48,754 nucleotides of DNA from Collimonas fungivorans (GTDB taxonomy: Bacteria > Pseudomonadota > Gammaproteobacteria > Burkholderiales > Burkholderiaceae_D): NCBI RefSeq assembly GCF_028292705.1, contig NZ_JAQGLV010000159.1, positions 1 to 48,754 on the forward strand, given 5' to 3'. A program made the translations under genes and the position numbers. Shown piece by piece: positions 1-48,754 of the stretch. The notes under the pieces are model-generated. The model saw only the letters and a list, made by a program, of their open reading frames with translations. It was not told the DNA's origin and searched no databases. The stretch's first letter is position 1. Each line of letters starts with the position of its first letter.

Positions 1-395
1 TCGATCTTGCGCTGCTGGCGGTCTATCCAGGCCTGGCTGCGCTCGCCTTCAGCGCGTTGCGTGCTTTCCAGGCGGATCAGCACGCCGGCGTCCAGCACGC
101 CGTCGGCCAGCGCTTCCCAGCATTTCACTTCGGAGCGCTCGCGGCTGTTGATCGGGATCAGTTTACCAACCGGCGTCAGGGTGTCGAGATATTCGACGAT
201 CACGTGCGAATCGAACATGGCGCCGCCGTCTTCCATCACCAGGCAAGGCACCTTGCCCAAGGGATTCGAAGTGTGAATCTTGGTGTCGGCGGCCCAGACA
301 TCTTCCAGCACAAAATCGTAGTCCAGTTTCTTTTCCGCCATCACTACGCGTACCTTGCGGACGAAAGGACTACCGAGGGAACCGATCAGCTTCAT
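1..395 (-). CDS. Glutathione S-transferase family protein (C-terminus truncated by window edge)
   Basis: Reverse-strand translation from ATG at 395: MKLIGSLGSPFVRKVRVVMAEKKLDYDFVLEDVWAADTKIHTSNPLGKVPCLVMEDGG..., a thioredoxin-fold GST N-terminal domain; open to the window edge. Confidence 0.85.
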   Translation of the reverse strand, partial: MKLIGSLGSPFVRKVRVVMAEKKLDYDFVLEDVWAADTKIHTSNPLGKVPCLVMEDGGAMFDSHVIVEYLDTLTPVGKLIPINSRERSEVKCWEALADGVLDAGVLIRLESTQRAEGERSQAWIDRQQRKI

Positions 396-511
396 ATGTC
401 ACTTATGGTAAAAAAATGTTGGCTGATTATAGCATTCGCCTCCCGCCACTTTGTCCATCGCCGCCCAGGCCCGAACGCAAAGCGGCATATTTACCACGTT
501 GCAAATGGTAA

Positions 512-2026
<1,515 letters not shown>

Positions 2027-2048
2027 AGCACGGCTTTCCGCCAGACCA

Positions 2049-2078
2049 AAAAAAACCAGCCCGAAGGCTGGTTTTTTT
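2049..2078. terminator. Bidirectional rho-independent terminator between convergent purB and secF
   Basis: aaaaaaaccagcc-cgaa-ggctggttttttt: 13-bp arms, 4-nt loop, T-run on both strands. Confidence 0.9.
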
Positions 2079-2092
2079 ATAACCGCAACGCC

Positions 2093-3037
2093 TTACACCA
2101 CGGCGCCGTCAGTCTCGTCTTTTTCCTTGATCGGCTTGATCATGTCTTCACGCTTGACGCCCAGCCACATTGCCACCGCCGCCGCCACGAACACCGAAGA
2201 GTAGATACCGAACAGGATGCCGATGGTCAGCGCCAGCGCGAAATAATGCAGCGCCGGACCGCCGAACACGAACATCGACAGCACCATGATTTCAGTACTG
2301 CCGTGGGTGATGATGGTACGGGAAATCGTGCTGGTGATCGCATGGTTCATGACATCGGAAACCGCCAGCTTGCCGAAGCGGCGATCGCGGAAAGTTTCAC
2401 GCACGCGGTCGAACACCACCACCGATTCATTGACCGAATAGCCCAGCACCGCCAGGATCGCCGCCAGTACGGTCAGCGAGAATTCCCATTGGAAGAAGGC
2501 GAAGAAGCCGAGGATGATCACCACGTCATGCAAGTTGGCGATAATCGCCGCCACCGCGTATTTCCATTCGAAGCGGATGGCCAGGTAGATGACGATGCCG
2601 ATCACCACGAACAGCAGCGCCATCAAGCCGTCGTGCGCCAGTTCGTCGCCCACCTGCGGCCCGACAAACTCGGTGCGCTTGAGCTGCACGTCGGGGTCCT
2701 GCTGCTGCAAGGCTTTCAGTACGGTTGCGCTTTGGGCATTGGAGTTTTCACCTTTTTTTGCCGGCAGGCGAATCATCACATCCTGGGCGGTGCCGAAATT
2801 GGTGACCTGGTTATCGGTATAACCGATGCCTTCGACCGTCTTGCGTATGCCCTCGATATTGGCCGGCTTGCTGTAGGCGACTTCGATTACCGTACCGCCG
2901 GTAAACTCGATCGACAGATGCAGGCCTTTCGAGAACAGGAAGAATACGGCCAATACAAACGTCAGCGCCGAGATTGCATTGAATATCAATGCATGGCGCA
3001 TGAACGGAATATCTTTCTTGATACGGAAAAGTTCCAT
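2093..3037 (-). CDS. secF: Protein translocase subunit SecF
   Basis: MELFRIKKDIPFMRHALIFNAISALTFVLAVFFLFSKGLHLSIEFTGGTVIEV...; immediately downstream of secD. Confidence 0.96.
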   Translation of the reverse strand: MELFRIKKDIPFMRHALIFNAISALTFVLAVFFLFSKGLHLSIEFTGGTVIEVAYSKPANIEGIRKTVEGIGYTDNQVTNFGTAQDVMIRLPAKKGENSNAQSATVLKALQQQDPDVQLKRTEFVGPQVGDELAHDGLMALLFVVIGIVIYLAIRFEWKYAVAAIIANLHDVVIILGFFAFFQWEFSLTVLAAILAVLGYSVNESVVVFDRVRETFRDRRFGKLAVSDVMNHAITSTISRTIITHGSTEIMVLSMFVFGGPALHYFALALTIGILFGIYSSVFVAAAVAMWLGVKREDMIKPIKEKDETDGAVV

Positions 3038-3115
3038 CACATTCCTTTTTTGCGTGGCCGCATGGTCGCGGCCACAACGTTATTCGATGTCAGCTTGCCT
3101 GGGTCTGGTTGCAAC

Positions 3116-4981
3116 TCAGGCGTTCGGCTTCCAGATCTGGCCGATCGACAGGCTGGTCAGTTTCTTCTTGCGGCCGTACCAGAGGTTGGCGAAACCGCGC
3201 GAAACGAACACTGCCGAGAAGATCGAAGTCAGGATGCCCAGGCAATGCACCACCGCAAAACCGCGGATGGCGCCGGAACCGAAAATCAGCAGCGCCAGGC
3301 CGGCGATCAGCGTCGTCACGTTGGAGTCCAGGATCGTGGCCCAGGCGCGGTCGAAACCGATCGAGATCGCTGCCTGCGGCGAATTGCCGTTACGCAGTTC
3401 TTCGCGGATGCGTTCGTTCACCAGCACGTTGGCGTCGATCGCAATACCGAGGGTCAGCGCAATCGCGGCGATACCCGGCAAGGTCAGCGTCGCCTGCAAG
3501 GTCGACAGCACCGCGATCAGCAGCAGCAGGTTGACCGACAGCGCCAGCACGCTGAACAGGCCGAACAGCATGTAGTAGACGATCATGAACACGGCGATGA
3601 CGGCGAAACCGTACATGGTCGAGTCAAAACCCTTCTTGATATTTTCGGCGCCCAGTTGCGGGCCGATGGTGCGTTCTTCGATGATGGTCATCGGCGCCGC
3701 CAGCGAGCCGGCGCGCAGCAGCAGCGCCAGGTCGGCCGCCGCTTCAGGCGAACCCATGCCGGTGATCTGGAAGCGCGAACCCAGTTCGCTCTGGATCGTC
3801 GCCACGGTCAGGACTTCGCCCTTGCCTTTTTCAAACAGCACGATCGCCATCGCCTTGCCGACCTTGCCGCGGGTAGCATCGCGCATCTTGCGGCCGCCGT
3901 CGCCGTTAAGGTCGATGCTGACCGCAGGCTGCTGGTTCTGGTCGAAACTGACGGCAGCGCTGGAGATATAGTCGCCGGTCAGCACAGGGTCCTTGTACAG
4001 CACTACCGGCGCATTCTTGCCGACCTTGAACAGTTCGGAACCGAAAGGCACCGCAGCGGTGGCTTCCGTGCCGCGGGTTACCGATTCATCCACCATCCGC
4101 ACTTCCAGCGTCGCGGTACGGCCGATGATGTCCTTGGCGCGCGAAACGTCTTGCACGCCCGGCATCTGCACCACGATGCGGTCGGCGCCCTGGCGCTGGA
4201 TGATCGGCTCGCTGACGCCCAGTTCATTGACCCGTTTCGACAAGGTTGTGATGTTTTGCGTGACGCCGTTGTCGACGATCTGCTTCAGTGCTTCAGGCTT
4301 CAGCGATGCGGTCAGCATCGGGTCGGCGCCGGCCACCGGCGGCACTGCCTGGATCGACATCTCGGACAGTTGCGGCGCCAATATGTTGCGCGCCTTGTTC
4401 AGCGTATCCTGGTCGCGGAAACTGATTTCTATCGTATCGCCATTGCGGTTGATGCCGCTGTAGCGGATATCCTTGTCGCGCAGTTCGGTGCGGGCGCTGG
4501 CTTGCAAACCCTGCAGGCGCTTGTTGATCACCGCCTTGGTGTCGACCTGCATCAAGAAGTGCACGCCGCCGCGCAAATCGAGCCCCAGGTACATCGGGAA
4601 TGCGTGGATGGCTTGCAGCCAGTGCGGCGTATTCGGCACCAGGTTGAAGGCCACCACATAGACCGGATCGGTCGGATCGGTATTCAGGGTCTGTTCCAGC
4701 AAAGCCTTGGCCTTGAACTGGGTGTCGGTATCGTGGAAACGGGCGCGCACCGTACCTTGGGCGCCGGCGTTCTCGAAAGTGACGCTGTCGGTCAGCAAAT
4801 TGCCTTGCTGCAGCACTTGCGACACCCGGTCAGCCAGCGAGCTGTCGATCTTCAAGGTCGATTTGCCGCTGCTCACCTGTACCGCGGGCGATTCGCCAAA
4901 CAGATTCGGTATGGTGTACAGCACGCCGAACAGCAGCGCGATGACGATCAGGATATATTTCCAGAGAGGATAGCGATTCAT
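3116..4981 (-). CDS. secD: Protein translocase subunit SecD
   Basis: MNRYPLWKYILIVIALLFGVLYTIPNLFGESPAVQVS...LGLDLRGGVHFLMQVD...; SecD D1 motif and TM region. Confidence 0.97.
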   Translation of the reverse strand: MNRYPLWKYILIVIALLFGVLYTIPNLFGESPAVQVSSGKSTLKIDSSLADRVSQVLQQGNLLTDSVTFENAGAQGTVRARFHDTDTQFKAKALLEQTLNTDPTDPVYVVAFNLVPNTPHWLQAIHAFPMYLGLDLRGGVHFLMQVDTKAVINKRLQGLQASARTELRDKDIRYSGINRNGDTIEISFRDQDTLNKARNILAPQLSEMSIQAVPPVAGADPMLTASLKPEALKQIVDNGVTQNITTLSKRVNELGVSEPIIQRQGADRIVVQMPGVQDVSRAKDIIGRTATLEVRMVDESVTRGTEATAAVPFGSELFKVGKNAPVVLYKDPVLTGDYISSAAVSFDQNQQPAVSIDLNGDGGRKMRDATRGKVGKAMAIVLFEKGKGEVLTVATIQSELGSRFQITGMGSPEAAADLALLLRAGSLAAPMTIIEERTIGPQLGAENIKKGFDSTMYGFAVIAVFMIVYYMLFGLFSVLALSVNLLLLIAVLSTLQATLTLPGIAAIALTLGIAIDANVLVNERIREELRNGNSPQAAISIGFDRAWATILDSNVTTLIAGLALLIFGSGAIRGFAVVHCLGILTSIFSAVFVSRGFANLWYGRKKKLTSLSIGQIWKPNA

Positions 4982-5188
4982 ATTGATTCAGCGTTCTGTG
5001 TGAGTCTCGGAGGGAGTCTCTTGCTTGCATGGTTATGCAGCCGATGCCCTGCGTGCAATGACCTGTAGTGCTGCGCTTGTAGTGCTGCGCTTGTGGCATT
5101 GCGCCGCCAGGCTCTTTTTTATTCCGGGCTTTACATTTGAAGAGAGCACCCATCCGGATGCTCTCGTTCCATCAGTCAGGCGCCTGGA

Positions 5189-5542
5189 TTACAGTGCCGT
5201 CTTGATTGTGCCCTTCGGCAGCAATGTGGTGACCGAACCCTTTTGCACCACGACTTCAGTGCCGCTGGCGATTTCCAGGGTGATGTAGCCGTCGGCAACC
5301 TTGGTGATCTTGCCCAGCATGCCGCCGGCTGTCACTACTTCATCGCCCTTGGCCAGCGCTTCCATCATGGATTTCTGTTCTTTCTGACGCTTCATTTGCG
5401 GACGGATCATCAGGAAGTACAACACCACGAACATCAGGATGATAGGCAAAAAGCTGGTCAGGTTGCCGCTCAAGCCAAATGGGCCGGCAGCGGCAGTAGC
5501 CGCAGGTGCAGTTTGCGCGTAAGCGCTGGAAATAATTGACAC
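5189..5542 (-). CDS. yajC: Preprotein translocase subunit YajC (GTG start)
   Basis: SIISSAYAQTAPA...FLPIILMFVVLYFLMIRPQMKRQKEQKSMMEALAKGDEVVTAGGMLGKI. Confidence 0.95.
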   Translation of the reverse strand: MSIISSAYAQTAPAATAAAGPFGLSGNLTSFLPIILMFVVLYFLMIRPQMKRQKEQKSMMEALAKGDEVVTAGGMLGKITKVADGYITLEIASGTEVVVQKGSVTTLLPKGTIKTAL

Positions 5543-5753
5543 GAGTTGCTCCAGGTAATAGTTTGAAAATAGCCCAGCATTCTAGCATTGGGTAACGGCA
5601 TACAACCGTCCAGCCGCGCCCCGGCGCTATTTATTGCCGGGAAATCAGCCCGATCCGCCGCCTTTATAGTGTCAGCAGGCGGATAAGGCCAGTGGGCATA
5701 GACCGGTTTATCGGCAAATAGTTGCAAAATGCATACTTTTATCAGGATAAATC

Positions 5754-6890
<1,137 letters not shown>

Positions 6891-6907
6891 TCAGTCAATA
6901 ATCAGGA

Positions 6908-7927
6908 TCAGGCGTTATAGGTAAGCAGCATCGCATCGCCGTAGCTGAAGAAGCGATAACGCTGCGCGATGGCATGGGCGTAGGCGGCGCGGATGCAGTC
7001 GTAGCCGGCAAAAGCCGAGACCAGCATCAGCAAGGTCGATTTCGGCAGATGGAAGTTGGTGATCAGGCGCTCCACGGTCTTGAAAACATAGCCGGGAGTG
7101 ATGAACAAGGCGGTATCGGCGCTGCCCGCCTGCAAAACCCCGGACTGCGAGGCCGATTCCAGCGCCCGCAAGCTGGTGGTGCCGACCGCGACCACCTTGC
7201 CGCCCGCAGCCTTGGTGGCGCGCACCGCGTCCACCGTGGCTTCGGTGATGGTGTACCACTCGCTGTGCATCTTGTGTTCCGCCAGGTTCTCGCTGCGCAC
7301 CGGCTGGAAGGTGCCGGCGCCGACATGCAGCGTAACGTAGGCAAACCCAATACCTTTTTGTTGCAGGCGTTCCAGCAAAGCTTGGTCGAAATGCAGGCCG
7401 GCAGTCGGCGCCGCCACCGCGCCGGCGTGCTTGGCGTAGACGGTTTGATAACGGGTTTCGTCGAAGGCGTCGGCATCGTGCTCGATATACGGCGGCAACG
7501 GCAAACGGCCGTGGGCATCGATCAGCTCGAATACATCGGCCGGGAACACCAGCGTATAAAACTCGCCGACGCGCTCGCCCACCACCACATCGAATGCTTC
7601 GGCCAGGCAGATCCGGGTGCCGGCCGGCGGCGATTTCGAGGCGCGCACCTGCGCATGCACGGTGCGGTTGTCGACCACGCGCTCGACCAGCACCTCGACC
7701 TTGCCGCCGGTTTCCTTGACGCCGAAGAAGCGCGCCTTGAGCACCCGGGTGTCGTTGAACACCAGCAGGTCGCCAGAGTCGAGCTGATCGACGATGTCGG
7801 TAAATTGGCGGTCGATCAGGCGATCGCCGTCTATGTGCAGCAGGCGCGAGGCGCTGCGCTCGGACAGCGGGGTTTGCGCGATCAGCTCGGGAGGCAGCTC
7901 GAAATCGTAATCGGAGAGAGAATGCAT
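6908..7927 (-). CDS. queA: S-adenosylmethionine:tRNA ribosyltransferase-isomerase
   Basis: [30 protein letters not shown]...[12 protein letters not shown]...[19 protein letters not shown]. Confidence 0.97.
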
Positions 7928-8120
7928 GCGCGAATAAGTAAGGAAATAAATAAGGAAATCAGGCTCAACTTGCCAATACGGCCATAGGCTTTACAATGGC
8001 AAACGCTGAAATCCGTACACAACCGGAATGCAGCAACGCTATGCTTTTTTATGAGCAAACCCGCTATTTTACGCCCTGTGGCCTCAAAGCTACCCCAAAA
8101 GCCACCATTAACCGCCTGAT

Positions 8121-10250
8121 ATGCCTGCTCCGAAGCGAAAACCTGCCGCTGCTGCCCCTCCTGCCCCGGTTGCGAACACGCGCGCCAGCAAGCTGGAAAA
8201 GCTGGGTTTGCGCACGGATATCGACCTGGTCTTGCACCTGCCGCTGCGCTATGAAGATGAGACCGAGGTTGTCGCCATCCAGCAAGCCGGCATGATGGGC
8301 GCCAGCGTAGCGCAAGTCGAAGGCGTCGTCACCGCCTGCGATATCCAGTACCGGCCGCGGCGGCAGCTGGTGGTCACCATCGCCGACGACAGCGGCCAGC
8401 TGGTGATGCGTTTCCTGAATTTCTACGGCAGCCAGACCAAGCAGCTGGCGGTCGGCACCCGGGTGCGCGCACGCGGCGAAATCCGCCACGGCTTTTTCGG
8501 CGCCGAGGTGGTCCATCCCAATTATAAGGTAGTGCTGGAGGGCGCTCCGCTGCCGGATGTGCTGACCCCGGTTTATCCGGCCGGCGAGGGTTTGTCGCAG
8601 ATTTTCCTGCGCAAGGCGATCGCCGACGCCATGCACAACATCGAGTGGCGCGATACCTTGTCGCCGGCGCAACTGGCGGCGCAGCAGCTGATGCCCTTCG
8701 AAAATGCGGTGCGCCTGCTGCACAACCCGCCGCCGGAAGTCGATGAACATGCGCTGGAAGACCGTTCCCATCCGGCCTGGGTGCGCATGAAGTTCGACGA
8801 ACTGCTGGCCCAGCAGCTGTCACTGAAACGCGCCCAGGTCGCGCGGCGCGCCAAGAATGCGCGGGCGCTGCCGGTCATCGGCAAATTGTCGGCGGCCTTC
8901 CTCAATACGCTACCGTTCACCCTGACCAAGGCCCAGCAGCGGGTGGTGGCTGAAATCAGCGCCGACCTGCACGCCTCGTTTCCCATGCAGCGGCTGCTGC
9001 AAGGCGATGTCGGCAGCGGCAAGACCGTGGTCGCCGCCCTCGCCGCGGCGCAAGCCATCGACAGCGGCTACCAGGCGGTGCTGATGGCGCCGACCGAGAT
9101 CCTGGCCGACCAGCATTTCCGCAAGATCGCGGCCTGGATGGAGCCGCTGGGCGTGCGTGTCGCCTGGCTCACCGGCAGCCTGAAAAAGAAAGAAAAGCTG
9201 GCGGCCCTGGCCATGATCGAATCGGGCGAGGCGCAACTGGTGATCGGCACCCATGCCCTGATCCAGGACAGCGTGCAGTTTGCCAAACTGGGCCTGGTGA
9301 TTGTCGACGAACAGCATCGCTTCGGCGTCGGCCAGCGCCTGGCGCTGCGTAACAAGACCATGAAGACCGTGTCCGAAAACGGCGGCAACGAGGCTGCGCA
9401 AAACACAGCGGCAGTGGTGCCGCATCAACTGATGATGAGCGCCACGCCGATTCCGCGCACCCTGGCGATGACCTATTACGCCGACCTGGAAATCTCGGTG
9501 ATCGATGAGCTGCCGCCCGGCCGCACGCCTATCGTCACCCGCGCAGTCGACCAGTCGCGGCGCGACGAAGTGATCGCACGGGTCCATGCAGCGGTGCAGG
9601 ACGGCCGCCAGGCTTACTGGGTCTGCCCGCTGATCGAGGAGTCGGAAGCCCTGCAGCTGCAAACGGCAACCGAAACCTACGCCATGTTGGTGGAGGCGCT
9701 GCCCGACCTGCGGATCGGCCTGGTCCATGGCCGCCTCAAGCAAGCCGAGAAACAGGAAGTGATGGACGCCTTCAGCGCCGGCGCCTGCCATGTGCTGGTC
9801 GCCACCACCGTGATCGAAGTCGGGGTCGACGTGCCCAACGCTTCGCTGATGGTGATCGAGCATGCGGAACGCTTCGGGCTGTCGCAGCTGCACCAGCTGC
9901 GCGGGCGGGTTGGACGCGGTTCTGCCGCCAGCGTATGCTTGTTGTTATACCAAAGCCCGCTCGGCTATATCGCCAAGCAGCGCCTGATGACCATGCGCGA
10001 AACCACCGACGGTTTCGAAATCGCCCGGCGCGACCTGGAAATCCGCGGCCCCGGCGAATTCCTCGGGGCGCGCCAGTCCGGCCAGGCCATGCTGCGTTTT
10101 GCCGACCTGGCCACCGACCAGTGGCTGGTCGACCGCGCGCGCGACCTGGCGCACACGCTGCTGCAGGATCCGACCCCGGCCAACCAGGCCACCGTCAGCA
10201 CCCACCTGGCGCGCTGGCTGGGCGGCCGCGAGGATTTCCTGAAGGTTTGA
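8121..10250 (+). CDS. recG: ATP-dependent DNA helicase RecG
   Basis: OB-wedge domain; helicase motifs LLQGDVGSGKTVVAALAAAQ, DEQHRFGV, MSATPIPRTLAMT, QLRGRVGRG. Confidence 0.96.
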   Translation: MPAPKRKPAAAAPPAPVANTRASKLEKLGLRTDIDLVLHLPLRYEDETEVVAIQQAGMMGASVAQVEGVVTACDIQYRPRRQLVVTIADDSGQLVMRFLNFYGSQTKQLAVGTRVRARGEIRHGFFGAEVVHPNYKVVLEGAPLPDVLTPVYPAGEGLSQIFLRKAIADAMHNIEWRDTLSPAQLAAQQLMPFENAVRLLHNPPPEVDEHALEDRSHPAWVRMKFDELLAQQLSLKRAQVARRAKNARALPVIGKLSAAFLNTLPFTLTKAQQRVVAEISADLHASFPMQRLLQGDVGSGKTVVAALAAAQAIDSGYQAVLMAPTEILADQHFRKIAAWMEPLGVRVAWLTGSLKKKEKLAALAMIESGEAQLVIGTHALIQDSVQFAKLGLVIVDEQHRFGVGQRLALRNKTMKTVSENGGNEAAQNTAAVVPHQLMMSATPIPRTLAMTYYADLEISVIDELPPGRTPIVTRAVDQSRRDEVIARVHAAVQDGRQAYWVCPLIEESEALQLQTATETYAMLVEALPDLRIGLVHGRLKQAEKQEVMDAFSAGACHVLVATTVIEVGVDVPNASLMVIEHAERFGLSQLHQLRGRVGRGSAASVCLLLYQSPLGYIAKQRLMTMRETTDGFEIARRDLEIRGPGEFLGARQSGQAMLRFADLATDQWLVDRARDLAHTLLQDPTPANQATVSTHLARWLGGREDFLKV

Positions 10251-10332
10251 GCGGCATGATGGCTATTTTGCAAAAATGACACTGAAACATGGAGATACAA
10301 TCTCCATCAAAAAAATATGCGAAGATAACAAC

Positions 10333-11280
10333 ATGACTCTGACCGAACTCAAATACATCGTCGCGGTAGCCCGCGTAAAGCATTTTGGCCATGCTGCGGA
10401 AGCTTGCTTCGTAGCGCAGCCGACCCTCTCCGTGGCGATCAAGAAGCTGGAAGACGAACTGGGCGTGGTGATCTTCGAACGCGGCGGCACTGAAATTTCA
10501 GTGACGCCGCTGGGCGCGCAGATCGTGGCCCAGGCCGAACGGGTGCTGGAGCAGACCGCCACCATCCGCGAAATCGCCAACCAGAACAAGGATCCGCTGG
10601 CCGGCCCGCTGCGCCTCGGCATCATCTATACCGTCGGCCCCTACCTGCTGCCGCCGCTAGTGAAAACCATGATCGAGCAAGTGCCGCAGATGCCGCTGGT
10701 GCTGCAGGAAAATTTCACCGTGCGCCTGCTGGAGCTGCTGCGCCAGGGCGAACTGGACGCCGCCATCATCGCCCTGCCGTTCCCCGAACATGGCCTGATG
10801 GTGCAGCCGCTGTACGACGAACCGTTCGTGGTGGCGCTGCCCAAGCACCATGCCTGGGCCAATCGCAGCAGCATCAGCGCCCAGGATCTCAAATCGGAAA
10901 CCATGCTGTTGCTCGGCAACGGCCATTGCTTCCGCGACCAGGTGCTGGAAGTGTGCCCCGAAATGTCGCGCTTCTCGACTGCCGGCGACGGCATCGCCCG
11001 CACCTTCGAAGGTTCGTCGCTGGAGACCATACGCCATATGGTAGCTTCCGGCATCGGCATCACGGTGCTGCCGCTGGCTTCGGTGCCCGATCTCGACGCC
11101 AAGGACGGCATGCTGCGTTATGTGCCGTTTACCGACCCGGAGCCGTCGCGCCGGGTGGTGATCGTCTGGCGCAAGAGCTTCACCCGCCATGCCGCCATCG
11201 AAGCAGTGCAGAAAGCCGTGCTGGATTGTGGGCTGAAAGGCGTCACCCTGCTGCATGACGCGCTTGCGGTCGAAGGCTGA
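10333..11280 (+). CDS. oxyR: LysR-family hydrogen peroxide sensor OxyR
   Basis: MTLTELKYIVAVARVKHFGHAAEACFVAQPTLSVAIKKLEDELGVVIFERG; redox-cysteine region GNGHCFRDQVLEVC; next to recG. Confidence 0.92.
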   Translation: MTLTELKYIVAVARVKHFGHAAEACFVAQPTLSVAIKKLEDELGVVIFERGGTEISVTPLGAQIVAQAERVLEQTATIREIANQNKDPLAGPLRLGIIYTVGPYLLPPLVKTMIEQVPQMPLVLQENFTVRLLELLRQGELDAAIIALPFPEHGLMVQPLYDEPFVVALPKHHAWANRSSISAQDLKSETMLLLGNGHCFRDQVLEVCPEMSRFSTAGDGIARTFEGSSLETIRHMVASGIGITVLPLASVPDLDAKDGMLRYVPFTDPEPSRRVVIVWRKSFTRHAAIEAVQKAVLDCGLKGVTLLHDALAVEG

Positions 11281-11382
11281 ATCAGCAGCTGACTTGACCT
11301 GGCCGGGGCGGAAGCCGTTTCCGGCCGCCGCCGTTCTTCCATCCGCCCGTTTTCCCCGCTGCCGCCTGACATCCAAACCGCA

Positions 11383-12237
11383 ATGAATCGTCTCAAACTC
11401 TATTTCCAGCTGATCCGCATGGACAAGCCCATCGGCATCCTGCTGCTGCTGTGGCCGACCCTGGCCGCCCTGTGGCTGGCCGCCGGCGGCAAACCGGCCT
11501 GGAGCCTGGTCGCGATCTTCATCCTTGGCACCGCCCTGATGCGCTCGGCCGGCTGCGCGATCAACGATTTCGCCGACCGCGATTTCGACAAGCACGTCAA
11601 ACGCACCGCCGAGCGGCCGCTGACCAGCGGCAAGATCGCCGCCTGGGAAGCGGTGATGGTGGCCGTTGTGCTGACGCTGCTGTCCTTGCTGCTGATCCTG
11701 CCGCTGAACACGCTGACCAAGGAATTGTCGGTGATCGCCGTGATCGTGGCCGGCAGCTATCCCTACTTCAAGCGCTTTTTCGCGATTCCGCAAGCCTACC
11801 TCGGAATCGCTTTCGGCTTCGGCATCCCCATGGGTTTCGCCGCCGTGCAGGGTGCCGTGCCGGCGGCGGCCTGGCTGCTGTTGGTCGCCAATGTATTCTG
11901 GGCGGTCGCCTACGACACCGAATACGCCATGGTCGACCGCGACGACGACCTCAGGATCGGCATCAAGACCTCGGCGATTACCTTCGGCCACTACGACGTG
12001 CTGGCAATCATGCTTTGTTACGCGCTCAGTTTGGGATTAGTATTTGCTGTAGGCTGGCAATTCGGTTTGCGCGGCTGGTTCAGCGCCGGCATGCTGCTGG
12101 CTGCCGCTTGCGCCGTCTATCATTACCGCCTGATCCGCACACGCGAACGCGCCGGTTGCTTTACCGCTTTCCGCCACAATAACTGGCTGGGAGCGGCGGT
12201 ATTTGGCGGCATCGCCCTGGACTACGCGCTGAGATAA
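11383..12237 (+). CDS. ubiA: 4-hydroxybenzoate octaprenyltransferase
   Basis: [24 protein letters not shown]...[26 protein letters not shown]; aspartate-rich NDxxDxxxD motif. Confidence 0.95.
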
Positions 12238-12307
12238 CATTCAGACATGATTTATCGTGATATATTGAGCAACATCTTTCCCCGCAATCCACATTGAAGA
12301 GGCAAAC

Positions 12308-12631
12308 ATGGCTACTACTACCGATAACGTAAAAGATATGCGCGACAATCTGGCTGGCGAGCTCAAATCCGTGATCAAGGAAGCAGAAACCCTGCTCGAC
12401 GATACCCATGACCATGCAGAGAAAAAATACAACTCGGCGCGCGAAAAACTGAAAGCGGCCCTGGAAACGGCTAAAACCGAACTGCCGAAAGCCACCAAAA
12501 AAGCAGTGGAGCACACCAAGCACGCCGCCCATGTGACTGATGAATATGTCGGCGACAATCCTTGGAAAGCGGTCAGCGTGGCAGCCGTCATCGGCTTGCT
12601 GGCGGGCCTGGCGATCGGCCGCAACAAATAA
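12308..12631 (+). CDS. DUF883/ElaB-YqjD-type membrane-anchored protein
   Basis: Charged helical N-terminus plus C-terminal VGDNPWKAVSVAAVIGLLAGLAIGRNK. Confidence 0.85.
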   Translation: MATTTDNVKDMRDNLAGELKSVIKEAETLLDDTHDHAEKKYNSAREKLKAALETAKTELPKATKKAVEHTKHAAHVTDEYVGDNPWKAVSVAAVIGLLAGLAIGRNK

Positions 12632-12664
12632 AATCCGGCAGGAGCCCGAACAGGGCTTGCAATG

Positions 12665-12705
12665 AAAAACAGCGGCAATCGTTATGCGATGCCGCTGTTT
12701 TTTTT
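12665..12705. terminator. Rho-independent terminator between DUF883 gene and convergent proC
   Basis: aaaaacagcggca-atcgttatgcga-tgccgctgttttttttt: 13-bp perfect arms followed by T-run. Confidence 0.9.
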
Positions 12706-12727
12706 ATCGGTGCTGCCGGACTCGATG

Positions 12728-13552
12728 CTAGTCGCGTCCGAACTCGTCACCCAGCTCCTGGCCGCGGACTGCTGCCGATTTGACGGCGGTGATGATCGCG
12801 CCCTTCACATCTGCCGCTTCCATGCTGCTCAACGCAGCATAAGTGGTGCCGCCCTTGGAAGTGACGCGTTCGCGCAGCAAGGACACCGGCTCCGGCGACT
12901 GCGCCGCCAGCTGCGCTGCACCGACGAAAGTGGCCTTGGCCAGTTCGATACCCTGTTGCGCGGTCAGGCCGAGTTCCTGGGCTGCCTGCTGCATCGCCTC
13001 AATAAAATAAAACACATAAGCCGGGCCGCTGCCGGATACCGCCGTCACCGCATCGATCTTTGCCTCGTCATCCAGCCACACTGTGCTGCCCACCGCGCGC
13101 AAGATCAGGTCGGCGGTATCGCGTTGCGCCGCCGACACGCCCGCAGTGGCGACCATGCCGGTAATCCCCAGGCCGATCAGCGCTGGCGTATTCGGCATGC
13201 AGCGCACGATGGCGTCGTGGCCGCCCAGCCAGCGCGCCAGGTCGACAGCGCGGATGCCGGCGGCGATCGACAACACCAGCTGGCCGGTGACATGCGGCCG
13301 CAATTTGGCCACGACTTCCTTCATCTGCTGCGGCTTGACCGCCAGCACGATCACTTCGCTGGCCGCGATCGCGGCATCGATGCCGGTTGCGGTACTGACG
13401 CCGAAACGCTGCGCCAGGTTCTGCAAAGCCTCCGGATTCAGGTCGACCACATGGATGTTGGCGCCGTCGGTCACCTTGCCGGCCAGGCCGCCGATCAGGG
13501 CCGCCGCCATATTGCCGCCGCCGATGAAGCTGATATTCAGTTTACTTTTCAT
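12728..13552 (-). CDS. proC: Pyrroline-5-carboxylate reductase
   Basis: MKSKLNISFIGGGNMAAALIGGL...AVSGSGPAYVFYFIEAM...RERVTSKGGTTYAAL. Confidence 0.96.
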   Translation of the reverse strand: MKSKLNISFIGGGNMAAALIGGLAGKVTDGANIHVVDLNPEALQNLAQRFGVSTATGIDAAIAASEVIVLAVKPQQMKEVVAKLRPHVTGQLVLSIAAGIRAVDLARWLGGHDAIVRCMPNTPALIGLGITGMVATAGVSAAQRDTADLILRAVGSTVWLDDEAKIDAVTAVSGSGPAYVFYFIEAMQQAAQELGLTAQQGIELAKATFVGAAQLAAQSPEPVSLLRERVTSKGGTTYAALSSMEAADVKGAIITAVKSAAVRGQELGDEFGRD

Positions 13553-14273
13553 GGTTCCGTTCCCGTTGTCCAAAAATTGCGCTGCCTACGCGCACGATGG
13601 TGGCGCCCTCTTCAATCGCCGCCGCCATGTCGGCCGACATGCCCATCGACAAAGTATCCAGCTGCTGTCCAGCCTGTATGCCCAGATCCTGTTGCAGCTG
13701 TTCCAGCAATTCCCTGGTCCGGCGAAATGCCGCGTGCTGTTTCTGCAGGTCGTCGGTCGGCTCCGGTATCGCCATCAAGCCGCGCAAGTTCAGCCCCGGC
13801 AATCCCGCAATAGCGCGCGCCACATCCTTTACCTCCGGCGGCGCCAAACCGCTCTTGCTGGCCTCGCCGCTGATGTTCACCTGCAGGCAGATGTTCAGCG
13901 GCGCCAGCTGCGGCGGCCGCTGCTGCGACAGGCGCTGGGCGATCTTTTCGCGGTCTACCGTGTGCACCCAGTCGAAATGCTCGGCGATGGCACGCGTCTT
14001 GTTGCTCTGGATCGGGCCGATAAAATGCCATTCCAGCAAGACATCGCCCTCCTGCCCAGACTTCAGCGCCAGCTCGACCTCAGCCATTTTCGCCAGCGCC
14101 TCCTGCAGATAGTTTTCGCCAAAGGCGCGCTGGCCGGCGGCGACCGCTTCCAGCACCGCATCGGCGCCGAAGGTTTTTGACACCGCCAGCAGCGCCACAC
14201 TGTCAGGTCGGCGCGACACCGCAATGGCCGTGGCATGAATACTGCTATGGACGGCTTGCAACTTGTGCGACAT
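13542..14273 (-). CDS. YggS/PROSC-family PLP homeostasis protein
   Basis: MSHKLQAVHSSIHATAIAVSRRPDSVALLAVSKTFGADAV...FGENYLQEAL...WHFIGPIQSNKTRAIAEHFDWVHTVDR; overlaps the proC start by 11 bp. Confidence 0.94.
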   Translation of the reverse strand: MSHKLQAVHSSIHATAIAVSRRPDSVALLAVSKTFGADAVLEAVAAGQRAFGENYLQEALAKMAEVELALKSGQEGDVLLEWHFIGPIQSNKTRAIAEHFDWVHTVDREKIAQRLSQQRPPQLAPLNICLQVNISGEASKSGLAPPEVKDVARAIAGLPGLNLRGLMAIPEPTDDLQKQHAAFRRTRELLEQLQQDLGIQAGQQLDTLSMGMSADMAAAIEEGATIVRVGSAIFGQRERNHEK

Positions 14274-14404
14274 TAAGGACATAATCGGAGAGTTTGAAAA
14301 TTGCCGTAAAGAACTACTAAATTGCATGGCCAGGCGGTTTTGGCAAGCAGCGCCTGGGCAGAAAAATGCCTTTCAACAAACAAAATACAGCACAGGGATT
14401 ATAA

Positions 14405-15448
14405 ATGGACATTTCCGAACTTCTGGCTTTTTCGGTGAAGAATAAGGCATCCGATTTGCATTTATCCGCAGGCTTGCCGCCGATGATCCGGGTTCATGGC
14501 GATGTGCGCCGCATCAACCTGCCGCCGCTGGAGCACAAGGACGTGCACTCCATGATCTATGACATCATGAACGACGGCCAGCGCAAGGCGTACGAAGAAC
14601 ATCTGGAATGCGACTTTTCGTTTGAAATCCCCGGCCTGGCGCGTTTCCGCGTCAATGCCTTCAACCAGGACCGCGGCGCCGCTGCCGTGCTGCGGACGAT
14701 TCCGTCGACAGTCCTGACCCTGGAACAGCTCAACGCGCCGCGCATCTTTGCCGAACTGTCGCTCAAGCCGCGCGGCCTGGTGCTGGTCACCGGCCCGACC
14801 GGCTCCGGCAAATCGACCACGCTGGCGGCCATGGTCAACCATGTCAATGAAAACGAATACGCGCATATCCTGACCATCGAAGATCCGATCGAATTCGTGC
14901 ATCAGTCGAACAAGTGCCTGATCAACCAGCGCGAAGTCGGCCCGCACACCCATTCTTTCAGCAATGCGCTGCGCTCGGCCTTGCGGGAAGATCCTGACGT
15001 CATCCTGGTCGGCGAATTGCGCGATCTGGAAACCATCCGCCTGGCGCTGACCGCCGCCGAAACCGGCCACCTGGTGTTCGGCACCCTGCACACCTCCTCT
15101 GCCGCCAAGACCATCGACCGTATCGTCGACGTGTTCCCCGGCGAAGAAAAGGAAATGGTGCGCGCGATGTTGTCGGAATCGCTGCAAGCGGTGATTTCGC
15201 AAAGCCTGCTGAAAACCAAGGACGGCTCCGGCCGCGTCGCCGCCCATGAAATCATGCTGGGCACGCCGGCGATCCGCAACCTGATCCGCGAAAGCAAGAT
15301 TGCGCAGATGTATTCGGCGATCCAGACCGGCAGCAACATGGGCATGCAAACCCTGGACAGCAACCTGACCGAACTGGTCAAGCGCAATGTGATCTCGCTG
15401 GCTAGCGCACGTGCAGCGGCCAAGACACCGGACAATTTCCCAGGTTAA
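14405..15448 (+). CDS. pilT: Type IV pilus twitching motility ATPase PilT
   Basis: MDISELLAFSVKNKASDLHLSAGLPPMIRVHGDVRR...VTGPTGSGKSTTLAAM...AIRNLIRESKIAQMYSAIQTG. Confidence 0.97.
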   Translation: MDISELLAFSVKNKASDLHLSAGLPPMIRVHGDVRRINLPPLEHKDVHSMIYDIMNDGQRKAYEEHLECDFSFEIPGLARFRVNAFNQDRGAAAVLRTIPSTVLTLEQLNAPRIFAELSLKPRGLVLVTGPTGSGKSTTLAAMVNHVNENEYAHILTIEDPIEFVHQSNKCLINQREVGPHTHSFSNALRSALREDPDVILVGELRDLETIRLALTAAETGHLVFGTLHTSSAAKTIDRIVDVFPGEEKEMVRAMLSESLQAVISQSLLKTKDGSGRVAAHEIMLGTPAIRNLIRESKIAQMYSAIQTGSNMGMQTLDSNLTELVKRNVISLASARAAAKTPDNFPG

Positions 15449-15479
15449 GCTGGTCTGCAAATTTATTAGGAAAAGAATC

Positions 15480-16616
15480 ATGGAAAGAGATCAAGCCACC
15501 AAATTCATGCACGACTTGCTGCGCCTGATGGTCAGCAAGCGCGGCTCCGATTTGTTCATTACCGCAGACTTCCCGCCGGCATTCAAGATCGACGGCAAGA
15601 TCACGCCGGTGTCGAACCAGGCGCTGACTTCGGTCCATACCCTGGAACTGGCGCGCGCCATCATGAGCGACAAGCAGGCCGCCGATTTCGAAGAAACCAA
15701 GGAATGCAACTTCGCCATCAGCCCGGCCGGACTGGGGCGCTTCCGTGCTTCGGCGTTCATCCAGCAAGGCCGGGTCGGCATGGTGCTGCGGACCATCACC
15801 ACCGACATCCCGAAATTCGAAGACCTAGGCCTGCCGCCTACGCTGAAAGAGGTCGCCATGACCAAGCGCGGCCTGGTGATCATGGTCGGCGCTACCGGTT
15901 CCGGCAAATCGACCACGCTGGCGGCGATGGTCGGCTATCGCAATGAAAACAGCTACGGCCACATCATCACCATCGAAGACCCGGTCGAATACATCCACCC
16001 GCACAAGAACTGCATCGTGACCCAGCGCGAAGTCGGCGTGGATACCGACAGCTGGGGCGTGGCGCTGAAAAACACCCTGCGCCAGGCGCCGGACGTGATC
16101 CTGATCGGCGAAATCCGCGACCGCGAAACCATGGACTACGCCATCGCCTTCGCCGAAACCGGCCACTTGTGCCTGGCCACCCTGCACGCCAACAGCGCCA
16201 ACCAGGCGCTCGACCGCATCATCAACTTTTTCCCGGAAGAACGCCGGCCGCAGCTGCTGATGGATTTGTCGCTGAACCTGAAGGGCATCGTCTCGCAACG
16301 CCTGGTGCCGCTGAAAACCGTCAAGGGACGCTGCGTGGCGGTGGAAATCCTGCTCAATTCCCCTCTGATTTCCGACCTGATCTTCAAGGGCGACGTCCAT
16401 GAAATCAAGGAAATCATGAAGAAGTCGCGCGAGCTCGGCATGCAGACTTTCGACCAGGCCCTGTTCGATTTGTACGAAGAGGATAAAATCAGTTACGAAG
16501 ACGCTTTGCGCAACGCCGATTCGGTCAACGACCTGCGGCTTTCCATCAAGCTGCGCGGCAAGGATGCAAAAGACCGCGACCTGTCTGCCGGCACTGAGCA
16601 CCTGGGGATAGTATGA
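15480..16616 (+). CDS. pilU: PilT-like type IV pilus ATPase PilU
   Basis: MERDQATKFMHDLLRLMVSKRGSDLFITADFPPAFKIDGKI...GATGSGKSTTLAAMVGYRN; follows pilT. Confidence 0.95.
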   Translation: MERDQATKFMHDLLRLMVSKRGSDLFITADFPPAFKIDGKITPVSNQALTSVHTLELARAIMSDKQAADFEETKECNFAISPAGLGRFRASAFIQQGRVGMVLRTITTDIPKFEDLGLPPTLKEVAMTKRGLVIMVGATGSGKSTTLAAMVGYRNENSYGHIITIEDPVEYIHPHKNCIVTQREVGVDTDSWGVALKNTLRQAPDVILIGEIRDRETMDYAIAFAETGHLCLATLHANSANQALDRIINFFPEERRPQLLMDLSLNLKGIVSQRLVPLKTVKGRCVAVEILLNSPLISDLIFKGDVHEIKEIMKKSRELGMQTFDQALFDLYEEDKISYEDALRNADSVNDLRLSIKLRGKDAKDRDLSAGTEHLGIV

Positions 16617-17107
16617 GCAACGACACCAGCATTTACGATTTCACCGTCAAGCAACTGGACGGCACGCCCGAGTCGCTGGCGGCCTTTCGCGGCAAGGTGC
16701 TGCTGATCGTCAACACCGCCAGCAACTGCGGTTTCACGCCGCAGTACAAGGGGCTGGAAGAAATTTACCAGAAGTACCACGAGCAGGGCTTCGAAGTGCT
16801 CGGTTTTCCGTGCAACCAGTTCGGCGCCCAGGAACCGGGAACCGCCGACGAAATCGGCGCTTTCTGCGAGAAAAACTACGGCGTCACCTTTCCCCTGTTC
16901 GAGAAGATCGACGTCAACGGCGATCACGCAGCCCCGCTCTACCAGTACCTGAAGAACGCGGCGCCGGGCTTGCTGGGCAGCGAGGGAATCAAATGGAATT
17001 TCACCAAGTTCCTGGTGAACAAGGACGGCGGCGTAGTCGACCGTTTTGCGCCGCAGACCAAGCCGGAAGCCTTGGCGGCGGATATCGAGAAATTGCTGGG
17101 GAAATAA
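16613..17107 (+). CDS. Glutathione peroxidase family protein (Cys-type)
   Basis: MSNDTSIYDFTVKQLDGTPESLAAFRGKVLLIVNTASNCGFTPQYKGLEEIY...GFPCNQFGAQEPG; ATGA overlap with the pilU stop. Confidence 0.95.
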   Translation: MSNDTSIYDFTVKQLDGTPESLAAFRGKVLLIVNTASNCGFTPQYKGLEEIYQKYHEQGFEVLGFPCNQFGAQEPGTADEIGAFCEKNYGVTFPLFEKIDVNGDHAAPLYQYLKNAAPGLLGSEGIKWNFTKFLVNKDGGVVDRFAPQTKPEALAADIEKLLGK

Positions 17108-17189
17108 GGCAGGAACATCCCAGATCGGTTTTCGGCCTTGCGGCCAGCCGATCCGGATACATCATTCATTGCAACTCAATGCGCGCAGC

Positions 17190-17903
17190 TCAGTGCGCCA
17201 TCTGCAAACCGTACACCAGCGCCGCCAGCACGCCGCCGCAGATCGAACCCACTACAGGCACCAAGGCATAACCCCAGTCGCTGTCGCGTTTGCCGGGAAT
17301 CGGCAGCAATGCATGCATCAGGCGCGGCCCGAGGTCGCGCGCCGGGTTGATCGCGTAACCCGTGGTGCCGCCCAGCGAAACGCCGATGCTCATCACCAGC
17401 AAGGCCACCGGCAAGGCATCCAGCGCGCCCAGCCCCATCTTCGGCGAAGCGATATTCAGCACGCAGTAGACCAGCACGAAGGTGCCGACCACTTCCGACA
17501 CCACGTTGCCGAAGGTATTGCGGATTGCCGGCGCGGTGCAGAACGCTGCCAGCTTCAGGTTGCCGTCGGTAGTCTCGGCAAAATGATTGCGGTAAACCAG
17601 CCACACCAGGAAAGCGCCCATCATGCCGCCCAGCATCTGCGACAGGATATAACCGGGCACGCTGCCCCAGGCAAACTTGCCGGCCACCGCCAGCGCCAGG
17701 GTCACGGCCGGATTCAGGTGGGCGCCGCTGGAGGATGCCGCCACGAACACACCGACAAACACCGCCATCGCCCAGCCGACCGTGATCACGATCAGGCCGC
17801 TGCCATGGCCATGGGTTTTACTTAAAAGAACGTTGGCAACTACGCCGTTGCCAAGCAGGACAATCAGGGCGGTGCCTACGAATTCAGCTAAAAAGGGAGT
17901 CAT
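17190..17903 (-). CDS. glpF: Glycerol uptake facilitator (aquaglyceroporin, MIP family)
   Basis: MTPFLAEFVGTALIVLLGNGVVANVLL...GAHLNPAVTLALA...GYAINPARDLGPRL; two NPA motifs. Confidence 0.93.
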   Translation of the reverse strand: MTPFLAEFVGTALIVLLGNGVVANVLLSKTHGHGSGLIVITVGWAMAVFVGVFVAASSSGAHLNPAVTLALAVAGKFAWGSVPGYILSQMLGGMMGAFLVWLVYRNHFAETTDGNLKLAAFCTAPAIRNTFGNVVSEVVGTFVLVYCVLNIASPKMGLGALDALPVALLVMSIGVSLGGTTGYAINPARDLGPRLMHALLPIPGKRDSDWGYALVPVVGSICGGVLAALVYGLQMAH

Positions 17904-17998
17904 GATCAACTCTTTCGGAAATGGGAAGTGAGAGGAACGCAGGTTCGGGCCTGCGTTTCATTCTGTTTTTATCCAACAGTGGGGCTACCGGCTGGTCC

Positions 17999-19495
17999 TC
18001 AGGAATCTGCCCAGACCGTCGCCGCTGCAATCGCCCGCTGCCAGCCCTTGATGCTGGTTTTCACTTCATCCGCCGGCAGCGCCGGCTTGAAGCGCTGGTC
18101 GAGCTGCCACTGGCCGCGCACGTCGTCGGTGCTGCTCCAGTAGCCGACCGCCAGCCCAGCCAGGTAGGCCGCGCCCAGCGCCGTGGTTTCCGTCACTTTA
18201 GGACGCACCACGTCGACCCCAAGGATGTCTGACTGGAACTGCATCAGCAGGTTGTTGGCGGTAGCGCCGCCGTCGACCCGCAGTTCCGGGATCACGATGC
18301 CGGCGTCGGCTTCCATGGCTTTCAATACATCCATGGTTTGATAGGCGATGCTGTCCAGCGCCGCGCGCGCATAGTGCGCCGAGGTGGTGCCGCGGGTAAT
18401 GCCGAAGATGGTGCCGCGTGCGTGCGGGTTCCAGTGCGGCGCGCCGAGGCCGGCAAACGCAGGCACCAGGTAGACGCCGTCGCTGCTCTTGACGCTGCGC
18501 GCCAGCGCTTCGATTTCAGTCGAGGTCTTGATGATGCCAAGGCCGTCGCGCAGCCACTGCACCACGGCGCCGCCGATGAAGATGCTGCCTTCCAGCGCGT
18601 AGTTGACTTCATTGCCGATTTTCCAGGCGACCGTGGTCAGCAGGTTGTTCTTCGAAATGATCGGCTTGGTGCCGGTGTTCATCACCATGAAGCAGCCGGT
18701 GCCGTAGGTATTCTTGACCATGCCGGGCTCGGTGCACATCTGGCCGAACAGGGCTGCCTGCTGGTCGCCGGCAATCCCGGCCAGCGGGATTTCGGAACCG
18801 AAACCGGAGACTTCGGTGTGGCCGTAGACTTCGCTGGAAGAGCGGACTTCCGGCAGCATGCTGCGCGGCACGCCCATGATCTTGAGCAGTTCGTCATCCC
18901 ATTCCATGGTGTGGATATTGAACAGCATGGTGCGCGATGCGTTGGTGACATCGGTCAGGTGCAGCTTGCCGCGGGTCATGTTCCAGACCAGCCAGGTATC
19001 GATAGTACCGAACGCCAGGCGTCCCTGGTCCGCCAGCTGCTGCGCGCCTTCGACGTTGTTCAGGATCCAGCGGATCTTAGTGCCGGAAAAATAAGAGTCG
19101 ACCAGCAAACCGGTCTTTTCACGGATGGTTTCGGCCAGGCCGTCGGCTTTCAGCTGGTCGCAGAATGCCGCCGTGCGGCGGTCTTGCCAGACGATGGCGT
19201 TGTACACCGCCTTGCCGGTTTCGCGATCCCAGACCACGGTGGTTTCACGCTGGTTGGTGATGCCGATGGCGGCGATCGAGGTGCCGTTCAGGCCGATGTT
19301 GGTCGAGGCCTCGGCGGCGACGCCAACCTGGGTCGACCAGATTTCCTGCGGATCGTGCTCGACCCAGCCCGGCTGCGGATAGATCTGGCGGAATTCTTTC
19401 TGCGCTGAAGAAACGATATTGCCTTGACGGTCAAACAGGATGGCGCGCGAGCTTGTGGTCCCCTGATCCAGGGCTAAAATGTATTTGTCTTTCAA
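17999..19495 (-). CDS. glpK: Glycerol kinase
   Basis: [57 protein letters not shown] kinase signatures. Confidence 0.97.
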
Positions 19496-19609
19496 CTTGT
19501 CTACTCCAAGGTTGGTGAATCCGCCTGCGCGGACCGGGCGACTTTGATCCGGCGGTGAAACCGGGTCCGTCTTTTTATCTTCCGGCGCAATTGCCCGCCG
19601 GGTAAAACT

Positions 19610-21145
19610 TCAGGCCAGCATGGCTGCCGGCGCCGATACTTGCTGCGCCTCCAGCCAGGCCTGCAAACGCGCGACGCCGGCGGCGTCGAAACGCAATCCC
19701 AGCTTGGAACGGCGCCACAGGATATCGTCGGCGGTCAATGCCCATTCGTAGCGCATCAGATAGCGTACTTCCGCCTCATGCAGGTCAGCGCCGAACAGCT
19801 CGCCCAGCCCGGCCATGTCGTGAATGCCATCCAGCAGGCGCGCCGCGCGCGTGCCGTAAGTGCGTGCATAACGCGCCGCCAGGCTGGCCGACAGCCAGGT
19901 ATGGCGCTGCTGGAAAATGCGCTGGAAATCGGCGAAGTCGGCATTGGCGATATCGCCGCCCGGCAGCGCTTCGTGCGCGGTCCAGTGCGATTTCATGTAA
20001 CCGAACAGCGGCTGCAGATGCTCCATGGCTTCTTCCGCCAGGCGCCGGTAAGTGGTGATCTTGCCGCCGAATACCGACAGCACCGGCGCCAGTCCTTGCT
20101 CGTTGCGTAATTCCAGACGGTAGTCGCGGGTCACCGCGGAAGGATTGGCGACTTCTTCCTCCAGCAGCGGCCGCACGCCGGCATACGACCAGACCACTTG
20201 CTGCGGCGTCACCGCGGTTTCGAAATAGCGGCTCACCGATTCGCACAGGTAGGCGGTTTCTTCATCCGAGATCTCGACCTTGCCTGGATTGCCGCTGTAT
20301 TCGACATCGGTGGTGCCGATCAGGGTAAAGTCGGTTTCATACGGAATCGCAAACACGATGCGCTTGTCCGGATTCTGGAAGATATAGGCGTGATCGTGGT
20401 CGAACAGGCGTTTGGTGACGATATGGCTGCCTTTGACCAGGCGGATGTGGTGCTGCGCCGGTGTATTCAAGGCGCTGTTCAGCAGGCTGGCGACCCACGG
20501 CCCGGCAGCGTTGACCACGCAGCGCGCCTTGATCTTGGTAGTCTCGCCGCTCACGGTCGACAGCAGGGTGGCGTCCCAGTATTGCGTGCCTTGCCTGGCT
20601 TCGATCAGGCGGGTCTTGGTGAGGATGGTGGCGCCGCGTTCCTTGGCGTCCATCGCATTGAGCACCACCAGGCGCGCATCCTGCACCGAGGCGTCGGAAT
20701 ACACGAAACCTTTGCTCAAGGTCTTTTTCAGCGGCGCGCCGGCCGGATGCTTGCGGAAATCGATGGAGCGCGACCCTGGCAGCAATTCGCGTTTGCTCAA
20801 GTTGTCGTATAAAAACAAACCCGCGCGTATCATCCAGGCCGGCCGCAGGCTCGATACATGCGGCATCACGAAGCGCAGCGGCGCAATGATATGCGGCGCC
20901 AGGCGCAGCAGCAGTTCGCGCTCTTGCAGCGCTTTGCGCACCAGGCCGAATTCGTAGTGTTCGAGATAGCGCAAGCCGCCGTGTATCAGCTTGGTGCTGG
21001 CCGATGAAGTGTGTGAAGCAAGGTCATCCTGTTCGCAAAGCAACACGCTCAGTCCGCGCCCGGCAGCGTCGCGCGCAATCCCGGCGCCGTTGACGCCGCC
21101 GCCCACCACCAGCAAATCTACAATTTCACTTGATGCCACAGCCAT
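19610..21145 (-). CDS. glpD: Glycerol-3-phosphate dehydrogenase (FAD, aerobic)
   Basis: VDLLVVGGGVNGAGIARDAAGRGLSVLLCEQDDLASHTSSASTKLIHGGLRYLEHYEF. Confidence 0.96.
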   Translation of the reverse strand: MAVASSEIVDLLVVGGGVNGAGIARDAAGRGLSVLLCEQDDLASHTSSASTKLIHGGLRYLEHYEFGLVRKALQERELLLRLAPHIIAPLRFVMPHVSSLRPAWMIRAGLFLYDNLSKRELLPGSRSIDFRKHPAGAPLKKTLSKGFVYSDASVQDARLVVLNAMDAKERGATILTKTRLIEARQGTQYWDATLLSTVSGETTKIKARCVVNAAGPWVASLLNSALNTPAQHHIRLVKGSHIVTKRLFDHDHAYIFQNPDKRIVFAIPYETDFTLIGTTDVEYSGNPGKVEISDEETAYLCESVSRYFETAVTPQQVVWSYAGVRPLLEEEVANPSAVTRDYRLELRNEQGLAPVLSVFGGKITTYRRLAEEAMEHLQPLFGYMKSHWTAHEALPGGDIANADFADFQRIFQQRHTWLSASLAARYARTYGTRAARLLDGIHDMAGLGELFGADLHEAEVRYLMRYEWALTADDILWRRSKLGLRFDAAGVARLQAWLEAQQVSAPAAMLA

Positions 21146-21247
21146 CTCCTTGTGTCGGCAACTTGCTCATCGGACAAGCCCGCTAGTACCGCACGCAAGC
21201 TTGTAATGTCACCGCACATCATAAAATATTTATATTCGAAAGTATAT

Positions 21248-21263
21248 TGTTCGAATTCGAACA
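21248..21263. promoter_or_regulatory. Putative GlpR operator upstream of glpD
   Basis: TGTTCGAATTCGAACA, perfect 16-bp palindrome with TTCG-N4-CGAA spacing as in the E. coli GlpR consensus; lies in the AT-rich glpR-glpD gap. Confidence 0.65.
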
Positions 21264-21395
21264 TTGATAATCGTTTATATTTATTAAAAGCAATTATTCG
21301 ATAGGAATAAACTTAATTGTGGATAGATAAGCACTATCCACAGGTTCACGGCCAAGGGGAGATTGCAGCGCACGAACGGCGCCGCGGGATTATTG

Positions 21396-22193
21396 CTAGG
21401 CTGCCGATGCGCTGTCGTCGGCGACGAATATATCGATTTTCGCTTCTTCGAAAATGCCGGCCATGGCTTCCGGCACCGGCTTGTCGGTAAACAGCGCATT
21501 GATTTTCGAAATGTCGCCGAGCCGCACCAGCGCCGGCCGCCAGAACTTCGAGTGGTCAGCCACCAGGAATACAGTGCGCGAATGCTCGATGATCGCTTCC
21601 GACACCCGCACCTCGCGATAGTCGAAATCGCGCAAAGTACCGTCGGCTTCGATGCTGGAGATGCCGATGATGCCGAAATCGACCTTGAAGCGGCGGATGA
21701 AATCGATGGTTTCTTCGCCGGTGATGCCGAGGTCGCGCGCGCGCACCACGCCGCCGGTGATGATCACCTCGCAGCCTGGATAACCGCTCATGATGGCGGC
21801 CACGTTCAGGTTGTTGGTGATGACGCGCAGGTTGCGGCGCCGGCTCAGCGCCTTGGCGACTTCCTCGTTGGTGGTGCCGAGATTGATGAACAGCGTGGCC
21901 TGGTCGGGAATATGCTCGACCACCAGCGCGGCGATGCGGCGCTTCTCCTCGGAATACAAACCTTGCCGGGCGCCGTAAGCGATATTCTCGGCGCTGGAAG
22001 GCAGGCCGACGCCGCCATGATAGCGCTGCAGCAGGTTCAGCTCCGCCAGCAGGTTGATGTCGCGCCGTATCGTCTGCTGGGTGATCTTGAAACGCGTCGC
22101 CAGATGTTCTACCGTCACAAACCCGTCACGTTGCACATAACTCAACAGCTCCTGCTGGCGACTGTTAAGCTTTAGCGTTGATATCTCTGGCAT
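21396..22193 (-). CDS. glpR: DeoR-family transcriptional repressor of glycerol metabolism
   Basis: MPEISTLKLNSRQQELLSYVQRDGFVTVEHLATRFKITQQTIRRDINLLAELNLLQRYHGG; upstream of glpDKF on the same strand. Confidence 0.88.
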   Translation of the reverse strand: MPEISTLKLNSRQQELLSYVQRDGFVTVEHLATRFKITQQTIRRDINLLAELNLLQRYHGGVGLPSSAENIAYGARQGLYSEEKRRIAALVVEHIPDQATLFINLGTTNEEVAKALSRRRNLRVITNNLNVAAIMSGYPGCEVIITGGVVRARDLGITGEETIDFIRRFKVDFGIIGISSIEADGTLRDFDYREVRVSEAIIEHSRTVFLVADHSKFWRPALVRLGDISKINALFTDKPVPEAMAGIFEEAKIDIFVADDSASAA

Positions 22194-22291
22194 GAACCCT
22201 GTCCTGTGCGGATTTTTCAAAGGCTTTTATTATGATGGGATTTGCGCCGCATGGGGAGAATGCAAATCGCATTTTGTCGCACGGCCCCGGC

Positions 22292-22313
22292 AAAATGGTA
22301 ACGGTATCATTTT
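22292..22313. promoter_or_regulatory. Putative LacI/GntR-type operator upstream of the LacI-family gene (autoregulation)
   Basis: aaaATGGTAACGGTATCATttt palindrome 20 bp before the start codon; 18/21 identical to the operator copies at 23441-23492. Confidence 0.7.
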
Positions 22314-22332
22314 ATAATGTTAGAATTTCAGC

Positions 22333-23406
22333 ATGGAAAAAGAATCCTTGATGAATGCGGTCGTCGCCGACGTCACCGCGCGCCGCAAAGGCGGTCGTAA
22401 AACCGGCGGCTTCACCCTGCGCGACGTCGCCAAACTGGCGGGCGTCGCCCCCATTACCGCGTCGCGCGCGCTGAATACGCCGGACGCCGTCTCCGCCAAG
22501 GTTTTGCAAAAAGTACAGGCCGCCGTGCTGCAGACCGGCTATGTGCCGAACCTGCTGGCCGGCGCGCTGGCGTCGCAGAAAAGCCGCCTGGTGGCGGCCG
22601 TGGTGCCGACCCTGTCCGGCCCGATGTTCCTGGAAACCGTGGAAGCGCTGACCGACACCCTGGCCGGCGCCGGCTACCAGGTGATGCTGGGCCAGAGCGG
22701 TTATGAAAATTCGCGCGAAGACGCCCTGCTCGACGCCATCATCGGCCGCCGCCCGGACGGCATCGTGCTGACCGGCATCACCCGTTCGCCGCAGGCGCGC
22801 CGGCGCTTGCTGGCGAGCGGCATCCCGGTGGTGGAAACCTGGGACCTGACGCCGACCCCGGTCGACATGCTGGTCGGTTTCTCCCATGAAAAGATCGGCG
22901 CCGCAGTCGCGCAATACCTACACGGCAAAGGCAAAAAGCGGGTAGCCGCCATCAGCGGCGACGATGAACGCAGCCGGCGCCGCGCCGCGGCGTTTTCCGA
23001 GGCTGCGGTCCGGCTCGGCATGGCGCGGCCGCAGGAAACCGATGTGCCGGCCTGCCTGGTGACGGCGCCCACCACGCTTGGCAACGGCCGCAGCGGACTG
23101 CGGGAATTATTGCTGCGTGCGCCCGATATCGATGCCGTGTTTTGCAGCTCCGACCTGCTGGCCCTAGGCGTGATGATAGAGGCCCAAGCCAGCGGCATCG
23201 CCATCCCCAGCCAGCTGGCCGTGATCGGCCTGGGCGACCTCAGCTTTTCGCGCGACCTGCATCCGCCGCTGACCACGGTCCGCATCGACGGCACCGCCAT
23301 CGGCAGCACCGCAGCGCGTTTCATCATCGACCGCTCCGAAGGCAAAAGCGTGGCCGAACCGATCTGCGATCTCGGCTTCACCATCATAGAGCGCGCCAGC
23401 GTTTAA
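22333..23406 (+). CDS. LacI/GalR-family transcriptional regulator (GntR-like)
   Basis: [58 protein letters not shown]/hinge plus periplasmic-binding-like domain. Confidence 0.93.
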
Positions 23407-23430
23407 TCCGCCATACCCCAAAAAAATCCG

Positions 23431-23492
23431 TTGACAGCCCAAAATGGGACCGCTACCATTTGCTCGAACACGATTTGGTAGCGGTCCCATTT
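23431..23492 (+). promoter_or_regulatory. Putative promoter with paired inverted LacI-type operators ahead of the sugar-acid gene set
   Basis: TTGACA (23431-23436), 17-bp spacer, TACCAT (23454-23459); perfect 17-bp inverted repeat aaatgggaccgctacca (23442-23458) / tggtagcggtcccattt (23476-23492). Confidence 0.7.
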
Positions 23493-23546
23493 ATAGCAAT
23501 TAAAATAATAAACAATCACAACATACATAGCCACAGGCAGCCCTTC

Positions 23547-24902
23547 ATGACAGATTCGAACACTAGCCTTCCCGTTCCAGGCACTCCTCATATCGTCGAC
23601 ATGCGCGTAGTGCCGGTGGCCGGCCGCGACAGCATGCTGCTCAACCTGAGCGGCGCGCATGGTCCCTATTTCACGCGCAACATCGTGATCCTCAGCGACA
23701 GCGCCGGCAATACCGGCGTGGGCGAAGTACCGGGCGGCGAACGCATCCGGCAGACGCTGGAAGATGCGCGCCCGCTGCTGCTGGGGAAATCCATAGGCAG
23801 CTACCAGGCCATCCTCAACAGCGCGCGCACGGCGTTCGGCGACCGCGACGCCGGCGGCCGCGGCCTGCAAACCTTCGACCTGCGCATCGCGATCCATGCG
23901 GTGACGGCGCTCGAGGCCGCCTTGCTTGACCTGCTGGGAAAATTCCTCGGCGTGCCGGTAGCGGCATTGCTGGGCGAAGGCCAGCAGCGCGATGCGGTGA
24001 AAATGCTCGGTTACCTGTTCTACGTCGGCGACCGCAACGCCACCGACCTGCCCTACGCCAGCGCGCCGGACGCCGCCGACGACTGGCTGCGGCTGCGCCA
24101 TGAACCGGCCCTGAACGCACAGGCAGTGGTGGCGCTGGCCGAAGCCGCGTACCAACGCTACGGCTTCAACGATTTCAAACTGAAGGGCGGCGTGCTGCGC
24201 GGCGAAGATGAAATCGAAGCGGTGACGGCGCTGGCCGAACGTTTCCCGGCGGCCCGCATCACGCTCGATCCGAACGGCGGCTGGCTGCTCAAGGATGCCA
24301 TCCGCCTGTGCCGCGACCAGCACACGGTGCTGGCCTATGCCGAAGATCCTTGCGGCGCCGAGGACGGCTTTTCGGGACGCGAAGTAATGGCGGAATTCCG
24401 CCGCGCCACCGGTTTGCAGACCGCCACCAACATGATCGCAACCGACTGGCGCGAGATGGGCCATGCGATCCAGCTGCAATCGGTGGACATCCCGCTGGCC
24501 GATCCGCACTTCTGGACCATGCAGGGTTCGGTGCGGGTGGCGCAGATGTGCCGCGAATGGGGGCTGACCTGGGGTTCGCATTCCAACAACCACTTCGATA
24601 TCTCGCTGGCGATGTTCACCCACGTCGCCGCCGCGGCGCCGGGCGACATCACCGCCATCGACACGCACTGGATCTGGCAAGACGGCCAGCGCCTGACCAA
24701 AGAGCCGTTGCGGATCGCCGGCGGCATGGTTGAAGTGCCGAAAAAACCGGGCCTTGGCATCGAGCTCGACCTGGTGGAACTGGAAGCGGCGCATCAGCTC
24801 TACCGCGGCATGGGGCTGGGTGCGCGCGACGACGCCGTGGCCATGCAATACCTGATCCCCGGCTGGAAATTCGACAACAAGAAGCCTTGCCTGCTGCGCT
24901 AA
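23547..24902 (+). CDS. gudD: Glucarate dehydratase (enolase superfamily)
   Basis: [100 protein letters not shown]. Confidence 0.88.
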
Positions 24903-24921
24903 AGTCCCCGACGAGCGCCCA

Positions 24922-25875
24922 ATGAAAACACTCCTGCTCTCGCCGGAAATCAGCCTCGGCAACGACGGCTGGCAATTGACGCTGTCGCCTTCCGCCGGCG
25001 GCCGCGTCACTTCTCTCAGCTCGTCGCAAGACGGCCATGCGATCAACTGGATCGTCCCCATGCCGGAACACTGCCGCCGCCACGGCTTCCAGGCCAGCGC
25101 CTGGCCCAAGGCCGGCATCTACCCGCTGCTGCCGTTCTCCAACCGCATCCGCGGCGGCGCATTTTCCTGGGCGGGCCTGGACATCAGCCTGCCGCTGCAC
25201 CCGGGAGAAGCGCACGCCATGCATGGCTTTGGCCACCGCGCCGAGTGGCAACTGCTGGATTGCGACGGCAGCAGCGCCGCCATGCTGTATGTCCATGCCG
25301 CCAGCGACAGCGGCTGGCCCTGGCGCTTCCAGGCAAAACAGACGATAAGCCTGGCGGCCGGCGCGCTCACGATGAAGATGGAGGTCACCAACACCAGCGA
25401 TGCGGCGCTTCCTCCCATGCCGCTCGGCGCAGGTTTCCACCCGTATTTCCCGCGGCGCTTTGCCAGCCAGGTTTCCTTTGCTGCGCGACAGCTATGGCAA
25501 GCCGATGCCGGACATGTCGCCACCGGCGTCGGCGACGTCCCTCTGCAGCAAGACTACGGCAGCCCGCGCGGCATCACGCAAGAGGAAGAACTGACGCTGT
25601 ACTACGGCGGCTGGAACCGGCGCGCCACGATCGGCGACGGCCGCCAGCACCAGATCGCGATCTCCGCCTCGCCCGTGCTGTCGCACCTGGTGCTGCACGC
25701 GCCCAAGGCAGGCGACTACTTCTGCATCGAGCCGGTGACCCATGTCGCCAACGCAGTCAACCTGGCGCAGTCCGGCTTCAGCAATACCGGCTTGCAGACC
25801 TTGTCTCCGGGCCACACGTTCAGCTGCGATCTGCGGATGGATTTTTCCGGTCCGGGGATTCCGGAATCCCCGTAG
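24922..25875 (+). CDS. Aldose 1-epimerase family protein
   Basis: IYPLLPFSNRIRGGAFSWAGLDISLPLHPGEAHAMHGFGHRAEWQL...MPLGAGFHPYFP: galactose mutarotase-like fold motifs. Confidence 0.88.
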   Translation: MKTLLLSPEISLGNDGWQLTLSPSAGGRVTSLSSSQDGHAINWIVPMPEHCRRHGFQASAWPKAGIYPLLPFSNRIRGGAFSWAGLDISLPLHPGEAHAMHGFGHRAEWQLLDCDGSSAAMLYVHAASDSGWPWRFQAKQTISLAAGALTMKMEVTNTSDAALPPMPLGAGFHPYFPRRFASQVSFAARQLWQADAGHVATGVGDVPLQQDYGSPRGITQEEELTLYYGGWNRRATIGDGRQHQIAISASPVLSHLVLHAPKAGDYFCIEPVTHVANAVNLAQSGFSNTGLQTLSPGHTFSCDLRMDFSGPGIPESP

Positions 25876-25936
25876 CGCCCGGCTGGCGCTTAGTCACACA
25901 TCAATCACACAAATAAAAACTAACCGAGACAAAACA

Positions 25937-27208
25937 ATGAAACGCATCAAAGGTCTGCGCTGGTGGATTATTGCCCTCGTATGTTTTGGCACCATACTTA
26001 ACTACATCTCACGCAACTCGCTGGGCGTGCTGGCGGATACGCTGAAACACGACCTGGCGTTCAGCACCAAGGAATATTCGTACGTGGTGGCGGCTTTCCA
26101 GGTGGCTTACACCATCATGCAGCCGGTATGCGGCTACATCATCGATTTTCTCGGCTTGAAAGTGGGCTTTGCGCTGTTTGCCGCCGCCTGGTCGGTGGTC
26201 GGCATGCTGCACGGTTTTGCCACCGGCTGGATATCGCTGGCGTTTTTTCGCGGCCTGCTCGGCCTGACCGAAGCCGTCGCGATTCCTGCCGGAGTAAAAG
26301 CAGTATCGGAATGGTTTCCCAAACAGGAACGCTCGGTGGCCGTGGGTTACTTCAACGCCGGCACCTCGATGGGCGCGGTGATCGCACCGGTGCTGGTGGC
26401 TTGGCTGCTGTACAAACACGGCTGGCAATCGGCATTTATCGCGACCGGCGCGCTGGGTTTCATCTTTGCCGGCTTGTGGTTCTTCTTTTACCGCGCCCCT
26501 AAGGACCATCCCAACCTGTCCGATACGGAACGCGCTTATATCCTCTCCGGCCAGGAAAGCATTGCCGAAAGTCAGGCCCACGCCAAGCCGTCGGTGCGGG
26601 CGATCGTCAGCACGCGCCGCTTCTGGGGGATCGCCATCACCCGCTTCCTGGCAGAACCAGCCTGGCAAACCTTCAATTTCTGGATTCCGCTGTACTTTAT
26701 TTCGGTGCGCGGCATGAACCTGAAAGAATTCGCCATCTTCGGCTGGATGCCGTTCTTCGCCGCCGACATGGGCGGCATCCTGGGCGGTTACCTGTCGCCG
26801 TTCCTGATGAAGCATTTCAAATTCAAGCTGGTCAGCTCGCGCATCGCCGGCATCGCCACCGGCGCGCTGCTGATGACCAGCGTCGGTTTTGTCGGTTACG
26901 TGGAAAGTCCCTACGTGGCGATCGCCCTGTTTTGCATAGGCGGCTTTTCTCATCAGATGATTTCCGGCCTGGTCAACACCATGACCACCGACGTCTTCAA
27001 CACCCGCGAAGTCGGCACGGCCAACGGCCTGACCGGCATGATCAGCTGGATCGGCGGACTCTCGTTCTCACTGCTGATCGGGCAGCTGGCAGAAACTATC
27101 GGCTATACCCCGCTGTTCGCCGCGCTAGGCATGTTTGACGTGGTGGGCGTGACGATCCTGTTCCTGCTGTATCGCGGCTACAAAGACAGCAGCGTTGCCG
27201 GCAACTGA
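25937..27208 (+). CDS. MFS transporter, ExuT-like hexuronate/sugar-acid:H+ symporter family
   Basis: MKRIKGLRWWIIALVCFGTILNYISRNSLGVLADTL...AIPAGVKAVSEWFPKQERSVAVGYFNAGTSMGAVIAPVLVAWL; close to the ExuT/anion:cation symporter signature. Confidence 0.9.
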   Translation: MKRIKGLRWWIIALVCFGTILNYISRNSLGVLADTLKHDLAFSTKEYSYVVAAFQVAYTIMQPVCGYIIDFLGLKVGFALFAAAWSVVGMLHGFATGWISLAFFRGLLGLTEAVAIPAGVKAVSEWFPKQERSVAVGYFNAGTSMGAVIAPVLVAWLLYKHGWQSAFIATGALGFIFAGLWFFFYRAPKDHPNLSDTERAYILSGQESIAESQAHAKPSVRAIVSTRRFWGIAITRFLAEPAWQTFNFWIPLYFISVRGMNLKEFAIFGWMPFFAADMGGILGGYLSPFLMKHFKFKLVSSRIAGIATGALLMTSVGFVGYVESPYVAIALFCIGGFSHQMISGLVNTMTTDVFNTREVGTANGLTGMISWIGGLSFSLLIGQLAETIGYTPLFAALGMFDVVGVTILFLLYRGYKDSSVAGN

Positions 27209-27228
27209 ACCAGAAACTGGAGATTCTC

Positions 27229-29643
27229 ATGTCAGTCAAACAAATACCCGAGTTTCACCTCGCCGCTCGCAAGGGCGCCATGCTGACGCTCAAAGGATCC
27301 GGCGGCCAGGCCGCCCACATCTTCGTGCTGGAACAAGACATCATCCGCGTCATGGTGCTGCCCGACGCCAGCCTGCGCTTCCCGCGCACCTGGGCGATTG
27401 CGCCGGGCGACCTGCAGCTGCCGCTGGCCGGACGCGACCGCTTCTCGCTGGCAGGGTTCGCGCAGCCGGCCTACACCGCAGAAGAACATGGCGGCGCCCT
27501 GCAGATCGAGACCGGGAAAATCCGGCTGACGGTGCAGCTCAAGGGCCTGTCCTGCAGCTGGAAAACCTGCAAGGACGGCGTCTGGCAAAACGCCGCACAG
27601 GACCGCGCCACGCAACATGTCAATTTCGGCTACTGGGACGACAAGGTCTATCACTACCTCAAGCGCGACGCCGGCGATGAAATGTATTTCGGCCTCGGCG
27701 AACGCAGCGGCGACACCAACCGCCACGGCCGCAGCTATTCCCTGAAAACCATCGACGCGATGGGCTATAACGCCAGCAGCACGGACGCCTTGTACAAGCA
27801 CATCCCGTTCTACCTGACCTGGAACAAGCGGCAAAAAACCGCCTTCGGCCTGTTCTACGACACGCTGTCGGAAGGCAAGCTGGACATGGGTTGCGAGCTG
27901 GACAACTACCACGGCCACTACCGCTATTTCGTCGCCGACCATGGCGACCTGGATTATTACTTCATCGCCGGCGACGACATGGAGCAGGTGGTGCGGCGCT
28001 ATACCTGGATGACCGGCCAGCCGGCGTTCACACCGAAATGGGGCCTGGGTTATTCCGGTTCTACCATGACGTATACCGATGCGCCGAACGCCCAGGAAAA
28101 GATGAATGAATTCCTGGAAAACTGCGAGCAGCACGACATGCTGTGCGAATCGTTCCACCTGTCGTCCGGCTATACCTCGATCGGCGACAAACGGTACGTC
28201 TTCAACTGGAACCGCGAGAAATTCCCCGATCCCCGGGAATTTGCACAACACTACCTGAAGCATGGCGTGCGCCTGTGCGCCAACATCAAGCCTTGCCTGC
28301 TGCAGGACCATCCGTGTTTTGCCGAAGCACGCGATCTTGGCCTGTTCATCAACGACCAGGACGGCGAGCCGGAGCTGGTGCAGTTCTGGGATGAAATCGG
28401 CGCCTACCTGGATTTCACCAATCCCGACACCATCGACTGGTGGAAGCAGGCGGTGACCAGTTCCCTGCTGGAATACGGCATCACCAGCACCTGGAACGAC
28501 AACAACGAATTCCAGGTGCTCAATCCGCAAGCCACCGTCAACGGCTTCGGCAAGCCGTTCAAAGCGGTCGAAGCCAAGGGCTTGCAAACCTTGCTGATGA
28601 TGGCCGCTTCGCAGGAAGCGCAAACCGCCTTCGCGCCGCAACAGCGGCCCTACCTGGTTTCGCGTTCCGGCGCGGCCGGCATGCAGCGCTATGTGCAGAC
28701 CTGGTCCGGTGACAATCACACTTCATGGCAGACGCTCAAGTACAACATCAAGATGGGCATCGGCCTGGCTTTGTCCGGCATCTCCAACACCGGCCATGAT
28801 GTGGGCGGCTTCAGCGGTCCGGCGCCAGGCCCGGAGCTGTTGCTGCGTTGGGTCCAGTTCGGCATTTTCATGCCGCGCTTTTCGATCCACTCGTGGAACG
28901 ACGACAGGACCGTCAACGAAGCCTGGATGTATCCGGAAATCACCGGCGCCATCCGCAACCTGCTCAAGCTGCGCGCCCGCCTGACGCCGTATTTCTACGA
29001 TCTGCTGTGGCGCTACCATCAGCACTACGAACCGATGATCAAGCCGACCTTCCTGGCGTTTCCCGACGATCCGCAATGCTTCGCGGAAAACGACGACATG
29101 CTGGTCGGCCCCAGCCTGCTGCTGGCTGCCGTGGTAGAACCGGGCCAGCACAGCCGCGCCGTATATCTTCCGGCAGGCGCAGACTGGTACGATTTCTGGA
29201 GCGGCGCGCATCATCATGGCGGACAGGAAATTGTACTGCCCGCCATCGGCGACCGGCCGCCGCTGCTGGCCAGGGCCGGCAGCTCCATCGCCGTCAATGT
29301 CGCCGAACAGCATTTCAACCGGCCCGCGCACCAGCAAGGTTTCATGGTCTTTCCGCACCAGGCCGACGGCAGTTTCGCCGCCGAATTTTTCGACGATGAC
29401 GGCGCCAGCCATGCCTACAAGAACGGCCGGAGCAGCCTGTGGAAAATCCATGTGCAGAGCCAGGCAACCGCCCTGGAAATCACGGTCGGATGCAGCGGCG
29501 TGCAGCCGGCGTCCGACGTCGTGGTCCTGCTCCTGCCGCAGCACGAAACCCGCCGGCTGGCGGCAGATGCCATCGTCATCAGCGACGCCATCGTCGATGG
29601 CTATCGTGAAGTCCAGATAAAAATCACCAAGCCCAAGTTCTAA
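27229..29643 (+). CDS. Glycoside hydrolase family 31 (alpha-glucosidase/alpha-xylosidase-like), no evident signal peptide
   Basis: YFGLGERSGDTNRHGRSYSLKTIDAMGYN; GH31 nucleophile region STWNDNNEF; WSGDNHTSWQTLKYNIKMGIGLALSGISNTGHDVGGFSG. Confidence 0.92.
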   Translation: MSVKQIPEFHLAARKGAMLTLKGSGGQAAHIFVLEQDIIRVMVLPDASLRFPRTWAIAPGDLQLPLAGRDRFSLAGFAQPAYTAEEHGGALQIETGKIRLTVQLKGLSCSWKTCKDGVWQNAAQDRATQHVNFGYWDDKVYHYLKRDAGDEMYFGLGERSGDTNRHGRSYSLKTIDAMGYNASSTDALYKHIPFYLTWNKRQKTAFGLFYDTLSEGKLDMGCELDNYHGHYRYFVADHGDLDYYFIAGDDMEQVVRRYTWMTGQPAFTPKWGLGYSGSTMTYTDAPNAQEKMNEFLENCEQHDMLCESFHLSSGYTSIGDKRYVFNWNREKFPDPREFAQHYLKHGVRLCANIKPCLLQDHPCFAEARDLGLFINDQDGEPELVQFWDEIGAYLDFTNPDTIDWWKQAVTSSLLEYGITSTWNDNNEFQVLNPQATVNGFGKPFKAVEAKGLQTLLMMAASQEAQTAFAPQQRPYLVSRSGAAGMQRYVQTWSGDNHTSWQTLKYNIKMGIGLALSGISNTGHDVGGFSGPAPGPELLLRWVQFGIFMPRFSIHSWNDDRTVNEAWMYPEITGAIRNLLKLRARLTPYFYDLLWRYHQHYEPMIKPTFLAFPDDPQCFAENDDMLVGPSLLLAAVVEPGQHSRAVYLPAGADWYDFWSGAHHHGGQEIVLPAIGDRPPLLARAGSSIAVNVAEQHFNRPAHQQGFMVFPHQADGSFAAEFFDDDGASHAYKNGRSSLWKIHVQSQATALEITVGCSGVQPASDVVVLLLPQHETRRLAADAIVISDAIVDGYREVQIKITKPKF

Positions 29644-29671
29644 CGCAGTCCAATAACTATACGGGAGACAC

Positions 29672-30853
29672 ATGAAACACAAAACACTGGCGCTGCTGAC
29701 AGCAGCCGCCTCGCTGGCCGGCGCGAGCCAAGTCCGGGCGCAAAACGGCGTCACCATCTATGGCACCGCCGACGCTGCGATCATCTACTCCAGCAGCCAG
29801 CGCGGTCACGCCAACACCTATATGAACAGCGGCAACCTGAATGCCAGCAAACTGGGTTTCAGCGGCAGCGAGGACCTGGGCGGCGGCAGCAAAGCCATCT
29901 TCACGCTGGAGCAGGGATTCAACATCGACAACGGCGCCCAAAGCGATCCCAGCAAGGCGTTCAACCGCCAGTCCTTTATCGGATTGAGCAACAGCGGCTA
30001 CGGCACATTCACGCTCGGGCGCCAGTACACGCCGTATTGGCGTTACGTCGGCGGGCTGGGACCGACCGGCGTGCTGACAGGCGCCACCGGCGCCCATCCA
30101 GGCGACCTGGACGGCCTCGACACGACGATACGCATCAACAATTCCCTGGTCTATGCGACACCGGTGATAGCCGGTTTCCAGGGCAGCGCCTTGTACGGTT
30201 TCGGCGAAAATGCCGGCGCCATGGGATCCGGCAATACCGTGAGCGCGGCGCTGCTCTACAACATCAACGCGTTTAGCGTCGCACTGGGATACCTGAAGCT
30301 GACCAACAACAATCTGAAAGGTTTTGCGCCCTGGGATCCGAACGTCACGTCAGGCAGCTATGCCCAGTCTCCCGTCAACGCCGGTTATGCCTCCGCCAAG
30401 TCGGTGCAGATGATCGCCGCGGCCGCGCGGTACCAGGCATCGGGCAAGCTGATGCTGGGCCTGAATTTTTCCAATGTCCAGATGGCGCCCGGAGCGGATT
30501 CCTTGTTTACCCACCAGGCCAGTTTCAACACGGCAGGCCTGATTTCAAGCTACAAACTGACGCCGGCCATCACGGTCGCAGCCGGCTACAGCTATACGCG
30601 CGAAACGGCCGCCAACGGCATAAGCAACCCGGCCCGCTATCAGCAGCTGTCCCTGGAGCAGACCTACGATTTTTCTAAACGCACCGCGCTCTACTTCCTG
30701 GAAACCTATCAAAAGGCGTACGGCCAGACCTTGGGCAAAGATGGGGTGACAGCGGTCGACGCCGTCGCGGTGGTCGGCGATTCGCAAAATGGCACGCCGT
30801 CTTCCAACGGCAAGCAGTTTGTCGCGGCAGTCGGCATCCGCCATCAGTTTTAA
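29672..30853 (+). CDS. Gram-negative porin (OmpC/Burkholderia-type, 16-strand)
   Basis: Signal peptide MKHKTLALLTAAASLAGASQVRAQNGVTIYGTADAAI...; C-terminal ...FVAAVGIRHQF ending in aromatic Phe. Confidence 0.92.
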   Translation: MKHKTLALLTAAASLAGASQVRAQNGVTIYGTADAAIIYSSSQRGHANTYMNSGNLNASKLGFSGSEDLGGGSKAIFTLEQGFNIDNGAQSDPSKAFNRQSFIGLSNSGYGTFTLGRQYTPYWRYVGGLGPTGVLTGATGAHPGDLDGLDTTIRINNSLVYATPVIAGFQGSALYGFGENAGAMGSGNTVSAALLYNINAFSVALGYLKLTNNNLKGFAPWDPNVTSGSYAQSPVNAGYASAKSVQMIAAAARYQASGKLMLGLNFSNVQMAPGADSLFTHQASFNTAGLISSYKLTPAITVAAGYSYTRETAANGISNPARYQQLSLEQTYDFSKRTALYFLETYQKAYGQTLGKDGVTAVDAVAVVGDSQNGTPSSNGKQFVAAVGIRHQF

Positions 30854-30884
30854 CGGGGCTGCGCCGACGCTCCTCTACGGAGCG

Positions 30885-32120
30885 TCAGGCCAGCGCCTGG
30901 TCCAGCAGTTCTATCCAGTGCCTGACCGGGGTCTGCGTGCCTGACTGCAGATGGGTCAGGCAGCCGATATTGGCGGAGACGATCATGTCCGGCTGGGTCG
31001 CCTGCAGGCTGTTCAGCTTGTTGTCGCGCAGGCGATACGACAGTTCCGGCTGCAATACGGAATAAGTGCCGGCCGAACCGCAGCACAAATGACTGTCGGC
31101 GCACAGCTGCACATCGACGCCGACGCTGCGCAACAGGCCTTCCACCTTGCCGCGGATCTGCTGGCCGTGCTGCAAGGTGCAGGGCGGATGGTAAGCCACG
31201 CGCTGGGGAAATTTACCCCGCAATTTTTCCTGCAGCTCCGCTTCGAACGCCGGCAAGATTTCGCTCAGGTCCTTGGTCAGCGCTGAAATGGCCTTGGCCT
31301 TGACGGCATAAAGCGGATCGGCTGCCAGCAGATGGCCGTATTCCTTGACCGTGACGCCGCAGCCGGAGGCAGTCATGACGATCGCCTCGACGCCCTGTCC
31401 ATTGCTGCCGATCACATACGGCCACCAGGCGTCGATATTGCGCCGCATGTCGTCCAGGCCGCCGGCCTGGTCGTTCAGGTGATAACGGATGGCGCCGCAG
31501 CAGCCGGCCTTGGGCGCCACCAGCAACTGCACTTCGAGCGCATCAAAAACCCGTGCCGCCGCGTGGTTGATATTGGGCGACATCGCGGGCTGTACGCAGC
31601 CATCCAGCAGCAGCATCTTGCGCGCATGCTCGCGGCGGGGGAAAATTCCCGCTTGCTGCTTTTCCGGAACCTTGTTTTTCAGTTTGCGCGGCAGCAGAGG
31701 CCGCAGCAATTGGCCAGCCGCCATGGCCGGCTTGAACAGCCAGGGGCGCGGCAAGAATTCTTTCAATAACTTGCGCGTCAGCTGCTGCGCGATGGGCCGC
31801 GGCACCTGGTCTTCCACCACCTTGCGGCCGATATCGAGCAGGCGGCCGTATTCGACCCCGGACGGACAGGTCGATTCGCAATTGCGGCAGGTCAGGCAGC
31901 GGTCCAGGTGGGACTGGGTCTTGACGGTGGCCTTGGTTCCTTCCAGCACCTGCTTGATCAGATAAATGCGGCCGCGCGGGCCATCCAGTTCATCGCCCAG
32001 CAGCTGATACGTCGGGCAGGTAGCTGTACAGAATCCGCAATGCACGCAGGCGCGCAGGATCGCATCGGCCTCCTTGCCTGCGCGTGTATTCTTGATGAAG
32101 TCGGCTAGATTGGTTTGCAT
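30885..32120 (-). CDS. glcF: Glycolate oxidase iron-sulfur subunit
   Basis: CVHCGFCTATCPTYQLLGDELDGPRGRIYLIKQVLEG...CLTCRNCESTCPSGVEYG; CCG motifs. Confidence 0.95.
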   Translation of the reverse strand: MQTNLADFIKNTRAGKEADAILRACVHCGFCTATCPTYQLLGDELDGPRGRIYLIKQVLEGTKATVKTQSHLDRCLTCRNCESTCPSGVEYGRLLDIGRKVVEDQVPRPIAQQLTRKLLKEFLPRPWLFKPAMAAGQLLRPLLPRKLKNKVPEKQQAGIFPRREHARKMLLLDGCVQPAMSPNINHAAARVFDALEVQLLVAPKAGCCGAIRYHLNDQAGGLDDMRRNIDAWWPYVIGSNGQGVEAIVMTASGCGVTVKEYGHLLAADPLYAVKAKAISALTKDLSEILPAFEAELQEKLRGKFPQRVAYHPPCTLQHGQQIRGKVEGLLRSVGVDVQLCADSHLCCGSAGTYSVLQPELSYRLRDNKLNSLQATQPDMIVSANIGCLTHLQSGTQTPVRHWIELLDQALA

Positions 32121-32153
32121 GGCTTGCTGGCTAGAGCTTGGTTAAGGTTCGGA

Positions 32154-33227
32154 CTAGAAATCCTGATACATGCGGCCGACATTAAAAATCGCCGCCGGAT
32201 CGAAACTGGCTTTCAAGCGCCGGTGAATCTGCGCCAGCGCCGGCGCCAGCGGATGAAATACGCCGGCATCTTTGTCACCTCCACGGTACAGGGTGGCATG
32301 GCCGCCGGCGGCGGCAGCCGCGCTCCGGATCGCCTGCGCGTCGGTGTCGGTGAACAGCCAGCGCTGCGCCCCGCCCCACTCGACCAGCGTGGCGCCGGGC
32401 AATGCCAGCGGCGCTGCGGTCGACGGCAGCGCCAGCCGCCACAAGGGTTTCTGTGCGGCCGCCAGTGCAAAAAAGGCGTGAGTCTGCTCACGCAGCGCCT
32501 GCCAGAAATCGTCCGCATCGGCGACCGCTTCACCACCAAGGTTCTTTTCGGCAGCGCTCACCGCGGCCTGCGCGCCGGACAGGCGCAGCGTCAGCTGGCC
32601 ATCTTGCCAGCAACTGGCGGAAATCGGCAAGGGCAAGCCGCCCCACTGGTTGAGGCTGCGTATCGCCTCGGCTTCGCCCATCGTAAACCGGCGACTGCTG
32701 CTGGCGAGTGGGCGCGGCAATACTTTCAGCGAAACTTCGAGAATCAAACCAAGGGTGCCAAGCGAGCCGGCCAGCAGACGCGATACATCGTATCCCGCCA
32801 CATTCTTCATGACCTGGCCGCCGAAATGCAGGATATCGCCTTTGCCGTCCATCAGCACCGCGCCCAGCACGAAGTCGCGCAATGCGCCGACCGCCTGCCG
32901 CGACGGGCCGGACAAGCCGCTGGCGACCATGCCGCCCAGCGTAGCGGCGCTGCCGAAATGCGGCGGTTCGAATGGCAGCATCTGGTTGTGCTGCGCCAGC
33001 AGCGTTTCGATTTCGGCCAGCGGCGTGCCGCAGCGCGCGGTAATCACCAGTTCGGTCGGCTCATAATCGATGACGCCGCTGTAACCGCGCGTATCCAGCA
33101 GTTCACCCTGCACCTGCTGGCCGTACCAGCGCTTGCTGCCGCCGCCGCGGATTTCCAGCTGCCGGCGCTCTGCCGCAGCAGCGAGAATCTGCCCCTTGGC
33201 CTGCTGCTTGAATAATTCTGGATCCAT
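32154..33227 (-). CDS. glcE: Glycolate oxidase FAD-binding subunit
   Basis: IRGGGSKRWYG...ATLGGMVASGLSGPSRQAVGALRDFVLGAVLMDGKGDILHFGGQVMKNVAGYDVSRLLAGSLGTLGLILEVSLKVLP. Confidence 0.94.
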   Translation of the reverse strand: MDPELFKQQAKGQILAAAAERRQLEIRGGGSKRWYGQQVQGELLDTRGYSGVIDYEPTELVITARCGTPLAEIETLLAQHNQMLPFEPPHFGSAATLGGMVASGLSGPSRQAVGALRDFVLGAVLMDGKGDILHFGGQVMKNVAGYDVSRLLAGSLGTLGLILEVSLKVLPRPLASSSRRFTMGEAEAIRSLNQWGGLPLPISASCWQDGQLTLRLSGAQAAVSAAEKNLGGEAVADADDFWQALREQTHAFFALAAAQKPLWRLALPSTAAPLALPGATLVEWGGAQRWLFTDTDAQAIRSAAAAAGGHATLYRGGDKDAGVFHPLAPALAQIHRRLKASFDPAAIFNVGRMYQDF

Positions 33228-33243
33228 ATTGTTCTGGTCTGCT

Positions 33244-34743
33244 CTAGAAGCGGGGGAGTTCCGCAAATTTCAGCTGGCCGCGCTGCACATGCATCTTGCC
33301 GTACTCGGCGCAACGCTGCAAAGTGGGAATCGCCTTGTCCGGGTTCAACAGGAATGCAGTATCGAAGGCGCGTTTGACATTAAAGAAAGCCTCGCGCTCC
33401 AGCGGTGAAAACTGCACGCACATCGAGTTGATCTTTTCGATGCCGACGCCGTGTTCGCCCGTGATAGTGCCGCCGACGGCAACGCACAGTTCAAGGATCT
33501 CGGCGCCGAACTCTTCCGCGCGATGGAATTCGCCCGGCACATTGGCATCGAACAGAATCAGCGGATGCAGGTTGCCGTCGCCGGCATGGAACACATTGGC
33601 GCAGCGCAGGCCGTATTTGTTTTCCATCTGTTCGATGCCCAGCAGCACCTGGGCCAGGTTCTTGCGCGGGATGGTGCCGTCCATGCAGTAATAATCGGGT
33701 GAAATGCGGCCGGCTGCCGGAAAGGCATTCTTGCGGCCAGACCAGAAACGCAGGCGCTCCGCCTCGGAGGTCGAGACTTCGATGCGGGTGGCGCCGCTGG
33801 CGTTGAGCACTGCGCTCATGCGGCCGATTTCTTCTTCCACCTCTTCTGCGGTGCCGTCCGATTCGCATAACAGGATGGCGGCGGCGTCGATATCGTAGCC
33901 GGCCTTGACGAAGGGTTCCACCATGCGCGAACTGGTGCGGTCCATCATCTCCAGGCCAGCCGGGATGATGCCGGCGGCGATCACGTTGGCGACCGCGTTG
34001 CCGCTCTTCACCACGTCGTCGAACGAAGCCATGATGACGCGCGCCGCCTGCGGTTTGGGAATCAACTTGACCGTGACCTCGGTGACCACACCCAGCATGC
34101 CTTCAGAGCCGATGAAAACCGCCAGCAAGTCGAGGCCGGGCGCATCCAGCGCAGCGTTGCCGAGTTCGACCACCTCGCCTTCAATGGTCACCATCCGCAC
34201 ACGCAATACGTTATGCACGGTAAGACCGTATTTCAGGCAGTGCACGCCGCCCGAATTCTCCGCCACGTTGCCGCCGATGGTGCAGGCGATCTGCGACGAC
34301 GGGTCCGGCGCGTAATACAGGCCATGCGCGGCCGCCGCTTCGGAAATGGCCAGGTTGCGCACGCCCGGCTGCACCACCGCAGTCCGTGCATACGGATCAA
34401 GCTTGACGATGCGGGTAAATTTGGCGGTGGACAAGACCACGCCGTCGGCGATCGGCATGGCGCCGCCGGACAGCCCGGTGCCTGCGCCGCGCGGCACGAT
34501 AGGCACTTTGAGATCGCGGCAAGCCTTGAGGATGGCCACCACCTGTTCCTCGTTCTCGGGCAGCGCCACTACCATCGGTGTCTGCCGATAGGCGGCCAGG
34601 CCATCGCATTCGTAGGGCCGGGTATCTTCGATATTGGATAACAGCGCGTGTGCCGGCAGCAGCGCCCGTAAAGCACTGACTACCTGCTGTTGGCGGGCCG
34701 GGCTAAAGGTGGACTCGGCGGGCGCTGCTGTTTCCGCGTTCAT
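33244..34743 (-). CDS. glcD: Glycolate oxidase FAD-linked subunit
   Basis: VPIVPRGAGTGLSGGAMPIADGVVLSTAKFTRIV...IGGNVAENSGGVHCLKYGLTVHNVL...GEHGVGIEKI. Confidence 0.96.
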   Translation of the reverse strand: MNAETAAPAESTFSPARQQQVVSALRALLPAHALLSNIEDTRPYECDGLAAYRQTPMVVALPENEEQVVAILKACRDLKVPIVPRGAGTGLSGGAMPIADGVVLSTAKFTRIVKLDPYARTAVVQPGVRNLAISEAAAAHGLYYAPDPSSQIACTIGGNVAENSGGVHCLKYGLTVHNVLRVRMVTIEGEVVELGNAALDAPGLDLLAVFIGSEGMLGVVTEVTVKLIPKPQAARVIMASFDDVVKSGNAVANVIAAGIIPAGLEMMDRTSSRMVEPFVKAGYDIDAAAILLCESDGTAEEVEEEIGRMSAVLNASGATRIEVSTSEAERLRFWSGRKNAFPAAGRISPDYYCMDGTIPRKNLAQVLLGIEQMENKYGLRCANVFHAGDGNLHPLILFDANVPGEFHRAEEFGAEILELCVAVGGTITGEHGVGIEKINSMCVQFSPLEREAFFNVKRAFDTAFLLNPDKAIPTLQRCAEYGKMHVQRGQLKFAELPRF

Positions 34744-34898
34744 TCTATTTTCCCATTGGCAGGCTGGCTATCGGAGGGTGTGTTTTCTGTTATCGAGTAT
34801 AACGATATTGTGTTTTTTACAGAACAACTTCCTCGGATATCCGCCTGAAAAGCTTGCGCCGCGCAGGTGAAATATTTTCAGGCGGCCGGCAATGCAGC

Positions 34899-35804
34899 TC
34901 AAATGCGGCTGAAAGTATCCTTCATCCATTCGATGAAAGTCGTCACTTCCGGCCGTTCCTGCGGTTTTTGCTGGTACACCAGGTAGTAGGCATGGGGCGG
35001 CGAAGTCAGGCTGATGTCGAACAGTTGCACCACTTCCCCTTGCGCAATCATTTGCTGTGCAAAATGCTTGCGGGTCAGGCCGACGCCATGGCCATGGCGC
35101 ACCAGTTCCAGCAACAGGCCGAGGTCGTCGGCGCGCAAGCCGGAGGACGGCTCGGGCCAGTCCAGGCCGGCCGCCTGGAACCATGGCTGCCAAGGCTCCA
35201 GGGCCGAACGCAGCAGGCTTGCCTTGCGCAGGTCGGCAGGCTGGTGCAGCGGACCGACTTTCTTCAGGTATGCGGGGCTGGCGACGGCAAAGGTAGGTTC
35301 TTCGAACAGTTTCTCGGTGGTGGTGTTGGGATACTTGCCGGCGCCGAAACGCACTTCCAGGTCGCTCTCGGTCAGACTCAGGTCGTAGAGCGGCACCGAC
35401 AGGAATATCTCGACCACGATCTCGGGGTGCCGGCTGGCAAACCCGTGCAGGTGCGGAATCAGCAGCTGGCGGGCAAAAGTCGGCGGCGCGGTGATCTTGA
35501 CGCGCGGCTGCACCTGGGCGTTACGCTGCGGCAGCGGGAACTCAGTCAAGGTGCGCAAGGCGCTGCGCACCACTTCCAGGTAACGGTGGCCGAATTCGGA
35601 CAAGGTGACCGTCCTGCCTTCGCGCGAGAACAGGCGCTCGCCGACGAAATCTTCCAGCAAACGGATGCGGTGCGACAGCGCCGACGGCGTAATGCACAGC
35701 TCGTCCGCCGCCAGTGCAAATGACCGATGGCGGGCGGCGGCTTCAAACGCGGACAAGGCATGCACAGGCGGCAGGCGATTGACCAATGGGGTCTTATTCG
35801 ACAT
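34899..35804 (-). CDS. LysR-family transcriptional regulator, GcvA-like
   Basis: LPPVHALSAFEAAARHRSFALAADELCITPSALSHRIRLLEDFVGERLFSREGRTVTLSEFGHRYLEVV. Confidence 0.92.
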   Translation of the reverse strand: MSNKTPLVNRLPPVHALSAFEAAARHRSFALAADELCITPSALSHRIRLLEDFVGERLFSREGRTVTLSEFGHRYLEVVRSALRTLTEFPLPQRNAQVQPRVKITAPPTFARQLLIPHLHGFASRHPEIVVEIFLSVPLYDLSLTESDLEVRFGAGKYPNTTTEKLFEEPTFAVASPAYLKKVGPLHQPADLRKASLLRSALEPWQPWFQAAGLDWPEPSSGLRADDLGLLLELVRHGHGVGLTRKHFAQQMIAQGEVVQLFDISLTSPPHAYYLVYQQKPQERPEVTTFIEWMKDTFSRI

Positions 35805-35809
35805 TGGAC

Positions 35810-37219
35810 TTACCACCGGATTATTTTCCCGGGATTCATGATGTTCTTCGGATCAAATGCATGTTTCAGCGCACGCATGGTGGCGATCGCTTCCACCCCA
35901 TGCTCTTCAATCAGGAAATCGATCTTGTGCAGGCCGACGCCATGCTCGCCGGTGCAAGTGCCGTCCATGCCGATGGCGCGGCTGACCATGCGCGCATTGA
36001 CGCCCTCGGCGCGCGCAATGTCGGCGGCATCGTCGGGATCGACCAGCATCTGCACATGGAAATTGCCGTCGCCGACATGGCCGATGATCGAATACACCAT
36101 GCCGTTGGCCTCGCAATCGGCCTTGGTCTCGAGGATGCATTCCGCCAGGCGCGAGATCGGCACGCAGCAATCGGTGGAAATCGCGCGGCTGCCGGGGCGC
36201 AATTGCAGCAAGGCGAAATAGGCGTTGTGACGCGCGGTCCATAAGCGCGAACGGTCTTCCGGCCGGGTCGCCCATTCGAAACCTACAGCGTGATGTTCAG
36301 CCACCACCGCCTGCACCAGCTCCGCCTGTTCCTTGACGCCATTCTCGCTGCCGTGGAATTCAAACAGCAGCAGCGGTTGTTCCGGCAGCGCCAGCTTGGA
36401 ATGCGCATTGATGGCGCGCACGCCGTTTTCATCCAGCAGCTCTACCCTGGCCACCGGCACGCCCAGCTGTATGGTCTGGATCACGGCGTTGACGGCGTCG
36501 GCGATGTTCTGGAACGAACAGACCGCGGCGGAAATGGCTTCCGGTTGCGGATAGAGCTTGACGGTCACTTCGGTGATCACGCCCAGCGTGCCTTCGCTGC
36601 CGACGAAGATGCGCGTCAGGTCGTAGCCTGCCGCCGATTTTTTGGCGCGGGTGCCGGTCTTGATGATGCGGCCGTCGGCGGTCACCACCGTCAGCGCCAG
36701 CGTGTTCTCGCGCATGCTGCCGTAGCGTACGGCGTTGGTGCCGGAAGCGCGGGTCGCCGCCATGCCGCCGATCGAGGCATCGGCGCCGGGATCGATGGGA
36801 AAGAACAGGCCGCTGTCCTTGATCTCGTGGTTCAGCTGCTTGCGGGTGACGCCGGTCTGCACCGTCGCCGTCAGGTCCTCGGCATGGATCGCCAGCAAGC
36901 GGTTCATGCGCGACAGGTCGATGGAAATCCCGCCTTGCAGCGCCAGCACATGGCCTTCCAGCGAAGTGCCGCTGCCGAAAGGAATCACCGGGACCACATA
37001 TTCGCTGCACAGCTTGACCAGCGCGGCCACCTCTTCGGTCGATTCGACGAATACCACGGCATCCGGCAGCATGGGGTCATACGAAGAGGCATCGCGGCCA
37101 TGATGTTCGCGCATCGCCACGGCGGTCGAGAAACGTTCGCCAAACAGGGCGCCGAGGGTGGCAAGCAAGGCGTCGGGCAACGGTTTCTTCAGGGCGGCGA
37201 GATCGGCTATGTGATTCAT
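35810..37219 (-). CDS. FAD-linked oxidase, D-lactate dehydrogenase (cytochrome)-like
   Basis: VVPVIPFGSGTSLEGHVLALQGGISIDLSRMNRLL...DPGADASIGGMAATRASGTNAVRYGSMRENTLALTVVTADG...GEHGVGLHKIDFL. Confidence 0.9.
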   Translation of the reverse strand: MNHIADLAALKKPLPDALLATLGALFGERFSTAVAMREHHGRDASSYDPMLPDAVVFVESTEEVAALVKLCSEYVVPVIPFGSGTSLEGHVLALQGGISIDLSRMNRLLAIHAEDLTATVQTGVTRKQLNHEIKDSGLFFPIDPGADASIGGMAATRASGTNAVRYGSMRENTLALTVVTADGRIIKTGTRAKKSAAGYDLTRIFVGSEGTLGVITEVTVKLYPQPEAISAAVCSFQNIADAVNAVIQTIQLGVPVARVELLDENGVRAINAHSKLALPEQPLLLFEFHGSENGVKEQAELVQAVVAEHHAVGFEWATRPEDRSRLWTARHNAYFALLQLRPGSRAISTDCCVPISRLAECILETKADCEANGMVYSIIGHVGDGNFHVQMLVDPDDAADIARAEGVNARMVSRAIGMDGTCTGEHGVGLHKIDFLIEEHGVEAIATMRALKHAFDPKNIMNPGKIIRW

Positions 37220-37329
37220 TGGAAGGTCTCCTTATCCTCTGAATTTTACTCTGCGGGACCGCGCTCTGCTGGTGTAAAGTACAAGCACCCGCATTCCACC
37301 CCGAACCAACCGGAAAAAAGCAGAAAAAC

Positions 37330-37887
37330 ATGGGCAACCGACTCTCGAAGATCGCCACGCGCACCGGCGACAAAGGCACGACCGGCCTCGGCGACGGCAG
37401 CCGCACCGACAAGGACAGCCTGCGCATCCAGGCCATCGGCGATGTCGACGAGCTGAATTCGCAACTGGGCCTGCTGCTGTGCGAACAACTGGCCGTGGGA
37501 CTGCGCGAAGCATTGCTATCGATACAACACGATCTGTTCGATCTCGGCGGCGAACTGTGCATTCCCGGTTATGCGCTGGTCAGCGCGGCGCAGGTGGCCC
37601 GGCTCGACGACCTGCTGGAAAAATACAATGCCGACCTGCCGCCGCTCAAGGATTTCATCCTGCCGGGCGGCAACCGCCCGGCGGCGCTGGCGCATGTCTG
37701 CCGCACGGTCTGCCGGCGCGCAGAACGCAGCATCGTCAGCCTGGGCAAGAGTGAAACGGTGAATGAGGCAGTGCGGCAGTATGTGAACCGCCTGTCGGAC
37801 TTGCTGTTCGTGCTGTCGCGGGTGCTGAACCGCGCGGATGGCGGCAGCGATGTGCTGTGGCAGAAGGACCGCTTGCGCGATACGTAA
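37330..37887 (+). CDS. Cob(I)yrinic acid a,c-diamide adenosyltransferase, PduO type
   Basis: MGNRLSKIATRTGDKGTTGLGDGSRTDKDSLRIQAIGDVDELNSQLGLLL...FILPGGNRPAALAHVCRTVCRRAER. Confidence 0.94.
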   Translation: MGNRLSKIATRTGDKGTTGLGDGSRTDKDSLRIQAIGDVDELNSQLGLLLCEQLAVGLREALLSIQHDLFDLGGELCIPGYALVSAAQVARLDDLLEKYNADLPPLKDFILPGGNRPAALAHVCRTVCRRAERSIVSLGKSETVNEAVRQYVNRLSDLLFVLSRVLNRADGGSDVLWQKDRLRDT

Positions 37888-37943
37888 AAGAACGGGATGA
37901 GGCCGCAATCGACATCATCCCGCCCGCTTTGGATCAATCGCGC

Positions 37944-38747
37944 TTATTTGCTCCGCTTGTCGTGTTCGATCAATGCATACGCCGAATGGTTGTGGATAGA
38001 CTCGAAGTTTTCCGCTTCCAGCACATAGGCCAGCACCCGCGGCTCGTTGTTCAGGGCCACCGCGACGTCGCGCACCAGGTCTTCGACGAACTTCGGATTT
38101 TCATAAGCGCGCTCGGTCACGTATTTTTCGTCCGGGCGCTTCAGCAGGCCGAACAGTTCGCATGACGCCTGCGCTTCGATCTTCGCGATCAGCTCGTCGA
38201 CCTGGATCTCGCCGTCCAGCACTGCGTTGACGGTGATGTGCGAGCGCTGGTTGTGTGCGCCGTAGGCAGAAATCTGCTTCGAGCAAGGGCACAGGCTGGT
38301 CACCGGCACCAGCACTTTCAACGTGATTTCCAGCTGGCCCTGGCTGATCTCGCCGGTCAGGCCCACTTCGTAATCCATCAGGCTCTGCACGCCGGAGACC
38401 GGCGCTGTCTTGTTGATGAAATACGGGAAAGTCAGCTCGATGCGGCCGCGTTCGGCGTCCAGCAGGGTCACCATCTTGCGCATCAGGTCGCCGAACGAAG
38501 CAACATCCAGCGGCCCTTGCAGGCCTTCCAGCAAGGCGATGAAGCGCGACATGTGGGTGCCCTTCTGCTGTTCCGGCAGATGCACGTACATGTTCCAGCT
38601 GCCGATGGTCGGCTGCGCGGTGGCCGCGGTGCGCACGGTCACCGGATAACGCACGCCTTTTACGCCAACGCGCTGGATCGCCAGGTGGCGGGTGTCGACG
38701 CTGCTTTGCACGTCTGGAATCGTCAGATTGTGGTCACGAGTATTCAT
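37944..38747 (-). CDS. folE2: GTP cyclohydrolase IB (FolE2)
   Basis: [36 protein letters not shown]...[29 protein letters not shown]. Confidence 0.95.
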
Positions 38748-38912
38748 GCTTAACCTTTGAATGAAAGATCGCATGGGAGCGATCTGGTCCCGCTGCGCCT
38801 GCTTGCTCGGCAGGCGAACCGGGATGATTGGATATTGGTGGCTTGAGCGCTGCCGCCTCGGCGGCAGCGTCCTGGCTGGAATTGCTTGAGAACGGCAGGC
38901 GGCCAGGCCTGC

Positions 38913-40784
38913 TTAATTCTGGTTGACGACCAGGCGCGGCTGGTCCTTGCCGAAGCGCTGGCGTATCGATGCAGCGATACCTTCCGCATTCAGGCCGCAT
39001 TGCGCCAGCAGCTGGCCGACGTCGCCATGGTCTATAAATCGGTCCGGCAAGCCCAAATTCAAGAGCGGCTTGACGCATCCTGCCGCCGCCAGCGCTTCCG
39101 CTACCGCAGAGCCGGCGCCGCCCATGATGGAACCTTCCTCTACCGTGACCAGCGCATCGTGGCTTTGCGCCAGCTCCAGCACCAGGTCGACGTCCAGCGG
39201 CTTGATGAAACGCATGTTGACAACCGTGGCGTCGAGCAGTTCGCCCGCTGCCACGCTTGGCGCCAGCATCGAACCGAAAGCCAGGATCGCTACGCTCTGC
39301 CCTTGCCGCCTGATTTCGCCTTTACCCAAAGGCAATGTGGTCAATTCCGGAACGATGGCGGCGCCGATGCCGGCCCCGCGCGGATAACGCACCGCCGCCG
39401 GGCCGTTGTAGTGATACGCGGTCGACAGCATCTGGCGGCATTCGTTTTCGTCGGATGCCGCCATCACCACCATGTTAGGGATGCAGCGCAGGTACGCCAT
39501 GTCGTAGTTGCCGGCATGGGTAGCGCCGTCGGCGCCGACCAGGCCGGAACGGTCGAGCGCAAAGGTCACGTCCAGGTTCTGCAGCGCCACGTCATGGATC
39601 AGCTGGTCGTAGGCGCGCTGCAGGAAAGTCGAGTAGATCGCCACTACCGGTTTCAGCCCTTCGCAAGCCAGGCCAGCGGCGAAAGTGACCGCATGCTGCT
39701 CGGCGATGCCGACGTCGTAGAAACGTTGCGGAAAGCGCTGGGCGAAAGTATCCAGGCCGGATCCGCCCGACATCGCCGGGGTGATGCCGATCAGCTTGTC
39801 GTCTTGCGCCGCCATGTCGCACAGCCAGTCGCCGAATACCTGGGTGTAGGTCATCTTGCTGACCGTGGCCGGCTTGATGCCTTCGGCCGGGTTGAACTTG
39901 CCGGGGCCGTGATACAGCACCGGGTCGGCTTCCGCCAGCTTGTAGCCCTGGCCCTTCTTGGTCACCACGTGCAGGAACTGCGGCCCCTTCAGGTTCTTCA
40001 GGTTTTGCAAGGTCGGGATCAGCGATTCCAGGTCGTGGCCGTCGATCGGGCCGATGTAGTTGAAACCGAATTCTTCAAACATGGTGGCAGGCACCACCAT
40101 GCCTTTGGCGTGTTCTTCGAAACGCTTGGCCAGTTGCCGCATCGGGCCTGGCAGTATCGACTTGCCGACGTTCTTGGCTTGCGCATAGAACTGCCCCGAC
40201 ATCAGGCGCGCCAGGTAGCGGTTGAGGGCGCCGACCGGCGGCGAGATCGACATGTCGTTGTCGTTCAGGATCACCAGCATGTTGATGTCGTCATACACGC
40301 CCGCATTGTTCATGGCTTCGAACACCATGCCGGCAGTCATGGCGCCGTCGCCGATCACGGCAATCGCGTGGCGGTCGGTTTCGCCTTTGGTCTTGGCGGC
40401 CAGCGCCATGCCCAGCACGGCGGAAATCGAGGTCGATGAATGGGCGGTGCCGAAGGTGTCGTATTCGCTCTCGCTACGGCGCGGGAAACCGGAAATGCCA
40501 TCGTGCTGGCGCAGCGTGTGCATGCGGTCGCGGCGGCCGGTCAGGATCTTGTGCGGATAGGTCTGGTGGCCGACATCCCACACCACGCGGTCTTCCGGCG
40601 TGTTGAAAACGTAGTGCAGCGCGATTGTCAGTTCCACCGTGCCCAGGTTGGACGACAGGTGGCCGCCGGTCTGCGCCACCGATTCGATGACAAATTCGCG
40701 CAGCTCGTCGGCCAGCGGCCTGAGTTGCGCCCGCGTCAGTTTGCGCAGGTCTGCCGGGCTGTCGATTGTGTTGAGTAGTTCCAT
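38913..40784 (-). CDS. dxs: 1-deoxy-D-xylulose-5-phosphate synthase
   Basis: [46 protein letters not shown]...[18 protein letters not shown]...[33 protein letters not shown]. Confidence 0.97.
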
Positions 40785-40800
40785 ATCTAAGCCTTCTGTT

Positions 40801-41760
40801 CTAAGCCTTGCGTTGCACGATCAAATCCGCCAGCTCGCGCAGGCGGCGTGCCTTGTTCCCAAAGATCGCAAGCGCCTGGTGGGCGTCGTTGCGTAATTTT
40901 TCTGCCAGCGCCTGCGATTCCGGCAAACCCAGGATCGAGACATAAGTCGGCTTGTTGTCGGCGGCATCCTTGCCGGCGGTTTTCCCCAGCGTCGCGGAAT
41001 CCGCGGTGGCGTCAAGGATATCGTCCACCACCTGGAACGCCAGGCCGATGGCGGTGCCATAGGCTTCCAGCGCCTGGATTTCAGCCGGCGCCAAGGCCTT
41101 GCCGCCCCATGCTCCCAGCAATACCGAAGCGCGCAACAAGGCGCCGGTTTTCAGCTTGTGCATCTGTTCCAGCTCTGCCAGCGACAGGTTGAGGCCGACG
41201 CTGGCCAGGTCGATCGCCTGGCCGCCGCACATGCCGAGCGAACCGGAGGCTTGCGCCAGCAGGCGCAGCATGACGATCTGGCGCGCCGAATCAATTTCCG
41301 CGCCGATTTCCGCGCCGGCTTCGGCCAGCACCACGAATGCCTGCGACTGCAAGGCGTCGCCCACCAGCAAGGCGGTCGCTTCATCGTATTGCACATGCAC
41401 GGTAGGTTTGCCGCGGCGCAAGGCGTCATCGTCCATGCAGGGCATGTCGTCGTGCACCAGCGAATAAGCGTGGATCATTTCGACTGCGGCGGCGGCGCGC
41501 TGGGCAATGGTGAGCGGCGTTGCAAACAGTTCCCCGGCGGCAAATACCAGCAAGGGACGGACCCGTTTGCCGCCATCCAGCACGGCATAGCGCATGGCCT
41601 GGTGCAGCCTGGCCGGGATACTGGTTTCGGCCGGCAAAAACTGCCCAAGAGCAACTTCCATATCAAGCTGCACCTGACGCATCCAGGCGGCGAAAGCCAG
41701 CTCCGGGGCCAGGCTTGATGCCGGGTTTGGTGTCGGGTTTGACAATTGCGCTGCGGTCAT
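40801..41760 (-). CDS. ispA: Farnesyl/geranyl diphosphate synthase
   Basis: [19 protein letters not shown]...[24 protein letters not shown]...[37 protein letters not shown]. Confidence 0.96.
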
Positions 41761-42023
41761 TCGTCGGCCCCGCTGCTATGGTCTTTCAAGGCTTCACCGG
41801 CAAAGGGTTTGAGCATGTCGCCTTCCAGCACTTTGACCTGGCTGTCGACCTTTTCGAGTTGCACGGCGCAAAACTTGACCAGCTCCGATCCTCGTTTATA
41901 GGCGGCGACGGATGCTTCCAGCGGCAACTCGCCAGCTTCCATTTGGGCGACCAGTTGCTCCAGCTCGGCCATCGCTTGTTCGAACGAGGCAGGGCTGCTG
42001 GCGGAAATCGGATTTTTTGGCAT
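41757..42023 (-). CDS. xseB: Exodeoxyribonuclease VII small subunit
   Basis: SFEQAMAELEQLVAQMEAGELPLEASVAAYKRGSELVKFCAVQLEKVDSQVKVLEGD; ATGA overlap with ispA. Confidence 0.94.
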   Translation of the reverse strand: MPKNPISASSPASFEQAMAELEQLVAQMEAGELPLEASVAAYKRGSELVKFCAVQLEKVDSQVKVLEGDMLKPFAGEALKDHSSGADE

Positions 42024-42246
42024 AGTGGCTATAAATAGTTTAGTTCGCTATTTTAGAGCAAAGCTCTATAAGCCGTTGAAATTCGAGGGCTTTATCTGGA
42101 TAAAAAGCGTAAAACAGCGCCAAAATTGGCATTTTTATGGGATAATCCTCGGTTCTGTCCAAAATTTCCGTTTCATATTATTTGAACACAGGTTTTTGCG
42201 GATTCTTTCTCTCTTAGGTTGATACAACACATTTGGGGGTGGAGGG

Positions 42247-43350
42247 ATGTCCGATCTGGCTTCTATAACCAAGCTCGCGCGCTCCGATGCGCAACTTCCG
42301 GTCAACGTCTACTTTGACGAAGCGCTGTTAAAGCGCGAAATCCAGCAATTGTTTCAGAATGGCCCGCGTTACGTCGGCCATGAACTGATGGTGCCCAACG
42401 TCGGCGATTACGCCACGCTGGCTTCTGAAAACGAGGGCCGCATGCTGGTGCGCAATCCCCAGGGGATTGAGCTGGTATCCAATGTCTGCCGCCATCGGCA
42501 GGCAAAAATGTTCGACGGCCGCGGCAATGCCCGCAACATCGTCTGCCCGCTCCATCGCTGGACCTACGACCTCAAGGGTGAACTGATAGGCGCGCCGCAT
42601 TTCGGCGAGACGCCATGCATGAACCTGTCCAGGACGCCCTTGCAAAACTGGAACGGCTTGCTGTTTGAACAAAACGCCTTCCATGTCGGCGAGAAACTGG
42701 CGCAGCTGGGCGTGGCCAAGGATCTCGATTTCAGCGGCTACCTGTTCGACCATGTCGAAGTCCACGAATGCGACTACAACTGGAAAACCTTTATCGAGGT
42801 TTACCTGGAGGACTATCACGTCGAGCCGTTCCATCCGGGCCTCGGCAGCTTTGTCAGCTGCGACGACCTGGAATGGCAATTCGGCAAGGATTACAGCGTG
42901 CAGACCGTGGGCGTCAACCACGGGCTGGCGAAATCCGGCTCGCCGGCATACAAGAAGTGGCAGGAGCAAGTGCTCAAGTTCAGCAACGGCGAACCGCCGA
43001 AGTTCGGCGCGATCTGGCTGACCCTGTATCCCAACATCATGGTGGAATGGTATCCCCACGTGCTGGTGGTGTCGACGCTGTGGCCGCGCGGCCCGCAAAA
43101 GACCACCAACGTGGTCGAGTTCTACTACCCCGAGGAAATTGCGCTGTTCGAACGCGAAATGGTCGAGGCGGAACGTGCCGCATACATGGAAACCTGCGTC
43201 GAAGATGATGAAATTGCACTGCGCATGGATGCCGGACGGCGCATCCTGATGGAGCGCGGCGTCAATGAAGTCGGCCCTTACCAGTCGCCGATGGAAGACG
43301 GCATGCAGCATTTCCACGAGTGGTACCGGAGCCAGGATGGCCTGGCCTGA
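42247..43350 (+). CDS. Rieske [2Fe-2S] non-heme iron oxygenase, alpha-subunit type
   Basis: Rieske CRHRQAKMFDGRGNARNIVCPLH (CxH-CxxH); mononuclear iron site NWKTFIEVYLEDYHVEPFH. Confidence 0.92.
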   Translation: MSDLASITKLARSDAQLPVNVYFDEALLKREIQQLFQNGPRYVGHELMVPNVGDYATLASENEGRMLVRNPQGIELVSNVCRHRQAKMFDGRGNARNIVCPLHRWTYDLKGELIGAPHFGETPCMNLSRTPLQNWNGLLFEQNAFHVGEKLAQLGVAKDLDFSGYLFDHVEVHECDYNWKTFIEVYLEDYHVEPFHPGLGSFVSCDDLEWQFGKDYSVQTVGVNHGLAKSGSPAYKKWQEQVLKFSNGEPPKFGAIWLTLYPNIMVEWYPHVLVVSTLWPRGPQKTTNVVEFYYPEEIALFEREMVEAERAAYMETCVEDDEIALRMDAGRRILMERGVNEVGPYQSPMEDGMQHFHEWYRSQDGLA

Positions 43351-43376
43351 GCATTCCCGGATCAGATAGATAACGG

Positions 43377-43423
43377 GGGCCGGGGTTGGTGCGCAGGCTG
43401 AAGCGCGCCAACCCCGGCCCTTT
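43377..43423 (+). terminator. Probable terminator of the Rieske oxygenase gene
   Basis: gggccggggttgg (43377-43389) / ccaaccccggccc (43408-43420), 13-bp perfect GC-rich arms followed by ttt; short U-tract. Confidence 0.6.
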
Positions 43424-43506
43424 GCCATTATTTAGCGCCGCCGGCATGCACTGCGACCAGAATCAGTCAGAATAGCAGCACCGCTCTTCTACTTCATTCC
43501 CGCCCC

Positions 43507-44421
43507 ATGCAATCACTCTGGATGCTGTTCGCTAGCCTCATGTTTTCAATCATGGGAGTCTGCGTCAAGCTCGCCGCCGATCATTACTCCATCGCCGAAA
43601 TCGTGCTGAGCCGCGGCCTGATCGGCATGCTGTTCATCGTCGTCCTGATCCTGCTGAAAGGCGGCACCCTCAAGACCCCCATGCCGCGCCAGCACCTGTG
43701 GCGCGGCGTGATCGGCGTGATTGCGCTGTCGATGTGGTTCTATTCCTTCAGCCTGCTGCCAGTGGCTACCGCCACCACCCTCAACTACACGTCCTCGATA
43801 TGGCTGGCGGCAATCCTGTTCGGCGCCGCCTGGTGGCGCGGCAACAGCCGCTTCGAATGGGGCATGGCGTTCACCATCCTGCTCAGTTTCATCGGCGTGA
43901 TGCTGTTGCTGCGGCCATCGTTCGACGCCGAGCAGACCACCGGCGGCATGATCGCGCTGGCCTCCGGCCTGCTCTCGGCCGTGGCTTACCTGCAAGTGCG
44001 GCGCCTGGGCAAGCTGGGCGAGCCGGAATACCGGGTGGTCTTCTATTTTTCAGGCACCAGCGCCCTCGCCGGCCTGGCGGGCAGCATCTTGCTGTCCGGC
44101 GGCGGCGTCCCGCTCTGGCACCCGCATAGCGCGCAAGGCCTGGCCTTGCTGATTACGCTGAGCCTGTCGGCCACCCTGGCCCAGATGGCCATGACGCGCG
44201 CCTACCGCCTTGGCAATCCGCTATTGACCGCGAACCTGCAATACACCGGCATCGTCTTTTCCAGCATCTGGGGCATCCTCATCTGGCACGACCAGATGGA
44301 CTGGCGCGGCTGGCTTGGCACTGCTGTAATCCTTATCAGCGGTTTGCTGGCAACGTTTTATAATCAAAAGAAGGCGCGTCCGCTCAGCTCCTTGCATGAG
44401 GAAAAAACGGTGGCCAGCTAA
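43507..44421 (+). CDS. EamA/DMT-family transporter
   Basis: MQSLWMLFASLMFSIMGVCVKLAADHYSIAEIVLSRGLIGMLFIV...; about 10 hydrophobic segments in two EamA repeats. Confidence 0.9.
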   Translation: MQSLWMLFASLMFSIMGVCVKLAADHYSIAEIVLSRGLIGMLFIVVLILLKGGTLKTPMPRQHLWRGVIGVIALSMWFYSFSLLPVATATTLNYTSSIWLAAILFGAAWWRGNSRFEWGMAFTILLSFIGVMLLLRPSFDAEQTTGGMIALASGLLSAVAYLQVRRLGKLGEPEYRVVFYFSGTSALAGLAGSILLSGGGVPLWHPHSAQGLALLITLSLSATLAQMAMTRAYRLGNPLLTANLQYTGIVFSSIWGILIWHDQMDWRGWLGTAVILISGLLATFYNQKKARPLSSLHEEKTVAS

Positions 44422-44489
44422 ACCGGTCCTTGATGAGCTGCCGAGCGTTGCCCTGCATCACCTGACACACACTTGATAAAAGGAATGCC

Positions 44490-45356
44490 ATGTCTCAAGC
44501 CCATCCCTACCAGACGCTGATTTCTGCCGCGAACCTGCTGCAGAATGCGCAAAACCCCAACTGGGTCATCCTCGATTGCCGCCACGACCTGGTGGATGCC
44601 GCTGCCGGCAGGACGGCATACGATGCAGGCCACATTCCTGGAGCCCGTTTTGCCAACCTCGACCGCGACCTGTCCGGCGCCAAGCAGGCAGCCGACGGCA
44701 GCTTCAAGGGCCGCCATCCCTTGCCTGAAACAGATGCGCTGCTGGCAACGCTGCGGCAATGGGGCATCAGCGACGATACCCAGGTCGTCGCCTACGACGC
44801 CCAGGGCGGCATGTATGCGGCCCGCCTGTGGTGGCTGCTGCGCTCCATCGGCCACAGTTCGGCGGCGGTGCTGGACGGCGGCCTGGCGGCCTGGCAAGCG
44901 GCCGCAGGCAGTTTGTCGACGGCCGAGCCGGCTCCCGCAGCCGGCAGCATCAGCGCCAAGCCGCCGCTGACCACCAGCGTCGATGCGCATGACATCCTGC
45001 ACAACCTGACCAACCCAAGGCGGACTATCCTCGACGCCCGCGCGCCGGACCGCTTTCGCGGAGAAAATGAAACCATCGATCCGGTTGGCGGCCATATTCC
45101 GGGCGCCAAGAATCGTTTCTTCAAAGACAATCTGCTGGCGGACGGCCGCTTCAAGCCGGGCCATCAATTGCACGAGGAATTCGGCGCCCTGATCAGCGAG
45201 CCGCAAGCCGCAATCATGCAATGCGGTTCAGGCGTCACCGCCTGCCACAACCTGCTAGCGCTGGAAATCGCCGGCTTGCACGGCGCTGCCTTGTATCCGG
45301 GCTCGTGGAGCGAGTGGTGCTCAGACCCGAAGCGGCCGATGGCCAAGGGCGTATAA
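44490..45356 (+). CDS. Thiosulfate/3-mercaptopyruvate sulfurtransferase (two rhodanese domains)
   Basis: Two rhodanese modules; active-site loop CGSGVTAC; YDAGHIPGARFANLDRDLSG and GGHIPGAKNRFFKDNL. Confidence 0.92.
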   Translation: MSQAHPYQTLISAANLLQNAQNPNWVILDCRHDLVDAAAGRTAYDAGHIPGARFANLDRDLSGAKQAADGSFKGRHPLPETDALLATLRQWGISDDTQVVAYDAQGGMYAARLWWLLRSIGHSSAAVLDGGLAAWQAAAGSLSTAEPAPAAGSISAKPPLTTSVDAHDILHNLTNPRRTILDARAPDRFRGENETIDPVGGHIPGAKNRFFKDNLLADGRFKPGHQLHEEFGALISEPQAAIMQCGSGVTACHNLLALEIAGLHGAALYPGSWSEWCSDPKRPMAKGV

Positions 45357-45364
45357 GCGGGTCT

Positions 45365-46183
45365 TTAGTGATGGTGGGCGTGGCGCGTCAGGAACAGCAC
45401 GATGGCGACGCCCGCCCCGATCAGCAGGATCTGCGGAATGGTTTCGCGCAGGGTTGCGCGGCGCTGCATCTGCGGCATCAGGTCGCTGACGGCAATGTAG
45501 ATAAAACCTGACGAGGCAAATACCAGCACGTAGGGAATCCATTCCATGCCGCGCTCCAGCGTAAAGTAGCCGAGCAGGCCGCCCACCACCGCCATCAGGC
45601 TACAGATCAGGTTATACACGTAAGCGCGGGTGCGCGAAAAACCGGCATTGAGCAGCACGATGAAATCGCCGATTTCCTGCGGGATCTCATGCACGATGAT
45701 GGCCAGGCCGGTGATCAGGCCCAGGTGCGGATCGGCCAGGAAGGCCGCGGCGATCAGGATGCCGTCGGTAAAATTGTGCAAGCCGTCGCCCACCAGGATC
45801 ATCCAGCCGGCTTTGCCCGCCTCTTTCTTGTCATGCCCGTGGTGATGGCCGTGGCCGTCGTCCTCGTGATGGTGCGAATGGCGCAGGATGGCGAATTTTT
45901 CCAGCACAAAAAACGCCAGCAGGCCGCCCAGCAGCACGGCGAACAGCGTATGGTTGTCGGCCTTCGATTCGAAGGCTTCCGGCAAGGCGTGCAGCAGGGA
46001 AGTCGCCAGCATGATGCCGACCGACAGGCTGACCATGCGCTCAACCATCTTGGACAGCAGCGCGAACGAAAAAACGGCAGCGGCGGTAATGCTGAAAAGG
46101 CCGGCGATCATGGTCGCCAGGAGGATTGAAACAAGTGTGGAATTAATTTTTTTTGCTCCGGCAAACAGCTTTACATGCAACAA
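45365..46183 (-). CDS. ZIP-family metal (zinc) transporter; start codon uncertain
   Basis: His-rich loop HSHHHEDDGHGHHHGHDKKE; GDGLHNFTDGILIAAAF and HEIPQEIGDFIVLLNAGFSRTRA ZIP signatures. Confidence 0.9.
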   Translation of the reverse strand: MLHVKLFAGAKKINSTLVSILLATMIAGLFSITAAAVFSFALLSKMVERMVSLSVGIMLATSLLHALPEAFESKADNHTLFAVLLGGLLAFFVLEKFAILRHSHHHEDDGHGHHHGHDKKEAGKAGWMILVGDGLHNFTDGILIAAAFLADPHLGLITGLAIIVHEIPQEIGDFIVLLNAGFSRTRAYVYNLICSLMAVVGGLLGYFTLERGMEWIPYVLVFASSGFIYIAVSDLMPQMQRRATLRETIPQILLIGAGVAIVLFLTRHAHHH

Positions 46184-46262
46184 GGTTGCAAATTAAAGCA
46201 CAGCTGCTGCATTTCAGCAAATTTAACTGCTTATCGGGGCTCGGGGGCTGCTAGCAAATATC

Positions 46263-46295
46263 CTTGTATCTGGACGGCAGGCGTCCAGATACAAG
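46263..46295. terminator. Strong stem-loop downstream of the dienelactone hydrolase gene (terminator-like, no U-tract)
   Basis: cttgtatctggacg-gcagg-cgtccagatacaag, 14-bp perfect arms. Confidence 0.5.
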
Positions 46296-46315
46296 CGCAG
46301 GCAAACACACAGGCG

Positions 46316-47230
46316 TCAGCTCACGCCGTGTTCCTTGAACCAGGCCAAAACGCGCTTCCAGCCATCTTTTGCATCCGCTTCGACATAACTGGGCCGGTAA
46401 TCGGCGTTGAACGCATGGCCGGAATTCGGATACACCACGATTTCCGACTTGCTGCTGCCCTTGGCCAGCGCCGCCTTCATCTGCGCCACATGGTCCTGCG
46501 TAATGCCCTGGTCCTTGGCGCCGTACAAACCCAGCACCGGCACTTTCAGGGTCGACGCGATGTCGACCGGCTGCTTCGGCGTCAATGCCTTGATCTCGGC
46601 CTCTGTCTTGCCTTCGGGGTCCTTGCCCCTGACCAGGCCGCCGTACCATGCCGCGGCAGCCTTGACCTTGGGGTTGTGGCTGGCGTACAGCCAGGTGATG
46701 CGGCCGCCCCAGCAAAAACCGGTAACCGCCAGCTTGTTGGCATTACCGCCATTTTTCTTGGCCCAGGCCACGCAGGCATCGAGATCGCCCAGCACCTGGT
46801 CGTCCGGCACTTTGGAAATCACGTTGACGTACAGTTCCGGGATGGATGCAAAAGCGGCCGGATCACCCTGGCGCTTGAACAGATTCGGCGCAATCGCCAG
46901 GTAACCGAGCTTGGCGAAACGCCTTGCGATATCGGCGATATGCTCGTGCACCCCGAAAATCTCCGAGACCACCAGCACCACCGGCAAATTGGTTTTGCCC
47001 TCCGGCTGCGCGCGGTAGATCGGCACGCTCAAGCCGTTTTCTTCGATCTCCAGCGCTCCGGCCGTGAGGCCCTCGGTATCGGTCTTGATCATGGTCTGCG
47101 CCGTCACCGGCAGCACGGCGGCGGCGAAGCCGGTGCCCAAGGCGGTTTTCATGAAAGTACGGCGGTCCACGCCGTCCGACAAGCTGGTTTTGGCCACCAG
47201 GCTATCGAACTCTTCTTTCAAATTCGGCAT
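46316..47230 (-). CDS. Dienelactone hydrolase family protein with Tat-like signal
   Basis: DRRTFMKTALGTGFAAAVLPVTAQ; DLH core VVSEIFGVHEHIADIARRFAKLGYLAIAPNLF; nucleophile GFCWGG. Confidence 0.92.
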   Translation of the reverse strand: MPNLKEEFDSLVAKTSLSDGVDRRTFMKTALGTGFAAAVLPVTAQTMIKTDTEGLTAGALEIEENGLSVPIYRAQPEGKTNLPVVLVVSEIFGVHEHIADIARRFAKLGYLAIAPNLFKRQGDPAAFASIPELYVNVISKVPDDQVLGDLDACVAWAKKNGGNANKLAVTGFCWGGRITWLYASHNPKVKAAAAWYGGLVRGKDPEGKTEAEIKALTPKQPVDIASTLKVPVLGLYGAKDQGITQDHVAQMKAALAKGSSKSEIVVYPNSGHAFNADYRPSYVEADAKDGWKRVLAWFKEHGVS

Positions 47231-47293
47231 CAAGCTCTCCTTTAAAATTAACCTTCAGCTATCGCACCGGCAACGCTAAGCGACACGCCGTCC

Positions 47294-48754
47294 TCAATGC
47301 GCCTCGTCCCAATTCTTGCCCACTCCGACTTCGGCAATCAGCGGCACTTTTAGTTCAGCCACGCCAGCCATCAGCTGCGGCAGCTTTTCCCGCACCAGCG
47401 CCAGTTCGTCCTGCGGCACTTCGAGCACCAGCTCATCGTGCACCTGCATGACCATCTTGGATTTTAACCGTTCTGTTTCGATCCAGCCCTGTACTGCGAT
47501 CATCGACAATTTGATCAGGTCAGCCGCCGTGCCCTGCATCGGCGCATTGATCGCGGCGCGTTCGGCGCCCTGACGGCGCTGGCCGTTGGGTGAATTGATT
47601 TCCGGCAGCCACAGGCGGCGGCCAAACACGGTCTCGACGTAACCTTGCGACTTGGCTTCCACCCGCGTCATGTCCATGAACTGCTTGACGCCGGCAAAAC
47701 GCATGAAATATTTTTCGATGTACATCTGGGCGGCGGCGCGTTCGATGCCGAGATTGCCGGCCAGGCCGAATGCGCTCATGCCGTAGATCAGGCCGAAGTT
47801 GATGACCTTGGCATAACGCCGCTGCTCGCTGTTGACCTCGGCTGCCGGCGTGCCGAAAATCTCGGCGGCGGTTGCACGGTGAATGTCCACGCCTTCGGCA
47901 AAGGCGCGCAGCATGTTTTCATCACCCGATATGTGAGCCATGATACGCAGTTCGATTTGCGAATAGTCGGCCGACACAATCACGCTGTCCGGCGGCGCCA
48001 CAAACGCTTCACGGATACGCCGGCCTTCGGCGGTGCGGATCGGGATATTCTGCAAGTTGGGATCGTTGGACGCCAGCCGCCCGGTCACCGCCACCGCTTG
48101 CGCATAGTTGGTATGCACGCGGCCGGTATTCGGGTTGACCATCTTCGGCAGCTTGTCGGTATAGGTCGATTTCAGCTTGGACAGGCTGCGATAGTCGAGC
48201 AGCACTTTCGGCAGCGGATAATCCTCCGCCAGTTTCTGCAGCACTTCTTCATCGGTGGATGGCGATCCGGACGGCGTCTTCTTGACCACCGGCAGCTTGA
48301 GCTTGTCGAACAGGATTTCGCCCAGCTGCTTGGGCGAGCTCAGGTTGAACGGCTGGCCGGCCAGTTCGTAAGCCAGCTGCTCGATCTCCAGCATGCGCTT
48401 GCCCAGCTCGTTCGATTGCGTCGCCAGCAGGCTGGCGTCGATCAGCACGCCGTTGCGCTCGATCTTTTGCAGCACTACCGAAGTCGGCACTTCGATTTTT
48501 TCGTAGATGAACCTGAGCTTGGCGTCGTCGGCGATGTGCGGCCACATGGTCAGGTGCAGCTGCAGCGTAATGTCGGCATCCTCGGCCGCGTATTCGGTGG
48601 CGCGGCCGATCTCGACTTCGTCGAAACCGATTTGCGAAGCGCCCTTGCCGCACACTTCCTGGAAGGTGATGGTCTGGTGGTTCAGGTGGCGCAGCGCCAG
48701 GCTGTCCATGTCGTGGCTGCGGTGCGATTCGAACACATACGATTCGAGCAGGGT
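47294..48754 (-). CDS. polA: DNA polymerase I, C-terminal part (5' end beyond window)
   Basis: [79 protein letters not shown]. Confidence 0.97.

Follow-up and report, generated by a model that had tools for sequence, protein, structure and literature searches.

A conserved pair of putative LacI-type operators at the predicted promoter of a probable glucarate operon in Collimonas fungivorans

The main text of the survey by Ravcheev et al. 2014 describes LacI-family operators as even palindromes with a central CG, gives autoregulation in 72%, and finds that about 20% of the regulated operons are preceded by two sites rather than one, with pair spacings that peak at 13, 22 and 32 bp and are read as cooperative (PMC4052901). 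In the same text, the sites of RafR and of ScrR of Burkholderiales are solely paired, 21–22 bp apart, and the gntKU pair overlaps at 13 bp (PMC4052901), whereas the two sites analysed here are 31 bp apart. That main text makes no mention of glucarate (PMC4052901), and our literature search found no direct description of a glucarate repressor of the LacI family.

Here we describe, in a window of 48,754 nt (the whole stretch of C. fungivorans DNA analysed), a perfect inverted repeat between a LacI-family regulator gene and five close genes on the same strand, 23547–30853. The arrangement fits the paired-site description in the main text of Ravcheev et al. and is ordinary in kind: as in the tandem operators described there, even palindromes centred on CG lie close to a promoter in pairs about two or three helix turns apart, with autoregulation predicted here as well. 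Unlike the peaks reported there, relatives of this regulator include a 26–27-bp class, which together with the predicted glucarate regulon adds to that description (PMC4052901). The system shares with lac the LacI-family fold and an operator over the promoter, but sites tens of base pairs apart would imply dimers lying side by side rather than lac's long loop, and the regulator, in which no sign of one was noticed, may lack a C-terminal tetramerisation segment. The gluconate–idonate repressors GntR and IdnR are among the closest named families and have a related operator sequence and a role in sugar-acid catabolism. However, the regulator scores below the curated cut-offs of both families (its best NCBIfam model, NF052440 GntR, gives 305 bits against a cut-off of 400; it also falls short of the IdnR cut-off), its proposed target is glucarate dehydratase, and a separate paralogue adjoins a gluconate kinase-like gene in this genome. 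The score against NF011563 is 137.6, below the cut-off of 433. The features of the locus are as follows.

22295–22310, unstranded: putative operator O3, ATGGTAACGGTATCAT, within the promoter spacer of the regulator gene itself, just upstream of TATAAT at 22313–22318
22333–23406, plus strand: proposed repressor, a GntR-like regulator of the LacI/GalR family, 357 aa (Pfam, NCBIfam and PDB matches)
23431–23436, plus strand: −35 element TTGACA, with at least 5/6 matches at a 16–18-nt spacer in 45/83 relatives
23442–23458, unstranded: inverted repeat, left arm, 17 bp
23444–23459, unstranded: putative operator O1, ATGGGACCGCTACCAT, centre 23451.5, overlapping the −10 hexamer (sequence; kept in the eight Collimonas loci and most relatives)
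23454–23459, plus strand: −10-like TACCAT at the right end of O1; TACCAT or TATCAT in 65/83 loci
23475–23490, unstranded: putative operator O2, TTGGTAGCGGTCCCAT, centre 23482.5 (sequence; conserved partner at 20–22, 26–27 or 29–31 bp)
23476–23492, unstranded: inverted repeat, right arm, 17 bp
23547–24902, plus strand: glucarate dehydratase, first gene of the proposed operon (TIGR03247, equivalog, 854 bits, above the cut-off of 828.7)
24922–25875, plus strand: aldose 1-epimerase-like (mutarotase-like) gene (PF01263)
25937–27208, plus strand: MFS sugar-acid transporter, galactonate/glucarate type (TIGR00893, 320 bits, below the cut-off of 395; start codon chosen by us)
27229–29643, plus strand: GH31 glycosidase (PF01055)
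29672–30853, plus strand: outer-membrane porin, last of the run (PF13609)

The two 17-nt arms pair at all 17 positions, as the earlier note had claimed, across a 17-nt loop, and no other perfect inverted repeat in the window has arms of 17 nt or more around a loop of up to 60 nt; in simulated sequences matched to the window's dinucleotide make-up, such repeats averaged 0.075 per window even with the arm threshold lowered to 14 nt. O1 and O2 are centred where that note had placed them, 31 bp or about three helix turns apart, in keeping with tandem operators (two sites about 22 or 32 bp apart serving one operon), and over 16-bp operator frames they match in mirror image at 15 positions. Each arm had been called an imperfect palindrome; internal symmetry reaches only 12/16 in O1 and 10/16 in O2. 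CG stands at the centre of O1, O2 and O3, in an even palindrome that is kept in relatives. Their sequence and conservation support the proposal that O1 and O2 are LacI-type operators, and the pair is in all likelihood functional.

The promoter reads as previously described, with TACCAT 17 nt after TTGACA and the upstream site lying over the −10. The −35 is the stronger evidence for a promoter, because the O1 consensus itself forces part of the conservation of TACCAT or TATCAT; against its recurrence in 45 of the 83 loci, the background rate of a match of at least 5/6 to TTGACA is 0.6% per position. From this geometry we infer a transcription start at about 23466, some 7 nt past the −10, so that O2 would be transcribed and O1 would not.

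The product of 22333–23406 carries the LacI helix–turn–helix domain PF00356 together with PF13377 (Peripla_BP_3)/PF00532, all above gathering scores, and matches the PDB entry 3h5o (E = 1.9e-58); its closest named relative is from Collimonas sp. OK412 (97%). Family and adjacency thus support the suggestion that this neighbouring gene encodes the likely regulator. A third site, O3, which the earlier note had missed, lies before the regulator gene and was found in all eight Collimonas loci, with one base altered in one of them; autoregulation through O3 is predicted. O3 falls within a short divergent region, 22220–22333, that separates the regulator from a GlpR-like DeoR-family gene upstream (21396–22220, minus strand), so that O3 might act on the glycerol regulator gene as well. 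The genome further encodes a GntR-like paralogue of the regulator (L007, 471–1516; contig C405, 2968–4010), divergent from a gene resembling gluconate kinase. The operator-like site just upstream of the paralogue, ATGGTAACGATGGCAT, resembles O3, so cross-binding between the paralogue and the operators in the window is possible.

Gaps of about 20–60 bp make it likely that the five genes downstream form a single operon. The closest solved structures to the GH31 glycosidase are α-glucosidases, and its scores lie under the named NCBIfam cut-offs; the enzyme may act on a glycoside to free the sugar acid or a precursor of it. The glucarate cluster is flanked on one side by glycerol genes (17999–22220, the glpR-like gene with presumed glpK-like and glpD-like genes) and on the other by presumed glycolate-oxidase-like genes (30885–37219, glcDEF-like).

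Regulator-linked promoters were compared across public genomes, giving 83 distinct loci with one or both sites. O1 and O2 occur together in 59 of these, often adjoining glucarate dehydratase; some relatives of the regulator have one site, or none detected. In all eight Collimonas loci O1, O2 and TTGACA are identical, but four genomes have the sites 31 bp apart and the other four 21–22 bp apart; given identical arms, about one helix turn has been gained or lost within the genus. At loci with regulator identities of 69% or more (Collimonas, Herbaspirillum and Noviherbaspirillum, with a few other relatives), all 27 pairs are spaced at 20–22 or 29–31 bp and none at 23–28 bp. By contrast, among the more divergent loci, largely of Variovorax and relatives but with Rubrivivax, Massilia and others represented, 22 of 32 pairs fall at 26 or 27 bp, or 2.5 turns, the commonest class there; Massilia and Pseudoduganella also include spacings of 25–26 bp. 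These are counts of loci and not of independent events, and on a quick regulator tree with many weak forks at least ten changes among the three spacing classes are required.

Whole-genome pattern scans allowing centre spacings of 15 to 45 bp, run on two families, recovered the same spacing classes. Across 394 genomes of the window's family, the two-site pattern matched 42 times, at 41 distinct places (one was read on both strands), 35 of them spaced at 29–31 bp; another family yielded 20 places, seven at 27 bp and five at 22 bp, a linked regulator of this type having been checked for part of the places in these scans. The reversed pattern, used as a control, had no match in either scan. In a Herbaspirillum-group genome, a pair with 31-bp spacing precedes an unlinked gene for a transporter of the family to which the window's own belongs, as would be expected of a pair that marks the regulon. 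Within the C. fungivorans genome, a search allowing up to two mismatches to the operator gave 92 matches, and the reversed control gave 69, which means that few further sites there can be real; of four one-mismatch matches inspected, one precedes the gluconate-type paralogue and three have no clear promoter-site assignment. In a Variovorax regulator subgroup (L049, L061, L069, L070, L074, L080, L082 and L086), one lone ATGACAGCGCTAACAT site precedes a different gene, apparently for a dihydroxy-acid-dehydratase-like enzyme, which would make this a diverged sub-regulon. In L093, a Collimonas relative, about 140 bp of extra DNA separates O2 from the start of glucarate dehydratase, which lies 290 bp from the regulator instead of the usual 144 bp or so.

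The paired arrangement is therefore old and widespread among Collimonas relatives, and ordinary for LacI-type regulators. A recent duplication, which had been suggested as one alternative for the repeat, is rejected: the pair is conserved across genera, being present also in Herbaspirillum, Noviherbaspirillum and more divergent Burkholderiales, with regulators 63–76% identical.

Taken together, these data make it very probable that the repeat is an operator pair for the presumably dimeric LacI/GntR-like regulator encoded upstream, which would repress the glucarate operon, probably cooperatively, and control its own synthesis. A regulator dimer on O1 would cover the −10 of the operon promoter, and a second dimer on O2, at about +9 to +24 relative to the predicted start, would stabilise the repressor on O1. 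With the sites about three turns apart and hence on the same face of the DNA, cooperative binding and tight repression are probable. The inducer would be a sugar acid, with glucarate, a related aldarate or an intermediate of the pathway as the likeliest candidates; once it had released the dimers, glucarate dehydratase, the mutarotase-like protein, the transporter, the GH31 glycosidase and the porin would be made, while regulator bound at O3 would restrain its own level.

It is the spacing statistics that point to cooperation between the dimers. The whole-turn classes in Collimonas and close genera, with the near-integral spacing here, support the in-phase cooperative binding that the earlier note had proposed, but the 26–27-bp class common in divergent relatives indicates that same-face geometry is not essential across the group, and to that extent the proposal is not universal. 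Binding to O1 and O2 without cooperation, either independently or with the gluconate-type paralogue as a second regulator, is unlikely: many relatives do manage with half-turn rather than in-phase spacing, and the paralogue's own site is like O3, yet spacings in Collimonas and Noviherbaspirillum differ by roughly a full turn and none lies in between. A broader reading, which we offer tentatively and think rather unlikely, starts from the 2.5-turn class, which places dimers on opposite faces and is nevertheless widely conserved: the regulator group would have three discrete pair geometries (about 2, 2.5 and 3 turns), and its mode of cooperative binding may have been switched, or cooperativity lost, in evolution, with mirrored changes homogenising the arms in some lineages. 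Such homogenisation, by template switching at a quasi-palindrome and not by selection on repressor binding, could by itself explain the exactness of the repeat. In Collimonas, both outer half-sites share a change (GGGACC/GGTCCC for GGTACC) that is absent from O3 and from the other pair-bearing loci, Variovorax has a second mirrored change (GGTAGCGCTATC/GATAGCGCTACC), and the process is documented in other systems (PMC8604942, PMC8794818). Against it, mirrored pairs are no commoner overall (the family scan gave 40 distinct pairs, of which 13 resemble the mirrored arrangement more closely, 16 the direct one and 11 neither), and a dyad-symmetric dimer pair, or coincidence, would look the same, which leaves this origin distinctly improbable. 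The unusually exact mirror duplication had rightly been singled out, as chance seldom gives perfect arms of 14 bp or longer, but the mirroring is not conserved; with no excess of mirrored over direct pairs, it is probably incidental, and we rejected the mirror image as a functional requirement.

The repeat could also act in RNA, either as an intrinsic terminator for the regulator gene or, in the leader of the operon, as an attenuator. It begins 36 bp past the regulator stop codon, and a read-through transcript spanning both arms folds at −36.9 kcal/mol (z −6.7). However, the start set by the conserved promoter lies inside the loop, so the predicted transcript holds one arm and cannot form the hairpin; its fold is not unusual (z +1.4). 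The repeat also differs from an intrinsic terminator, a GC-rich short-loop hairpin with a T run, in its 17-nt loop and in having just TTTA after the stem, and a scan limited to loops of 3–8 nt found no terminator-like site there. Relatives with a single site or with pairs in direct orientation also speak against a hairpin, and an Rfam search at the repeat gave sub-threshold chance matches and no family; one of these, to mir-373, scored 20.8 bits where the gathering score is 69 and is just a reflection of the hairpin. We therefore rejected an RNA element, which is very unlikely indeed, in favour of the operator pair.

Read as an operator pair, the repeat leads to the prediction, with exact sites, that Collimonas and its relatives control glucarate use through a LacI-family regulon. 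The operators are identical in the naturally occurring 21-bp and 31-bp versions, which amount to a ready spacing experiment, and the relatives at 26–27 bp would offer a test of whether helical phase matters; this natural series of 21, 26 and 31 bp is the best feature of the finding.
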